Shown piece after piece: positions 1 to 53,560 of a DNA stretch of 53,560 bases (the first letter of the stretch is position 1; the number at the start of each line of letters is the position of its first letter). The position numbers and the translations under genes are program-made. Where the stretch lies: the IMG/VR virus record IMGVR_UViG_3300042922_001297, positions 1 through 53,560 of that record; one strand, 5' to 3'. Under the pieces are notes generated by a model. That model did no database searches, was not told the DNA's origin, and saw nothing but the letters and a program-made list of their open reading frames with translations. Origin of the DNA: a virus.

Positions 1-127
1 TCCCCGCGGGGAAGGCGCCGCCGTGGATGAGCTCCTCGGACACCGGCTCGTGGCCGTGGCGCATGAGGTGGATGCCGACCAGGTCGCCCTCGTCGTTGTA
101 CGAGACCAGCGGGATGATGTCGCCGGT
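1..127. repeat. Terminal direct repeat, left copy (circular assembly overlap)
   Basis: Bases 1-127 match 53434-53560 exactly, as far as can be read. An exact 127-base end overlap is what a k=127 assembler leaves on a circular contig. The reading frame of the giant minus-strand gene continues perfectly across the join, so the molecule is circular or circularly permuted with a unique length of 53,433 bp. A real 127-bp terminal redundancy cannot be excluded from sequence alone. Confidence 0.95.
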
Positions 128-3100
128 GCCGAACTCCTCGCCCGCCGTCGGCACGAGGCCGATCGTGCCGTCGGTCTGCGCCGCACGCAGCCGGTCGCGG
201 AGCTGGTCCAGCGCCCGGTTGAAGTCCGCCTCGGCCGCCCGGCCCTTCTCGCCCTCCTCGGCCGAGTCGTTCGGGAACAGCTCGAGGTTCGTGAAGCCCG
301 AGTGCTGCCACAGGTAGTTGCGGCCCTGCACGGACTCGAGCAGCGGGAGCAGCACGGTGATGACGCGCTGCCGCGCGCCGTCGGCGTCGCTGCCCGTCGC
401 CACGTTCTCCGGCGTGACGTAGTCGGCGTAGCGCGCGGTCTGCGCGATCTCGCGGACGAAGTAGTCCTCGAGCCCGCCGAGCCCGCCGTTGATGGACATG
501 ATCGAGTTCTCGTTGACCGGGTTGTGGTCGGACAGCGAGAGCATCACGCGGTTCTGCGGCGTGGTGTGCCGCGCGCCGCGCAGCGTGGAGTCGTACGCGA
601 TCTGGGCCCGCGAGCGCCCGACGGCGGGCGCCGGCTCGAAGCTGTAGCCCGTGTCGTCGACCGGCACGTAGTCCGCGCGCTGGTACAGCCAGGCCATCAT
701 CCGGCCGCGCAGCCCCGAGGCGAGCGCCGACGGCGGCACCGCGATCTTCGCGCCGAGCGCGGTCAGGCGCTGCAGCACCGGGCGCGCCTGCTCGAACAGC
801 TGGTCGTCGGTCGCGTCCTGGCTGGCCCGCAGGAACGTGTCGGCCGGGACGTACACCGTGTCGCCGAACGCCGCCTGCTCGAGCGCGTCCGTCGTGAGCT
901 CGCCCTCGACCGCGTTGGCCGCGCGCGAGCCGCGGTGCACGTACTCCCACGCCGTGGTCAGGTCGAACTGCGTGGTGGTGTTCGCCTGCGGCGGCGTCAT
1001 CATCTGCGCCGCCATCTGCGTCTGGCCGATCGCGGCGGCCTGCACCGCCTGCGTCACCTGGCTCGCGATGTTCGGCGAGGTCTGCATGCGCACGCGCACG
1101 TTCGTGTCCTGCTCGACCCAGCGCGGCGAGCCGAGCTTCTCGCGGTCGGCGTGCACGTCGCGGCGGTGCGCGCGGTACCCGGAGTAGAAGTCCCGACCCC
1201 CGGCCCCGCCGGGCTGCGTGCCGTCCTGGCCGTACGCGCGCGGCTTCGGCAGCGACAGGTTCACCAGCGCGGGCTCGCGCAGCAGGTCGCGGCTGGCCCA
1301 GCCCGTGACCTCCGCGCCGTCGCGCTCGACAGCGACCAGGCCGCCGAACATCCGGTCGGTCCACGCCTGCGCGGGGAACCGGGTGTACTGCGGCGCCTTC
1401 GCGACGTCGATGCTGAAGCCGAGGTCGCCGAACGGCGTGACGGTGGGCACCCGGGCCCCGAGCTCGCCCATGAGCGCGAGCACGTGCGGCAGCGGCAGGC
1501 CGACGACCTCGGCGTGCTGGCCGAGCGGCTGGCCCTGGGCCTGGCGCGCGATGACCTGCTCGGCGCTGAGCACCGTGGGCACGCCGTCCTCGACGTGGCG
1601 CACGACGTAGAGCAGGGACATCAGCTTGTAGATCGCGTTGTACTTCTCGGCGCCGAGCGGCTTGCCGTCGATCGGCTGCTTCAGCGCGAACTCGGTCAGC
1701 CGGCGCAGCATGCCCGCCATGTCGGACGTGCCGCCCGCGACGATCCCGCGGCGCACGGCCTCCGGCATCGTGGTGACCTGCTGCAGGGCGAACGTCAGCT
1801 TCTTGATCGAGCTCAGCGCGGTGTCGTACGCCGTCGGGATCACGCCGTCGAGCGCGAACAGCAGCGAGCCGAGGATCGACGGCTGCACGAACGCGCCGTC
1901 GGTCTGGCCGTTGATGCCGTCGAACCACGGGTTGTGGCTGTACGCGTCGTCGACGCCGCGCGTCGCGCTGATCGACTTCGTCTCCGGGTGGAAGAACGCG
2001 ATGTCGATCTGCGCGCCGGTGAGGTCGGCCCCGGCGTCGCGGGCGATGTTCTGCACGGCCGGGCCGAGCGTGCCCAGCGTGAGCACGCCGCCGTCGCCCG
2101 CCTGCACGCCGGTGCTCGCGGGGAGCAGCAGGCCCGAGGAGTACCGGGCGTTGGCCAGCACGGGCACGACGGTGTCGTCGGCGAGCCGCAGCGTCACGGA
2201 CTTCACGACGCGGCCCTCGAGCTGCGCGAGCGGGCGGGTGACCGGCGAGCCGTAGCCCGCGAGGTTGACGGTGATCGGCGCGTCCAGCACGTTGCCGCTG
2301 GCGACCGCGGAGACCAGCATCCCCGCGGGGACCGACGTCGTGCTCACCTCGTCGTCGCCCGGCACCAGGGTCCAGTCCTGCACCGTGGTCGCGCTGAGCA
2401 GCGCGAGCTCGTCCGGGTTCTTCCCGGCCATCGAGATGCCGGACTCCGCGGCCGAGGCCATCACGGCGCCGGTGGCGCTGTGCATGAGCGCCGGCATGAG
2501 CGCGTGCCACTGGCCGGTCGTCCCCGAGACCTCGCCGTCGACCGAGCGCCGCGGCGCCATGAACTTCAGCACGGCCTTTTCCGCGCGGAACTGCGAGGTG
2601 CGCGGGATGTCCGGGGCCATCTCGGTGACCAGGTCGATCTGCGCGTTGAGCAGCGGGCTGAGCGCGGTGCTCGGGTTGCGCAGCGCGTCGGGCGCGAAGA
2701 TGTCCAGCGCGGGGTCGACGAACGTCGGGTCCCAGTACGGCAGCTGCGCCTTCAGCGCGTCGTCCTTGCTCAGCGACGGGAACGCGCTGATCTCCTGGTC
2801 GCTCGTCGCCGCGATGCCGTAGTTCACGTGCATCGAGAAGGCGATGACCCCGCGGGCGATCTCCTCCCACTGGTCCTTCGTCAGGTCCGGGACGGTGATG
2901 TTCTCGTCGGGCCGGTACGGGACGGTGATCGTCTTCGTGCGCGGGTCGAGCGCGCGCTGGATGGAGGCCGCGGCCCACGGCACGGCGCGCGCGATGTCGC
3001 CGTGCGCGGCGGCGTGCGCGAGCAGCAGCCGCTGCACCGACGGGTCCTCGTAGTCGCGGTACGTGGTGAGCATGACGTCGAGCGGCGACGTGTAGTCGTC

Positions 3101-6100
3101 GGCCCGGTTGAGGTCCGCGGTGATCTTGCGCGCGATCGTCAGCTGCACCGGGTCGCCCGACGCCGCGGCGCTGCGCGAGAACTCCACGGCCCAGCGCGCG
3201 ACGAGCTCGTGCTGCACGTCGCGCAGCGGGCCCTCGGCGGTGAGCAGCCGCGAGACCATGTTGTCCCCGCCGTGCGCCCGCCGGCTCACGCGCGCCGCAC
3301 GCAGGATCGCCTGGTGCGCCAGGCTCACGCGCTCGCCCGTGCCGTCGGGCAGGTCGTCGCGGTCGCGCGGCGCGCCGGCCGGGTCGTCGTCCACCAGGGT
3401 GAGGTCGGCGAACACCCCGGCCTCGGTGCGCACGTGCAGGCCCTCGATCGTGCTCAGCGCCTGCAGCGCGTCCGCGATGTCCTCGAGGATCTCGACGGCC
3501 ATCTTCGCCCGCTGCGGGCTGTGCGGGTCGAGCACGCGACCGAGCGCGGCCTCGCGGATGTTCATCTGCTGCGCGAGCAGCACGGGGATCACCGGGGCGC
3601 CGCCGGGCGTGGTGACCTTCGCCTCGAGGATCATGAGCCGGCGCAGCTTCGAGGAGGTGCCGTTGCCGAACAGCGAGACCGCGGGGTCGGCCGTCAGCCC
3701 GGCCACGCCCTCGCCGACGACGGCCGTGCGCATGATCTGGCCGGTGTCCTCGTTGTAGTCCCACGCCGTCATGCCGAGCGCGCGCGCCGCGATCCCCGCG
3801 GTGCGCTCGTTGCCCAGCAGGTCCAGCGCCTGCGACGGCGTGATCGCCGCCCAGTCCACGACCGTGCCGTCGTTGAGCACGAGCGTGCGCCCGCCCTCCT
3901 GCGTGAGCAGGTGCGGCTGGCTGATCACGTCGGCGAGCGAGCCCGACGTCGCGCTGGCGACGAGCTGGCCGACGGCGGCGTCGAACACCGGCATCTGCGC
4001 GGCGATCGCCTTGCCGAGCGCGACGACGTTCTCCTTCGCGATGCCCTTGACGCCCATGTTGCCGACGATCTCGTTGATGTGGCTGGCCTGCTGGATCCAG
4101 ACGCTGGCGCCCACCATCGAGCCGAGGTCGCGGCTCTGGCCGTACCACGCGACGAAGTTCTCCCAGGCGCGGCGGTTCACCGAGCGAGGGTTGTCGCGCG
4201 CCTCGCGCAGCATCGACAGCTGCTCGCTGTTGTGCTCGAGGAACGACTTCGTGCTCTCCGTCGCGTTCAGCGCCGCGTTCGCGGCCGCCGCGGCGTCGCG
4301 CAGCGCGTCGCGCATCTCGGTGCCCTCGAGCGCCTCGGAGATCCCGGAGCCGTACCGGCTCGCCTCGACGACCGAGCGGTCGCGGTTCCACGCGATGTAC
4401 GGCGCGGAGCGCTCGTCACGGAAGCGCCAGTCCTCGTTGAGCGCGCCGATGAACGCGTCGATGCTGAGCTCCTCGTCGTAGAACAGCTCGTTGAACCGGG
4501 TGAGCGCGAGCTCGGCGTCGGTCGCGTTCTCCGCCGTCGGGTCGTTCGCCTGGAAGTCCAGGTGCAGCCGCAGCCGCAGCAGCCGGTCGTTGACCTGGTC
4601 CACGTTGATGCGCTTGCCGTTGTCGCCGAGCGCCGCGTACGCGTGGTCGATGGTGCCGCGCAGCAGCTTCATCTCGGCCACCCCGGAGCGGGGCTCGGCC
4701 AGCACGTCGTAGATCCACTGCGGGAACTCGACCTGGCTCAGCTGGCCGTCGAGCTCGCGCTGCACGACCCCGGCGCGCACGCCGCGCGACTCCATGATGG
4801 CGAGCACCTTGGCCGCGAGGTTCGGGTCGCCGGCCAGGGACGAGCGGGCCTGCTCCGGGGAGGTCATCGCCGCGCCGCGCGCGCGGGCCAGCGAGCGCAG
4901 CGAGTCGTGCATGTCGCGGAACGCCTGGCTGGCGCGACGGCTGGACGCCGTCAGCATGCCGGTCGGCTGCCCCTTGTTCTCGGTGAGCATCTGGTGCGCG
5001 CTCTCCATGACCGCCTCGACGAGCACGCGGTACGGCGAGGGCACCTCGTCGTCGCCCACCGGGTACGACGGGTGCGATCGCAGCGTGACCTCGAACTCGT
5101 GCCGGACGTCGGCGCGCATCTCGATCAGCGTGTCGCGCAGCCCGAGCACGGTGTAGCTGTTGATCGCCGCGCCCTGGTCGCCGAGGAAGGTGCCGATGTT
5201 CTCGGCGCCGAAGACCTCGACGAACGCCGTGCCGGCGGCTGCGTGGCGGCCCCCGGCCTCGTCGACGAAGTTCGCCGTCGTGAGCTGCTCGAGCCCGGAC
5301 AGCCGCGCGGCGAGCGTGTCGCTGCGGTTGATCAGCTCGGCGTTCTCGCGGCGCAGGTCCTGCAGGACGTCGTGCAGCATCGCCTGCAGCAGCGTGACGT
5401 GGCCGTCCCCGCGCTGCCCGCGCTCGCGGTCGACGTCGGCCACGCGCGCCGCGGCGAGCATGAGCATCGACTCCTCGACGCTGCGGGTGCCGAACTGCTT
5501 CTTGTGCTCGACGGCCAGCCGGCGCAGCCAGGAGCGCACCCGCATCTGCGCGGCGAGGCCCTCCATCATCGCGTCCTCGCCCGGGGCGGTGAGCCCGTCG
5601 TTGAGCGCGGTGAACGTCTGGATCAGCGCGGCCAGCTCGGACGCGCGCTCCTGCGGCTGGGTCTCGGTGGCCTCGCGCCGCGAGTTGTACTTCAGCACGG
5701 TCTCGACGCGGAACACGTCGTAGCCCTGCGCCGCGATCAGCGCGGTCAGCATCTCCGACGTGGCCGGGGCCAGGCGGCTGGAGTACCGCGGCATCTGCGG
5801 GTCGGTCGCCGGGAGCGGCGTGCGGAACTTCGGCGTACTCGGCGCGCGCAGCGCGGCCTGGGTCTGGAAGGTCCACAGCGCACGGTCGGCCGCGCGGCTG
5901 ATCGCCAGGAACGGGGAGTCGTCGATCTGCTGGCCGAGCTCGCGCATCTGCGGCGCGTACTCCCGGGCCAGCTTGGTCAGCAGGTCCGCGACGGCGGACG
6001 CGCGGCGGTCGGTCAGCCCGCGCACGGTGTCGGCGATCATCTGCTGCACGACGTCGTCGGGGATGGACGAGCGGGACAGGATCGCCCAGAGGCGGCGCGA

Positions 6101-8797
6101 CAGCGTGCGCTTCAGGGAGATGTACGCGGCGAACTCCGCGCTGCCCGGGGTGCGCTTCGCGCGGTACGCGAGCTCGACGATCCGCTCGGTGTACGGCTGG
6201 GCCGCGAGCATCGTGCCGTCGGACGTGAGCTGGCCGGCGCCCCAGCGCAGCTGGTCGTACGTGTCGACCGGCAGCAGCTGGCGGATCATGTTGCTGTTCC
6301 GGTCGCCGTCGTAGTCCCCGCCCTGCGGGACGATCGACTCGTCGCTCCACAGCGCGGTGACGTCGTTCCCGGCGTCGGTCAGGCGCGGGTCGATCTGCAG
6401 GCGACCGAGCTGCGGGGACCCCGCGCTGTTCAGCGGGTACCGCGAGATCAGCACCGACGCGCTGCGGCGCGCGCCGTAGTCGTCGGAGTACCAGGCCCCG
6501 CGCAGCGCGGCGTTCACACGCTGCAGGATGTCGCGGCGCTCGTCGCGCGTCGCCGCGGCGTCGAGCTGGGCGCGCGCGTTCTCGAGCATGGCGAGCAGCT
6601 GGGTGTCGGACTCGGCGATCTGCCGCGCCTGCTCGCGCTGGTCGGCCGTCGCGCTGAGCACGGTGCCCCCGGGGCCGCGCACCTCCTCGCTGCTCGCGAC
6701 CTTCGCCATCAGCGCCTGGCGCGCACGGACGTCGCGCAGCGCGGCGCCGAGCGACACGACGTAGTCCTGGGGGTCCCAGTCGCCGTTGCTCATCGTCTGC
6801 AGCCGGGACATCTCGACGGTGTCCTGGGAGTTCGCCGCCTCCTGGGCCGCGGCCTGCACGGCGACGTCGGTCGCGCGCTGCAGCTCGGGGATGTTGGCGG
6901 CCGCCACCGCGCCGGCCTCGCGCTCGACCCCGGCGACGACGGCCTCGAGCCGTCCCTGCTCGGCGTCGTTCGGCCGCGCGTTCTGCGCGCGCTCGCTGTC
7001 GGACATCGCCGACCACTGCTCGTCCGTCAGCGGTGCCTGCCCCCGGTCCATCCGGATCGCGTCGCTGCGCTCCTTCAGCCGGGCGCTCGCGGACTGCGCG
7101 TTCACGCCGATCGCGGTGCCCATGCCCGCGCCCATCGCGAAGCCCTGGCGCGCGGCCTCGAACAGCTCGTTGAAGGTCGGGGTCTCGCCGAACGCCGTCG
7201 CGCCGAGCGTCGCCTGCACGACCTCCTCCGCGCCTTCGCCGAAGCCGTTCACCGCGGCGGTCGCGATCGTGCGCCGGCCGGTCGTGAGGTTGTCGATGTA
7301 GCGCGCGGTCTCGCGGCGCAGCGCCTCGGGCGACTGCTCCACGCCCTGTCGCGCCAGGGACCGGCGCGCGAACAGCCGCGCGCTGAGACCGACGGCGGCC
7401 TCGGACGGGATGAGCGCCGTGAACCCGAGCCGCGCCTCGCGCGTGCCGTCGGCCGCGGTGGCGATGCGGTGCCCGCCGATCGCCTCGACCTCGCCGGCCC
7501 CGCGCCGGAACGGGGCGTTGACGACCCCACCCACGCGCTGCGCCGCGGCGGTCTGCGCGATGTCGATCCCCGCGCTGGCCGCCAGCTGGGCCATGCCCCC
7601 GGCGCCGATGTCCTCGTAGCGCCCGGAGTACGGGTTGAACGCGATGTTCCCCTCGCCTACCCCCGCCACGACCGAGGCGGTCTGGCCGAGCGCGGAGGAA
7701 CCCATGGTCGCCGTGAACGCAGCACGAGCGATGCGGCTGCCGAAGCCACCGATGCCGTCGACCAGGAGCGCCGCGGTGTCGATCGCGGTGGAGCCCAGAC
7801 CGCGCTCGGAGTTGCGGAAGCTGTCGACCTCATCCCCGGCACCGCCCTCGCTCGTCGCGTCGTAGATCCCTCGGTACAGGTTGGACGTGGGGTTCATCGA
7901 CCCCGAGGCGAACCCGGCGTACCCGCTGAACGCGTCGGCCAGACCGACGCTCTGGTGGCCGTCCGCCGTCGCGCGCTCGTACTGCTCCTGCGCCTGGGCC
8001 AGCTCGGTGTAGCGGGCGTCGCGGTTGAGGTACGCGCCGAACCCACCGACGATGCCGCCGACGATCGCACCGACCGCGGCACCTGCTGCGGTACCGGCAC
8101 CCGGGACGACCGAGCCGATCGTCGCACCGAGGCCGGCGCCGGTCGCGGCACCACCGGCGGCGCCCGTGCCGACGTTGGCGAACTGGGCGCCCTCGTTCGT
8201 GCTGAGGTACTGCGCCCGGTCCTTGACGTCGGACTCGAACTGCATGGCCGACAGGCCCTTGGCGTAGTTCTCGGTGTTCGCCTTCTCGACCTTGGCGATC
8301 TCCTCGTCGAGCGACCCCGCGCCCGTCAGCGGCTTGCCGCTCTCCGACTCGTACGCCTTGGCCCACACCTCGCGGGGCAGCACCATCCGGGCGAGCATCT
8401 CGTTGCCCTGGGTGCGGTCGACCCCGGCGTAGCCGTCGCGGAGGTTGCCCTGCTTGCGGCCGTTGAGGAACACGTCGCCGAAGCGGATGCCGTTGGCCTC
8501 GTCGTTGTAGACCGCCACGCCCGTCGCGTCGTCGCGAGTCCAGCGCTGGTCCATCCCGCGCTCGGCCTGCTCGCGGTCCTGCTGCGCGGCCGTCTCCCAG
8601 AACGTGGTGTCGAACGCGTTCTCGGTGCCCCGCAGGTTCTGCCCGGTGAGCGTGCTCCACGAGACCTGCTGCTGACCGAGCTGGTCCGGGGTGGCCGTCT
8701 CCCACCGGGTGCCGGTCCGCTGCGCCTGCGCCGCCTCCGGGGTTCCGAAGCTCTGCGGCGTGGCGGCCTGCTGGGACCACCGGGGGCTGACGGCCAT
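1..8797 (-). CDS. Giant virion protein, N-terminal part (residues 1-2932 of 4505); RNA-polymerase-like DYDGD motif
   Basis: This is the N-terminal 2932 codons of a 4505-residue protein that continues at 53433 after the circle is joined; the frame matches exactly. The start is ATG at 8797, behind AGTAGGAG and an in-frame TAG at 8809-8807. Seen in the translation: a Gln/Thr-rich N-terminus, a Gly/Ala zipper at about residues 210-258 that could insert in a membrane, long helical stretches, then SRYP (Arg about 786) followed by GGDYDGDRN with Asp 828, 830 and 832. R-x-P followed 35-45 residues later by D-x-D-G-D is the active-site signature of two-barrel RNA polymerases. No lysine-bearing partner barrel was recognised upstream. 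It is the first late gene, directly before portal, as expected for a protein packaged and injected with the DNA. It could instead be a polyvalent ejection protein with a chance motif. Confidence 0.9.
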   Translation of the reverse strand, partial: MAVSPRWSQQAATPQSFGTPEAAQAQRTGTRWETATPDQLGQQQVSWSTLTGQNLRGTENAFDTTFWETAAQQDREQAERGMDQRWTRDDATGVAVYNDEANGIRFGDVFLNGRKQGNLRDGYAGVDRTQGNEMLARMVLPREVWAKAYESESGKPLTGAGSLDEEIAKVEKANTENYAKGLSAMQFESDVKDRAQYLSTNEGAQFANVGTGAAGGAATGAGLGATIGSVVPGAGTAAGAAVGAIVGGIVGGFGAYLNRDARYTELAQAQEQYERATADGHQSVGLADAFSGYAGFASGSMNPTSNLYRGIYDATSEGGAGDEVDSFRNSERGLGSTAIDTAALLVDGIGGFGSRIARAAFTATMGSSALGQTASVVAGVGEGNIAFNPYSGRYEDIGAGGMAQLAASAGIDIAQTAAAQRVGGVVNAPFRRGAGEVEAIGGHRIATAADGTREARLGFTALIPSEAAVGLSARLFARRSLARQGVEQSPEALRRETARYIDNLTTGRRTIATAAVNGFGEGAEEVVQATLGATAFGETPTFNELFEAARQGFAMGAGMGTAIGVNAQSASARLKERSDAIRMDRGQAPLTDEQWSAMSDSERAQNARPNDAEQGRLEAVVAGVEREAGAVAAANIPELQRATDVAVQAAAQEAANSQDTVEMSRLQTMSNGDWDPQDYVVSLGAALRDVRARQALMAKVASSEEVRGPGGTVLSATADQREQARQIAESDTQLLAMLENARAQLDAAATRDERRDILQRVNAALRGAWYSDDYGARRSASVLISRYPLNSAGSPQLGRLQIDPRLTDAGNDVTALWSDESIVPQGGDYDGDRNSNMIRQLLPVDTYDQLRWGAGQLTSDGTMLAAQPYTERIVELAYRAKRTPGSAEFAAYISLKRTLSRRLWAILSRSSIPDDVVQQMIADTVRGLTDRRASAVADLLTKLAREYAPQMRELGQQIDDSPFLAISRAADRALWTFQTQAALRAPSTPKFRTPLPATDPQMPRYSSRLAPATSEMLTALIAAQGYDVFRVETVLKYNSRREATETQPQERASELAALIQTFTALNDGLTAPGEDAMMEGLAAQMRVRSWLRRLAVEHKKQFGTRSVEESMLMLAAARVADVDRERGQRGDGHVTLLQAMLHDVLQDLRRENAELINRSDTLAARLSGLEQLTTANFVDEAGGRHAAAGTAFVEVFGAENIGTFLGDQGAAINSYTVLGLRDTLIEMRADVRHEFEVTLRSHPSYPVGDDEVPSPYRVLVEAVMESAHQMLTENKGQPTGMLTASSRRASQAFRDMHDSLRSLARARGAAMTSPEQARSSLAGDPNLAAKVLAIMESRGVRAGVVQRELDGQLSQVEFPQWIYDVLAEPRSGVAEMKLLRGTIDHAYAALGDNGKRINVDQVNDRLLRLRLHLDFQANDPTAENATDAELALTRFNELFYDEELSIDAFIGALNEDWRFRDERSAPYIAWNRDRSVVEASRYGSGISEALEGTEMRDALRDAAAAANAALNATESTKSFLEHNSEQLSMLREARDNPRSVNRRAWENFVAWYGQSRDLGSMVGASVWIQQASHINEIVGNMGVKGIAKENVVALGKAIAAQMPVFDAAVGQLVASATSGSLADVISQPHLLTQEGGRTLVLNDGTVVDWAAITPSQALDLLGNERTAGIAARALGMTAWDYNEDTGQIMRTAVVGEGVAGLTADPAVSLFGNGTSSKLRRLMILEAKVTTPGGAPVIPVLLAQQMNIREAALGRVLDPHSPQRAKMAVEILEDIADALQALSTIEGLHVRTEAGVFADLTLVDDDPAGAPRDRDDLPDGTGERVSLAHQAILRAARVSRRAHGGDNMVSRLLTAEGPLRDVQHELVARWAVEFSRSAAASGDPVQLTIARKITADLNRADDYTSPLDVMLTTYRDYEDPSVQRLLLAHAAAHGDIARAVPWAAASIQRALDPRTKTITVPYRPDENITVPDLTKDQWEEIARGVIAFSMHVNYGIAATSDQEISAFPSLSKDDALKAQLPYWDPTFVDPALDIFAPDALRNPSTALSPLLNAQIDLVTEMAPDIPRTSQFRAEKAVLKFMAPRRSVDGEVSGTTGQWHALMPALMHSATGAVMASAAESGISMAGKNPDELALLSATTVQDWTLVPGDDEVSTTSVPAGMLVSAVASGNVLDAPITVNLAGYGSPVTRPLAQLEGRVVKSVTLRLADDTVVPVLANARYSSGLLLPASTGVQAGDGGVLTLGTLGPAVQNIARDAGADLTGAQIDIAFFHPETKSISATRGVDDAYSHNPWFDGINGQTDGAFVQPSILGSLLFALDGVIPTAYDTALSSIKKLTFALQQVTTMPEAVRRGIVAGGTSDMAGMLRRLTEFALKQPIDGKPLGAEKYNAIYKLMSLLYVVRHVEDGVPTVLSAEQVIARQAQGQPLGQHAEVVGLPLPHVLALMGELGARVPTVTPFGDLGFSIDVAKAPQYTRFPAQAWTDRMFGGLVAVERDGAEVTGWASRDLLREPALVNLSLPKPRAYGQDGTQPGGAGGRDFYSGYRAHRRDVHADREKLGSPRWVEQDTNVRVRMQTSPNIASQVTQAVQAAAIGQTQMAAQMMTPPQANTTTQFDLTTAWEYVHRGSRAANAVEGELTTDALEQAAFGDTVYVPADTFLRASQDATDDQLFEQARPVLQRLTALGAKIAVPPSALASGLRGRMMAWLYQRADYVPVDDTGYSFEPAPAVGRSRAQIAYDSTLRGARHTTPQNRVMLSLSDHNPVNENSIMSINGGLGGLEDYFVREIAQTARYADYVTPENVATGSDADGARQRVITVLLPLLESVQGRNYLWQHSGFTNLELFPNDSAEEGEKGRAAEADFNRALDQLRDRLRAAQTDGTIGLVPTAGEEFGTGDIIPLVSYNDEGDLVGIHLMRHGHEPVSEELIHGGAFPAG

Positions 8798-8836
8798 CTG
8801 CTGCTCCTACTGCTCGTGGTCCAAGGCTTCGAGCAG

Positions 8837-8851
8837 ATCCTACGTCACGTA
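8837..8851 (-). promoter_or_regulatory. Possible late promoter -10 with an overlapping palindrome
   Basis: On the minus strand TAGGAT (8842-8837) resembles an actinobacterial -10 box about 40 bp before the giant gene start. It abuts the palindrome TACGTcACGTA (8841-8851), which could be an operator. No convincing -35 lies 17 bp upstream, so this is a weak call. Confidence 0.25.
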
Positions 8852-9071
8852 TGCCCCTGTACGCCCCGAAGATCCGATCAGCGAGGTATCGGACCCGATC
8901 GTCCTCGGAGGCGCTCACGGCGGCGCCTGGCTACGGATCTGGCGGTCTGAGACCGAGGTGCGGGAGATTCGGTCGTCGAGGTCGTCTCGGGAGCCGCAAC
9001 GGGGATGACCTGCACCGATGTCTCTCCTGGAACGCCGTTTCCGGAGAAAAACTTGTGCGTACTTCCAAATA

Positions 9072-9077
9072 TATAAT
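9072..9077 (+). promoter_or_regulatory. Candidate early promoter -10 (TATAAT)
   Basis: A perfect TATAAT lies in the AT-rich island, 164 bp before the first early gene. A TTGTGC at 9053-9058 is too close (13 bp spacer) to be a standard -35. If the box is used, it depends on an activator or on the surrounding AT-rich DNA. Confidence 0.35.
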
Positions 9078-9105
9078 AGAAACAAAAGAAACAACTACTA
9101 CCCCC

Positions 9106-9127
9106 TATACATATATATATATGTATA
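9106..9127. repeat. Perfect 22-bp AT palindrome
   Basis: The segment TATACATATAT followed by its reverse complement ATATATGTATA makes a perfect palindrome in the AT-rich island. It could extrude as a cruciform, bind a dimeric regulator or ease DNA melting. Which of these applies is unknown. Confidence 0.7.
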
Positions 9128-9240
9128 TATATAGGTATCCATTCATAGGGAGTTCATTGATGCATTAGGTGCAATTGTTTTTGTGTTTCATTTTTGGTTT
9201 ATCCAGTTTACATCCATCTCTACGCAGCCAGGAGATTCTC

Positions 9241-9597
9241 ATGTCGAACATCGACCAGATCCAGAAGCTCGCCGACCTCGCTCAGTCGTTCCAGTCGCTC
9301 GACCTCACCGATCTCATCTCGGGTATCAGCCAGCAGATCTCTGCTCAGTCCGCCTCCACGATCGCCTCAGCGGTCACGGAGCTCAAGGACGCAGGCCTCG
9401 AGCCCTCCGACTACATCCCGATGTCGCGAGCCGCTCTCCGCTCACGTCAGCAGGTCCAGCGCATGCAGCACGAGGCAGCCATGCAGGCCCTCGAGCTCCG
9501 TCAGAAGCAGGCAGAGGTGGTCACCACCGAAGCCATGGCCAAGCGCCTCAGCACCGCTCCGGTTCCTGCTCCGCCTCAGCAGCCTGTCACCGCGTGA
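9241..9597 (+). CDS. First early protein, unknown function, coiled-coil
   Basis: This is a 118-residue protein with no recognised family. The ATG at 9241 follows AGGAG in the leader; an in-frame GTG at 9169 exists but has no ribosome site. The protein is helical: an N-terminal segment rich in Ser, Leu and Gln, a Gln/Glu/Ala-rich coiled-coil region at about residues 70-100, and a Pro-rich tail (PVPAPPQQP). Codon use is less GC-biased than in the other genes. It is monocistronic, lies behind the AT-rich promoter region and is closed by its own terminator at 9606. That arrangement suits an abundant early protein such as a host-takeover factor, but this is inference. Confidence 0.85.
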   Translation: MSNIDQIQKLADLAQSFQSLDLTDLISGISQQISAQSASTIASAVTELKDAGLEPSDYIPMSRAALRSRQQVQRMQHEAAMQALELRQKQAEVVTTEAMAKRLSTAPVPAPPQQPVTA

Positions 9598-9605
9598 CAT
9601 CGAAA

Positions 9606-9637
9606 GGGACTCTCACTCGAGAGTCTCTTTCTTTTAT
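9606..9637 (+). terminator. Rho-independent terminator of the first early gene
   Basis: The hairpin GACTCTC-actc-GAGAGTC, with extra G-C pairs at the base, is followed by CTCTTTCTTTTATT. It begins 9 bases after the stop at 9597. Confidence 0.85.
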
Positions 9638-9704
9638 TCAGACATCTGTCTTTGTTTAGCTCATGCATCTCATTGGACAACAACTCGACCACACCACATA
9701 ACCA

Positions 9705-9768
9705 CTCTCATCTAGTCTCGTGACGCTTGCGCTACGGATACGTAGCGACCGGCCGTCTTAGATGAGAG
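9705..9768 (+). ncRNA. 64-nt structured element, possible small RNA or cis element
   Basis: A perfect 10-bp closing stem (CTCTCATCTA at 9705-9714 pairs with TAGATGAGAG at 9759-9768) encloses a second perfect 7-bp stem (CGCTACG-gata-CGTAGCG, 9730-9747). It has no T tract after it, and the arm lengths do not fit a tRNA. It sits in a non-coding stretch that follows a terminator. It may be a small RNA, a recombination or packaging site, or part of the origin. The structure is seen directly; the function is unknown. Confidence 0.45.
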
Positions 9769-9844
9769 ATGGTGCATGGCTTTTCTTTTGACAGATGGCT
9801 ACTTACTTTGCACACACGGCTACTGCCGTTCATCGGCTGCTGCC

Positions 9845-9890
9845 TCAGCTCGCTGCGGCGAGCTGATCTCTGCGGAGATCTCAACTGAGA
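9845..9890. repeat. Cluster of three overlapping small hairpins
   Basis: Three short inverted repeats follow one another: TCAGCTCG-6 nt-CGAGCTGA (9845-9866), GATCTC-tgcg-GAGATC (9865-9880) and TCTC-aact-GAGA (9879-9890). Because they overlap they are mutually exclusive, as in an attenuator or an origin secondary-structure zone. No open reading frame with a ribosome site runs through them. Confidence 0.6.
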
Positions 9891-9922
9891 GATTCATTTT
9901 TGGGGAGAGTAGAGAGAAGAGA

Positions 9923-9990
9923 GGGGGGAGAGAGGGAGAGGGGGGAGAGAGGGAGAGGGGGGAGAGAGGGAGAGGGGGGAGAGAGGGAGA
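9923..9990 (+). repeat. Four tandem 17-bp all-purine repeats
   Basis: Four exact copies of GGGGGGAGAGAGGGAGA begin at 9923, 9940, 9957 and 9974, inside an almost pure purine run from about 9900 to 10010. Such tracts can form triplex (H-DNA) or be bound by initiator proteins. It lies 280 bp before the helicase gene. Open frames across it encode only Gly/Arg/Glu repeats and are not credible genes. Confidence 0.9.
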
Positions 9991-10158
9991 GGGAGGGGAG
10001 AGGTAGGAGGGAGGGCAACCGACTGACGCGACTGGCCCCGCTCCGAGGCCGGCACCGACCGCCTCAGAAAGACGACTGCCCCGGTCCACTTCACCCGTCT
10101 AGGTTTCGACCTCACGAACGCAACGCTCTGACCTGCACAAACACGGAGCAGTGCAAGT

Positions 10159-10224
10159 AGTGCAAGTGCAAACATACCTTCCATACACACGCATACGCGT
10201 AGGAAGTATGTTTTCACCTGCACT
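10159..10224. promoter_or_regulatory. Long inverted repeat upstream of the SF3 helicase gene (copy 1)
   Basis: Inner arms AACATACCTTCC (10171-10182) and GGAAGTATGTT (10202-10212) pair with one bulge. The pairing extends outward through AGTGCAAGTG and CACCTGCACT with two mismatches. The spacer carries the palindrome TACGCGTA. Direct repeats GTGCAAGT precede it. A related element precedes the prim-pol gene (26123-26185). It is likely an operator, a promoter for a specialised polymerase, or a replication element. The helicase ATG is 43 bp downstream. Confidence 0.7.
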
Positions 10225-10267
10225 GCCGTACACTTCCGGTATCGTCCTGACCCGAGGAGAGACCCTT

Positions 10268-11713
10268 ATGTCCGATCCGTCCCAGTCCGGGGACGGTGCG
10301 AAGCCAGCCTTGCTCGCTCGCGCCGACGCCGGGGACGCCAGAGCTGCAGCCCACCTCACCGAGGGCCAGCAGCGCATCGCCCACCTGCTCGCCGTGCGGG
10401 CAGAGGGGCGGCTCCTGCACTGCAAGGCGTACGGCTGGCTGACGTGGACGGGGACTCACTGGTCCTCCGACGACGGGGTCGCCGCACGCAACGAGCTGTT
10501 CGCTCTGCTGCGCGAGGCGATGCAGTCGCCGGACAAGCTGACCGAGAAGGCCGCCCAGTCCTGCATGAACGACGGACCGCAGCGCGGGGTGCTCAACATC
10601 GCCGCCCTGCTCCCGCAGTTCCACGTCACGCTCGACCAGCTGGACGCCGATCCGTACCTGCTGAACCTGGCGAACGGGACGTACGACCTGGCCAACCTCG
10701 AGCTCCGGCCGCACGACCCGGCAGATCGTCTCACGAAGATCGCCCGCGCTGCGTACGACCCGGACGCACCGAGCCCGGTGTGGACGGAGCACCTCGAGTA
10801 CTTCCAGCCCAGCCTCGAGATCCGCGAGTTCCTCCAGCGGTTCTTCGGCTACGCCCTGCTGGGCAAGGTGGTCGAGCACGTCCTGCTCATCGCCTACGGA
10901 GCCAAGGGTGCCAACGGCAAGGGCACCACCGACCGTGCTGTCCAGCACGTGCTCGGGGACTACGCCACCTCGGCCAGCCAGAACCTGCTGGTCCAGACGC
11001 GCGCCAACTCCGCAGACGCAGCGAGCCCCGCTCGCATGGCGCTGCTGGGGCGCCGGCTCGTGGGCATGTCCGAGACCGAGAAGCGCGTGGCCATCGCCGA
11101 AGCGCTGATGAAGAACCTCACCGGTGGTGACATGGTCACCGCCCGTGCGCTGTTCAAGGACGAGATCACCTTCGCTCCGTCGCACACCTTCGTCCTGTAC
11201 ACCAACCACAAGCCGAAGCTGTCCGGCGACGACGCCGCAGTCTGGCGTCGTGTGCTCCTGGTCCCGTTCGACGTCACGCGACCGCGCGACCAGTGGGACA
11301 AGGACATCGACGCGAAGCTCGAGCTCGAGGCCGACGCGATCCTGACCTGGATGATCGAGGGCTACAAGGCCTGGTCCATCACCGGTCTCGACGCGCCGGC
11401 CTCCGTGCGTGCAGCCACCGACGAGTACCAGTACGAGGAGGACAGCACCGCCCAGTTCCTGGCCGAGCGGCTGACCGCCGACCACACCAGCACCATCCCG
11501 GCGAAGGACATCTGGAATGCGTACGAGGACTTCGTCCGCGAGACGCAGGCCATCGCCATCACGCAGAAGGACCTGTACTCCAAGCTCGAGCTCGCCGGCT
11601 ACTCACGTGTCCGCCGATCCACGGGCTACATGTTCAAGGGCGTCGACCTCGTCAGCGAGGCCACGACTCCCGACCTCGAGATCCTCACCGACACCACCGA
11701 GGGGGTGGCATGA
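10268..11713 (+). CDS. SF3 (D5/P4 family) replicative helicase
   Basis: This 481-residue protein should unwind DNA at the fork as a hexameric superfamily 3 helicase. A D5_N-like region precedes the motor and contains LLNLANGTYDL (131-141). Walker A is GAKGANGKGT (211-220). LVGMSE (264-269) fits motif B, TNHKP (312-316) the motif C/sensor Asn, and WRR (326-328) the arginine finger. A C-terminal winged-helix-like region is probable. The ATG at 10268 has GAGGAG 8 bases ahead; the frame opens earlier but across the inverted repeat. In most relatives a primase domain is fused to the N-terminus. Here it is missing, and the matching prim-pol is a separate gene at 26239. The stop overlaps the next ATG (ATGA). 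Confidence 0.93.
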   Translation: MSDPSQSGDGAKPALLARADAGDARAAAHLTEGQQRIAHLLAVRAEGRLLHCKAYGWLTWTGTHWSSDDGVAARNELFALLREAMQSPDKLTEKAAQSCMNDGPQRGVLNIAALLPQFHVTLDQLDADPYLLNLANGTYDLANLELRPHDPADRLTKIARAAYDPDAPSPVWTEHLEYFQPSLEIREFLQRFFGYALLGKVVEHVLLIAYGAKGANGKGTTDRAVQHVLGDYATSASQNLLVQTRANSADAASPARMALLGRRLVGMSETEKRVAIAEALMKNLTGGDMVTARALFKDEITFAPSHTFVLYTNHKPKLSGDDAAVWRRVLLVPFDVTRPRDQWDKDIDAKLELEADAILTWMIEGYKAWSITGLDAPASVRAATDEYQYEEDSTAQFLAERLTADHTSTIPAKDIWNAYEDFVRETQAIAITQKDLYSKLELAGYSRVRRSTGYMFKGVDLVSEATTPDLEILTDTTEGVA

Positions 11714-11901
11714 CCGCAACCACCACGCTGGTCCAGGCCCTGTGCACCCCGTGCACCCAGGCTGAGACCCGCATCTCCATGCGAGGCATCAAGTCCGGGG
11801 TCTGGACCCAGCTGCTCATCACCAAGCTCACGCCCAGTGACCAGGTGTGCGACTGGTGCCAGAAGAAGAAGGCCCTGTTCCTCGTCACGTCCAGCAGCTG
11901 A
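11710..11901 (+). CDS. Small CxxC-pair protein, unknown
   Basis: A 63-residue protein whose ATG overlaps the helicase stop (ATGA), so translation is coupled. Two CxxC pairs, CTPC near residue 12 and CDWC near residue 48, would make a zinc ribbon. The spacing and size resemble small zinc-ribbon proteins common in actinophages. Its coupling to the helicase suggests a replication accessory role, but nothing in the sequence proves that. Confidence 0.75.
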   Translation: MTATTTLVQALCTPCTQAETRISMRGIKSGVWTQLLITKLTPSDQVCDWCQKKKALFLVTSSS

Positions 11902-11916
11902 GAGAAGAGACACCTC

Positions 11917-12174
11917 ATGCGCAAGCACCAGCACCACGAGATCAGCGACGCGACCGTGGTCGCGGCGATCGTGATCACCGGCATCGCCCTGTTCGCCGCG
12001 GTCCTGCTCAGCATGCTGAGCACGAGCGCGTCCGCCACCGTCGAGCCGACGCCCGCCGTCGCCGTGTCGGTGGACATCCAGCCCGTGGTCAAGACCAGCT
12101 CCTGCTGGCACGCACCGTGGCTGCCGCAGTTCCCGAGCGAGAGCATCTGCTCGTTCCGCAAGCCCACTGCCTGA
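11917..12174 (+). CDS. Small single-pass membrane protein
   Basis: An 85-residue protein with a His-rich N-terminus (RKHQHHE), one transmembrane helix at about residues 13-33 ending in Leu/Ser, and an exported-looking Pro/Val-rich tail with two Cys (near residues 63 and 78). The ATG follows GAGAAGAGA, and the gene sits 15 bp after its neighbour. The family is not recognised. It may act at the envelope in superinfection or host takeover, or it may be an early membrane anchor. Confidence 0.7.
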   Translation: MRKHQHHEISDATVVAAIVITGIALFAAVLLSMLSTSASATVEPTPAVAVSVDIQPVVKTSSCWHAPWLPQFPSESICSFRKPTA

Positions 12175-12209
12175 CACCTCATCCGCATCGCAGCCACTGA
12201 GGAGAGACC

Positions 12210-12533
12210 ATGCCGTTCGTACTCTGGGTCCTGATGACCCTGCTGTTCCTGATCATCACCGTCCTGCTGGTGCTGCTGCTGCGCATGAGCAGCCAGCTCC
12301 GCACCTACGAGGACAGCCAGCGCCGGCTCACCCCGGCGTACGTCACCGCCGTGCTCGGTCTCACCGACGCACAGGCCACCATCAAGTACGTGCTCACGCT
12401 GGTACCACCGCCGCCGCCCGAGGTCGTCGCGTCCACCGAGCTGGACCTGGCGATCGAGGAAGCGGTGGCTGTGACCCAGCCTCAGCCTCGGTTCGCACCG
12501 GTCATCCCGCTGCACCCGAGGAGCCACAGCTGA
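12210..12533 (+). CDS. Membrane-anchored protein, unknown
   Basis: A 107-residue protein that starts with a strong transmembrane helix (about residues 3-24, almost all Leu, Ile and Val) followed by a cytoplasmic helical region, a PPPPP turn and a Pro/Val tail. The ribosome site is GAGGAGAG. It is the second consecutive small membrane protein, so the two may work together. The stop TGA overlaps the next ATG (TGATG). Confidence 0.75.
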   Translation: MPFVLWVLMTLLFLIITVLLVLLLRMSSQLRTYEDSQRRLTPAYVTAVLGLTDAQATIKYVLTLVPPPPPEVVASTELDLAIEEAVAVTQPQPRFAPVIPLHPRSHS

Positions 12534-12745
12534 TGCGCGCCAACCTCACCAGCCAGACCAAGAGCTCGACCACTGGCGCAGGATCCATCCCCGTGGCACG
12601 CGCCACCTTCGTGCTCGGCAAGCCGGGCGACGCCAAGGAGTACCGCCTGCCGTCCGACGTGCAGGTGGAGCTGGGCCGTCAGGTCGTGGCCGACATCCGT
12701 GCACGACGTGCAGCCCGGGGCATCCCGCCCGAGGGCCGACGCTGA
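12533..12745 (+). CDS. Small basic protein, unknown
   Basis: A 70-residue protein coupled on both sides by TGATG overlaps. The N-terminus is Ser/Thr-rich and probably flexible. The C-terminal third is a basic helix rich in Arg (near residues 55-70). No domain was recognised. Confidence 0.7.
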   Translation: MRANLTSQTKSSTTGAGSIPVARATFVLGKPGDAKEYRLPSDVQVELGRQVVADIRARRAARGIPPEGRR

Positions 12746-13089
12746 TGGGCGACGCACCGCACATGACCGACGACGTCGTCAACGGCAAGGCCGTGTACCT
12801 CAGCCGGCACGCCATCGAGGCGTGCATCGCGCGAGGGTTCACGCTCGACCAGGTCTTCGACACCCTGCGTGGGTGGGAGAACCGCTACGTGCAGTCCCGC
12901 CGGTACGGACAGGAGGGCACGACGCCCTTCATGTACCAGCTCGGGGACATGGGCGTGGGCGTGGCCGAGACGGACGCGCTGATCATCGTCAAGACGGTCC
13001 TCCTGCGTGAGCGCAGGCAGTGGACCAACGAGGACGCGCGCGCCGCACGCCGAGCTCGCGTCATCGCGAGCGCGCCTGCGCCCCTCTGA
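12745..13089 (+). CDS. Hypothetical protein with a DUF4258/toxin-like fold
   Basis: A 114-residue protein starting at an overlapping TGATG; a second in-frame ATG lies at 12763. It contains LSRHAIEACIARGFT, a region of predicted strands around MYQLGDMGVGVAET, and a basic tail. The opening 'SRHAxxxxxxRGxT' helix followed by strands is reminiscent of DUF4258 and RelE/BrnT-like small proteins, but the match is only by eye. No antitoxin-like partner is obvious next to it. Confidence 0.7.
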   Translation: MGDAPHMTDDVVNGKAVYLSRHAIEACIARGFTLDQVFDTLRGWENRYVQSRRYGQEGTTPFMYQLGDMGVGVAETDALIIVKTVLLRERRQWTNEDARAARRARVIASAPAPL

Positions 13090-13160
13090 GCGCCGTTCAG
13101 TCCGGACCCTGGCAATCACCAGGGCCCGGGCTGTGCGTCGCCCACAGGGCAGCGCAGCTA

Positions 13161-13196
13161 CCGATCCTCCCGCCTGCTGCGGGGCGGGAGGATCGG
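13161..13196. terminator. Strong 14-bp hairpin between early genes
   Basis: CCGATCCTCCCGCC pairs perfectly with GGCGGGAGGATCGG across an 8-nt loop. It has no T tract, so it may be an intrinsic terminator of the U-less actinobacterial kind, an mRNA processing site or an operator. It ends 40 bp before the next gene. A smaller hairpin (CCCTGG/CCAGGG) lies just upstream, near 13110. Confidence 0.6.
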
Positions 13197-13236
13197 CACA
13201 ACCATCCGACGCAGCACGGAAAGGTAACAACCGGAC

Positions 13237-13590
13237 ATGACGGACAACAAGAGCACGAAGCCCGCCGCCAAGACGACCGAGACGAAGGCGCCGGCCAAGA
13301 CCAAGGCCAAGCCCCGCACCCTCGAGGAGCGGATCGCCGAGCTGCAGGCCCAGGCCGACGCGCGCGCCGCCAAGGCCAAGGCCAAGGCGGAGCTCGAGTT
13401 CAAGGAGGTCGAGGGCAAGTACACCCGCGCGGTGAGCCAGGCCACGAAGTTCGCCGGCGAGCTGCGTGACCTCTCGGCCAAGCACGGGTTCACCCTGCCC
13501 GCCGGGATCACGCCGCCCACCGCCGGTGACGTCGAGGCCGCGCAGGTCGAGCTGGCCCACGAGGTCGAGGGCGACAGCGACCAGCGCTGA
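13237..13590 (+). CDS. Lys/Ala-rich coiled-coil protein
   Basis: A 117-residue protein with a Lys/Thr/Pro-rich, probably disordered first 35 residues that looks histone- or nucleoid-protein-like. A Glu/Lys/Ala coiled coil follows at about residues 36-85, then an acidic tail. The ribosome site GGAAAGG precedes the ATG. The basic N-terminus suggests nucleic-acid binding. No family is recognised. Confidence 0.8.
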   Translation: MTDNKSTKPAAKTTETKAPAKTKAKPRTLEERIAELQAQADARAAKAKAKAELEFKEVEGKYTRAVSQATKFAGELRDLSAKHGFTLPAGITPPTAGDVEAAQVELAHEVEGDSDQR

Positions 13591-13606
13591 CGCACGATCC
13601 TTCGGT

Positions 13607-13645
13607 GCACGGTGCGTCACTGCCCAGTGCAGTGGCGCACCGTGC
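13607..13645. repeat. 10-bp inverted repeat before the nucleotidyltransferase gene
   Basis: GCACGGTGCG (13607-13616) pairs perfectly with CGCACCGTGC (13636-13645), and both arms continue into GTCAC as a direct repeat. It occupies the leader of the next gene, which argues against a protein start at 13605. It may end the preceding transcript or bind a regulator. Confidence 0.6.
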
Positions 13646-13676
13646 GTCACCACCTGTCTCACGAGAGGAGACGACC

Positions 13677-14492
13677 ATCAACACCACCGGCATCAAGGCG
13701 GGCGACGCCATCACCAAGGTGCTCGCTGACACGAAGGGTCTGCCTGCCTACCTGGCTGGCAGCTCGGTCGCTGCACAGGTGCACGGCAAGCACCACGCCT
13801 ACACCGACATCGACCTGTTCGTGCCGAACCAGGGCAGCTACTACACCCTGGTCGCCCACCTGCTCAACCGTGGCTACTCGTTCGAGAGCGACAGGTTCGA
13901 GCGGATGTGGGCACGGCACCTCGAGTACGGCTTCAAGGCCTGGCACACCAACAGCATGAAGCTGCTCGACGACACCACGGGTACCGAGGTGAACGTCATC
14001 TACAAGCGCGTCGACGGGCACGAGACGACCAGGCTCAGCCAGGTCCTCGAGTCCTTCGACTTCGGTCTGCTCGGGGTGGGGTACGAGACGCTGACCGGAC
14101 GCTTCAAGGACATGCGCGAGTACCTGTTCCCCGGGGTGTGGGATCCCCACGCACCGGACGCACCGCTGCCGATGATGGACTACCGCGCCGACACCGTCGG
14201 CAAGGGGTACATGTCGCAGCACATCATGATGCGCACGCCCGGTCGGTTCGCCCGGTACGCCAGCACCTACGGCTACGACCTGAGCCTGGTCAAGCCGACG
14301 CTGGTCGCCGGGTACCAGAGCTTCGCCGACTACAAGCTGGCGCGCAGCAAGCCGGAGGACCTGGCGCTCGGGCAGATCGCCGAGACCCTCGGCCAGCACA
14401 TCGCGCTCGACATGTACGACGAGCTGCTCCTCTTCGAGAAGAAGCTGGTCGTGGCCGACGGGCTCGACGACATCATGGAGGCGCTCGAGTAA
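13677..14492 (+). CDS. Nucleotidyltransferase-fold protein, apparent AUC start
   Basis: About 271 residues. YLAGSSVAAQVHG followed by YTDIDLF gives the hallmark of the polymerase-beta-like nucleotidyltransferases: GS at 28-29 and DxD at 44 and 46. It should transfer NMP to an unknown acceptor (RNA, protein or small molecule). The best ribosome site, GAGAGGAG at 13663-13670, points at ATC (13677), a rare start. The alternatives are GTG 13605 upstream, which lies in a hairpin with no ribosome site, or GTG 13722 inside the domain. Relatives include the toxins of MNT/HEPN and AbiEii-type systems, so an anti-host or defence role is possible. The stop overlaps the next ATG. Confidence 0.75.
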   Translation: MNTTGIKAGDAITKVLADTKGLPAYLAGSSVAAQVHGKHHAYTDIDLFVPNQGSYYTLVAHLLNRGYSFESDRFERMWARHLEYGFKAWHTNSMKLLDDTTGTEVNVIYKRVDGHETTRLSQVLESFDFGLLGVGYETLTGRFKDMREYLFPGVWDPHAPDAPLPMMDYRADTVGKGYMSQHIMMRTPGRFARYASTYGYDLSLVKPTLVAGYQSFADYKLARSKPEDLALGQIAETLGQHIALDMYDELLLFEKKLVVADGLDDIMEALE

Positions 14493-14728
14493 TGGCACAC
14501 CGAGTCATCGGCACAGACGGCGAGCTCGGGGTGATCGACCCGAACCGCTGGGCCGTAGCAGAGCGAGGCTCCCTGCTGGCATCGGGCTACACCGAGATCC
14601 GCTCCGTGCACCGCACGAAGAACGCAGCACGAGGTGCGCGCACCGCGCTGGCCGGCGACGCCTGGACCAGCCGGATGCAGTACCGCATCCTCAAGCGCGA
14701 CGACCACGGAAGGTGGGGACCAGCATGA
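14492..14728 (+). CDS. Hypothetical protein, 78 residues
   Basis: It starts at a TAATG overlap with the nucleotidyltransferase gene, so it is translationally coupled and may be its partner. The protein is small and basic, with no Cys cluster or membrane segment (motifs such as YTEIRSVHRTKNAARGAR). No family is recognised. If the upstream protein is a toxin, this gene is a candidate antidote, but only by position. Confidence 0.7.
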   Translation: MAHRVIGTDGELGVIDPNRWAVAERGSLLASGYTEIRSVHRTKNAARGARTALAGDAWTSRMQYRILKRDDHGRWGPA

Positions 14729-14913
14729 CCGCCAGTGTGGGTGGCTCCACCTACGGTGAGACCGACACCATCACGGACGACGAGATCGCTCGTGCGTCCG
14801 TTCCCAACCTCGGCGCCCTGATGAAGAGCGCCGTGGACCGGGGGCTGATCGCCCCGGTCAAGAGCTACACCGACTACTCGCGACTGCGCGAAGCGCTGAC
14901 CGAGCAGGCGTAG
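14725..14913 (+). CDS. Hypothetical protein, 62 residues
   Basis: The ATG at 14725 overlaps the previous stop (ATGA); an in-frame GTG at 14713 is less likely. The sequence is acidic at the N-terminus with a helical C-terminal half (YSRLREALTEQA). The function is unknown. An 8-bp inverted repeat follows it. Confidence 0.65.
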   Translation: MTASVGGSTYGETDTITDDEIARASVPNLGALMKSAVDRGLIAPVKSYTDYSRLREALTEQA

Positions 14914-14921
14914 CTCGACGG

Positions 14922-14941
14922 CACAGGTCCCATGACCTGTG
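14922..14941. repeat. 8-bp inverted repeat
   Basis: CACAGGTC-ccat-GACCTGTG begins 9 bp after a stop codon and ends 46 bp before the next gene. It could be a dimer binding site or a small hairpin in the mRNA. It has no T tract. Confidence 0.5.
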
Positions 14942-14987
14942 ACGATGCAACATCCGGATGCAGTACCGAAGAAGGGACAACGACACG

Positions 14988-15482
14988 ATGTCGTTCCAGA
15001 CCATCGAGCTCGCCAACAACAACGTCCTCGTCAAGGGCACCGACGCGCTGGGCGTGAGCGGGCAGACCGTCATCGACGGCACCTACTGGGCCGAGCGCAA
15101 GCGCCGCGCCCAGATCGAGGACGCGCACGAGAAGTTCGACGCCGCGGTCGAGGAGTTCTACGCCCCGATCGTCGCGGCGATGGAGGCCACGAACAAGGCC
15201 GTCCAGATCGACCGCGACCCGCTGCTCTACGTCGTGGAGCAGGAGGCGAGCGAGGGTGCGCACGCCCGCGAGGAGGTCGTCGTCCGTCTCGACGACGCGT
15301 CGGTCATCCTGCGCGCCATCGAGCAGGGCCGGACCGACCGCCTCATCTGGGTCGGCGACAAGCTCGTCGTCACCGCTGCGCCGGTGCCGACCAGCACGCC
15401 GGCGCCGACCGAGGTCGTCGACCTCGACCAGGTGACGGGCGAGGACGGCGAGGGCATCTCGACCAACCCGTCCACCGTCTGA
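14988..15482 (+). CDS. Hypothetical protein upstream of the MoxR/VWA pair
   Basis: A 164-residue protein. The ATG at 14988 follows GAAGGGA; an in-frame ATG at 14958 lies too close to the upstream hairpin. The middle is a helical region rich in Glu, Ala and Lys, then strands around RLIWVGDKLVV, then a Pro/Thr linker and an acidic tail. It is separated from the MoxR gene by only 4 bp. It may be a substrate or adaptor of the ATPase/VWA pair. No family is recognised. Confidence 0.75.
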   Translation: MSFQTIELANNNVLVKGTDALGVSGQTVIDGTYWAERKRRAQIEDAHEKFDAAVEEFYAPIVAAMEATNKAVQIDRDPLLYVVEQEASEGAHAREEVVVRLDDASVILRAIEQGRTDRLIWVGDKLVVTAAPVPTSTPAPTEVVDLDQVTGEDGEGISTNPSTV

Positions 15483-15486
15483 TCTC

Positions 15487-16947
15487 GTGCTCCCTGAAGA
15501 GGGAGCCGAGGTCGAGCTGATCCTGGACCGGGGCATCCGTGCACACAGCACGGGTGCCCCGGCCTCGGGTCCGATCCTCAAGGTTCCGAACCTGCCCGAC
15601 GACAGCTGGACTGCCGACGAGCTCGAGGAGCTGGCGAAGCAGACGCAGCAGGTGAGCCAGAACGCCTACCTGATCAACCAGGTCTCCAACAGCCAGCCGA
15701 CCTACGTGACTCCGACCAGACCGTCGATGCACACGACCATCGGCAGCCTGATCGCCGAGCAGCGCCTGCTCGTGTGGATGCGGAAGCTGGACGGCAGCGG
15801 CTCCTTCGTCCCGATGAGCCACGGCCAGTACCAGACCATGCGCAACATCCACCTCGACGAGCTCAACGAGTTCGTCAAGCAGACCAGCGACTGGTACATG
15901 GGCGACCGGTCGATCGCGACCCGGCCGAAGAGCGCCGCCTTCAGCATCATCATCCCCGAGCTCGACACACCACCCGAGAAGGAGACACCAGAGACCATGC
16001 TCGAGCAGCTGCTCCGGCTCTACACGATGTTCATGGTGACGGGCGCAACCAGCCCGATGCCGCACTTCGTCGGACCTCCTGGGTCCGGCAAGTCCACCGT
16101 CTTCAAGACGCTGGCCGACATGCTCGGCGTGCGTCTGTTCACGGTCAACGTCTCGCGCATCAGCCCGCTCGAACTCGAGGGTGTGCAGATGCCGAGCGAG
16201 GACCGCACCAAGCTCGACCTGCTGCACAACCCGATGTGGACCCAGCTCAAGGACGGGGACATCGTGCTGCTCGACGAGTTCCTGCGTGGGTTCCCCGAGG
16301 TGTACAACGGCCTGCTCGACATCCTCACCGCACGTGAGGTGGCGGGGCTGCGGCTGCCGAAGGTGTTCATCGCCGGCGCGAGCAACTCCGTCGTGACCTA
16401 CGACGGCGCGCTCGAGGACCGGCTGCTGCACATCAAGGTGCCCGACCCTCGCAAGGGCACGGCCGAGCGCGGACGCCTGGCGTGGATGATCATCGACCAG
16501 CTCGGGCTGGACCCGCGCATCAAGGGCAGCACCGAGATGGACGAGCTCTTCGAGAAGGAGATCCTCCCGATGTTCGAGGTGCTCGACGCCTTCGACGGCA
16601 AGGGGCACAAGGTCGGGTCGACCAACACCTCCATCGAGGGCACCTCCGTGCGCAAGCTGATCGGCCAGGCCGAGCTGCGCCACGTGCTGAGCCCGGCGCT
16701 GAAGGCGCTGATCGAGGCGAACAACCACATGGCTTCGGCCCCGGGCAAGGGGCAGTACATGTTCCTGCTGTCCGGGGACAAGGTGCCCGCTGGCTACGAG
16801 AGCACGGCACGTGCGCTCGGGTCCGCGGTCGACAAGCTCACGCCGGTCCAGCGCCGGAACCGTGAGCTGAACCTGCAGCTCATCGAGATGCAGAAGCAGA
16901 AGGCTTCGGCCAAGACACGAGAGGACGACGATGACGGTCCGTTCTGA
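15487..16947 (+). CDS. MoxR-like AAA+ ATPase
   Basis: A 486-residue protein. The AAA+ core begins near residue 165, with Walker A GPPGSGKST (196-204), Walker B IVLLDEF (259-265), sensor Asn in AGASN (296-300) and EDRLLH (310-315) supplying a likely arginine finger. A non-conserved N-terminal region of 160 residues precedes it. The GTG start has no clear Shine-Dalgarno and probably relies on coupling to the gene 4 bp upstream. MoxR ATPases work with VWA-domain partners as chaperones that remodel or load metal into target complexes. The next gene, overlapping by 17 bp, encodes exactly such a partner. The target in this phage is unknown. Confidence 0.9.
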   Translation: MLPEEGAEVELILDRGIRAHSTGAPASGPILKVPNLPDDSWTADELEELAKQTQQVSQNAYLINQVSNSQPTYVTPTRPSMHTTIGSLIAEQRLLVWMRKLDGSGSFVPMSHGQYQTMRNIHLDELNEFVKQTSDWYMGDRSIATRPKSAAFSIIIPELDTPPEKETPETMLEQLLRLYTMFMVTGATSPMPHFVGPPGSGKSTVFKTLADMLGVRLFTVNVSRISPLELEGVQMPSEDRTKLDLLHNPMWTQLKDGDIVLLDEFLRGFPEVYNGLLDILTAREVAGLRLPKVFIAGASNSVVTYDGALEDRLLHIKVPDPRKGTAERGRLAWMIIDQLGLDPRIKGSTEMDELFEKEILPMFEVLDAFDGKGHKVGSTNTSIEGTSVRKLIGQAELRHVLSPALKALIEANNHMASAPGKGQYMFLLSGDKVPAGYESTARALGSAVDKLTPVQRRNRELNLQLIEMQKQKASAKTREDDDDGPF

Positions 16948-17926
16948 GGGAGACGCGGCTTCCCACTCGCCGCTTAGCAGGGCTGCGGTGAGCCGCTCGA
17001 CCACGCTCTTCGACATGGGCAAGGGCAGGAAGATCTCGCACGAGGCGCTGCGTCAGCTGCTGCCCGACGTCGAGGTCGCGCTGTTCTTCGCCAAGGCGTA
17101 CGACCTGGACTACCGCCAGCTCTCCGAGCTGCTGGCCGTCCGGTTCTCCGGGATGTCCGCGATCGACGCGCTGCTCAACGAGGGCGTCGACCACAGCTCC
17201 GTGCTGCAGGACTACCTGATCGACACGATCCCGGAGGACGTGTACCGCCGGGCCGACGTCGGGTACGACGACGAGGCGGAGGTCCCCGACACCGAGCTCC
17301 TCACCCAGCTGTGGGAGGAGGCGCTCGTCACGGTGGCCCAGTCCATCAAGGACGTGGCGGCGAAGCTGGCCGGCGTGCTCGAGTCCATGCCCAGCAAGTA
17401 CGGGCAGATGACGTTCGCGCACCTGCGCCAGCTGAACACCCAGCGGGGCAGCATCGGGACCTACGGCGCGCGCATCACGCACCCGCCGGTGGCCCCGAGG
17501 CTGGTGATCCTGGACGTGTCCGGGTCCATGACCGAGTCCACGGTGCGCCGCATCGTCGACGAGGTCGTGGCCCTGGCGTACCAGGCCGACGCCTCGCTGG
17601 CGATCGTGTCCAGCACCGCCACCTTCTGGGAGGCGGGGCAGTTCACGACGGCCGACGTGCTGCGCGCGGCCGAGTACATGGGCACGCAGTACGAGACGCT
17701 CACGCCCCTGCTCAACAGGGACTGGGAGACGGTCGTCACGATCGCGGACTACGACAGCTCGCGCTCGGCCGCGGACTACATCCGCACGAACGCGATCGGT
17801 CGGGTCGGCAAGGTGATCGACATCAGCCTGGTCGACCGGCCCACGTTCCTGGGTGAGTGCGTCGGCCAGCTGGCCAACGAGGTGCAGCCCGTGCTCGTCG
17901 GGAACTCGCGCTACCTGCTGACCTGA
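16931..17926 (+). CDS. VWA-domain protein, partner of the MoxR ATPase
   Basis: A 331-residue protein with a helical N-terminal half and a von Willebrand factor A domain starting near residue 188. The MIDAS motif DVSGSMTES (195-203) keeps the D-x-S-x-S needed to bind a divalent metal. It overlaps the ATPase gene by 17 bp, so the two are made together. In bacterial MoxR-VWA systems the VWA protein recruits substrates. The domain architecture is clear, but the substrate and benefit to the phage are not. Confidence 0.9.
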   Translation: MTVRSEGDAASHSPLSRAAVSRSTTLFDMGKGRKISHEALRQLLPDVEVALFFAKAYDLDYRQLSELLAVRFSGMSAIDALLNEGVDHSSVLQDYLIDTIPEDVYRRADVGYDDEAEVPDTELLTQLWEEALVTVAQSIKDVAAKLAGVLESMPSKYGQMTFAHLRQLNTQRGSIGTYGARITHPPVAPRLVILDVSGSMTESTVRRIVDEVVALAYQADASLAIVSSTATFWEAGQFTTADVLRAAEYMGTQYETLTPLLNRDWETVVTIADYDSSRSAADYIRTNAIGRVGKVIDISLVDRPTFLGECVGQLANEVQPVLVGNSRYLLT

Positions 17927-17935
17927 TCAGCACCT

Positions 17936-17979
17936 GATCGTGGCGACCGCAGGAAAAATTCCGCGCGATCGCCACGATC
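17936..17979. promoter_or_regulatory. 11-bp inverted repeat before the ssDNA-binding protein gene
   Basis: GATCGTGGCGA (17936-17946) pairs perfectly with TCGCCACGATC (17969-17979). The loop contains GGAAAAATTCC, a second small AT-centred palindrome. It lies in the gap between the VWA gene and the ssDNA-binding protein gene, so it may be an operator or the base of a promoter for the strongly expressed gene downstream. It could instead be a terminator for the preceding genes. Confidence 0.5.
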
Positions 17980-18017
17980 TCATCGACCGCAGTACAGAAC
18001 AGAGAAGGGTACCCCCT

Positions 18018-18704
18018 GTGAACCAGAACAACCCGCAGAACCTCACCGTCCGTGGCCGCCTGAGCTGGCCGGTCTGGACCGTGGCGGAGGCGCTGAAGCG
18101 CAACCCGAAGTCGAAGTTCCCGAAGCCGGACGACCAGGTGAAGGCGAGCTTCAACCTGCTCCTCGGCGAGGCACAGACGGAGAAGGTGCTCACGCACCTG
18201 AAGGACGTGTTCTTCCCGTGGTGCATCGAGCAGGAGAAGGCCGGGCAGAAGTCCGGGCTCACCGCTGCGCAGGTGAAGAAGCTCAACCGCAACATCGACG
18301 ACGCCGACTGGGCGACCGACGGTGTCTTCGGTCTCATCGGTGCGGTGCCGGAGAAGTCGGCCGAGCTCGCACCCGAGGCCGTCATCAACCTCAAGGTCAA
18401 CGGCCTCAAGGGTCGGGACCTCGAGCAGAAGGCGGTCGTCAAGAGCGAGGACCAGCTGAAGAACCCGACGGGTGACCTGGTCATCCCGGAGCGGGGTCTC
18501 ATCCTGCCGGTCAGCGACACCAACCTCGAGCTGTACCCGGGGTCGATCGTCGCCGCGACCATCAACCTGTTCGCGTTCGTCGGTGCACAGCCGGGCGTCA
18601 CCGCCTCGGCCGGCGCCGTGATCTTCGTGCAGGACGCCGAGCGCTTCGGCGGCGGCGGCACGGAGATCGACGAGGACTCGATCTTCATGGACGACGACGA
18701 GTAG
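18018..18704 (+). CDS. ssDNA-binding protein, T7 gp2.5/DUF2815-like
   Basis: A 228-residue protein starting at GTG 18018 behind AGAAGGG. The size, the strand-rich body (for example LRVNGLK-type repeats such as INLKVNGLKGRD), the region ending in AERFGGGG and the strongly acidic tail (DEDSIFMDDDE) match the OB-fold ssDNA-binding proteins of the DUF2815/gp2.5 group. There the acidic tail contacts polymerase and helicase. It sits between two structural signals, an inverted repeat upstream and a terminator downstream, so it is probably its own transcript as well as part of the replication operon. The family call is by overall pattern. Confidence 0.75.
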   Translation: MNQNNPQNLTVRGRLSWPVWTVAEALKRNPKSKFPKPDDQVKASFNLLLGEAQTEKVLTHLKDVFFPWCIEQEKAGQKSGLTAAQVKKLNRNIDDADWATDGVFGLIGAVPEKSAELAPEAVINLKVNGLKGRDLEQKAVVKSEDQLKNPTGDLVIPERGLILPVSDTNLELYPGSIVAATINLFAFVGAQPGVTASAGAVIFVQDAERFGGGGTEIDEDSIFMDDDE

Positions 18705-18717
18705 TCCATCACCTGAG

Positions 18718-18750
18718 AGCGGCGGCTCCCATCACGGGGGCCGCCGCTTT
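18718..18750 (+). terminator. Terminator after the ssDNA-binding protein gene
   Basis: AGCGGCGGC pairs perfectly with GCCGCCGCT and is followed by TTTCCCT. It starts 14 bp after the stop at 18704. Confidence 0.8.
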
Positions 18751-18773
18751 CCCTCTGCGAGGAGAGGCACGAC

Positions 18774-18926
18774 ATGTCGTACACCGTCACGCTGCACACG
18801 CAGCAGGCGAACACGCCGCTGATCATCAACGGCCTGAGCAAGAAGCGGCTGCGCCAGTGGGTCGACAGCTGGTTCAAGGACGAGCAGGCCACGGCCATCA
18901 ACATCGAGAAGGAGAACGACGAGTGA
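18774..18926 (+). CDS. Small protein, 50 residues
   Basis: A short gene with a good ribosome site (GAGGAGAGG, 7 bases before ATG 18774), whose stop overlaps the next start (GTGA). It encodes a compact basic-then-acidic peptide (LSKKRLRQWVDSWF, then INIEKENDE). Its position in the overlap chain supports it as real. Function unknown. Confidence 0.75.
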   Translation: MSYTVTLHTQQANTPLIINGLSKKRLRQWVDSWFKDEQATAINIEKENDE

Positions 18927-19318
18927 AGACCATCGCCTACACCGACATGGCCGACATCTTCAAGGGCCAGCAGTTCCAGGCGATCCGCACTCGGAACCGC
19001 AACACCGTGGCGAAGCCGCACGTGGACATGCTGCTGCGCGGCAACACCCAGCTGCACCAGCTGCGCGCGCGCAGGGGGTGGACGATCACGAGCGTGCTCG
19101 TGAACACGCTGCGCTACAACCCGGTGATCCAGGAGATCGAGACCGAGATCGACGGTGACCAGCTGCACTACACGCTGTACGCCGTGGACTCCTACATCGT
19201 GGCCGAGTTCACCGCGAAGCGGAGCACGGGCAACGACGTCGCTGCGTTCCCGTTCGAGCTCATCATCCTGGACAACGGTGAGTTCTACATCGACGCGTTC
19301 GATCGGCGGAACCGATGA
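18923..19318 (+). CDS. Hypothetical protein, 131 residues
   Basis: It starts at GTG 18923 in a GTGA overlap with the preceding small gene, with AGAAGGAG as ribosome site. An N-terminal basic region (KGQQFQAIRTRNRN) precedes alternating strands (YTLYAVDSYIVAEF, FELIILDNGEFYIDAF). Its stop overlaps the nuclease ATG, so it probably works with the recombination and replication genes that follow. No family is recognised. Confidence 0.75.
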   Translation: MKTIAYTDMADIFKGQQFQAIRTRNRNTVAKPHVDMLLRGNTQLHQLRARRGWTITSVLVNTLRYNPVIQEIETEIDGDQLHYTLYAVDSYIVAEFTAKRSTGNDVAAFPFELIILDNGEFYIDAFDRRNR

Positions 19319-20043
19319 GCATCCAGCGGTTCAGCGCATCAGTGGCGGAGCAGCACATGAACTGCCACGCCAGCGCGAACCTCGAGGCTGCGATCCCCGG
19401 ACTCGAGCTGCCGGTCGAGGACCGCACGGTGGACAACGCAGCCAACCGTGGCACCTCGTTCCACACCGAGATGGAACGCCTCATGAACGAGTACTCCGCG
19501 AACGAGCTCGACAAGATCGCGGCGTCGCTGAAGTACGTGTCCGCGGTACGACGGCTGCGCCGGTTCAAGGTGCTGACCGAAGCGAAGGGCACGGGGTGGT
19601 GGCTGAGCCAGAAGCCTGGCACCACGAGCGACCTCGTGCTCTACGTCGCGGACGAGATCCACGTCCTCGACTACAAGTTCGGGAAGATCCCGGTGGCGGC
19701 GAAGGACAACGCGCAGGGCAAGTACTACTCCCTCGCGTTCTCGCCGCTGGCACCGAAGGCGAAGGGCGTGCACTTCCACATCGTGCAGCCGTTCGCCGAC
19801 AACTACGACTCGGTGTTCTTCACGGCCGCCGAGCTCGAGCAGTTCCGTGTCGACACGGCGAACGCCGACCGTGCCATCCAGAACGGCAGCACCACGTTCG
19901 GGCCGACCGACAAGGGCTGCCTGTTCTGCCCGGCCAACCCGCACTCGCGTGGTGCGAAGGCCACGAAGTTCTGCCCGGTCATGATGCAGATGCTGTACCC
20001 GGTCAAGGTCGACGAGGACGCGATCCTCGACGACGTCGCGTAG
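19315..20043 (+). CDS. PD-(D/E)XK nuclease, Cas4/RecB-like with four cysteines
   Basis: A 242-residue nuclease. GTSFHTEMERL holds H50 and E52, E89 and D106 follow, and LDYKFGK carries D119 and K121, completing the PD-(D/E)XK active site. The family role is exonuclease or end resection in DNA repair and recombination. Cys17 in the first helix, and Cys202, Cys205 and Cys220 near the C-terminus, mirror the layout that holds an iron-sulphur cluster in Cas4 and AddB. The spacing of the last cysteine is wider than usual. It starts at an ATGA overlap and lies 16 bp before the DNA polymerase. DUF2800-type phage nucleases are the closest family by eye. Confidence 0.85.
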   Translation: MSIQRFSASVAEQHMNCHASANLEAAIPGLELPVEDRTVDNAANRGTSFHTEMERLMNEYSANELDKIAASLKYVSAVRRLRRFKVLTEAKGTGWWLSQKPGTTSDLVLYVADEIHVLDYKFGKIPVAAKDNAQGKYYSLAFSPLAPKAKGVHFHIVQPFADNYDSVFFTAAELEQFRVDTANADRAIQNGSTTFGPTDKGCLFCPANPHSRGAKATKFCPVMMQMLYPVKVDEDAILDDVA

Positions 20044-20059
20044 GAAGGAGTACCACCTG

Positions 20060-22159
20060 ATGATCGGTCTCGACTTCGAGACGTACTGCGACATCGACAT
20101 TCGCAAGCACGGGCTCGACAGGTACGTCAGTCACCCGAGCTTCCGGGTGCTGCTCGCCTCCACGTTCCGCCCGCACGACGGCGCACGTCGCTTCGACTTC
20201 GTGTTCAACCCGCACGCGAGGGAGCTGCTGAGCCTGTACCTGCAGGACAAGGAGATCGCTGCGCACAACCTGCCGTTCGAGCTCGCCGTGCTCGAGCGGA
20301 TCGGGATGAGCCGTGTCATCCGGCAGGGCTACGACAGCGCGATAATCGCGCGTGCTCGTGGCGCTGCGTCCAAGCTCGAGGCTGCGGCACCGCAGCTGCT
20401 GGGCGTGGACAAGATGGAGGCCGGCGCGCACCTGATCCGGCTGTTCTCCATGCCGCAGAAGGACGGCACGGTGCACGTGCTGGACCCGATCGGCTGGACG
20501 TCGGAGCTGCTCGCGCAGTGGAAGACCTTCGGGGACTACTGCGACCTGGACGCCGAGCTGTCGCACGACATCGTGTTCCAGTACCTGCGTCACCTGGACG
20601 GCAACGAGATCCGCAACGCGGGCATCACGCAGCGCATGAACGAGCGCGGCTGGTGCGTGGACCTGGACCTGGTGCGCGAGATGCAGCGCGTGTACCAGGA
20701 GAACCTGGTCACGCTCGAGCACGACTTCCGTGCCGAGCACGACCCGAAGGCGGAGCTCAACTTCCGCAGCACGATGCAGCTGCGGAAGTGGTGCGCCGAC
20801 CACAAGGTGCGGGCCACGTCGTTCGACGAGCTGCACGTGACCAAGCTGCTCGCGCGCGTGCGCAAGGAGATCGAGCGCATCAGCAACGGCGGCACCCCGA
20901 AGCGGGGTGGCCCGGACATCTTCGACCTCGAGGCCGTCGAGGCGATGCTGGTCACCAAGCAGGAGCTGGGCGGCAGCTCGCTGTCCAAGCTGCAGACCAT
21001 CGTCGACATGACGGGGACGGACGGACGGCTGCGTGGTCAGTACCTGCACGCCGGTGCGGGGCAGACCATGCGGACGTCCGGCCGCGGCGTGCAGATGCAG
21101 AACCTCAAGCGGCTCGGGCCCGTGCCCGACGACGTCGAGGAGCTGTTCGCTGCGGACCGTCACTTCGACAGCCTGTGGGACAACGGCAAGCTGGCGCGCA
21201 ACCTGCGTCAGGTGTTCGAGGCCGAGGTTACCCCGGGGCGCCTCATCGTCGCGGACTTCTCCGCCGTCGAGTCCCGGGCCCTGGCGTACCTGGCCGGGGA
21301 GGACTGGAAGGTCCAGTCCTACCGGGACGGCAAGGACATGTACAAGGTCCTGGCCGCCTCCATGCTGGGCACCGAGTACGACGCGGTGACCAAGGCCGAG
21401 CGCCAGCAGGGCAAGGTGGGCGAGCTCAGCTGTGGGTACGGCGCCGGCCCCGGTGCGGTGGTCACGTTCGCCGAGAAGATGGGCATGGACATCGACGAGG
21501 AGCAGGCCACGGAGATCGTCTTCAACTGGCGCGAGACCAACCCGAAGATCGTCCAGCTCTGGAAGAACCTGGACGCCGCGCTGCACGAGGTGGTCGAGCG
21601 CAGGGACACCGAGTCCTGGGTGCACCTGGACAACGGCAACCTGAAGGTCGGCATCGTACGCGTAGCGAACTACGAGTCGGTGCTGGCCGAGTACCCGGGC
21701 TCGATGAACATCGAGCTCCGGGTGGTGCAGGGCAGCAACACGATGCTCACCCGGATCTTCGTCGGGGCGCACACGAGGGGCAACGACATCTGCTACCTCA
21801 AGCCGAGCGAGCTGAAGTCGGGCAACCTCTGGCGTGCACGCTGGACGAAGAACGGACAGAGCGGACCGTACAAGATCTACGGCGGGAAGCTGACCGGCAT
21901 CCTCACGCAGTCGTTCTGCCGGGAGCTGTTCTTCGACGCGCTCGAAGAGGTGGAGCGAGAGCTCCAGCTCTTCCCGAACGTCAAGCTCATCGGTCAGTTC
22001 CACGATGAGGCAGTCGTCGAGTGGTGGCCGCACAAGAGCGCGGGCCTCACCTTCGCGGAGACGACGCAGCGGATCGAGAAGGCGATGACGGGCAACGCCC
22101 GGTTCCCGGACTTCCCGCTGGTGGTCGACGTGAAGGCCGGCCACCGCTACATCAAGTAG
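20060..22159 (+). CDS. polA: Family A DNA polymerase with 3'-5' exonuclease domain
   Basis: A 699-residue replicative polymerase. The N-terminal exonuclease keeps D5 and E7 (LDFETYC), the exo II-like HNLPFE (69-74) and YCDLD (160-164). The polymerase domain shows motif A VADFSAVESR (D399), motif B from R448 to Y460-G461 (ERQQGKVGELSCGYG) and motif C QFHDEA (H649, D650, E651). It lacks a 5'-nuclease domain, as is usual for phage enzymes. An insertion of about 60 residues between motifs B and C (about 535-600, including YPGSMNIELRVV) is longer than in T7-like relatives. AAGGAGT precedes the ATG. A hairpin follows the stop. Confidence 0.95.
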   Translation: MIGLDFETYCDIDIRKHGLDRYVSHPSFRVLLASTFRPHDGARRFDFVFNPHARELLSLYLQDKEIAAHNLPFELAVLERIGMSRVIRQGYDSAIIARARGAASKLEAAAPQLLGVDKMEAGAHLIRLFSMPQKDGTVHVLDPIGWTSELLAQWKTFGDYCDLDAELSHDIVFQYLRHLDGNEIRNAGITQRMNERGWCVDLDLVREMQRVYQENLVTLEHDFRAEHDPKAELNFRSTMQLRKWCADHKVRATSFDELHVTKLLARVRKEIERISNGGTPKRGGPDIFDLEAVEAMLVTKQELGGSSLSKLQTIVDMTGTDGRLRGQYLHAGAGQTMRTSGRGVQMQNLKRLGPVPDDVEELFAADRHFDSLWDNGKLARNLRQVFEAEVTPGRLIVADFSAVESRALAYLAGEDWKVQSYRDGKDMYKVLAASMLGTEYDAVTKAERQQGKVGELSCGYGAGPGAVVTFAEKMGMDIDEEQATEIVFNWRETNPKIVQLWKNLDAALHEVVERRDTESWVHLDNGNLKVGIVRVANYESVLAEYPGSMNIELRVVQGSNTMLTRIFVGAHTRGNDICYLKPSELKSGNLWRARWTKNGQSGPYKIYGGKLTGILTQSFCRELFFDALEEVERELQLFPNVKLIGQFHDEAVVEWWPHKSAGLTFAETTQRIEKAMTGNARFPDFPLVVDVKAGHRYIK

Positions 22160-22162
22160 AAC

Positions 22163-22201
22163 GAGCGGAGCCCTGGGGACCAGCGACCCGGGGCTCCGCT
22201 C
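22163..22201 (+). terminator. 11-bp hairpin after the DNA polymerase gene
   Basis: GAGCGGAGCCC pairs perfectly with GGGCTCCGCTC across 17 bases, 4 bp after the polymerase stop. The following bases (GATCCATTC) are not T-rich, so termination may be partial. Confidence 0.6.
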
Positions 22202-22253
22202 GATCCATTCCGAGAAGAGACGTGCTCACCGTAGCACGAGAGAGAAGGCAGAG

Positions 22254-22463
22254 ATGGAGCGAGAGACCTGCTCGACCAGGGACTGCGGCCGCACCGCGGA
22301 CTCGGTCGTCCGCACCAAGCAGTCGCGTGGCCCCGGGTCGGGCCCGATCACCACGGTGACGTGGTACATCAGCGACGCGTCTGAGGTGGAGCGCCGGCTC
22401 GGCACGCTGCTGTGCGCCGAGCACCGCGACCACATGCTCGCCGAGATCGGGAAGATCTCGTGA
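22254..22463 (+). CDS. Small cysteine-containing protein
   Basis: A 69-residue protein starting at ATG 22254 behind AGAAGGCAG. Cys6 and Cys11 (CSTRDC) with a later Cys and His in LLCAEHRDH suggest a small zinc-binding fold. The stop overlaps the GTG of the resolvase gene. Function unknown. Confidence 0.7.
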   Translation: MERETCSTRDCGRTADSVVRTKQSRGPGSGPITTVTWYISDASEVERRLGTLLCAEHRDHMLAEIGKIS

Positions 22464-22978
22464 GCGAGGGCGTGACGACGATCGTCGGCATCGACCCCGG
22501 GCTGGTGCACAACGGCGTGGTCGCCGTCGAGTTCTACCCCGGGCTGAAGCAGATCGAGGTGAAGCACGCCGCGATCGCGGGTAACCAGGAGCCGGCGGAC
22601 ATCTCGCTCGCCATCCTGCAGTGGGTGGCCGACGAGGTCGGCTGGCCCGAGGTGGACCAGACGTACGTCGAGAGCTACCGCGAGCGCGGGCAGGCGTACG
22701 CCACCAGCCCGAAGATGCGGGCCATCCTCGCCGAGCTGAGGCGTGACCTGCCCGAGGCCAAGATCCTGGACAACACCGGGATCAAGAAGGTGGTGCGGCC
22801 CAAGCTGCTCGACCTGCTGGGGCTGCGGTCGTTCCCGACCACGCACCACCAGGACCTGCAGAGCGCGGCGCGCATCCTCGTGCTCGGCATGCTGAAGGAC
22901 GAGGAGCTCAACGCGCTGCTCGCCGACGTCGTGCTCGCGTACATCAGCGGCACGCCGTGGCAGGTGGCGCATGTCTAG
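22460..22978 (+). CDS. RuvC-like Holliday-junction resolvase
   Basis: A 172-residue protein starting at GTG 22460 (GTGA overlap). VGIDPGLVHNG carries the first catalytic Asp (D12) of the RNase H fold, YVESYRERGQ the Glu (E71), and HHQDLQSAARIL the C-terminal His/Asp pair (H130, D132). The family cuts four-way junctions or branched replication intermediates before packaging. The length is typical of RuvC. It sits in the recombination and replication block after the polymerase. Confidence 0.88.
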   Translation: MSEGVTTIVGIDPGLVHNGVVAVEFYPGLKQIEVKHAAIAGNQEPADISLAILQWVADEVGWPEVDQTYVESYRERGQAYATSPKMRAILAELRRDLPEAKILDNTGIKKVVRPKLLDLLGLRSFPTTHHQDLQSAARILVLGMLKDEELNALLADVVLAYISGTPWQVAHV

Positions 22979-23210
22979 GAAGCCGCACCAGCGCACGGGC
23001 AAGGGCCTGGCCCGGGCGAAGCACGCCGGCACGCGCGTGCGCAGCTGGCGCACCCAGGTGCGGGTGGAGCAGAAGCTGCGGCTGCGCTCGGAGTTCGAGC
23101 CCACGCTCGACGAGGGGCTCGAGGATCTCGACGGGTGCAGCTGCCGCTGCGCCCATCTCTACGAGCCCGAGTGCGACGAGCTGTGCTCGCCGTACGGAGG
23201 TCAGCCATGA
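22971..23210 (+). CDS. Basic protein with C-terminal Cys cluster
   Basis: A 79-residue protein overlapping the resolvase gene by 8 bp. The first half is highly basic (RKPHQRTGKGLARAKHAGTR); the end holds five Cys (CSCRC, then two more) and could bind zinc. This combination suggests nucleic-acid binding, but no family is recognised. Confidence 0.75.
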   Translation: MSRKPHQRTGKGLARAKHAGTRVRSWRTQVRVEQKLRLRSEFEPTLDEGLEDLDGCSCRCAHLYEPECDELCSPYGGQP

Positions 23211-23458
23211 GCATCATCGGACGCATCGTGCGCGAGGACATCGCGCGCGGGAACAGGAGAGACAGCATGTACTCGAGCACCGAGGTCAAGGAGGCCGACG
23301 TCCAGGTCGGCGACTGGGCCCAGCACCGCGGCGGGCTGGACGGCCGCAAGGTCGTGGCCGTGGACCACGAGCGCGGCATGATCCAGATCGACCTCGTCGG
23401 CACGACGTCGGTGCCGCTGCCGATGGAGGCGTACACCTTCCGGCGGATCACGCCGTGA
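23207..23458 (+). CDS. Small SH3/KOW-like protein
   Basis: An 83-residue protein. ATG 23207 overlaps the previous stop and follows GGAGG. A second in-frame ATG at 23267 has its own good site (AGGAGAG), so a shorter 63-residue form is possible. The C-terminal half (VQVGDWAQHRGGLDGRKVVA, then strands) looks like a small beta-barrel of the KOW/SH3 type. Function unknown. Confidence 0.75.
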   Translation: MSIIGRIVREDIARGNRRDSMYSSTEVKEADVQVGDWAQHRGGLDGRKVVAVDHERGMIQIDLVGTTSVPLPMEAYTFRRITP

Positions 23459-23811
23459 CCGTGCACCTCAACACGGTGAAGTCGTCCGACCTCCACACCA
23501 GCAGGCTGTGGATCCCGGACGAGCCGCCGCCGTGCGTGGTGGACCCGGACGCATGGACCGAGCAGGCCCACCTGGGGCAGGGACGTCAGCCGGCGAACCC
23601 GCTGCGGGTGCTGCGCGAGCGCACCGAGCTCGCGCGCAAGGAGTGTCAGCTGCTGTGCCCGTTCCAGGTCGAGTGCCTGGAGGCAGCGATGGCAGAGGAG
23701 GGCGGACGCAAGGCGGAGAAGCGCTACGGCATCCGCGGCGGCCTCCTCCCCATCGAGCGGGAGACCCTGTACAAGCGACGCAAGAGAGAGAGCGAGAGGG
23801 CAGCAGCATGA
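23455..23811 (+). CDS. WhiB-family transcription factor
   Basis: A 118-residue protein starting at a GTGA overlap. C27 after PPP, then C64, C68 and C74 would bind an iron-sulphur cluster. YGIRGGLLPIER (91-102) is the WhiB G-x-x-G-G turn, and a basic tail (KRRKRESER) contacts DNA. WhiB proteins occur only in Actinobacteria and their phages, and usually act by binding the principal sigma factor. The central pair is C-x3-C here, where C-x2-C is usual, an oddity worth checking. It is a candidate regulator of host transcription or of the early-to-late switch. Confidence 0.88.
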   Translation: MTVHLNTVKSSDLHTSRLWIPDEPPPCVVDPDAWTEQAHLGQGRQPANPLRVLRERTELARKECQLLCPFQVECLEAAMAEEGGRKAEKRYGIRGGLLPIERETLYKRRKRESERAAA

Positions 23812-24323
23812 CGCAGCAGGACGTGACGACCGAGGTCGTCGACGGCAGGCGCTCCGTGTACGGAGAGCCGAGCGAGTCGTTCCCCCGGGTGGCCCAGGCG
23901 TGGTCGGCCATCCTCGGGACCGAGGTCCGGCCCGACCAGGTGCCGCTCCTGCTGATCGGCTACAAGCTGATCCGCGCGAGCGAGTGCCCCGAGTACAGCG
24001 ACAACATCGACGACGTCGACGGGTACGCCAAGATCTTCCGCGAGGTGATGGGCGACCGGCTCATCGAGGCGCGGTCGGTCACCGAGTTCCTCGAGAAGAA
24101 GGCGGCGCGCGAGCGGCAGGAGCAGGCGGCCGAGATGCGCGCGGCGATCCCCGTGCTCACGGGGTTCAAGCAGAGCACGAGCTCGTACCACGTCCACGTG
24201 ATCGAGTGCCGGGGCTCCAACCGGGAGCGGGCCATGGCCGGGGAGCCCTGGGTGTGCATCTGCCCGGAGGCCACGCCGCAGCAGGACCGGCTCGTCGACG
24301 GCGAGCTCGGCACGCTGAAGTGA
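23808..24323 (+). CDS. DUF6378-like phage protein
   Basis: A 171-residue protein in an ATGA overlap with the WhiB gene. The opening (RRSVYGEPSESFPRVAQAWS, then a conserved LLIGYKLIRAS and DNIDDVDGYA) matches a domain common in phages and called DUF6378, of unknown role. The C-terminal 50 residues contain CRGSNRERAM and VCICPEA, with possible metal-binding Cys. Confidence 0.75.
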   Translation: MTQQDVTTEVVDGRRSVYGEPSESFPRVAQAWSAILGTEVRPDQVPLLLIGYKLIRASECPEYSDNIDDVDGYAKIFREVMGDRLIEARSVTEFLEKKAARERQEQAAEMRAAIPVLTGFKQSTSSYHVHVIECRGSNRERAMAGEPWVCICPEATPQQDRLVDGELGTLK

Positions 24324-24454
24324 TCGCTCGTCGCAAGCACCGTCGGCTGCGCCGTGTCCTCGTGGACGCGGCGTGGTCGACGGCGCTGTTCATCGTTCTG
24401 TTCAGCATCGGTCTCATGTTCGGGACCGTCATCACAGGAAGGCACGGCTGGTGA
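24320..24454 (+). CDS. Very small single-pass membrane protein
   Basis: A 44-residue peptide from a GTGA overlap: a basic cytoplasmic N-terminus (RRKHRRLRR) and one transmembrane helix at about residues 18-38. Overlapping starts on both sides support it. Function unknown. Confidence 0.65.
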   Translation: MIARRKHRRLRRVLVDAAWSTALFIVLFSIGLMFGTVITGRHGW

Positions 24455-24654
24455 AGCAGCTGATCATCGTCAGGATCGAGAAGACCGAGGGCGACTACAT
24501 GTCGCCGACCGAGCTCGTCTCCGCCGTCAAGGCGGTGGAGGCCCAGCTCGAGGACGTCGCGCCGGCCGAGCCGCGCACCGTCAAGGCGCACGGCAACAAG
24601 GGCGACATCTACAAGGTCGAGGGCTGGGTCTCTCGGAGCATCGAGCTGCTCTGA
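24451..24654 (+). CDS. Small protein, 67 residues
   Basis: Starts at GTG 24451 in a GTGA overlap. Strand-helix-strand pattern (KQLIIVRIEKTEGDYM, then a helix, then GDIYKVEGWV). Its stop overlaps the helicase start (TGATG), so it may be a helicase accessory factor. No family is recognised. Confidence 0.7.
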   Translation: MKQLIIVRIEKTEGDYMSPTELVSAVKAVEAQLEDVAPAEPRTVKAHGNKGDIYKVEGWVSRSIELL

Positions 24655-25862
24655 TGAACAACTCGGACATCCTTCGCAACCTGCGCAAGCTGGGCCTCAC
24701 GCTCCAGCCGCACCAGGAGGAGGCCCGGGCCGACGCCGAGCGGCAGGTCCAGGACGGCAGCCAGCTGCGCCTGTGCCTGTACCACGCGACCGGCAAGGGC
24801 AAGACCATCGCCTCGCTCGTGTGCCTCGCTCAGGCGGGCGTACAGCGGGTCCTGGTCCTGGCCCCGCCGATCACCCACCCGGGGTGGATCAGCTGGGGCG
24901 AGAAGCTCGGCATCGAGGTGACCCCGATCAGCCACGCGAAGTTCCGGCAGAAGACGTACAAGGTCCGCCGGGACCAGGCCATCATCGTGGACGAGTTCCA
25001 CCTGCTCGGCGGCCACACCGGCACCGGGTGGAAGAAGCTCGACGCGATGGCCAAGGGGCTGCAGGCGCCGCTGATCATCTGTTCGGCGACGCCGAACTAC
25101 AACGACGTCGAGCGGGTGTACTGCGTGATGCACGTGCTCGCGCCCGACAGTGTGAAGGGCGGGTACCTGCAGTTCCTCTACCGCAACTGCGAGACGGTGG
25201 AGAACGCCTACGGCAGGGAGCCCAAGGTCACCGGGCTGCTGCACCACAAGGACGCCGAAGAGTTCCTCGCGTCGCTGCCGTACGTGCACTACGTCGAGGA
25301 CGAGGTGATCAAGCAGGTCACCATCGGGGACATCCCGGCCCAGGCCGGCGACGTGCCCGACGTGCTCGAGGAGCTCGGCTACATCCCGCGCCACCACCGC
25401 ATCATCGCGAGCCAGATGGAGGAGCGGCACTCCCTCGTGGAGCACCGCATCACCACGCCGAACGGCACGGTCTGGCCGCAGCTGTACGACCAGATCGCCG
25501 AGCTGGTGGGGCAGGCGAGCACCCCGGTGCTGATCTACTGCAACCACGCCACGGTGGCCGAGGCCCTGGCCCGGACCATCGAGGAGCACGGCGAGGATCC
25601 GATCCTGATCACCGGCAAGACGGTGCCACGGCAGAAGAAGCGGCTCACCGAGCTGTTCCTCACCGGGCTGTACCCGGCGCTGATCGGGACGGCCTCGCTC
25701 GCCACGGGCTTCGACGGGCTGGACAAGATGTGCGACGTGCTGCTCATCGTCGACGACACCGACGACGACGCGCTGCGCCGACAGCTGATGGGTCGCATCC
25801 TGCCCCGCGGGCTGGACACGGACGTCAGCAAGAAGCAGGTCTGGCGTCTCACCTACTCCTGA
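24654..25862 (+). CDS. SF2 DNA/RNA helicase
   Basis: A 402-residue superfamily 2 helicase. A Q-like QPHQEEARADA is followed by Walker A HATGKGKTI, motif II VDEFH (a DEAH-box variant with Phe in the third position), motif III CSATP, then a RecA2 domain with VLIYCNHATVAEALA, ATGFDGL and motif VI QLMGRILPRG. The family unwinds or translocates on nucleic acid in recombination-dependent replication or branch migration. It resembles UvsW-like phage helicases in size and motif order. It is the last gene of its overlap chain except for a short peptide gene. Confidence 0.9.
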   Translation: MNNSDILRNLRKLGLTLQPHQEEARADAERQVQDGSQLRLCLYHATGKGKTIASLVCLAQAGVQRVLVLAPPITHPGWISWGEKLGIEVTPISHAKFRQKTYKVRRDQAIIVDEFHLLGGHTGTGWKKLDAMAKGLQAPLIICSATPNYNDVERVYCVMHVLAPDSVKGGYLQFLYRNCETVENAYGREPKVTGLLHHKDAEEFLASLPYVHYVEDEVIKQVTIGDIPAQAGDVPDVLEELGYIPRHHRIIASQMEERHSLVEHRITTPNGTVWPQLYDQIAELVGQASTPVLIYCNHATVAEALARTIEEHGEDPILITGKTVPRQKKRLTELFLTGLYPALIGTASLATGFDGLDKMCDVLLIVDDTDDDALRRQLMGRILPRGLDTDVSKKQVWRLTYS

Positions 25863-25918
25863 CAGGGGAGGGTGGGGTAGTGCACCCGCACTGCCCCGGC
25901 CAGGAGAAGGAGAGACAG

Positions 25919-26041
25919 ATGACCGACGACAGCACCACCCAGCAGGCGCTCTACGTGGAGCTCACCGACGCTCACACCATGGGCGACGTCCTGCTGACCG
26001 CCGCGAAGTTCGCCGTGCTCGATCAGTACGGAGAGCGGTAG
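25919..26041 (+). CDS. Short peptide, 40 residues
   Basis: ATG 25919 follows GGAGAAGGAGAGA, a strong ribosome site, and the frame ends at 26041 just before a terminator. The peptide is acidic, then helical (VLLTAAKFAVLDQYG). It is probably real because it fills the space between helicase and terminator. Function unknown. Confidence 0.6.
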   Translation: MTDDSTTQQALYVELTDAHTMGDVLLTAAKFAVLDQYGER

Positions 26042-26047
26042 CCGGCC

Positions 26048-26095
26048 GACCCCGCCCGGAGAGGGAGAACCCCGCTCCCGGGCGGGGTCTTGTCT
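26048..26095 (+). terminator. Rho-independent terminator, end of the main early operon
   Basis: A perfect 12-bp stem, GACCCCGCCCGG with CCGGGCGGGGTC, is followed by TTGTCT. It begins 6 bp after the stop at 26041. Confidence 0.85.
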
Positions 26096-26122
26096 GCTGC
26101 CTGCGGCAACAAGTGTAAGGAA

Positions 26123-26185
26123 GTGTAGGCCGGAACATACCTCTACGCGTATGCGCGTATGTAGAAGGTATGTTCCGACCTACAC
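26123..26185. promoter_or_regulatory. Long inverted repeat upstream of the prim-pol gene (copy 2)
   Basis: Arms of 24-25 bases pair with one mismatch and one bulge: GTGTAGG, CGGAACATACC and TCTAC on the left against GTAGA, GGTATGTTCCG and CCTACAC on the right. The 14-bp spacer is GCGTATGCGCGTAT. ACATACC, an alternating CGCGTA spacer and a trailing TGCACT are shared with the element before the helicase gene (10159-10224). It follows a terminator, so it likely drives or regulates the prim-pol transcript or marks a replication site. Confidence 0.75.
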
Positions 26186-26238
26186 CTCTTGCACTGAGTA
26201 GAAAAAATTCCACCGAAAATAGGACAGAAGGGACAGTC

Positions 26239-27108
26239 ATGGCCTGGTACGAGGCTGACCAGCAGTACACGAACAAGGCCTGGATCGGGGACGCACCGTC
26301 CGACCGGGTGATCGGTGGGCCCAAGGGCATCGCCCTGGTCGACGTCTACAAGGACGGAGCCACCACGCCGGGCTGGGGCCCGACGCCGACCGAGAAGCAC
26401 GACGGCTTCATGCGCGAGTACGAGCGCGGCCGGTTCGTCGCGCGCCCGCGCGTCAACCGGTTCACCGACAAGGGCGCGCCGTTCGCGTTCGTCATGCGCA
26501 GCGTGAACATGATCGCGATCGACATCGACCGCCACCTCGACGACGGCGGGAAGGACGGCTTCATCGGGATCCGGGCGCTCGGCATCGAGCTGCCCGAGAC
26601 CATGGCCGAGACCAGCAAGTCGGGGTCCGGCCGCCACCTGTTCTACCGCACGCACCAGCTGTGGAACCCGGACCACGGGTTCGGCCAGCTCGGCGACACG
26701 ATCGGCATCGCGCCGGGCGTGGACGTCCGGGCCGTGGGGTGCGTCTACCACTACGAGTCCCAGCGCTGGAACAGCGCCGAGCTCGTCGACGCGCCGCAGC
26801 TGCTGCTCGAGATCCTCGAGCTGCACCAGGCGAAGAAGCTCGCCCGCACCACCAACCTCGCGGCGGCCGCCGCGGGAGACCTGGACGACACGGAGGTCCT
26901 CATCATGCACGACCAGCTCACGACCCAGCTCGCCGGCCCGATCCCGGCCGGGAAGCGCAACGTCACCCTGTACGCGATCGGCAAGGACATGCACCTCGCC
27001 GGCGTGCCGGACTGGGCCGAGAAGATCCGGGCCCGGGGCGACGAGATCGGCCTGCCCACGGACGAGATCGAGAAGATCATCGTCAACGCCAGCAAGGGCC
27101 AGCCCTGA
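26239..27108 (+). CDS. Bifunctional primase-polymerase (AEP, prim-pol)
   Basis: A 289-residue archaeo-eukaryotic primase-type enzyme that should make primers and extend them. The catalytic DxD is in IAIDIDRH (D95, D97), followed by SGSGRHLFY (H133) and GVDVRAVG (D162), the usual three-motif order. The C-terminal part (IPAGKRNVTLYAIG) resembles the linker that joins prim-pol to a D5 helicase, but the helicase is encoded separately at 10268. The ATG has AGAAGGG upstream. It begins a short operon behind the inverted repeat. Confidence 0.88.
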   Translation: MAWYEADQQYTNKAWIGDAPSDRVIGGPKGIALVDVYKDGATTPGWGPTPTEKHDGFMREYERGRFVARPRVNRFTDKGAPFAFVMRSVNMIAIDIDRHLDDGGKDGFIGIRALGIELPETMAETSKSGSGRHLFYRTHQLWNPDHGFGQLGDTIGIAPGVDVRAVGCVYHYESQRWNSAELVDAPQLLLEILELHQAKKLARTTNLAAAAAGDLDDTEVLIMHDQLTTQLAGPIPAGKRNVTLYAIGKDMHLAGVPDWAEKIRARGDEIGLPTDEIEKIIVNASKGQP

Positions 27109-27431
27109 TGGCTGCCGCGATCGACCCGCGCGACGTCGCGTGCCCGGCGTGCTTCGCGCCGGCGCACACCCCGTGCACTCGGCCGACCGACTCCGGCCGG
27201 GACGCGGTGTCCTGGACGCACTACTCGCGCCAGAACGCGGCGAACGCCGTAGCCCTGGCCCGGGGGGACGTCCCGGTGCACATGCCCCACGTGGAGCAGG
27301 GAGGGTTCCTCGTGCTCCGGCGCGACGGCAACGTCACCCTGCACCAGGGCATGCTCGAGGCAGAGGCCGTCGCCGTCGTGGAGCACGCGGCGGTGTACGC
27401 CATCACGCTGCACCGGGACTACCGGGACTGA
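27108..27431 (+). CDS. Zinc-finger-like phage protein
   Basis: A 107-residue protein in a TGATG overlap with prim-pol. VACPACFAPAHTPC (about residues 10-23) is the CPxCxA...PC finger seen at the start of many actinophage proteins. It is followed by a His-rich helix, then strands. Coupling to prim-pol suggests template binding, by analogy with primase zinc fingers. This is inference. Confidence 0.75.
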   Translation: MAAAIDPRDVACPACFAPAHTPCTRPTDSGRDAVSWTHYSRQNAANAVALARGDVPVHMPHVEQGGFLVLRRDGNVTLHQGMLEAEAVAVVEHAAVYAITLHRDYRD

Positions 27432-27433
27432 CC

Positions 27434-27592
27434 GTGCAGTACATGGTGATCGGTCCCGACCCGGACGAGCCGGACGAGAAGGTCGTCAGCTTCTACGACG
27501 ACTTCATGTCGGCGATGCAGGGAGCAGAGGAGGCAGGCGGCAGGCTGTACCAGGTGCAGCTGCTGGCTGATTTCGAGGCGGAAGGGAACTGA
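27434..27592 (+). CDS. Small acidic protein, 52 residues
   Basis: GTG 27434 or ATG 27443 may be the start; neither has a strong ribosome site, but the gene lies directly after its neighbour. The protein is acidic (GPDPDEPDEKVV) with helices. It ends just before a terminator. Function unknown. Confidence 0.6.
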   Translation: MQYMVIGPDPDEPDEKVVSFYDDFMSAMQGAEEAGGRLYQVQLLADFEAEGN

Positions 27593-27602
27593 CATCGCAG
27601 GT

Positions 27603-27645
27603 GAGGAGGGTCGCAGCCAACGCTGCGGCCCTCCTCTTTTTTCTT
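27603..27645 (+). terminator. Rho-independent terminator after the prim-pol operon
   Basis: GAGGAGGG-t-CGCAGC, loop caac, GCTGCG-g-CCCTCCTC, then TTTTTTCTT: a textbook intrinsic terminator. Confidence 0.93.
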
Positions 27646-27662
27646 CAGGGTACGATGCCGCC

Positions 27663-28226
27663 ATGGCAGACACCGATGGCGGCCTCGTGACAGAGGTGGA
27701 GAAGGAACTGAGAGAGAGATTCGAGAAGGGAGAGACGACCAGGGCGCGCGTGCCGAGCACGGCGCGCCAGGCGCGGGAAACGCGCGTCGACCAGCTGGTA
27801 CTCCCGGACGAGGAGAGGGGCAAGATGCCCTTCACCAAGGACGACTTCCTGGTCAAGGAGAACCCCGAGCTCGTCGCGTGGGAGCGCGAGCTGCGCAAGT
27901 TCCTACTGCAGCTGAGCCCCCAGCACGAGCACCGCGTCGCCGCCGTGCACGTGTTCGAGTGGGCCACCGGGCTCAAGGTCGCCGACCTCATGGCCGAGGA
28001 GAAGGAGCGCGCGATCACCGGCACCAGGGGCAGGAGCTCGTGGCGCTCGGACCTGCGGAAGCTGAACGACCTGCTGCGCCAGTACTTCGGCAAGCCGTAC
28101 ATGACCTGGATCATGGGCCGCAAGGTGCCCCGGGCGTACCGGATCCCGAAGGGCTGGTACGTCTACCGGCACCGGCCCAAGACGCTCACGCTGTACGCCG
28201 AGTACGCCGACGGCGTGAAGCTGTGA
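27663..28226 (+). CDS. Hypothetical basic protein, possibly leaderless
   Basis: A 187-residue protein whose ATG has no Shine-Dalgarno. TACGAT at 27651-27656 lies where a -10 would place the transcript start on the ATG itself, as in leaderless actinobacterial mRNAs. The first 60 residues are charged and probably disordered. The rest is helical and basic (AITGTRGRSSWRSDLRKLND, YVYRHRPKT). No family was recognised. Its own terminator-bounded unit next to the terminase block suggests a regulatory or packaging-related role, with low confidence. Confidence 0.75.
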   Translation: MADTDGGLVTEVEKELRERFEKGETTRARVPSTARQARETRVDQLVLPDEERGKMPFTKDDFLVKENPELVAWERELRKFLLQLSPQHEHRVAAVHVFEWATGLKVADLMAEEKERAITGTRGRSSWRSDLRKLNDLLRQYFGKPYMTWIMGRKVPRAYRIPKGWYVYRHRPKTLTLYAEYADGVKL

Positions 28227-28384
28227 CCGCGCTGCAGCTGGACTCGCTGCGGTTCATGCCGCACACGGTGCCGGACGAGTGGGTCGCGAGCCACCCGTTC
28301 GACTGCCGGTGCGAGCCGTGCCTCGAGCGGCCGACGGACCTGCGGCGCCGGCTCAAGCGCCAGCACCGCGGGGCCACCCGCTAG
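28223..28384 (+). CDS. Small Cys-containing protein, last plus-strand gene
   Basis: A 53-residue protein from a GTGA overlap. HPFDCRCEPCLERP holds CxCxxC and could bind zinc; the tail is Arg-rich. Its TAG at 28382-28384 overlaps the stop of the converging minus-strand gene. Confidence 0.7.
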   Translation: MTALQLDSLRFMPHTVPDEWVASHPFDCRCEPCLERPTDLRRRLKRQHRGATR

Positions 28385-28659
28385 ATCGTCAGCTCCTCGT
28401 CGGCCAGCACCGTGTCCTCCTGAGCCCCGCCCTCGATCCGCTTGAACACCAGCGCGATGTTGTTCAGGTCCTTCCCGAGGATCGCCTGCAGGATCATGGT
28501 CGCGGCCAGCTTGTCGAGCTGGTCGCGGCTGGACTGCCAGACCGTCTGCACCGTGCCGAACCGCTGGTTCCACAGCCACAGGATGCGGGTGTCGAGCGAC
28601 GACCGGTGTGCCTTGGGCACCTCGTGCCGGAACTTGCGCACCACCTCGAGCTCAGTCAC
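28381..28659 (-). CDS. Small terminase subunit candidate
   Basis: A 92-residue protein from GTG 28659, overlapping the upstream gene by 8 bp. An N-terminal helical segment precedes KLAATMILQAILGKDLNNI and ALVFKRIEGG. This is the pattern 'A...AI.GD..AI..V..R.EG' found in many phage small terminase and related DNA-recognition proteins. It lies two genes after the large terminase in the same operon. It has no obvious HTH in the first 40 residues and is short for a full TerS, so the call is tentative. Confidence 0.6.
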   Translation of the reverse strand: MTELEVVRKFRHEVPKAHRSSLDTRILWLWNQRFGTVQTVWQSSRDQLDKLAATMILQAILGKDLNNIALVFKRIEGGAQEDTVLADEELTI

Positions 28660-28942
28660 CGGCGATCACCCCCGCGGTCAGGTCAGCGAACTCGATCTGC
28701 TGCTCGCGCTTCACGGCCGGGGACGTCCCGGGCCGGCGCGTGCCGACGAGGCGGTCGGCGATCATCCGCTGCGCCTTCGTCGCCCGGGCCATCGAGCCGC
28801 GCACCTTCGCATCCGGGGAGTTCGCCACCTCGAACAGCGTGTGCGCGATGAGCTCCCAGGCGGGCGCCTCGATCGGCGGACCCACCAGCTGCGGGTGGTC
28901 GGCCACGTACTGCAGCGCCTCCCGTACCGTCTTCGTGCTCAC
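28652..28942 (-). CDS. Hypothetical protein between terminase genes
   Basis: A 96-residue protein from GTG 28942 in a GTGA overlap with the large terminase. Helical throughout, with VREALQYVADHP and a basic segment MARATKAQRMIADRL. It could be a DNA-binding part of the packaging machine; the other small-terminase candidate follows it. No family is recognised. Confidence 0.7.
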   Translation of the reverse strand: MSTKTVREALQYVADHPQLVGPPIEAPAWELIAHTLFEVANSPDAKVRGSMARATKAQRMIADRLVGTRRPGTSPAVKREQQIEFADLTAGVIAGD

Positions 28943-30396
28943 CAGATCCCCGTCCAGTCCTCGACGTAGTCCCCGGCCACGGTGCTGCCGCCGACGACCT
29001 CGAGCTCGCCGCCGAAGAACTCGAGCTCGCGCGTGGCCTGCACCGCGTAGCGCAGGGCGTCCATCGTGTGGGAGTACTTGTCGTGCAGGGGCTTCTCGGT
29101 CCACTCCTGCAGCTTGTTGTTGAACTCGTACTTGAAGTTCTCGAAGCACTCGAGCATCCAGTCGCAGTTCGTCCTGTGGATCACCGCGTTGTACAGCGCC
29201 ATGCGCGTGTGCTGGATGTCGGTGATCTCGTCGCCCCACTTCGAGCGAGCGTTCGGGATGCGCCACACCGTCGAGCTCTTCTTCAGCACCGAGACGTTCG
29301 GGAACTTCAGGCGCATCATGTCGGCCGGCGTCGCGTTGATCGCCTTCTCGTGGTGCTCGCCGTCCCACGGCAGGATCATCCGCTGCACCCGAGGGAACCA
29401 CGGCTTCTCGCGCAGCACGTCCACGTACTCGGGCAGCGCCTTGCCGTGGCCCTCGCCGCAGTCGAAGATCATCAGCTGGTTGTTGTACCACTGGAACGCG
29501 ATCCACGAGGTGGCGTCGCTGTGCTGACCGGAGGAGCCGATGTCGAAGACGACGTACACCGGGTGCCCCGGGTGCAGGGAGAAGTCGGTGATCCGGTTGT
29601 CCGCGAGCATCTGCAGGTACGCCTCGCCGTAGACCGCGGCCGCATCCATCTCGCCGAAGTCGACGTGGTACTCCTGGTTGAACATGCGGTCGTTGCCGAA
29701 GCGCTTGCGGTACGCCTCGCGGTCGATCTCGAGCTGAGCCTCGCTGCGGACCTCCGGGAGCCCCGCGCGCCGCATCAGCTCGTTGATGTCGTTGATCCCG
29801 AGGATCAGCTCCCCGTACTCCGGGTTCCCGCGCAGCGACTCCATCAGCTGCCACAGCGGATTCTTCCGCTTCCCTCGAGGCGTCGAGGCGACCATCAGCT
29901 TCTTGTCCGGGGTGGACGTGATGATCGGCATCAGACGAGGGATCGGGTCCTCGCGGTTGAACAGCGCGAGCTCGGTGAACGCGTAGTCCTGGAACGCGGT
30001 GCCGACGCCGTTCTTGTCCTTGCCGGACTGGAAGTACCCCTGCAGCTTCAGCCGCGAGCCGTTGGTGAAGCGACCCTCCATGAAGGTGTTCTTCCACGAG
30101 ACCAGCTCGGCCGGCACGTTGTCCTGCAGCATCTGGATGTACTCGCCCGTCACCGGGTCGTTGTACGTCTTGTCCCACAGGATGTCGCGGATCATCGGCG
30201 AGTCGAGCGAGATGTACACGCCCGTGGTCTTCGGCGTGGCGAGGCGCCGCTGGCACATCTCCATGGACATGCCGACGTCCTTGCCCGCCTGCCGCGAGAG
30301 CACGACGACGCCGTACCGCTTGCGCTTCCACAGGTCGTGCATCATCGCCTGGTACGGCCGGGGCTGGTAGTGCACGGGGAACCTCAGCGAGCTCAC
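28939..30396 (-). CDS. terL: Terminase large subunit
   Basis: A 485-residue packaging motor and nuclease. The start is GTG 30396 in a GTGA overlap. The ATPase has a Walker A-like SRQAGKDVG (34-42), a Walker B region ending in YAFTE (138-142) and the coupling motif STPRG (171-175). FNQEYHVDF follows, then the RNase H-like nuclease with VVFDIGSSG (D285) and the C-terminal SHTMDALRY. The length fits short-tailed phages. It cuts and translocates concatemeric DNA through the portal. Confidence 0.92.
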   Translation of the reverse strand: MSSLRFPVHYQPRPYQAMMHDLWKRKRYGVVVLSRQAGKDVGMSMEMCQRRLATPKTTGVYISLDSPMIRDILWDKTYNDPVTGEYIQMLQDNVPAELVSWKNTFMEGRFTNGSRLKLQGYFQSGKDKNGVGTAFQDYAFTELALFNREDPIPRLMPIITSTPDKKLMVASTPRGKRKNPLWQLMESLRGNPEYGELILGINDINELMRRAGLPEVRSEAQLEIDREAYRKRFGNDRMFNQEYHVDFGEMDAAAVYGEAYLQMLADNRITDFSLHPGHPVYVVFDIGSSGQHSDATSWIAFQWYNNQLMIFDCGEGHGKALPEYVDVLREKPWFPRVQRMILPWDGEHHEKAINATPADMMRLKFPNVSVLKKSSTVWRIPNARSKWGDEITDIQHTRMALYNAVIHRTNCDWMLECFENFKYEFNNKLQEWTEKPLHDKYSHTMDALRYAVQATRELEFFGGELEVVGGSTVAGDYVEDWTGIW

Positions 30397-30500
30397 GGCG
30401 CACACCCTCCGGCGGTGAAGACGGACAGCACGAAGGAGGCGACGATGCACGCCGCCAGGAACAGGGCCGCCGCGATCGGCGCCTCCTTCGGGCCGGGCAT
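30393..30500 (-). CDS. Very small membrane peptide
   Basis: A 35-residue peptide overlapping genes on both sides. After MPGPKEAP it is one hydrophobic helix (IAAALFLAACIVASFVLSVF), then GGCAP. It could be a late membrane factor linked to lysis or a structural peptide. It is retained because both its ends sit in stop-start overlaps. Confidence 0.6.
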   Translation of the reverse strand: MPGPKEAPIAAALFLAACIVASFVLSVFTAGGCAP

Positions 30501-31525
30501 CAGATCGTGATCCCGTTCTGGCGGAGGAACGCGTCCATGATCCCCTGCGCGACGTTGTCCTCGCCCGCGACCGAGCTGCCCGCCTTCGAGGTGATCCCCG
30601 CCTGCGGGCCGTCGAACTGCCCCGCCGGCGTGCGCGGCTGCACCGCGGCGCGCTGGGCCTGGGCCGACGGAGCAGCGGGCGCGGCCGGCGCAGCGGCGCG
30701 ACGCGCGACCAGCTGCGAGCGCAGCTGGTTGATCATCGGCTGCACGGGCACCGAGTAGCCGACGAGCTTGCCGTTGGTGCGCAGCTCGTAGTCCTTCGCG
30801 AGCGAGACGAACTGCTCGGCGAGCTCGGCGTCGAACTGCTTGGACCCCGGGATCAGGTCGCCGTTGTTGCGGAACAGGTCGATGCTCGCGTGCACGACCT
30901 CGAAGGTGCCGCGCATCTCGTCCTGCTTGGTGTCGATGCGCGCCTTCACCTCCTGCGCGAGCTGCGACTTCACGGCCTCCTGCCACGAGGCCGCGTCCGA
31001 CGCGTCGCGCAGCCGCTCCATGCGGTCGCTGCCGTCGGCGGCCGGGACCTCCTGGCCGATGAGCAGGCGCGGGTGCTTGGCGAGCGCGTCGAAGTACCGC
31101 GGGTACTCCGTGCGCACGGACTCGAGCGCGTCCTGGTGGAAGATCTCGGTCTGCCCCGCCTCGAACGCCGTCGCGATCTCGCCCCACTTGGGCGCGAGGG
31201 AGTCGGCGTCGAACGTGCCTACCGCGGGAGCTGAGGACTGCTGGGCTGCGGATCCGTCAGGAGCCCCCGCTGCCTGAACAGGTGCGACTCCTCCATCTCC
31301 TGCAGCCGGTGCAGGTGCAGCGCCGTCAGCTGCTCCAGCTCCTTCTCCCGCAGCAGGCTGCTGTCCAGCGACCTCTGCAGCAGGATCCTCCGCCGCTGCT
31401 CCCTCAGCTGCAGCCGGCGCAGCCTCCTCAGGCGCCAGGAAGCTGAAGATCTCCGCCATCGCAGACGCAGGGTCAGCACCCAGGACGATGCCCTCGGGCT
31501 CGTTCTCGTTCGCCGGGACACTCAC
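30500..31525 (-). CDS. Acidic Ala-rich protein, scaffold-like
   Basis: A 341-residue protein from GTG 31525 (GAAGGAGG ahead, GTGA overlap). The first 110 residues are almost all Ala, Glu, Gly, Pro and Asp, followed by a helical charged middle (DSLAPKWGEIATAFEAG, then long helices) and a basic Ala/Pro tail. Low-complexity acidic, helical proteins of this size are typical of capsid scaffolds. Against this, it lies 13.5 kb downstream of the capsid gene, next to terminase, where scaffolds are not usual. Function tentative. Confidence 0.75.
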   Translation of the reverse strand: MSVPANENEPEGIVLGADPASAMAEIFSFLAPEEAAPAAAEGAAAEDPAAEVAGQQPAAGEGAGAADGAAPAPAAGDGGVAPVQAAGAPDGSAAQQSSAPAVGTFDADSLAPKWGEIATAFEAGQTEIFHQDALESVRTEYPRYFDALAKHPRLLIGQEVPAADGSDRMERLRDASDAASWQEAVKSQLAQEVKARIDTKQDEMRGTFEVVHASIDLFRNNGDLIPGSKQFDAELAEQFVSLAKDYELRTNGKLVGYSVPVQPMINQLRSQLVARRAAAPAAPAAPSAQAQRAAVQPRTPAGQFDGPQAGITSKAGSSVAGEDNVAQGIMDAFLRQNGITI

Positions 31526-32082
31526 TGCGCCTCCTTCGCGGACTCGAGCGCCGCGGCGAACTCCTCGTCGGAGACGTGGAAGCCGATCGCGTCGAAGTGC
31601 CCGACGAGGCCCGTGTGCCCGAACACCATGGCGCGCGCGTCCACGACGGCGGCGAGCACGATGTGCGACTCGGGGTCGGACGCGCGCCACGCCTCCTCGA
31701 CCTGGTCGAAGCCGAGGTGCCACTGCACCAGGAGGTCGACGTAGTGCTTGTGGTTCTGCGCGCCGTCCTCCTCGCCGTGGTACGTGAGGGCGACCGGGTT
31801 CTCCGCGATGACCTTCTTCAGCGGAGGGATGAGCGCGAGCAGGTACCGGTGGTAGAGGTTGTGGTACACGGCCGTGTCCTGGTAGGACAGGAACGGCCAG
31901 GACCGCACCACCTTGTGGGCGACCTGCATCGGGATCGGCGTCTCGGACGAGGGCAGCACGTTGGACAGCACCTCGTCCCAGACCTCGAGCAGCGAGCGCG
32001 GCTGGGCCTCTTCGGCGTCGGCCGAGATCCCCATGGACTCGAGGTCCTTGACGTCCTGGGCGGAGAGCGTGGGCTCGGTCAT
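31522..32082 (-). CDS. Hypothetical structural-region protein
   Basis: A 186-residue protein from ATG 32082 behind GAAGGGA. It is mostly helical with His-rich stretches (YHNLYHRYLLALIPPLKK, ALTYHGEEDGAQNHKHY). No catalytic motif was recognised. Its position between the tail-tube genes and terminase suggests a virion or assembly role. Confidence 0.75.
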   Translation of the reverse strand: MTEPTLSAQDVKDLESMGISADAEEAQPRSLLEVWDEVLSNVLPSSETPIPMQVAHKVVRSWPFLSYQDTAVYHNLYHRYLLALIPPLKKVIAENPVALTYHGEEDGAQNHKHYVDLLVQWHLGFDQVEEAWRASDPESHIVLAAVVDARAMVFGHTGLVGHFDAIGFHVSDEEFAAALESAKEAQ

Positions 32083-32083
32083 G

Positions 32084-32986
32084 TCAGCGTCCCTTCTGGA
32101 GAACGAGCTCACGGTGCTCGTCCTTGATGGCTCGGATGGTGGTGGTGATGTCGTAGCAGAGGTCGTTGGAGACGTACGTCTTCTTGATGGTGTCGGGCAC
32201 GAGGTCGGCCGCGCCGTAGAAGCGCTCGACGTCCTCGAGGTCGAAGCCGCGCTTGCCGTTGTACGTGTGGATCTTGAACGGCATGTTCGGCGCGAGGTAG
32301 ATCCCGGTCTGGTACGACGGCAGGGTGATCTTGACCTCGGTCGCCTGCAGGTTCTGCGGGTCCCCGGAGACCTCGAAGGTCTCGAAGTACCGGTCGTCGA
32401 CCTTGACGGTCTCCTGCGCGACGGCGGCGTCGTACGTGCGCAGCACGCGGCGGCCGCGCGGCTTTGGGAAGGCAGGCTTGCGGACCTCCTTCTGGAACCA
32501 CTTGTTGCCGTGCTGGTCCACGAAGAGCACGTCGTCGCCGGTGTGCGTGTTCGTCGTCAGGCCCGCGTGGTCCTTCGTGTCGAGCCCGCCGATCAGCGGC
32601 GCTTCACGCGGCGCCTGCACCGTGGGGCGCGACGGCGTCGGCATGACCGGCGGGGCCTCGAGCCGCGCGCGCTCGGCGATCGTGTGGTGCTGCGGCTCGG
32701 CCGCCGCGCGCACACCCTGCTGCGGCCCCGGGGCCTGGCGCTGGGTCTGCAGCTGCACCAGTGCGCCGACCGTCTCGGTCAGGGCCGCGAGCTGGGCCCG
32801 CAGCTCGGCCGCCTCGTCCGGCCGCGACGTCGGCAGCGCGGGCGCCGGCTCGTCGATGGGCGGCAGCGCGAGCTCGCCGTGGAGCTGCTTCAGCTCGTCG
32901 GTCGTGTAGTCGCGGTAGTGCTTGGCGAACGGAGCCCCGGCGCGCTTCAGCGCCTGGTAGTACGCCGACTTCGTGGCCTGGGCCAT
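32084..32986 (-). CDS. Hypothetical structural-region protein with Pro-rich linker
   Basis: A 300-residue protein from ATG 32986 behind AGGAG. The N-terminal 45 residues are a helical module (YYQALKRAGAPFAKHYRDY). A coiled coil (AAELRAQLAALTETVGALV) and a Gln/Pro/Ala linker follow, then a strand-rich C-terminal domain from about residue 140. The architecture, oligomerising helix plus a head domain, is seen in virion attachment and assembly proteins. No family is recognised. Confidence 0.75.
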   Translation of the reverse strand: MAQATKSAYYQALKRAGAPFAKHYRDYTTDELKQLHGELALPPIDEPAPALPTSRPDEAAELRAQLAALTETVGALVQLQTQRQAPGPQQGVRAAAEPQHHTIAERARLEAPPVMPTPSRPTVQAPREAPLIGGLDTKDHAGLTTNTHTGDDVLFVDQHGNKWFQKEVRKPAFPKPRGRRVLRTYDAAVAQETVKVDDRYFETFEVSGDPQNLQATEVKITLPSYQTGIYLAPNMPFKIHTYNGKRGFDLEDVERFYGAADLVPDTIKKTYVSNDLCYDITTTIRAIKDEHRELVLQKGR

Positions 32987-33031
32987 CGGTACTCCTAGGT
33001 AGGTTGTCACGGCTACCCAGAGAGTACCCCA

Positions 33032-35437
33032 TCAGCGCGATGTGTCCACGTATGGGAGAGGCACGCCGTTCGGGTAGTTCGTCCCCGGGTCGCTCGCGGC
33101 CGACGCGCGGCCGTACTCGAACGTCTCCACCGAGCCGTACTCGTACCCGACGTTCACGCTGATCGGCGTGTAGCGGTACTGCACCAGGTTGATGCGGCCG
33201 TACGACAGCGCGGTGCCGTCGGGCGTCTCGACCGACTCGGCGAACAGCGACCACTCCTTCAGCTGGCGCCGGATCAGCAGGTAGTCCTCGAGGTCCCACG
33301 GCAGCGGGCGCGCCGCGAGGTCCACCTCGCGCAGGTCCTTCGTGATCTTCGCGACCTCGACGGTCATGCCGTTCACGTCGCGGCCCCGGATGCCGAACCG
33401 CATCCGGCCCATGAAGTTGCCGAGCGTGATGTTCACCTGCTGCAGGTTGCACCATGCGTCGTGCGCGCGGTTCGCGCCCTGGGTGTTGGACTCCATCTTC
33501 CACGGGATCGCGCGGAACGCCGTCGTGCCGTCGGCCGAGTACTCGTCCTGCGTCTGCAGCTCGTCGAGCACGAAGATCGCGTCGGGCCGGACGACCGCCA
33601 TGTAGAGCTTGTCGTTCACGTCGAGCTTGTGCAGCGAGTTCGCCTGGATCAGCCAGCGCGACCAGGTCGTGGAGTCGGATCCGCCGCCGACGTCCATCAC
33701 CCAGATCTCGTTCCCCATGCAGCCCTCTTCGAGCGGCTCGCCGTCGGGGTTGTTGACGATGTAGTAGACCCGGTTGTCCATCGCACCCGAGACGATGTTC
33801 TGCTTCTGCACCACCTCGAGCCACTTGTTGCTGATGTCCTCGGTCATCGTCTTGTGGCTGATGTTGTAGTTCGACGCGGTCGACTTCATCAGCTGCTCGT
33901 CGAGCGGGTGGTACAGCGCCTGGTTCACGACCTCCACGCCCCACGGGGAGACCGTCCCCGGGGTGGCCGTGGTCTCCTCGAAGCCCATGATCGCCGTGCT
34001 CCCGGTCTGGCCCGAGACGTCGGCCGGCGCCATGTAGTACGACGTCGAGTAGCCGTCGACCCCGCGGCACAGCACGACGAGCGTGTCGGTGGACTGCGGG
34101 TTCTGCCACAGCTTCACGCACGCGGGCACCAGCAGGTTGCCCGCCGTCAGGGTCTTGTACCCGCCGCCCTTCGAGGAGCTGAAGTTCGTGTACTCCCCGA
34201 TCTGGTTCGAGCTCCACCGGATCACGGCCGCGGCCTGGCGGTCGTTGACCAGGATGATGCGGTCCCCGGCCACCAGGCCCTGGGACGCCGAGCTCGGGGT
34301 CGAGTAGTTGATCGAGTCCTCCGTCGGGATCGGGGAGACGATGTCGTAGCTCGCGGCCACCGGGGTGTGCTGCGCCCACGACTTCGTCGCCTGCGTCACC
34401 GGCGGTGTCGTGAGATCGACCGTCGCCACGAGCGTGCCCTCGACCGGCACCGGGGACTGGTCGGTCCACGCCGCCATGTACAGGTTCCACGCCGTCGCGC
34501 CCTCGGACACCGCCGCCGTCCAGGCGTCGGTGGGGAAGAACGCGACGAGCTGGTCGCAGGCCATCAGCGGGTCGGAGACCTGCGTGCCGGACGGTCCACC
34601 GGCGGCCGCCGCGGACTGGAACTGCCACTGCGACCAGCCGCGCTTGGTCTTGATGACGGTCATCTGCGAGGCCATCGTCTCGCCGAGCTCGTTCTGGAAC
34701 GTGTACCAGTAGCCGAAGTTGTACGTGTTGTCGGCCGCCGTCGAGCTGATCAGCGTGCCGGTCAGCGGCTGCCCCGCGGTACCCGCCGTCGGCGTCTCCG
34801 CCGCGGGGATCGTGTTCTTCACCGCGCCGTTGATCCACGCCGCGTCGGGCAGGCGCACGGTGAGCGCCGACCCCGCGCCCCACTGCGGGAACGTCAGCTC
34901 CTGCGGGGTGACGACCTTCTTCTCCTCGCCGACGTAGAAGATCCGCACGGTGTCCAGCGGGTTCGTCGAGTCCGGCAGCGCGAAGATCTTGTTGTCGATC
35001 TGCAGGTACCGCACGTACGTGCAGTCCTCGGAGAACTGGGTGCTGCCCTCGAACTCGGAGTCCGCCAGGGTCTTCACCTCGTACTGCGTCTCGGCGTCGT
35101 TGTACGCCGCGACCTTGAACGTCACGACGCCGGTCGCCTCCTTCGTCGCGAACAGCAGCGCCTTCGTGCCGTCGTTGAGGAAGAACGTCTCGAAGCTGCC
35201 GATGATGCGCGCGTTGAAGTTGGTCGTGATCCAGTTCCCGTCCGGGAACACCGAGCGCAGCGCGGGCCGGATCTGCAGCGCACCCTCGCGGGTGATCATG
35301 CAGTTCTCCATGATGCGCAGCGACGTCGGGTCGCTCAGCCCCGGGGCGTACGCCGTCGACCAGCCGGTGAACTCGCGCAGGTACGCGCGGCTCAGCGGCC
35401 GGTCGATCGGTGCCGGGGTCTTCGCCTTCTCGGCCAC
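33032..35437 (-). CDS. Tail-tube protein B-like (nozzle), T7 gp12-like role
   Basis: An 801-residue, strand-rich protein from GTG 35437, directly after the adaptor candidate. The start (YLREFTGWSTAYAPGLSDPT, then a Met-Glu-Asn-Cys-Met turn) and repeated beta-rich blocks with aromatic turns are typical of the large nozzle proteins of podovirus tails. In T7 and related phages the gene for this protein follows the adaptor gene, as here. The name rests on position, size and composition rather than a catalytic signature. Confidence 0.75.
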   Translation of the reverse strand: MAEKAKTPAPIDRPLSRAYLREFTGWSTAYAPGLSDPTSLRIMENCMITREGALQIRPALRSVFPDGNWITTNFNARIIGSFETFFLNDGTKALLFATKEATGVVTFKVAAYNDAETQYEVKTLADSEFEGSTQFSEDCTYVRYLQIDNKIFALPDSTNPLDTVRIFYVGEEKKVVTPQELTFPQWGAGSALTVRLPDAAWINGAVKNTIPAAETPTAGTAGQPLTGTLISSTAADNTYNFGYWYTFQNELGETMASQMTVIKTKRGWSQWQFQSAAAAGGPSGTQVSDPLMACDQLVAFFPTDAWTAAVSEGATAWNLYMAAWTDQSPVPVEGTLVATVDLTTPPVTQATKSWAQHTPVAASYDIVSPIPTEDSINYSTPSSASQGLVAGDRIILVNDRQAAAVIRWSSNQIGEYTNFSSSKGGGYKTLTAGNLLVPACVKLWQNPQSTDTLVVLCRGVDGYSTSYYMAPADVSGQTGSTAIMGFEETTATPGTVSPWGVEVVNQALYHPLDEQLMKSTASNYNISHKTMTEDISNKWLEVVQKQNIVSGAMDNRVYYIVNNPDGEPLEEGCMGNEIWVMDVGGGSDSTTWSRWLIQANSLHKLDVNDKLYMAVVRPDAIFVLDELQTQDEYSADGTTAFRAIPWKMESNTQGANRAHDAWCNLQQVNITLGNFMGRMRFGIRGRDVNGMTVEVAKITKDLREVDLAARPLPWDLEDYLLIRRQLKEWSLFAESVETPDGTALSYGRINLVQYRYTPISVNVGYEYGSVETFEYGRASAASDPGTNYPNGVPLPYVDTSR

Positions 35438-35440
35438 GTG

Positions 35441-36229
35441 CTAGCGCCTCTCGTCAGCGTGCGGCTGGTGGCTGGGCCAGAAGCCGCCGTCGAAGATGTT
35501 CCCCTCGATCGGGACGTTGTAGTCGTTCATGTACGGCGAGTCGGTGTTGCGGTCGTCGCGCTCGTTCAGGGCGTAGTACAGCTGGGTGTACTCGTCCTTC
35601 AGCGTCTGGGCCCGCGGCTGCATCACCGGGTCGGACGAGGCGTAGTAGTACGCCGCGCGCGCGACGATGAGGTCCGGGTAGTCGAAGTCGACGAGCTGGT
35701 CGCGGATCGCCTGCGGCACCTCGGGGACCTCGCCCGTGTCGTCCTCCGGCGTCTCGGGCAGCCGGAACATCCGCGGCTCGCGCATCACCGGGACCTGGAT
35801 ACGCAGGCCCTCCTCGTGCTGCTGGAACGGCCGGGAGAAGTGCAGCGACTGCCGTGTGACCGAGCACCACAGCCCGCGCCGCGAGCCGTACTTCTCGCCA
35901 GCGTCGCGCGGCAGGAAGTACGCCCACACGATCGGCCGGCCGGTCTCGTCGCACAGCCGCACCGAGTCGTCGCCGATGATGCGCGGGCGCACGGTAGCGC
36001 GCAGCTCGACGTCCTGCACCCCGGCGTGCGCGACGCCGATCTCCTCGATCGTGGAGTAGAAGCTCCACTCGCGCTCGAGCGCGTTCGCCCGCAGCGCCCG
36101 GTTCAGCGCGCGCACGATCGCGCGGTACCGGTCGTACTGCGGGTCGTACCGCAGCTCGAGGCCGGTGAGGATGCCGAGCACCTCCTCGACGCACTCGTCG
36201 AGCGACAGCTGGACGTCCGGGTTCGACAT
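35441..36229 (-). CDS. Head-tail adaptor / tail-tube protein A-like
   Basis: A 262-residue protein. The opening helices (LSLDECVEEVLGILTGLELR, then YRAIVRALNRALRANALER), a beta-rich centre and a helical C-terminus (VARAAYYYASSDPVMQPRAQ) match the gatekeeper/adaptor proteins that sit under the portal in short-tailed phages. Its neighbour to the left is the nozzle candidate, the same pairing as gp11-gp12 of T7. The ATG lies 2 bases from the upstream gene's stop. Confidence 0.72.
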   Translation of the reverse strand: MSNPDVQLSLDECVEEVLGILTGLELRYDPQYDRYRAIVRALNRALRANALEREWSFYSTIEEIGVAHAGVQDVELRATVRPRIIGDDSVRLCDETGRPIVWAYFLPRDAGEKYGSRRGLWCSVTRQSLHFSRPFQQHEEGLRIQVPVMREPRMFRLPETPEDDTGEVPEVPQAIRDQLVDFDYPDLIVARAAYYYASSDPVMQPRAQTLKDEYTQLYYALNERDDRNTDSPYMNDYNVPIEGNIFDGGFWPSHQPHADERR

Positions 36230-36230
36230 G

Positions 36231-37493
36231 TCACCACTTCCGCAGCGTTGCGCCCTCGGGCTTCTTGCCCTTGGACTGGCCCGGCCCCGACGCGGCGAGC
36301 GAGCTCGAGTTCAGGTTGCCGGTCGACTGCCCCTCGCCGGCGAAGCCGAGCGTCGCCTTGCTGACCCCGGGGTCCTTGTACGACGACCCCGCCGCCTCCG
36401 CGGCCTGGCGCGCGTAGTCGGACGTGTACGCCGCAGGCGCGCGCGCCGCGGTGCCGGAGTTCGCGGAGACGTAGTCCGAGGCGTTCTTCCCCGAGTCGAG
36501 CCAGGCGGTGAGCCCGAGCTGGTCCTGCTTCTGCCGCTCGGCCGCGTCGATCTCCGACTGCAGCAGGTAGTTCTGCTGGTCGTAGTTCGCCATCTGGGTG
36601 AGCGCGTCGCTCTGCGCGTCGTAGAAGTCGTCCCACGTCGCGGCGCGGTTCGAGTTCGCCGACTGCTCCTCGTTGATCATGCCGGTCTTCGTGGCCGTGT
36701 TCAGGTCCGAGATGCCGGAGTTGACCGAGGCGCGCGTGTCGAAGAACGAGCGGTTCACGTCGCCCTGGTTCGTAGCCCAGTTCCGCAGCGCCTGCTGCTG
36801 GGACTTCAGGACGTCGGACTCCCCGGCGCCCTGGCTCAGCGCCTGGGTCACCAGGTCGCCGCGCTCGCGCGCACGGTTCGCCAGGTTGGAGAACGAGGCG
36901 TCCGCCTCGGTCTGCTCGTTGTCGCGCAGGTTCTCGCGGAAGCCCTCGACCCCGGCCTCGAACGTCTGCTTGATCTGCTCCATCTTGACCTTGAGCTGCG
37001 AGTCGATGTTCGCGAGCGTGGTGTCGCGCGCCGACTGCAGCCCGGTCGTGACGAGCTGCTTCAGCGCGTCGAGGCTCTTCTGGTTCGAGTCGCGCTGCGC
37101 GCTCTTCGAGGTGATCTGGGCGTTGATCGACTCGATCTGGCTGTTCGCCTGCGAGCGCGCGGCGTTGTTCGCGGCGCGGTTCGCCTCGGCCACGGGGTCG
37201 TACGACGACGCCGAGCTCGTGCGCGAGGTGGTGCCGGAGCCGGACGACCGGCGCGAGGTGGAGCCACCGCCGCCACCGCCGCCACCGCCGCCGGAGTACG
37301 TCGAGACGCTCGTGCCGCGCGTGCCGCCCTGCCCCGACGTCACCGTCGGGCGACCGGCCTGGCTCTCGGAGCGCGCGTACTCGTTGGTGTACGGGCCGAC
37401 CTTCGGGACCTGCGGCCCCATCGTGGGCGCGGTCCAGCTCTGCCGGTACCCGCTCCCGTTCGATCGTGTCGGGGTGTCCATCCGCATGGCCAT
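36231..37493 (-). CDS. Coiled-coil internal virion protein candidate with poly-Gly linker
   Basis: A 420-residue protein from ATG 37493 behind GAGAGGAG. A short N-terminal region is followed by ten consecutive Gly and a Ser/Arg stretch near residues 65-90, then about 250 residues of coiled coil (for example SQIESINAQITSKSAQRDSN), then a Ser/Ala/Gly-rich tail. This resembles the ejected inner-core proteins of podoviruses, but no lytic domain is seen. The neighbour upstream shares the poly-Gly feature. Confidence 0.75.
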   Translation of the reverse strand: MAMRMDTPTRSNGSGYRQSWTAPTMGPQVPKVGPYTNEYARSESQAGRPTVTSGQGGTRGTSVSTYSGGGGGGGGGGSTSRRSSGSGTTSRTSSASSYDPVAEANRAANNAARSQANSQIESINAQITSKSAQRDSNQKSLDALKQLVTTGLQSARDTTLANIDSQLKVKMEQIKQTFEAGVEGFRENLRDNEQTEADASFSNLANRARERGDLVTQALSQGAGESDVLKSQQQALRNWATNQGDVNRSFFDTRASVNSGISDLNTATKTGMINEEQSANSNRAATWDDFYDAQSDALTQMANYDQQNYLLQSEIDAAERQKQDQLGLTAWLDSGKNASDYVSANSGTAARAPAAYTSDYARQAAEAAGSSYKDPGVSKATLGFAGEGQSTGNLNSSSLAASGPGQSKGKKPEGATLRKW

Positions 37494-37504
37494 GGTGTCT
37501 CCTC

Positions 37505-38737
37505 TCAGAGCCCGTACCGTGCGCGGATGTCCGCGACGGAGAGCGGGACGATTGTCGCATCTGTGACCGGAACGGTCACGTCCGTGTTGGCGAGCCGGCC
37601 GACGTCGACGGCCTCGAGCTGCATGCGCGCGAAGTCCCACAGCTCCTCGGGCGCGATGTCCGTGCCCATGTTGGCGTTCAGCTGGCCGAGCCCGATCGAG
37701 ATGTCCTCGGGCGTCTGCTCCACCCCGGAGTCGACCATGAAGTTCCAGGCCATCTGCAGCACCTGGTCGCGCGGACTGTCGGTGGTGCCCGGCCGCATCG
37801 TGTCCCCGCGCAGGCCGGTGTACCCCTGCGACAGCCGGGACTGGATCGCGGGCGCCGCGGCGACGACGGTCTGCTGCGCGGCGTCGACCCGGTCGTCCTG
37901 GTTCTCCGGGGCCCACTCCATGCGCTGCAGGATGTGGTCGCCGATCGCGCGGTCGAGACGCAGGAACGCGTCGAGCTCGCCCGGCGTCTGGCCGAGGTCG
38001 GACAGGAAGCCTGCCGCCACCGCGGTGCTGCCGGTCGCGCCCTCCTCGCGGTCCTGCTGCGCGGCGGAGACCAGGCCGGTGTTGTACTGCACGGCCGCCT
38101 TCTGCCGCGGGGTGAGCGCGAGGTACTCCTCGTCGGTCAGCTCGCGCACGGTCGCGCGCGCACCGGTGCTGTAGCCCCGCTCGGCGTCGCGCGCGGCGAT
38201 GACGTCGCGGCCTGACCACGGCGCGGGCTTCCCGCCTGCCGCCTCGGGCGCGTCGCTCTGCGCGACGACGGCCTTGACCGCGGGGACGGTCAGGCGCTGC
38301 GACGGCCGGATCTCGGTCGGGTCGGCGTTCGCCCGGTCGCGCTCGATGGTCGGCGTGTACCGCGCGCCGGGCGCCGGCGGGCGCTCCCCGGGCTCCTCGC
38401 GGCGGCCGTACTGCTCGGGGTTCGCGACCCCGCGCCACGTCGGCGGCGCGGGCTGCGTCTCGGCGGGCAGCGGGACGGCGGCGCGCACCGCGCTCACGCG
38501 ACCGCCACCGCCGCCTCCGCCGCCGCTCGAGGGCCGCTGGGTCCCGGTGGTGCCCTGCCGCCGCTGCGGCGCCTGAGCGGGCGCAGGCGAGCTCCGGCGG
38601 GTCGTGGAGGAGGACGAGCGACGGACCGGCTCAGCGCGCTCCTGGCGCGCGGGCTCGCGCCGGGGACGGTTGTACGTCGCCGTGCGCGCCTTGCCACCGG
38701 AGGTGACCTCGCGCCAGGTGTCGCTGAGCCAGCCCAT
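37505..38737 (-). CDS. Low-complexity virion protein candidate
   Basis: A 410-residue protein. The first 130 residues are Arg/Ser/Pro-rich with a run of eight Gly. The remainder is helical and acidic (LTDEEYLALTPRQKAAVQYN). The basic, unstructured head followed by a helical body could pack with DNA in the capsid. ATG 38737 has GGAGACGACG upstream. No family is recognised. Confidence 0.75.
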   Translation of the reverse strand: MGWLSDTWREVTSGGKARTATYNRPRREPARQERAEPVRRSSSSTTRRSSPAPAQAPQRRQGTTGTQRPSSGGGGGGGGRVSAVRAAVPLPAETQPAPPTWRGVANPEQYGRREEPGERPPAPGARYTPTIERDRANADPTEIRPSQRLTVPAVKAVVAQSDAPEAAGGKPAPWSGRDVIAARDAERGYSTGARATVRELTDEEYLALTPRQKAAVQYNTGLVSAAQQDREEGATGSTAVAAGFLSDLGQTPGELDAFLRLDRAIGDHILQRMEWAPENQDDRVDAAQQTVVAAAPAIQSRLSQGYTGLRGDTMRPGTTDSPRDQVLQMAWNFMVDSGVEQTPEDISIGLGQLNANMGTDIAPEELWDFARMQLEAVDVGRLANTDVTVPVTDATIVPLSVADIRARYGL

Positions 38738-38746
38738 CGTCGTCTC

Positions 38747-39598
38747 CTACTTGAACAGGCGGCCGCTGTTGGCCGCGCGCTGGATGATCTTCACGCCCGC
38801 CGACGGGTGGCCCCACTTGCCGTCGGGCACGTACCCCGGCTCGAGCCACGCGAGGTAGGTCTGGTAGGCCCAGTCCGTACGCGTGCGCTCGGTGACCGCG
38901 CCGGTGTTGTTCGAGCGGTGGCCGTAGCCGTCGATCTCGAGCATCCGACCGTCGTAGTCACGGAAGCCCTTGGCGTTGAGCCACGCCTGCAGCGCCGCGG
39001 TGAACTGCGACGGCTGCGACAGCTTGCCGTCCACCGTCGTGCCCATCGCGCGCTGCTCCGCCTTGAGGGTGTTGGAGCCCTCGAAGCCGTCGACCTTCAG
39101 GCCCGACGGCGCCGGCGCGGGCGCGGGTGCCGGTGCGCCGCCGCTGTTGCAGCGCCGCACGAACTCGGTCCAGCCGCCCTCGAACCCCGCGAGGATCTTC
39201 GTGGGGCAGTTCTTCCCGGTGAGCATCTGGTGGTTGACGAGCGAGGTGCCGACCCCGAGCCGGCGGATGTGCTGCACCAGCTCGACGCCGTTCTGCACCG
39301 TGCGCGAGAAGTCGCCGTCGGAGTTCACGCAGAGCTCGACGGCGACGTAGTTCTTCCCCGCCTGCCCCGCGGACCACGTGCGGATGTCGTGCGGGAACGA
39401 CTGGATCGCCTCGTCCTGGTCGGTCGACCAGTGCCACGACGCCTGGCGCACGTTGCTCCGCGTCTGCAGGTTGGCGTGCGCCTGCGCGTCCGCGCCCGCG
39501 CGCGTGTTCGCCGTCTCGTGGATGACGATGCCGACCTCGGTGGAGCCGGGGCCCCACGTCTTGTCCAGGGGTGCGGCCTGGTACCGGACGGCGACCAT
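38747..39598 (-). CDS. Endolysin, N-acetylmuramoyl-L-alanine amidase
   Basis: A 283-residue lysin that should cut the amide between muramic acid and the stem peptide. The amidase domain covers residues 1-150: IVIHETAN (zinc ligand H27), SWHWS, VAVELC and VNHQMLTGKNCPTK (H123, C131 as further ligands). A Pro/Ala linker (about 154-165) leads to a C-terminal domain of about 110 residues, probably peptidoglycan binding (FEGSNTLKAEQRAMGTTVDG is the repeat-like start). No signal peptide, so export needs the holin encoded just upstream. The ATG overlaps the holin stop. Confidence 0.93.
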   Translation of the reverse strand: MVAVRYQAAPLDKTWGPGSTEVGIVIHETANTRAGADAQAHANLQTRSNVRQASWHWSTDQDEAIQSFPHDIRTWSAGQAGKNYVAVELCVNSDGDFSRTVQNGVELVQHIRRLGVGTSLVNHQMLTGKNCPTKILAGFEGGWTEFVRRCNSGGAPAPAPAPAPSGLKVDGFEGSNTLKAEQRAMGTTVDGKLSQPSQFTAALQAWLNAKGFRDYDGRMLEIDGYGHRSNNTGAVTERTRTDWAYQTYLAWLEPGYVPDGKWGHPSAGVKIIQRAANSGRLFK

Positions 39599-39894
39599 CA
39601 GAGGTTCGTCCCGTAGTCGCCGCGGCGGCCGTCACCCGAGGGAGGCTGAGCAGAAGGCTCGGGGTAGACCTGGGACACGAGCGGCTCGGGCTCGGGGATC
39701 GGCTCCGCCGGAGGCGGGTTGATGTTCCGCGCCGCGAGCAGCGAGGTGAGCAGCGCGGCGACCGCGCCGGCGAACACCAGCCAGTCGCCGTTCGCGGCCT
39801 GGTACGCCGCGAGCACGCCGCTTCCCAGCCCGACGAGGACGTACAGCCACAGCCGTACCTTCCGCGGGAGGAGTTCGGTCAGGATGTCGTTCAT
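39598..39894 (-). CDS. Holin candidate
   Basis: A 98-residue protein from ATG 39894 behind AGAAGGGATC. Two transmembrane helices (about residues 13-32 and 38-55) with a short turn and a Pro/Glu-rich cytoplasmic tail. It lies immediately before the endolysin and overlaps it (TGATG). Size and topology are those of class II holins from actinophages. Confidence 0.8.
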   Translation of the reverse strand: MNDILTELLPRKVRLWLYVLVGLGSGVLAAYQAANGDWLVFAGAVAALLTSLLAARNINPPPAEPIPEPEPLVSQVYPEPSAQPPSGDGRRGDYGTNL

Positions 39895-39938
39895 GGGTGA
39901 TCCCTTCTGGTTGTGCACAGCGTACCGGTCTGCGGCGT

Positions 39939-40439
39939 TCAGGCCGGTGTGTCCGGGCGGTGCGAGATGATCGTCTGCTGCAGCTCGGCGATCTGTCGAT
40001 CGCGCACCTCGGCGGACAGGATGTGGGTCTCGAGCGAGCCGGTCAGCTGGCTCACCGAGGTCGTGATCGCGCGGCGCTCGGCGGCCTCGGCCTGCACCCA
40101 GGCGCGCGTCTCGCCGTGCTCGGTGCGCAGCGCCTGCACGTCGCCGCGCGTGAGCTGCTGCTCGGACCGGATGTTCGCGATCTCGCCGTCGTGCCGCAGC
40201 TGCCCGGCCACGATCGACTCGGCCAGCATCCGTACCTGCGTGATCTCGTCGCGCATGTTCGGGTAGGCCGTCTGGTCGTGGTTGTTCTTCGTCTGCTCGA
40301 CGACTTCCTGCACACCCTTGCGGGTACCTCTGGTGATCCACGCTGTCACGACCCCGGAGAGCGGAGTCGCGATCGCCACCGCGATGGCGATCAGCGCCCA
40401 CGCCCACCAGGGCACCCCCTCGGGCAGTATGGTCGGCAC
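39939..40439 (-). CDS. Membrane-anchored coiled-coil protein near lysis genes
   Basis: A 166-residue protein from GTG 40439. After LPEGVPWWAW a transmembrane helix (about residues 10-33) is followed by a long coiled coil rich in Glu, Gln and Arg to the end. Proteins of this form (DUF2746-like) lie next to lysin genes in mycobacteriophages. It could be an antiholin, a second holin or a spanin-like factor. No lipobox was seen. Confidence 0.75.
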   Translation of the reverse strand: MPTILPEGVPWWAWALIAIAVAIATPLSGVVTAWITRGTRKGVQEVVEQTKNNHDQTAYPNMRDEITQVRMLAESIVAGQLRHDGEIANIRSEQQLTRGDVQALRTEHGETRAWVQAEAAERRAITTSVSQLTGSLETHILSAEVRDRQIAELQQTIISHRPDTPA

Positions 40440-40441
40440 GG

Positions 40442-40717
40442 CTACTCCAGTCCGGTCAGCTTCCGCGCGTTGTCGAGCGCGTCGGCGTGGGTCTCGCGGA
40501 TGCCCGCGAGCATGGTGAACGTGTCCTGCAGCAGGTACGCCTCGTCCGGCGTGTAGCCGAAGTCGGCCACCAACTCGCTCGAGATGTCGTACCCCGGGTG
40601 GTCCTTCAGCCAGTCGTCCACGCGCGCGACGAGGTGCAGCGCGCTGAGCAGCGCGCGCGACGCCTCCGAGACTCGCGTGTCGAGCAGGCCCTTGCTGACG
40701 GTGGCTCCGACGGTCAT
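40442..40717 (-). CDS. Hypothetical helical protein
   Basis: A 91-residue protein (ATG 40717) made of helices with no Cys or membrane segment. It lies between the receptor-binding candidate and the lysis genes and ends 3 bases before the next start. The family is not recognised. It could be a tail-fibre chaperone, by position only. Confidence 0.7.
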   Translation of the reverse strand: MTVGATVSKGLLDTRVSEASRALLSALHLVARVDDWLKDHPGYDISSELVADFGYTPDEAYLLQDTFTMLAGIRETHADALDNARKLTGLE

Positions 40718-40726
40718 GGTGTTCTC

Positions 40727-42373
40727 CTAGCTGTGGGGGTAGACGAGCGGGGTGAAGTCGATGACCCCGGAGCCGGTGGCCCAGGGGCTCTTGAAGTGCA
40801 CGGACAGCACGCCGGCCGGGTTGACGCTGGCCCAGCCGAGGAAGCCCCCGGTCGTGGTCGCGACGCCCATCACGGTGTAGAGCGTCGGCGCCATCGCGGC
40901 CGGGACGGTGCCGACTGCGTGCGTCGTGTTCACGGTGAGCGTGCCGGACGCCCGGCCGCGCGCGAACACCTGCGAGCCGACCTTGCGGAACTGCACTGTG
41001 GGCGGCACCCCGGAGCCGGTGCTGAGCGCGAAGCCGGAGGAGAAGCTGACGATGTCGACCCAGCCGCTGTCGAAGCCGGGGTTCGTCTGGTCCTCGTCCA
41101 TCAGCTCGACGGTCAGCGTCATCGGCGCCGTCGCGCTCGCGACGACGCGCACCGTGCCGGTGCCGAGCGCGCGGGCCAGGCGGCCCGAGATGTTCAGCGG
41201 CCCGGTCGCCTCGGCGGTCCAGATCGCGTCCATCGTGAAGCCGTTCGACTGCCCCGCGGCAGTGCCCGAGTTCGCGCGCTGCGTCGCCATCTGGATCTGG
41301 GTCGACCCGGCCAGGATGTGCAGCGAGGCGAGGTCGGCCGCGACCGTGCCGTCCGTCGCCCCGGTGAAGACCGCGCGGTACCGGCGCCCGGCGAGCAGCG
41401 AGACGTTCGCCGCGATGAGCACCGCGGCCGGGGTCGTCGAGCCGACGGCGCCCGAGGACGTGACGTTCTGCGCGTACCCGACCAGCTTGTTGCCGGAGCC
41501 ACCGGCGATCGACTCGATCAGGTCGTCGACGTAGCCCTTCGGCGCGGCGTGGTCGTCGACCGTCGGGGTCGGCAGCCCGTCGATCCCCGTGGGGAAGGAG
41601 ACCTCGGTGGGCAGCCCGTCGATCGCGCCGCTGATCGTGCCGTACGCGACCTTGACCTGCTGATCCTCCGGACCGACGCGCAGCTCGAAGTCCGCCTGCA
41701 GGTCGTCGGTCACGATGCCGGGCACCGCGATGTCGCCGGTGAACGTCGCCCCGTCCAGGCGCGCGTACGCGTCCAGCTCGGGCCGGAGCACGACGGCCTC
41801 GGTGCCGGTCACCTCGGACCAGTCGATGCTGACTGGCGGCTCGGCCCACGCCCACGTACCGTCGCCCTGCGCGACCGGGGTCAGCCCAGCACTGACTCCG
41901 GTCGCGTCCAGCCCGCCGTCGACGCCCGCCGGCACGCCGGTCCACAGCGTGACGCGCACGACCTGCAGCCCCTGCAGCACGACGGCCAGCCCCGTGCTCG
42001 GGTGCGCGCCGCCGTACTCCGCCGCGATGCTGTCGTGCTCGGGGTTCTCGCGCAGCGCGACCTCGCCCTTCACGACGACGAGCGAGTACCCGCCCGTGAC
42101 GAGCACGACGACGAACGGGTACGACCCCGCGGGCAGGTCCAGGTGGTCTGCCTGCAGCGGCACGACGGCGACGCCGCCGAGCGGCAGGTCGATGACGGCG
42201 GGCACCTCGACGGCCGCGCCGTCGGGCAGGCCGAGCACGAACGTGACGCTGGCCCCGGTCAGGTCGGCCGGCGCGCCGTTGCGCGCCTCGAGCGCGATCG
42301 ACAGCGCGAACGACTTGCGCGCCTCGAGCTCGAGGACGGTCGCCTCGGTGGGGGAGTTCGTCAGCTTGGCCAT
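40727..42373 (-). CDS. Receptor-binding / tail-fibre candidate, paralogue of 43761-44744
   Basis: A 548-residue protein from ATG 42373 in a TGATG overlap with the FN3 gene. Its first 200-odd residues match the protein at 43761-44744: VEARKSL there and LEARKSF here, then ADLTG in both, and a shared GLDATGV...WAW.E...DW block near residue 200. The C-terminal 300 residues are different, strand-rich and repetitive, suited to binding a surface glycan. The two proteins probably share a virion-attachment domain and differ in the head. Confidence 0.78.
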   Translation of the reverse strand: MAKLTNSPTEATVLELEARKSFALSIALEARNGAPADLTGASVTFVLGLPDGAAVEVPAVIDLPLGGVAVVPLQADHLDLPAGSYPFVVVLVTGGYSLVVVKGEVALRENPEHDSIAAEYGGAHPSTGLAVVLQGLQVVRVTLWTGVPAGVDGGLDATGVSAGLTPVAQGDGTWAWAEPPVSIDWSEVTGTEAVVLRPELDAYARLDGATFTGDIAVPGIVTDDLQADFELRVGPEDQQVKVAYGTISGAIDGLPTEVSFPTGIDGLPTPTVDDHAAPKGYVDDLIESIAGGSGNKLVGYAQNVTSSGAVGSTTPAAVLIAANVSLLAGRRYRAVFTGATDGTVAADLASLHILAGSTQIQMATQRANSGTAAGQSNGFTMDAIWTAEATGPLNISGRLARALGTGTVRVVASATAPMTLTVELMDEDQTNPGFDSGWVDIVSFSSGFALSTGSGVPPTVQFRKVGSQVFARGRASGTLTVNTTHAVGTVPAAMAPTLYTVMGVATTTGGFLGWASVNPAGVLSVHFKSPWATGSGVIDFTPLVYPHS

Positions 42374-43764
42374 CAGACCTCGCTCCACTTCCACACGCCG
42401 TCGACGTTGAGGTTGAGCTGGACCTTCTGCCAGTCGCCCTCGACGTTCTCCCACAGCTCGAACGGCCGGTACGCGCCCGCGACGTTGAGCATCGGGAACA
42501 GCGTGGCGAGCGTGCCGGTGGTACGGAACTGCTGCGCCTCGGAGAAGCCGGAGCTCGCCGGCGTGCCCTTCGCGCGCACGTACGCCTGGTAGTCGTGCGC
42601 CTTCGTCAGGCCGGTCACGGCCTGGGACAACACGGTGGCCCCGACCGAGTACGCCTTGACCGGCGTGCCCGGGTTGTTCGTGTCGGAGATGACGACGTCG
42701 TACCCGGTGATCGTCGCGCCGTTCGCCGCGGGCGCGACCCACGTCACGGTGCACGACGTCTCGGTGATCGCGCTGACGGTCGGCGCGGCCGGGTCGGACG
42801 GCGCGTCGTCGAGCGTGGTGACCGACTTCCAGGAGGTCCACGGTCCCCAGCCCGCGTAGTTCCACGCCGAGACGCGGTAGTAGTACAGCGTCTCGGGCAG
42901 CCGGTTCAGCACGGTGATCGCCGCCCAGCTGCCCTGCGTCGCCGTCGTCGAGCCGGACTCGGCCGCGACCGTGTTCACCTGCAGGCGGTAGTTCGTCGGC
43001 GCCATGCCGCCGTTGTTCGAGACGGTGGCGACCGGGACGACGAAGGAGTTGCGCGAGACGTTCGTGGCGTTCGGCGCGGCCGAGAGCACGGGAGCCGACG
43101 GCGCCTTGGCCGAGACGGTGACCCAGGAGCTCGCGCGCGTCGCGTCCCACCAGACGCCCTCGGAGCGCACGCGCGCCCAGTACGTCACGCCCGCGGTGCC
43201 GCTGATCGGCAGCGTGCCGTTGGCCTGGTACCCCGAGCTGGTGATCGCGGTGAACGAGGAGTTGGTCGAGATCTGCCACTGGTACCGGCGCCCCGACGAC
43301 GGGCCGGGCCACGAGCTCGGGCCGTTCCACGTCAGCTGCAGCTTGCCGGCGCCGGACACGGCGACCATCTTCACGTTCAGCGGGACGCTCGGGTTCGCCG
43401 TCGGGCGCCGCGGCACGGAGCCGTAGCGCACGGTGCTGACCGGCCCGGCCCCGGTGCCGGAGACGTCCATGCCGAAGCCGAAGCCGACCTCGCCGTCGTA
43501 CGACGCGGTGAACGTCTGCCACCCCGAGACCATGAGCAGCGGGGTCGAGCCGGACGCGCGCCGCGTCACCGAGCCCGCACCCCACTGGCCGTACCAGCCC
43601 GCGGTCAGGTCGAAGTTGTACGAGGAGTAGTCGGTCGCCGCCCAGCCCTCGACGAACACCGGGTACGACGGGTCCGCCTGGGTAGGCTGCCGCCCCGCCT
43701 CCCAGTAGATCCCGGCCTTCAGTCGGTTGGCGTAGCCCGACCAGACCGCGCCCTGCCAGCTCAC
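42373..43764 (-). CDS. Fibronectin type III repeat virion protein
   Basis: A 463-residue protein from GTG 43764 (GTGA overlap). An N-terminal strand-rich domain of about 115 residues is followed by three FN3-like repeats, recognisable by repeats such as YWARVRSEGVWWDA, YYYRVSAWNYAGWGPW and GYDVVISD. The last 60 residues (for example WENVEGDWQKVQLNLNVDG) form a small end domain. FN3 repeats are common in tail fibres and help contact polysaccharides. The gene lies between the two receptor-binding paralogues. Confidence 0.85.
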   Translation of the reverse strand: MSWQGAVWSGYANRLKAGIYWEAGRQPTQADPSYPVFVEGWAATDYSSYNFDLTAGWYGQWGAGSVTRRASGSTPLLMVSGWQTFTASYDGEVGFGFGMDVSGTGAGPVSTVRYGSVPRRPTANPSVPLNVKMVAVSGAGKLQLTWNGPSSWPGPSSGRRYQWQISTNSSFTAITSSGYQANGTLPISGTAGVTYWARVRSEGVWWDATRASSWVTVSAKAPSAPVLSAAPNATNVSRNSFVVPVATVSNNGGMAPTNYRLQVNTVAAESGSTTATQGSWAAITVLNRLPETLYYYRVSAWNYAGWGPWTSWKSVTTLDDAPSDPAAPTVSAITETSCTVTWVAPAANGATITGYDVVISDTNNPGTPVKAYSVGATVLSQAVTGLTKAHDYQAYVRAKGTPASSGFSEAQQFRTTGTLATLFPMLNVAGAYRPFELWENVEGDWQKVQLNLNVDGVWKWSEV

Positions 43765-44744
43765 GGCAGGTACTTCAGGTAGACGTCGCCCGGGTCCCCT
43801 CCGACCGGATCAGCCGTGCCGGACGTCACGCCGTCCAGCTCGGTGAGCCGGGGGAGCCAGGCTGCCGGGAGCTCGTTCGCCCCGACGTTGGTCAGGTCGG
43901 TCAGCTCGTGCGTGTGCTCGGCCGCGGCGAAGAACGCGTCGTCGCGCGTGCTCGCGGTGCCGAGCACCGGCTTGTTGATGACCGAGTTCGGCTCGCCCTC
44001 GGGGATGTCCCAGTCGACGACGGTCGAGACCTCGGTCCACGCCCAGAAGCCGGTGCCGTCCGACAGCGGCGCGCGCCCCGCCGGCACGCCGGTCGCGTCG
44101 AGCGTGCCGTCGAACGCCTGCGGCTCGCGCCACGTGAAGTCGTAGTCGTCGGGGCTGGCCTTCGCCAGCACCCAGCGCGTGTCACCGCCCGCGGGCAGCA
44201 GGTTGCCGGCGAGGCTCAGACCGTCGACCTTCGCCTTGTCGGCGTCGGACATCCACGTGAAGCCCGGCGGGATGAGCGGGCCGCACAACACCTCGATCGT
44301 GGCCTGGTTGCGCAGCCGCACCTCGAGCGAGGCGGGCGAGGCGACGTCGTCGTAGACGTCGGCCATCGCGCTGAACTCGGGGTTGGGCTGCACGTCGAGC
44401 ACGCCCTTGACCGCCGCGGTGCTGTACCCCGCGGGGCTGACGAGCACGATGACGAACGGGTACTCCCCGGGCGCGAGGTCGAGCTCGAGCGCCTGCAGCT
44501 CGAAGCGGGCGTAGCCCAGCTCCGGCGAGGGGAACTCCGCGACGGAGGAGTCGATGAGGTTGTCGGCGTCGGTCGTGTCGTCCGCGCGGAACGGCGGCTG
44601 CTTGGCGACCATGCGCACGGTGCAGCCGGTGAGGTCCGCCGGCCGCCGGTTGGCGTCCATGAACCACAGCGACAGCGAGAGCGACTTGCGAGCCTCGACC
44701 TGGATGACGGTCGTGCTCGACGGGGTGTTGCCGATGTAGGCCAC
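43761..44744 (-). CDS. Virion protein, likely fibre/receptor-binding, paralogue of 40727-42373
   Basis: A 327-residue protein from GTG 44744 behind GAGAGGAG. The N-terminal domain is beta-rich and shared with the larger paralogue. After the FDGTLDATGV block the C-terminus is short (about 110 residues), with SHTHELTDLTNV-like turns near residue 290, typical of the end of phage tail-fibre shafts. It begins the fibre cluster, just after a strong hairpin. Confidence 0.72.
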   Translation of the reverse strand: MAYIGNTPSSTTVIQVEARKSLSLSLWFMDANRRPADLTGCTVRMVAKQPPFRADDTTDADNLIDSSVAEFPSPELGYARFELQALELDLAPGEYPFVIVLVSPAGYSTAAVKGVLDVQPNPEFSAMADVYDDVASPASLEVRLRNQATIEVLCGPLIPPGFTWMSDADKAKVDGLSLAGNLLPAGGDTRWVLAKASPDDYDFTWREPQAFDGTLDATGVPAGRAPLSDGTGFWAWTEVSTVVDWDIPEGEPNSVINKPVLGTASTRDDAFFAAAEHTHELTDLTNVGANELPAAWLPRLTELDGVTSGTADPVGGDPGDVYLKYLP

Positions 44745-44764
44745 GGCCGACTCCTCTCAGGGGG

Positions 44765-44807
44765 ACGGCGGCACACCGAGGGGAGGATGTCCTCGGTGTG
44801 CCGCCGT
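44765..44807 (-). terminator. 16-bp perfect hairpin after the capsid genes
   Basis: ACGGCGGCACACCGAG and its exact complement CTCGGTGTGCCGCCGT enclose an 11-nt loop between the capsid-linked and fibre genes. There is no T tract on either strand. It is probably a partial terminator or RNA-stability element that sets capsid mRNA above the downstream genes, as is common after capsid genes. Confidence 0.75.
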
Positions 44808-44829
44808 GGGGAACTACAGGCTGGTCGTG

Positions 44830-45012
44830 TCAGCCTGCAGGCGGAGGGCCCTCCTCGGGCGGCCCCTCGCCGCCACCCTCCGGGGGACCCCCAGGGGCTT
44901 CCCCGCCGCCCTCGGGAGCGCCGCCACCACCGGCGAGCGCCTCCTCGAGAGCCTCGATGCCGACCCCGGACAGCTCCTGGATCTGCTTCAGGAGCTCGAG
45001 CAGCTGCTCCAT
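44830..45012 (-). CDS. Small Gly/Pro/Glu-rich protein after the capsid gene
   Basis: A 60-residue protein whose ATG overlaps the capsid stop (TGATG). It begins with a helical MEQLLELLKQIQELSG and continues as a Gly/Pro/Glu-rich low-complexity tail. It could be a capsid cement or decoration peptide because of its coupling to the capsid gene, but no family is recognised. Confidence 0.7.
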   Translation of the reverse strand: MEQLLELLKQIQELSGVGIEALEEALAGGGGAPEGGGEAPGGPPEGGGEGPPEEGPPPAG

Positions 45013-46691
45013 CAGAGGGTCCGGACGAAGACGGCCGTGCCGTCGGTGACGGTGTCACCGATGGCCTTGTCCGCGATGGAGGGCTGGGCCGCGGCGGTGG
45101 TGCCAGCGGTCGTGACCTTCCAGAGGGACGTCGGGTTGGCGAAGCGGCGGACGTCGTTGAGCACGACCGCGGTCGTGTTCGCACGAGCGGTGGCCGCGCC
45201 GACCTGAGCGTCGATCACGCCCTGCAGCTCCTCCTCGTCGATCGGGTTGTCGACGGCGAGGGTCGGCACGCGCTTGGCGACGTCGCCGGTCTCGGTCACG
45301 ACGGCGGTGCCGTTGTAGCCCCAGACCTGGTTCGCCTGCGTGGCGATCGCGTCCGTGTCGGTGTACGGCTGGCTGTACCACTCCGGCCGCGTGACGAGGA
45401 CGTCGGCACCCGAGATCGGGTACGTGACCGGCGCGACGGACTTCTGCGCACGCGCGGCCTTGACGAGGTCCGCGACGTTGTTGAAGCTCGTCTCGGTCGC
45501 GTCGTAGGTCGAGCCGGCGTACCCGGCGAAGTCGTCGCCGCTGATGGTGGCTCCCGGGAGGAACAGCGGGACGATGCCCTCGCTGAGCTGGTCGATCGCC
45601 CAGGCGTCGTACGAGAAGTCCTGGACGTACTCGGTGCCCTTGAAGCGGACACCGCCGTCCTCCTGGCGACGCTCCGAGAAGTGCTCGTACGTCTGGATGG
45701 AGTTCTTGTACGCCGCGAGACCGACGACCTGGCGCAGGAAGCGGTTCGCCGTGGCGCTCGTGGCGACCGGGTCGACGACCAGGTTGGCGTCGGTGTAGAC
45801 GCGGGGGAGGAACTCGGGGTGGATCTTCTGCAGCTTCCAGCTGCCCTTCAGGGTGCCGAGGTACCCCGACGCGTTGGCGCCCGAGATGTCCCCGTCCTTG
45901 AGGAGCTTGAACGCCGACTCCGTACCCGCACCCTGGTCGATGAGGTAGTTGATGAACGCGAGCTCGAGAGCCGACGTCACCAGGAGGAAGCGCTCGTTGT
46001 TGCCGAAGTTCGAGTCGAACCAGTTGTCCGAGAACGTGAGCGTGAGGTTGTCCAGCGTCGCGAGCGGGTTCGTCTCGTCGAGGAACATGCCCTTGATCGT
46101 GGCGAACGACGGCTGGATCTGGTTGTCGTAGTCCTCGCCGGGCTCCGCGATCCACTTGTAGTCGCGGGCGTCACCCGTGTGGGAGATGCGCGCGGCGTCC
46201 GCGTTGTACGGGCCGACGGCGTCCACGCCGGTGACGCGGGCGACGAGCTTGCCCGTCATGTGACCGGAGATCGCGGCGAACAGGCAGTACTTGTCGTGGT
46301 CGCGCAGAACCGTGGTCTGCATCTTCCGCGTCGTGTACTCCTGCGGGAGGTTCTTGATCGGCGAGTAGCGCAGCTGCTCGTCGAAGACGGTGAAGCCGAA
46401 CGAGCGGTGACGGCTCATCGAGTAGCGACGCCACTCGATCGGGGGGATGCCGTTCTTCCACTCGTTGGTGAACTCCGAGCCGGAGTAGTGGTCGGCCCCG
46501 ATGCGCGCGATGTCCGCGTCGACGATGTAGTCGTCGACCCGGATGTCCGGCACCATGATGGAGCGGGCGTTCGGGTTGGGCTTGATCTCCGAGCCGGTGA
46601 ACATGCCGGCGACCGGAGAGCTGATGCGCAGCACCGTCGCCAGGGCGATCTGGTACTCGGTCAGGCTGTCCTTCTGGACTGGTGCGACCAC
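45012..46691 (-). CDS. Major capsid protein candidate
   Basis: A 559-residue protein that directly follows portal. The start is GTG 46691, with AGAGGAG 7 bases ahead. A frame extension to 46748 lacks a ribosome site and would reach into the spacer. The sequence shows an N-terminal strand region (ARSIMVPDIRVDDYIVDADI), a helical spine (TSALELAFINYLIDQGAG) and beta-rich C-terminal parts (for example ISGADVLVTRPEWY). This matches the large HK97-fold-type shell proteins in general form. No scaffold or protease gene lies next to it. Portal-then-capsid order supports the call, but it is not motif-proven. Confidence 0.72.
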   Translation of the reverse strand: MVAPVQKDSLTEYQIALATVLRISSPVAGMFTGSEIKPNPNARSIMVPDIRVDDYIVDADIARIGADHYSGSEFTNEWKNGIPPIEWRRYSMSRHRSFGFTVFDEQLRYSPIKNLPQEYTTRKMQTTVLRDHDKYCLFAAISGHMTGKLVARVTGVDAVGPYNADAARISHTGDARDYKWIAEPGEDYDNQIQPSFATIKGMFLDETNPLATLDNLTLTFSDNWFDSNFGNNERFLLVTSALELAFINYLIDQGAGTESAFKLLKDGDISGANASGYLGTLKGSWKLQKIHPEFLPRVYTDANLVVDPVATSATANRFLRQVVGLAAYKNSIQTYEHFSERRQEDGGVRFKGTEYVQDFSYDAWAIDQLSEGIVPLFLPGATISGDDFAGYAGSTYDATETSFNNVADLVKAARAQKSVAPVTYPISGADVLVTRPEWYSQPYTDTDAIATQANQVWGYNGTAVVTETGDVAKRVPTLAVDNPIDEEELQGVIDAQVGAATARANTTAVVLNDVRRFANPTSLWKVTTAGTTAAAQPSIADKAIGDTVTDGTAVFVRTL

Positions 46692-46754
46692 AGCACATCT
46701 CCTCTCGTGTGAGTCGGGCGCCTGACCTGAGCGGCCCGGCATGCACATCCTGGA

Positions 46755-48722
46755 CTATGCGGCCGCCACCGGCGAAACCGGGCGAACAGGAACAGACTGT
46801 ACAGGCGCAGGTGCGCTGTCCATCACACCTAGCTTTTCGAGCAGCATGCCCTGGGACTCCGTCATGGTCTTCATCTGCTCCTGCAGCTGAAGAACTGCTG
46901 CAGCCATGGCCTCGTTGTTGGCGACCATAGGCTCGACCAGGGAGTTGATCCCGGCCTCGAGCCGGTTGACCTTCTCGTCCTGGGCCTGCACCTGCGAGGT
47001 GTTGCCCTCGAGGAACCGGGTCTTCAGCTGGTCGGCGTGCGCCGAGCCGGACAGCTCGATCGTCTTGGCGAGGATGAACTGCATCGTCTGCGCGGCGTTC
47101 GCCAGCATGTTCTGGTCGCCCGTCTGCGCGAGCGCCGGCATGGCCTGGCTGAGCGGGACGAAGATCTCCTGCAGGATGCGCAGCTGCTTCTCGTCCTCCA
47201 TCTCGACGAGCGACCCCGGCACGCAGCGCACGTGGTAGACCGTGGCCATCTCGCTCATGTCGACGTCGAGCACGCCGTCGGCGTCGAAGCTCTCGGTCGG
47301 CATCCCCGCGGCGATGAGCGCGCGCCGCGCGTCCGCGGTCGGCGTGATCTTCTTGACGCCCGACATCTCGGCGAAGTACAGCGTGAGGGCGTACGAGCAG
47401 TACAGCGAGAAGAAGTACTCCACGGCCTTCTGGTAGTTGTTGGTCGTGATGTCGACCATCTTCTCCTGAGCCTCGACGCCCTGCGGCGTCGCGCTCATCC
47501 CGTTGCCCGAGCTCGCCGCCATCTGCTGGTCGGCCGCGCCGACGAGGTTCACCATGCTGCCGAGGTTCTGCTGGCTGATGGCGCCGTACTGCAGCAGCGT
47601 CTGGGTGTTCACCTCGAACGGCTCGATCTTGGCGTTCGGGTTCGGGATCGGGACGTACTTCCCCGGGCTCATGTTGGGGATGCCGTTGAGCCCGGTGCCG
47701 TAGCCGAGCAGCGTCGGGTTGATGTTCTTGTACCAGAGCTTCATGGCTCCGTTGAGCATCAGGTCCTGGAACTCCTGACGTCCGTAGACGAGGGAGATCT
47801 GGGACTTGCCGAGCGGCTGCTGGCTGTCCTTCTCGAGCACGAGCACCTGCACGGGGTGTCGCTTGAGCGGGTCCTTGTTCTTCTCGATGCGCAGCAGCAT
47901 CTTCGTGTTCGCGTCGAACGTGAGGAACGGGTCGCCCGTCATCGAGTACCACGTGACGATCTCGTAGCCGTCGGGGATCGTGTGGTGCTTCGCGTCCTGG
48001 TGCGACACGCTCTCGCGCTGGCGCGACGGAGGGTTGTTCGAGCACAGCTTCTTCAGCGCGGCGATGTCCCAGCCCGGCTGCTGGTGGCGGATCAGCTGGT
48101 GCACCTCGCCCTTGGTGAGGTACCGACGGACGAAGACGACCGGAGCCTTGCGCGCGTCCTTGACCCCGGGCTCGGGGAAGAAGTCGCGGTAGTGGATGAC
48201 GTCGTAGTTCATCGCCCAGCTCTTGTCCGGCTTCTGCACGAGCACGGGGGTGACCGCCTCGAAGCCGAGCGTGAACGCGCTCATCACCGAGGAGAACAGG
48301 CTCTGCTGCATCTCGTTGGAGTTGAGGTCGTCGCCGATGATCTTCGACTTCAGGATGTACCGCGCGAGGATGCCCTTCGGCTCCTTGTCGTCGAACTCGC
48401 AGACCACGTCGACGTTCGGCGTGTTCTGCACGACGTTGCGGGCCACGCGCCGGACCATGCCCGCGATCTCCCCGGAGGAGACGTTGGGCAGGTCCGGCTT
48501 GCGGGAGACGACCTCGGCGTCGGCCATCGTCTCGTACTTCCAGTAGTTCTGGACCCGGCCCTCGTGCTCGCGCTTGTAGTGCTCGAAGAGCGACCACAGC
48601 GAAGTCGCCTGCAGCGACAGCCCGCGGAACTCGATGCACCCGGTGCGTGCGTCCTCCGACCGGCTGACGTACCAGTCGTCGAACTCGGTGACCGGCTCGT
48701 GAGGTGCCTTCGCTACTGCCAC
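46755..48722 (-). CDS. Portal protein
   Basis: A 655-residue portal of the short-tailed-phage type: N-terminal helical region, a wing-like mixed region (LVQKPDKSWAMNYDVIHYRDFFPEPG), a stem/crown region (NLGSMVNLVGAADQQMAAS, MVDITTNNYQKAVEYFFSLY) and a C-terminal coiled coil (AQDEKVNRLEAGINSLVEPM), followed by a Pro/Val tail. It forms the 12-fold DNA gate. The ATG lies 10 bp inside the end of the giant gene. Confidence 0.85.
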   Translation of the reverse strand: MAVAKAPHEPVTEFDDWYVSRSEDARTGCIEFRGLSLQATSLWSLFEHYKREHEGRVQNYWKYETMADAEVVSRKPDLPNVSSGEIAGMVRRVARNVVQNTPNVDVVCEFDDKEPKGILARYILKSKIIGDDLNSNEMQQSLFSSVMSAFTLGFEAVTPVLVQKPDKSWAMNYDVIHYRDFFPEPGVKDARKAPVVFVRRYLTKGEVHQLIRHQQPGWDIAALKKLCSNNPPSRQRESVSHQDAKHHTIPDGYEIVTWYSMTGDPFLTFDANTKMLLRIEKNKDPLKRHPVQVLVLEKDSQQPLGKSQISLVYGRQEFQDLMLNGAMKLWYKNINPTLLGYGTGLNGIPNMSPGKYVPIPNPNAKIEPFEVNTQTLLQYGAISQQNLGSMVNLVGAADQQMAASSGNGMSATPQGVEAQEKMVDITTNNYQKAVEYFFSLYCSYALTLYFAEMSGVKKITPTADARRALIAAGMPTESFDADGVLDVDMSEMATVYHVRCVPGSLVEMEDEKQLRILQEIFVPLSQAMPALAQTGDQNMLANAAQTMQFILAKTIELSGSAHADQLKTRFLEGNTSQVQAQDEKVNRLEAGINSLVEPMVANNEAMAAAVLQLQEQMKTMTESQGMLLEKLGVMDSAPAPVQSVPVRPVSPVAAA

Positions 48723-51700
48723 TGGTTCAGCCTTCCTCGCTGCGACGAGAACCTCTCGCGCCTGATCGTCGCCCGTCGGATGATCGGGTTGCTGGTGTTG
48801 ATGCTGTACAGATCGTCAGCATATGGGCTCATGATCCTGGTTAGGTCATTGAGGCGCTGAGGGCCACCGCCGTAGTCGGTGATGTAGCTCGAGCCGCCGT
48901 ACCCGCCGCGCGAGTAGCCGCCGGACCGGCGCCCGTACCCGCGGCCGAAGTTCCGCCAGCCGCCGTAGTCGTAGCCGTTCTGGCCGGTGCCGTCGGTGAT
49001 GTCGTCGAGCTGCTCGCTGATCTTCTCGAGCGCGTCGGTGATCGACTCGCCGATCTCCTCCGCCGTCGGGGTCTCCCACGTCGGGTCGACCCGCACCAGG
49101 CCGCGCATGCCGGTGTTCACCTGGCGCACGTCGTCGACCGAGTTCAGCAGCTGGTCGACGCCGAGGTTCCCGGTCTGGCCGGCGTGGTACATCTCCGCCG
49201 GCAGGATGCCGATGGACGACAGGACCGAGCGCTGCAGCCCCGTGGCGATCGGGCGCCCGTTCGGGCCCACGACGTACGTCGTGTTCAGCTGCATGTACTC
49301 CTGCTTGCCGTACCGCGGGATCGCGTCCGACCACAGGATGTCGGCCAGCCCGAGCACCTCGGGGTCGCCGATCGCCTGGCCGTAGTAGTCGCGCTTCGCG
49401 TTGTTCAGCGAGTCCGTCTTGGAGTAGCCCGCGTCGATGTACTTCTGGGTCATCTCGGCGAGGAAGTCCTCCTGGATCTTCACGCGCATCTCATCCGGGA
49501 TGTAGACGCCCTGCAGCGCGGGGCTGTCCAGGCGCAGCGTGCCGAGGTGGATGCCCCGCACGATGCCCTCGGCCCCGGTCGCGGTGAGCTCCTCGCGGCC
49601 CGTCTCGTTGTTGATCACCGAGACCAGCAGCTGTTCGGCCTCGTCCTGCGTGATCTCCTCGGAGTTCACCTCGCGGAGCTTGACCGGCTGGTTGTACCGG
49701 ATGAACGTCGAGTCGCGCATGATCGCGGCGAGCGCGTAGGCCAGGAACGGACGGCTCTCGCCCATGCTGTGCAGCAGCGCGTCGATGTCCTGCCGCCCGA
49801 CGTACCCCGAGCGCTGCTCGCCGGTGATCGGGTCGATGAAGTCGTCGAGCACGTCCGTCTCGCGCGGCGTGCCGAACGCACCCTCGCGCTGGATGGTCGC
49901 GTCGCTGTCCAGCAGCGGCCGCTTGTACGGGTCGCGGTCCCACTCGTCCGCGCCCTGGTACAGCATCGAGGCGAACGCGCTCTCGAACAGCATCGACTCG
50001 AGCGTGCCCACCGCGGTGACCAGGCCCTTGTACGCCAGCGACGTGGACTCGACGCCGTCCTCCATGGCCTGCGCCTCGGCCGCCTCGGACAGCTCGTTCG
50101 CCATGTTCCAGGCGTTGAGGATCGAGTCGACGTTCAGCAGCGGCATGTTGCCGATCGCGTCGGTGAAGCCCCAGTAGATCTGGCGGAAGTCGCCGGTCTC
50201 CTTGAACCGCGCGACGCCCATCAGCGGGGAGACGAACAGCTTCAGCGTCCAGGACGGGACGCCCATCCCCGCGGGCAGCAGGTCGGAGAACCACGCCTCC
50301 GCGTTGCGGAAGTCGTTCTCGAGCGACAGCGGGTCCTGCGCGACCGGCGCCTTCTGGTACCGGCGCAGCTTGTTCAGCAGCTTCATCTCGTCGTCGTCCC
50401 CGCCGCCGAAGCCCGCGCTCGAGATGATCGAGCCGGCCAGGAACAGCTGGGTGTGCGAGACGCCGGAGCGGATGATCGCGCGCGTCAGGTCGAACGAGTC
50501 CTCGATCCGGGCCTGGTCGCTGACCTCGGGGTCCATGCCCGCGTCGTCGCCGCGCATGCGGTCGAGCAGGCCGCCCGGCCGCTTCTGCCGGTCGGACAGG
50601 ATCGTGGTGAGGATCGCGTGCGGCGCCTGCAGGCCGAGCATGTTGATGATCGTGTTCGACCGGAACCGGAAGAACAGGGTCGGGAACCGCAGCAGCAGGA
50701 CGCCGAGGGTGTTGGTCCCCGGGCCGCCGGAGGCGATCACGCGCTCGGTCGCGCGGCGCACGATGCGCGCCATCAGGTTGTCCTGCAGACCGCGCGCGTA
50801 CTCGACGCGGGCGTACCCGTGGTTCACGGCGTCCGGGCTGATCTCGGCCAGCTGCTCGGGCGCCGGGCTCGAGAGGATGTCCAGGAACTGCTCGACCGGG
50901 ACGTGCTCCTCGAGCGGCATCTTCGAGATCGAGTCCCAGCTCGCCTCCATGAAGCGGCGCGCGATGGTCTTCGACTTCGTGCCCCACGTCGGGTCGGACG
51001 CCATGGCCGAGACGAACGTGGCCGCGCCCTGCAGGCGCTGCTCGAGCCGCGTCGTCGCGCCGGCCTGCTGGAAGTTCGTGTTCTCGTAGACCATCCGGTA
51101 GAACTCCGGGCTGGACGCGAGCGCCTCCTCCGCGCGCCGCCACTGCGCGCGCTGCTGCGGCGTGAAGCCGCGCGCCCCGAGGTTCTCCCCGGCCAGGAAC
51201 GAGACCGCGCGCTCCTGTCCGCCGCGCACGGCGAGCTCGATGAACGCCCCGATCCACAGGCCCGGGTTGAGGAAGGTCTTCAGCAGGATCCACTGCTGCG
51301 CGAACCGCATGACGACGTTGGTGCGCGCGAGCTCCTCGCGGACCTGGGCGCCGGCGATCGCCTCCGAGCGAGGCGACTGCCGCTGCCGGTGGTTGTAGCC
51401 GCGCTTCGACTCCCACGTCGCCATGCGCTTCTCGATGATCGAGCGCGCCTCCTGCGGCAGGTCCTCGGTCACCCAGTCCTGGCGCTCGAGGTCGAGCCGC
51501 GACAGCCGCGCCTCGCCCTGCTGCACGATCGGGTTCGAGAACTCGTTGCGCAGCACGGGGCTCGCGACGAGCAGGCCCGACTTCGTGCGCGCGATGCTCA
51601 GCATCCCCGCGGTGACCGAGTTCGTCGCGACCGGCAGGCCGTCGACGTCCTTGCGGTAGCCGTACAGGATGCCGTCGACCATGTTCGACACGGCCATGTA

Positions 51701-53560
51701 GCCGCGCAGCTGCGGGTCGGAGGAGAACGTCTCGGCCAGCACGACCTCGACCCACTCGTCCCACTTGCCGACCGGGCGCTTCGTGCCGTCCGACTTGATC
51801 AGCGGGTACCCGCCGGTGCGCAGCGCCTGCAGCGCGTCGCGCGAGACCGCGTTCACCGCGCCGCCGCGCGTCGGCAGCAGGCCCTGGCGCGCGTTGCGGT
51901 TGACCAGCGAGAGCGTGGTCATGGCGTCGCGGTACGTCATGTGCTCGGTGGTGCGGTCGGCCGCGGCCGGGCGACCGGCGGCCGTCCGCAGGATCTCGTG
52001 CAGGAAGATCGACTGCGACTTCGGCAGGTGCAGGCGGCGCAGCGTGTCGTCGAACAGCCGCTGGTACGCCCGCATCCCCGCCTCGCGCTTCGCCTTGCTG
52101 GCGTCGGCGAACCAGGACTCGGTGTCGATGACGACCTTCAGCGCGCGCGACGCGGGCAGCGCCTCGGTGAAGATGTGCTCCTGCTCGGCCGCGTTGAGCG
52201 CGAGGTCGTCGTCGTGCCGCGTGCGGTGCGGGGACTTCGGCGCACCGCGGTTGAAGGCCAGGCTCTTCCGGCCCTCGACCCCGCGGGCCATGAACCGGTT
52301 CTCGCCGAACACGGTCTGCCCCGCGGTGAACGGCCGGGTCATGAGCCCGGTCGAGCCGAGGCCGGCGAACAGCATCGCGTTGGCCGTCTCGCTGCTGTTG
52401 CCGCGCTGCTTGCGGTCCAGCGCCTGGTCGCTGAGCGCGTCGTTGTGGTCGGTGTTGCGGATCTCCGCGAACGCCAGCATGTCCTCGATCTCGAGCACCT
52501 TGCCGTTGCGCTCGACGTACCGCGTCCAGGTGAACGCCGGGTCGTCGTTCAGCTCCCAGCGGTCCACGCCGTTCCAGCCGCCAGCCTGCGCGGCCTTGGT
52601 CGCCATGCGCTGGTTGATCTGGTCGACGAACGCCGTGCGCGCCGGGTGCCCGGTGGGCAGCTGGTGCAGCAGCGTGGTGAACACGGGGTGCATCGTGTGC
52701 GAGCGGGACTGCCCGTTCAGCAGGCCCGGCGCGCCGAGCACCTCGGCCAGCTGGCCGCCGGTCGTGAGCGCCGCGAGCACGAGCCGCAGCATCGTGACGT
52801 CTGCGAGCTCCGCGCCGACGAGCTCGTCGGAGAACCGAGGCGCCTCGTCGCCCATCAGCTCCACGAGCTGACGCTGGAGCAGCTCCTGGAGCTGGGCCTG
52901 CAGCGGGCCCGTGTTGCGCGAGACGAGCTGGCTCGGGTCGACCAGGCCCTGCTGCGCGTCGCGCGCGAACCGCGTGAGCACGTCGGTCACCTTCGCGCTG
53001 GCCTCGCTCCACGCGTTCGGGTCGGCCGGGTCGTACGTCACGCCGGTCAGCGCGCGCACCAGGTACGGCATCGTGTCGAAGCCGACCGCCTCGGCGATCT
53101 TCCCCGGGGTGTTCCACCACCACTGGTCGGACGTCTTGGCCGTCGGGCTCGCGATGTCCCCGGCCCCGAGCACGGGCATCGAGCCCACGACCGGGATCGT
53201 CGGCATCGGCAGCCCGGCCGCCGGCTCGGGCCCGGTGGTCCACTTCATGCCGGTCCCGACCTCGAAGACCTTCGAGCCGAGGTCGGACAGGCTGACGCGG
53301 ATCTTGGCGATGAAGCCCTGCAGGCCGATGCGGTCCGGGCCCGAGACGATCTCGCCGCGGTGCGTCGTGTGCTTCGGGTCGACCGTCGCGAGGTCGATCG
53401 TCAGGCGCGCGCCCTGGACGCCGAGCGCCTCGTTCCCCGCGGGGAAGGCGCCGCCGTGGATGAGCTCCTCGGACACCGGCTCGTGGCCGTGGCGCATGAG
53501 GTGGATGCCGACCAGGTCGCCCTCGTCGTTGTACGAGACCAGCGGGATGATGTCGCCGGT
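48713..53560 (-). CDS. Giant virion protein, C-terminal part (residues 2891-4505)
   Basis: This is the continuation of the giant protein that starts at 8797; 42 codons at the top are repeated in the terminal overlap. The stop at 48713 lies 10 bp inside the portal gene that starts at 48722, so the two are translationally coupled. The region is mostly helical, with hydrophobic segments such as LLKTFLNPGLWIGAFIELAV. That segment recalls the conserved domains found in large phage polyvalent proteins (a family impression, not proven). Near the C-terminus is a Gly/Arg/Tyr-rich stretch (GRGYGRRSGGYSRGGYGG) that looks disordered and nucleic-acid binding, followed by a basic tail. No protease, transglycosylase or other enzyme motif was recognised here. 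Any separate N-terminus drawn at 53497 is an artefact of the linear cut. Confidence 0.9.
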   Translation of the reverse strand, partial: TGDIIPLVSYNDEGDLVGIHLMRHGHEPVSEELIHGGAFPAGNEALGVQGARLTIDLATVDPKHTTHRGEIVSGPDRIGLQGFIAKIRVSLSDLGSKVFEVGTGMKWTTGPEPAAGLPMPTIPVVGSMPVLGAGDIASPTAKTSDQWWWNTPGKIAEAVGFDTMPYLVRALTGVTYDPADPNAWSEASAKVTDVLTRFARDAQQGLVDPSQLVSRNTGPLQAQLQELLQRQLVELMGDEAPRFSDELVGAELADVTMLRLVLAALTTGGQLAEVLGAPGLLNGQSRSHTMHPVFTTLLHQLPTGHPARTAFVDQINQRMATKAAQAGGWNGVDRWELNDDPAFTWTRYVERNGKVLEIEDMLAFAEIRNTDHNDALSDQALDRKQRGNSSETANAMLFAGLGSTGLMTRPFTAGQTVFGENRFMARGVEGRKSLAFNRGAPKSPHRTRHDDDLALNAAEQEHIFTEALPASRALKVVIDTESWFADASKAKREAGMRAYQRLFDDTLRRLHLPKSQSIFLHEILRTAAGRPAAADRTTEHMTYRDAMTTLSLVNRNARQGLLPTRGGAVNAVSRDALQALRTGGYPLIKSDGTKRPVGKWDEWVEVVLAETFSSDPQLRGYMAVSNMVDGILYGYRKDVDGLPVATNSVTAGMLSIARTKSGLLVASPVLRNEFSNPIVQQGEARLSRLDLERQDWVTEDLPQEARSIIEKRMATWESKRGYNHRQRQSPRSEAIAGAQVREELARTNVVMRFAQQWILLKTFLNPGLWIGAFIELAVRGGQERAVSFLAGENLGARGFTPQQRAQWRRAEEALASSPEFYRMVYENTNFQQAGATTRLEQRLQGAATFVSAMASDPTWGTKSKTIARRFMEASWDSISKMPLEEHVPVEQFLDILSSPAPEQLAEISPDAVNHGYARVEYARGLQDNLMARIVRRATERVIASGGPGTNTLGVLLLRFPTLFFRFRSNTIINMLGLQAPHAILTTILSDRQKRPGGLLDRMRGDDAGMDPEVSDQARIEDSFDLTRAIIRSGVSHTQLFLAGSIISSAGFGGGDDDEMKLLNKLRRYQKAPVAQDPLSLENDFRNAEAWFSDLLPAGMGVPSWTLKLFVSPLMGVARFKETGDFRQIYWGFTDAIGNMPLLNVDSILNAWNMANELSEAAEAQAMEDGVESTSLAYKGLVTAVGTLESMLFESAFASMLYQGADEWDRDPYKRPLLDSDATIQREGAFGTPRETDVLDDFIDPITGEQRSGYVGRQDIDALLHSMGESRPFLAYALAAIMRDSTFIRYNQPVKLREVNSEEITQDEAEQLLVSVINNETGREELTATGAEGIVRGIHLGTLRLDSPALQGVYIPDEMRVKIQEDFLAEMTQKYIDAGYSKTDSLNNAKRDYYGQAIGDPEVLGLADILWSDAIPRYGKQEYMQLNTTYVVGPNGRPIATGLQRSVLSSIGILPAEMYHAGQTGNLGVDQLLNSVDDVRQVNTGMRGLVRVDPTWETPTAEEIGESITDALEKISEQLDDITDGTGQNGYDYGGWRNFGRGYGRRSGGYSRGGYGGSSYITDYGGGPQRLNDLTRIMSPYADDLYSINTSNPIIRRATIRRERFSSQRGRLNQWQ
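53434..53560. repeat. Terminal direct repeat, right copy
   Basis: Exact copy of bases 1-127. One copy should be removed when the circle is closed. It codes for residues 2891-2932 of the giant protein. Confidence 0.95.

Follow-up and report, generated by a model that had tools for sequence, protein, structure and literature searches.

Among the genes without explanation in cultured actinobacteriophages, one of the largest occupies a quarter of the genome, and the question raised by its homologue in the virus contig IMGVR_UViG_3300042922_001297 (53,560 nucleotides, the whole of which is called the window here) is what its product does. The initial annotation described a 4505-residue protein, encoded next to portal, that resembles a two-barrel RNA polymerase (RNAP). 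Its length and its position beside portal were both confirmed. The two ends of the contig are identical over 127 bp, 53434-53560 duplicating 1-127; the contig is circular and measures 53,433 bp once closed. On the closed circle a single uninterrupted minus-strand open reading frame runs from 8797 through 1/53433 to 48713 and specifies 4,505 amino acids, as follows.

1..8797, minus strand: giant gene, residues 1-2932, with an N-terminal Gly-rich segment, the DPBB-A/beta'-like core and a linker (open reading frame).
48713..53433, minus strand: giant gene, residues 2933-4505, past the circle closure (open reading frame and 127-bp end overlap).
46755..48722, minus strand: portal protein, directly 3' of the giant gene (55% identity to the annotated portal of phage Burro).
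45012..46748, minus strand: major capsid protein homologue (69% identical to Burro gp29, the likely capsid protein; PMC7302621).

A 2,975-aa open frame also lies antisense to the giant gene (23-8950, plus strand); it is probably an artefact of codon usage in a genome of 69% GC.

A translated search with residues 501-1000 matched 44 phage records, 43 from Microbacterium phages and one from an Arthrobacter phage, and in the seven records examined the match fell within a gene of ~13.3-13.5 kb immediately before portal. These relatives, from short-tailed phages of soil actinobacteria, are the giant ("13-kb gene") proteins of the Microbacterium clusters EK and EM, of Burro, and of Arthrobacter phages. 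The window protein resembles the EK/EM/Burro ~13.5-kb gene product in length and in its place before portal, and they are direct homologues; that product, however, has been published with unknown function, and the window protein is just ~18-26% identical to it. Phage records searched at the nucleotide level with 5 kb of the giant gene gave no match. Among viral contigs, a single-sequence search returned no relatives, while profile searches returned 19 loci and another 26; the closest relative, L028, is 50% identical over the aligned protein. A 2020 survey left the role of the giant gene in EK, EM and Burro unclear and found no similarity to the N4 virion polymerase (PMC7302621), and later papers still give it no function, its role being elusive as of 2026 (PMC12022796, PMC13069448). 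Subcluster EK1 alone comprises 57 phages (PMC13014141). Some public records call homologues tape measure protein (L005 13393-26877, Arete gp27; L006 13564-26868, MissAmericana gp30; NC_048860, PQ184795).

The motifs and the predicted barrel that bear on a polymerase reading lie in the N-terminal fifth of the chain:

6434..6442, minus strand: R786-x-P788 motif, invariant in 25/25 proteins, followed by S794 at the spacing of jumbo-phage beta' (RNPxxxxxS).
6302..6316, minus strand: D828-Y-D-G-D832, the predicted Mg-binding triad, with D828, D830, G831 and D832 invariant in 25/25.
6248..6820, minus strand: predicted DPBB-A, residues ~660-850 (AlphaFold model, PDB fold search, profile match and hhalign).

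The initial annotation had placed an R-x-P at about residue 786 and a DYDGD at 828-832, 42 residues apart, and both stand. Because DxDGD is expected by chance 0.11 times per shuffled copy of the giant protein, a lone motif in one sequence is weak evidence. When 25 proteins sharing a median pairwise identity of 23% are aligned, however, DxDGD occupies one column in all 25, with Y, F, W, N, H or T at the variable position. Just 38 of the 2,825 well-covered columns between residues 600 and 3900 are invariant, and they include R786, P788, S794, D828, D830, G831 and D832. At the RNPxxxxxS spacing, R356, P358 and S364 are invariant in A10. Across the relatives, the motif is not a product of chance.

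Profile comparisons place this region with beta'. When a profile of residues 700-920 was run against 177,635 PDB sequences, the first three matches were AR9 nvRNAP beta' (E=0.01 twice) and PhiKZ nvRNAP (0.06), aligned on the motif as RNPxxSxGS...LSGDYDGD. In the opposite direction, a query of 50 aa from AR9 beta' found 143 phage records; those listed were almost all from large-genome phages and many were annotated as RNAP, and in the listed Microbacterium records the match fell on the motif within the giant gene, though with E about 4. Alignment by hhalign of residues 560-1250 with seven jumbo-phage beta' proteins gave P=1.6e-6 (prob 90%), compared with a prob of 0.1% for a control region, and over all 4,505 columns of the protein the jumbo beta' profile was best placed at 755-834.

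Structure prediction agreed. A template-free AlphaFold (AF2) model of residues 560-1250 had a mean pLDDT of 74, with the barrel region mostly at 80-95 and strands at ~663-669, 678-681, 781-787, 796-802, 814-818 and 833-836. When this model was searched against PDB folds, 50/50 listed matches were beta'/Rpb1 (best E=4e-3, prob 0.99). The E-values are modest and the global TM-scores low (0.2-0.25), the pattern expected when a common core sits in differing surroundings. We conclude that the beta'-like part is homologous to RNAP beta', which these computations show, and that two marks of a two-barrel RNAP, a DPBB-A carrying DxDGD and an R-x-P upstream of it, are both present. Either of two outcomes had been named in advance as refuting the annotation, a predicted structure without a double-psi barrel at 780-840 or loss of the three Asp in homologues. 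Neither was seen: residues 780-840 are modelled within a beta'-like double-psi barrel, and the Asp triad is never lost.

A two-barrel enzyme also needs a beta-like barrel with catalytic lysines, and the acknowledged weakness of the annotation was that none had been recognised upstream. That statement was right, since the beta-like part lies ~2,160 residues downstream of the motif, and the weakness is thereby resolved. No conserved Lys precedes residue 786 (no column in 1-785 reaches 70% Lys), and after it five columns are at least 90% Lys: 1584, 2332, 2987, 2996 and 3032. The downstream features are these:

2..160, minus strand: predicted first part of DPBB-B, residues ~2880-2932, with FxxGDxIPL resembling beta GAEVxxGDILVGK (weak hhalign match and conservation).
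53096..53433, minus strand: predicted second part of DPBB-B, residues ~2933-3045 (L028 fold search and hhalign).
53270..53272, minus strand: K2987, putatively corresponding to E. coli beta K1065 (Lys in 24/24).
53243..53245, minus strand: K2996, putatively corresponding to E. coli beta K1073 (Lys in 24/24).
53135..53137, minus strand: K3032, third invariant Lys of the DPBB-B region (Lys in 24/24).

The spacing from K2987 to K2996 is 8 or 9 in all relatives, and in most of them the two form GxK-x(5-7)-GxK (GAKMVDEHGTK in L020), comparable to GDK1065MAGRHGNK1073 of E. coli beta. Taken alone, the hhalign matches are not significant (residues 2864-2912 against E. coli beta 859-896, P=0.34; residues 2985-3042 against 1063-1116, P=0.59); the two best placements of the beta profile on the whole protein are nonetheless colinear and set K2987/K2996 on K1065/K1073. 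This E. coli-type profile is narrow, consisting almost entirely of gamma-proteobacterial sequences. Profiles of the DPBB-B region retrieved nothing from the PDB. In the window the contig ends interrupt the gene here, so we modelled residues ~2080-3240 of L028 instead. The model, made without templates (pLDDT 69), had beta/Rpb2 as all of its top 13 PDB matches, with E-values of 0.03-0.4 (best E=0.033, prob 0.75), and among BFVD viral structures RNA polymerases came directly after its own family. A DPBB-B with two conserved Lys thus appears to be present, on moderate evidence that is weaker than that for DPBB-A; that the two barrels face each other is an inference.

Based on these analyses, the giant protein is very probably a virion-borne, single-chain, DNA-dependent two-barrel (cellular-type) RNAP fused to an ejection/structural protein, although no activity data exist. 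The homology to beta', the invariance of the catalytic residues and the beta-like fold downstream are shown by computation; that the chain is catalytic, packaged, injected and active in early transcription is inferred. Residues ~660-850 would form DPBB-A with the DxDGD metal site and residues ~2880-3045 DPBB-B with the two catalytic lysines, the two jointly making one active site in a chain ordered beta' then beta with ~2,100 residues between. The chain would be packaged in the virion and, by analogy to gp96 of phage P23-45, would enter the cell along with the DNA and transcribe early genes ahead of the redirection of host RNA polymerase. The two-barrel RNAP-like reading of the initial annotation is therefore supported as to polymerase homology, whereas its further proposal of a packaged, injected, early-transcribing enzyme stays an inference. 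The sole published support for packaging is a ~250-kDa protein band in Burro virions that is consistent with the giant gene product and was assigned to it (PMC7302621); Burro is a relative and a different phage from the window, and the text on the band gives no mass-spectrometry identification. The claim that no other RNA polymerase gene is present was checked only in part: Pfam Rpb1_2 and Rpb2_6 gave no match in the window although positive controls worked, but both also miss the divergent core of the giant protein, and the phage-type RNA_pol Pfam gave no match in a search without a positive control.

The nearest functional precedent is P23-45 gp96, which is likewise giant, virion-borne and built on a two-barrel RNAP core with a DFDGD. 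It was first recognised by its motif and serves as a virion RNAP transcribing pre-early genes. It is, however, the tape measure of a long-tailed Thermus phage, whereas the window protein family occurs in short-tailed phages and has the order A then B. Single-chain two-barrel RNAPs (P23-45 gp64/gp96, gp66, QDE-1) carry DPBB-B N-terminal to DPBB-A (PMC10770324), and the window protein does not meet this rule, its order being reversed (~660-850, then ~2880-3045). Among these, crAss-like phi14:2 gp66, a virion RNAP, and eukaryotic QDE-1 are single-chain two-barrel enzymes, as the window protein is inferred to be, but have B then A with a connector; neither is among the listed fold matches of either model. 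In the DPBB-A motif (RNPxxxxxS ... DxDGD) the nearest sequence match is AR9/PhiKZ nvRNAP beta', yet the multisubunit RNAPs of jumbo phages are made of 4-5 separate polypeptides, in contrast to the window protein, a single chain with long additional stretches encoded by a 53-kb genome. The N4 virion RNAP is likewise large and packaged in a short-tailed phage, but has a T7-like fold with catalytic motifs unrelated to those of the window protein.

Several other readings must be weighed against a single-chain polymerase. The protein could be mainly structural or act in ejection, with an inherited RNAP core that is inactive or only binds DNA during ejection. Its gene adjoins portal, conservation is highest in its C-terminal ~600 residues, the Burro product is virion-associated and some records name homologues tape measure protein; against this, the Asp triad, the RxP and both Lys are invariant within a fast-evolving region, as selection for catalysis predicts, and we regard this reading as unlikely. 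Nor do we favour the view that only the beta'-like barrel is real, the second being supplied by another protein or absent and the downstream region spurious. The DPBB-B matches are individually weak, but an independent region with a template-free fold has cognate beta/Rpb2 as its top 13 matches, and its invariant Lys stand at beta-like spacing.

Less plausible still is a tape-measure-like protein whose DxDGD arose by chance or is an acidic motif of the Toprim kind. The motif is expected 0.11 times per shuffled protein of equal length, and Toprim domains use DxD too; this explanation is contradicted by the 25/25 conservation and by profile and fold matches specific to beta'. A tape measure protein proper, which sets the length of a long tail, was also rejected, as the relatives carrying the giant gene are podoviruses without a long tail and the gene precedes portal and capsid. 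A giant virion RNA polymerase of the N4 type (T7-like fold) would have comparable biology, the N4 enzyme also being a very large protein in the virion of a short-tailed phage, but it can be practically ruled out: the published analysis found no such similarity (PMC7302621), the giant protein has no RNA_pol Pfam match, and its fold matches point to beta'/beta.

The polymerase reading assigns a mechanism to the giant gene, and the enzyme would be, as far as the open-access literature searched shows, the first two-barrel virion RNAP in phages of Actinobacteria. The initial annotation's statement that none had been described there held within that literature, where the family appears as a giant gene without a known role. 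A bolder reading, which we consider likely, is that EK, EM, Burro and their uncultured relatives carry an unrecognised lineage of virion RNAPs, each a single chain running from beta' to beta with a ~2,100-residue gap and delivered by short-tailed phages. With its barrels in reversed order, the protein is relevant to the evolutionary relation between single-chain polymerases and the two-subunit enzyme, whichever of them gave rise to the other. Phages of Microbacterium foliorum are available as laboratory isolates, in which the polymerase reading can be tested directly.

Searches of the giant protein against Pfam and PHROGs gave no polymerase match, a point against the polymerase reading, and outside the two barrels only weak PHROG matches, to residues ~190-258. 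This segment (8024-8230, minus strand) is Gly/Ala-rich and hydrophobic, its matches are to PHROGs of tail-lysin/tape-measure type, and it may be a membrane-inserting stretch. The C-terminal ~600 residues (~3900-4505; 48713-50500, minus strand), the best-conserved portion of the protein and without assigned function, are inferred to be the likely virion-anchoring part.

Elsewhere in the window, 22957-23811 on the plus strand encodes a protein with a WhiB-like region at its C-terminus, and WhiB-family genes are annotated in EK relatives too. With a phage-encoded WhiB-like regulator, host RNA polymerase is probably used later in infection, although this has not been shown. A purine-only repeat tract of GGGGGAGAGAGGGAGAG units lies in non-coding DNA at 9906-10003, close to where the early genes begin. 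A further element lies between the giant gene and the divergent early genes:

9046..9145 (core 9079-9109 on the minus strand): single-copy, conserved AT-rich element made up of an AT run, G5-7 and a T-rich tract, located ~300 bp ahead of the giant gene.

The exact core occurs once in the window. A hairpin common to all phages was rejected for this element, as single-strand folds differ between phages. The arrangement of AT run, G5-7 and T-rich tract is kept in 17/17 phages and contigs examined, though their proteins are mostly 20-30% identical, and the element is a candidate regulatory site whose function is inferred: it could be a promoter for the giant-gene polymerase, an origin or a packaging site.
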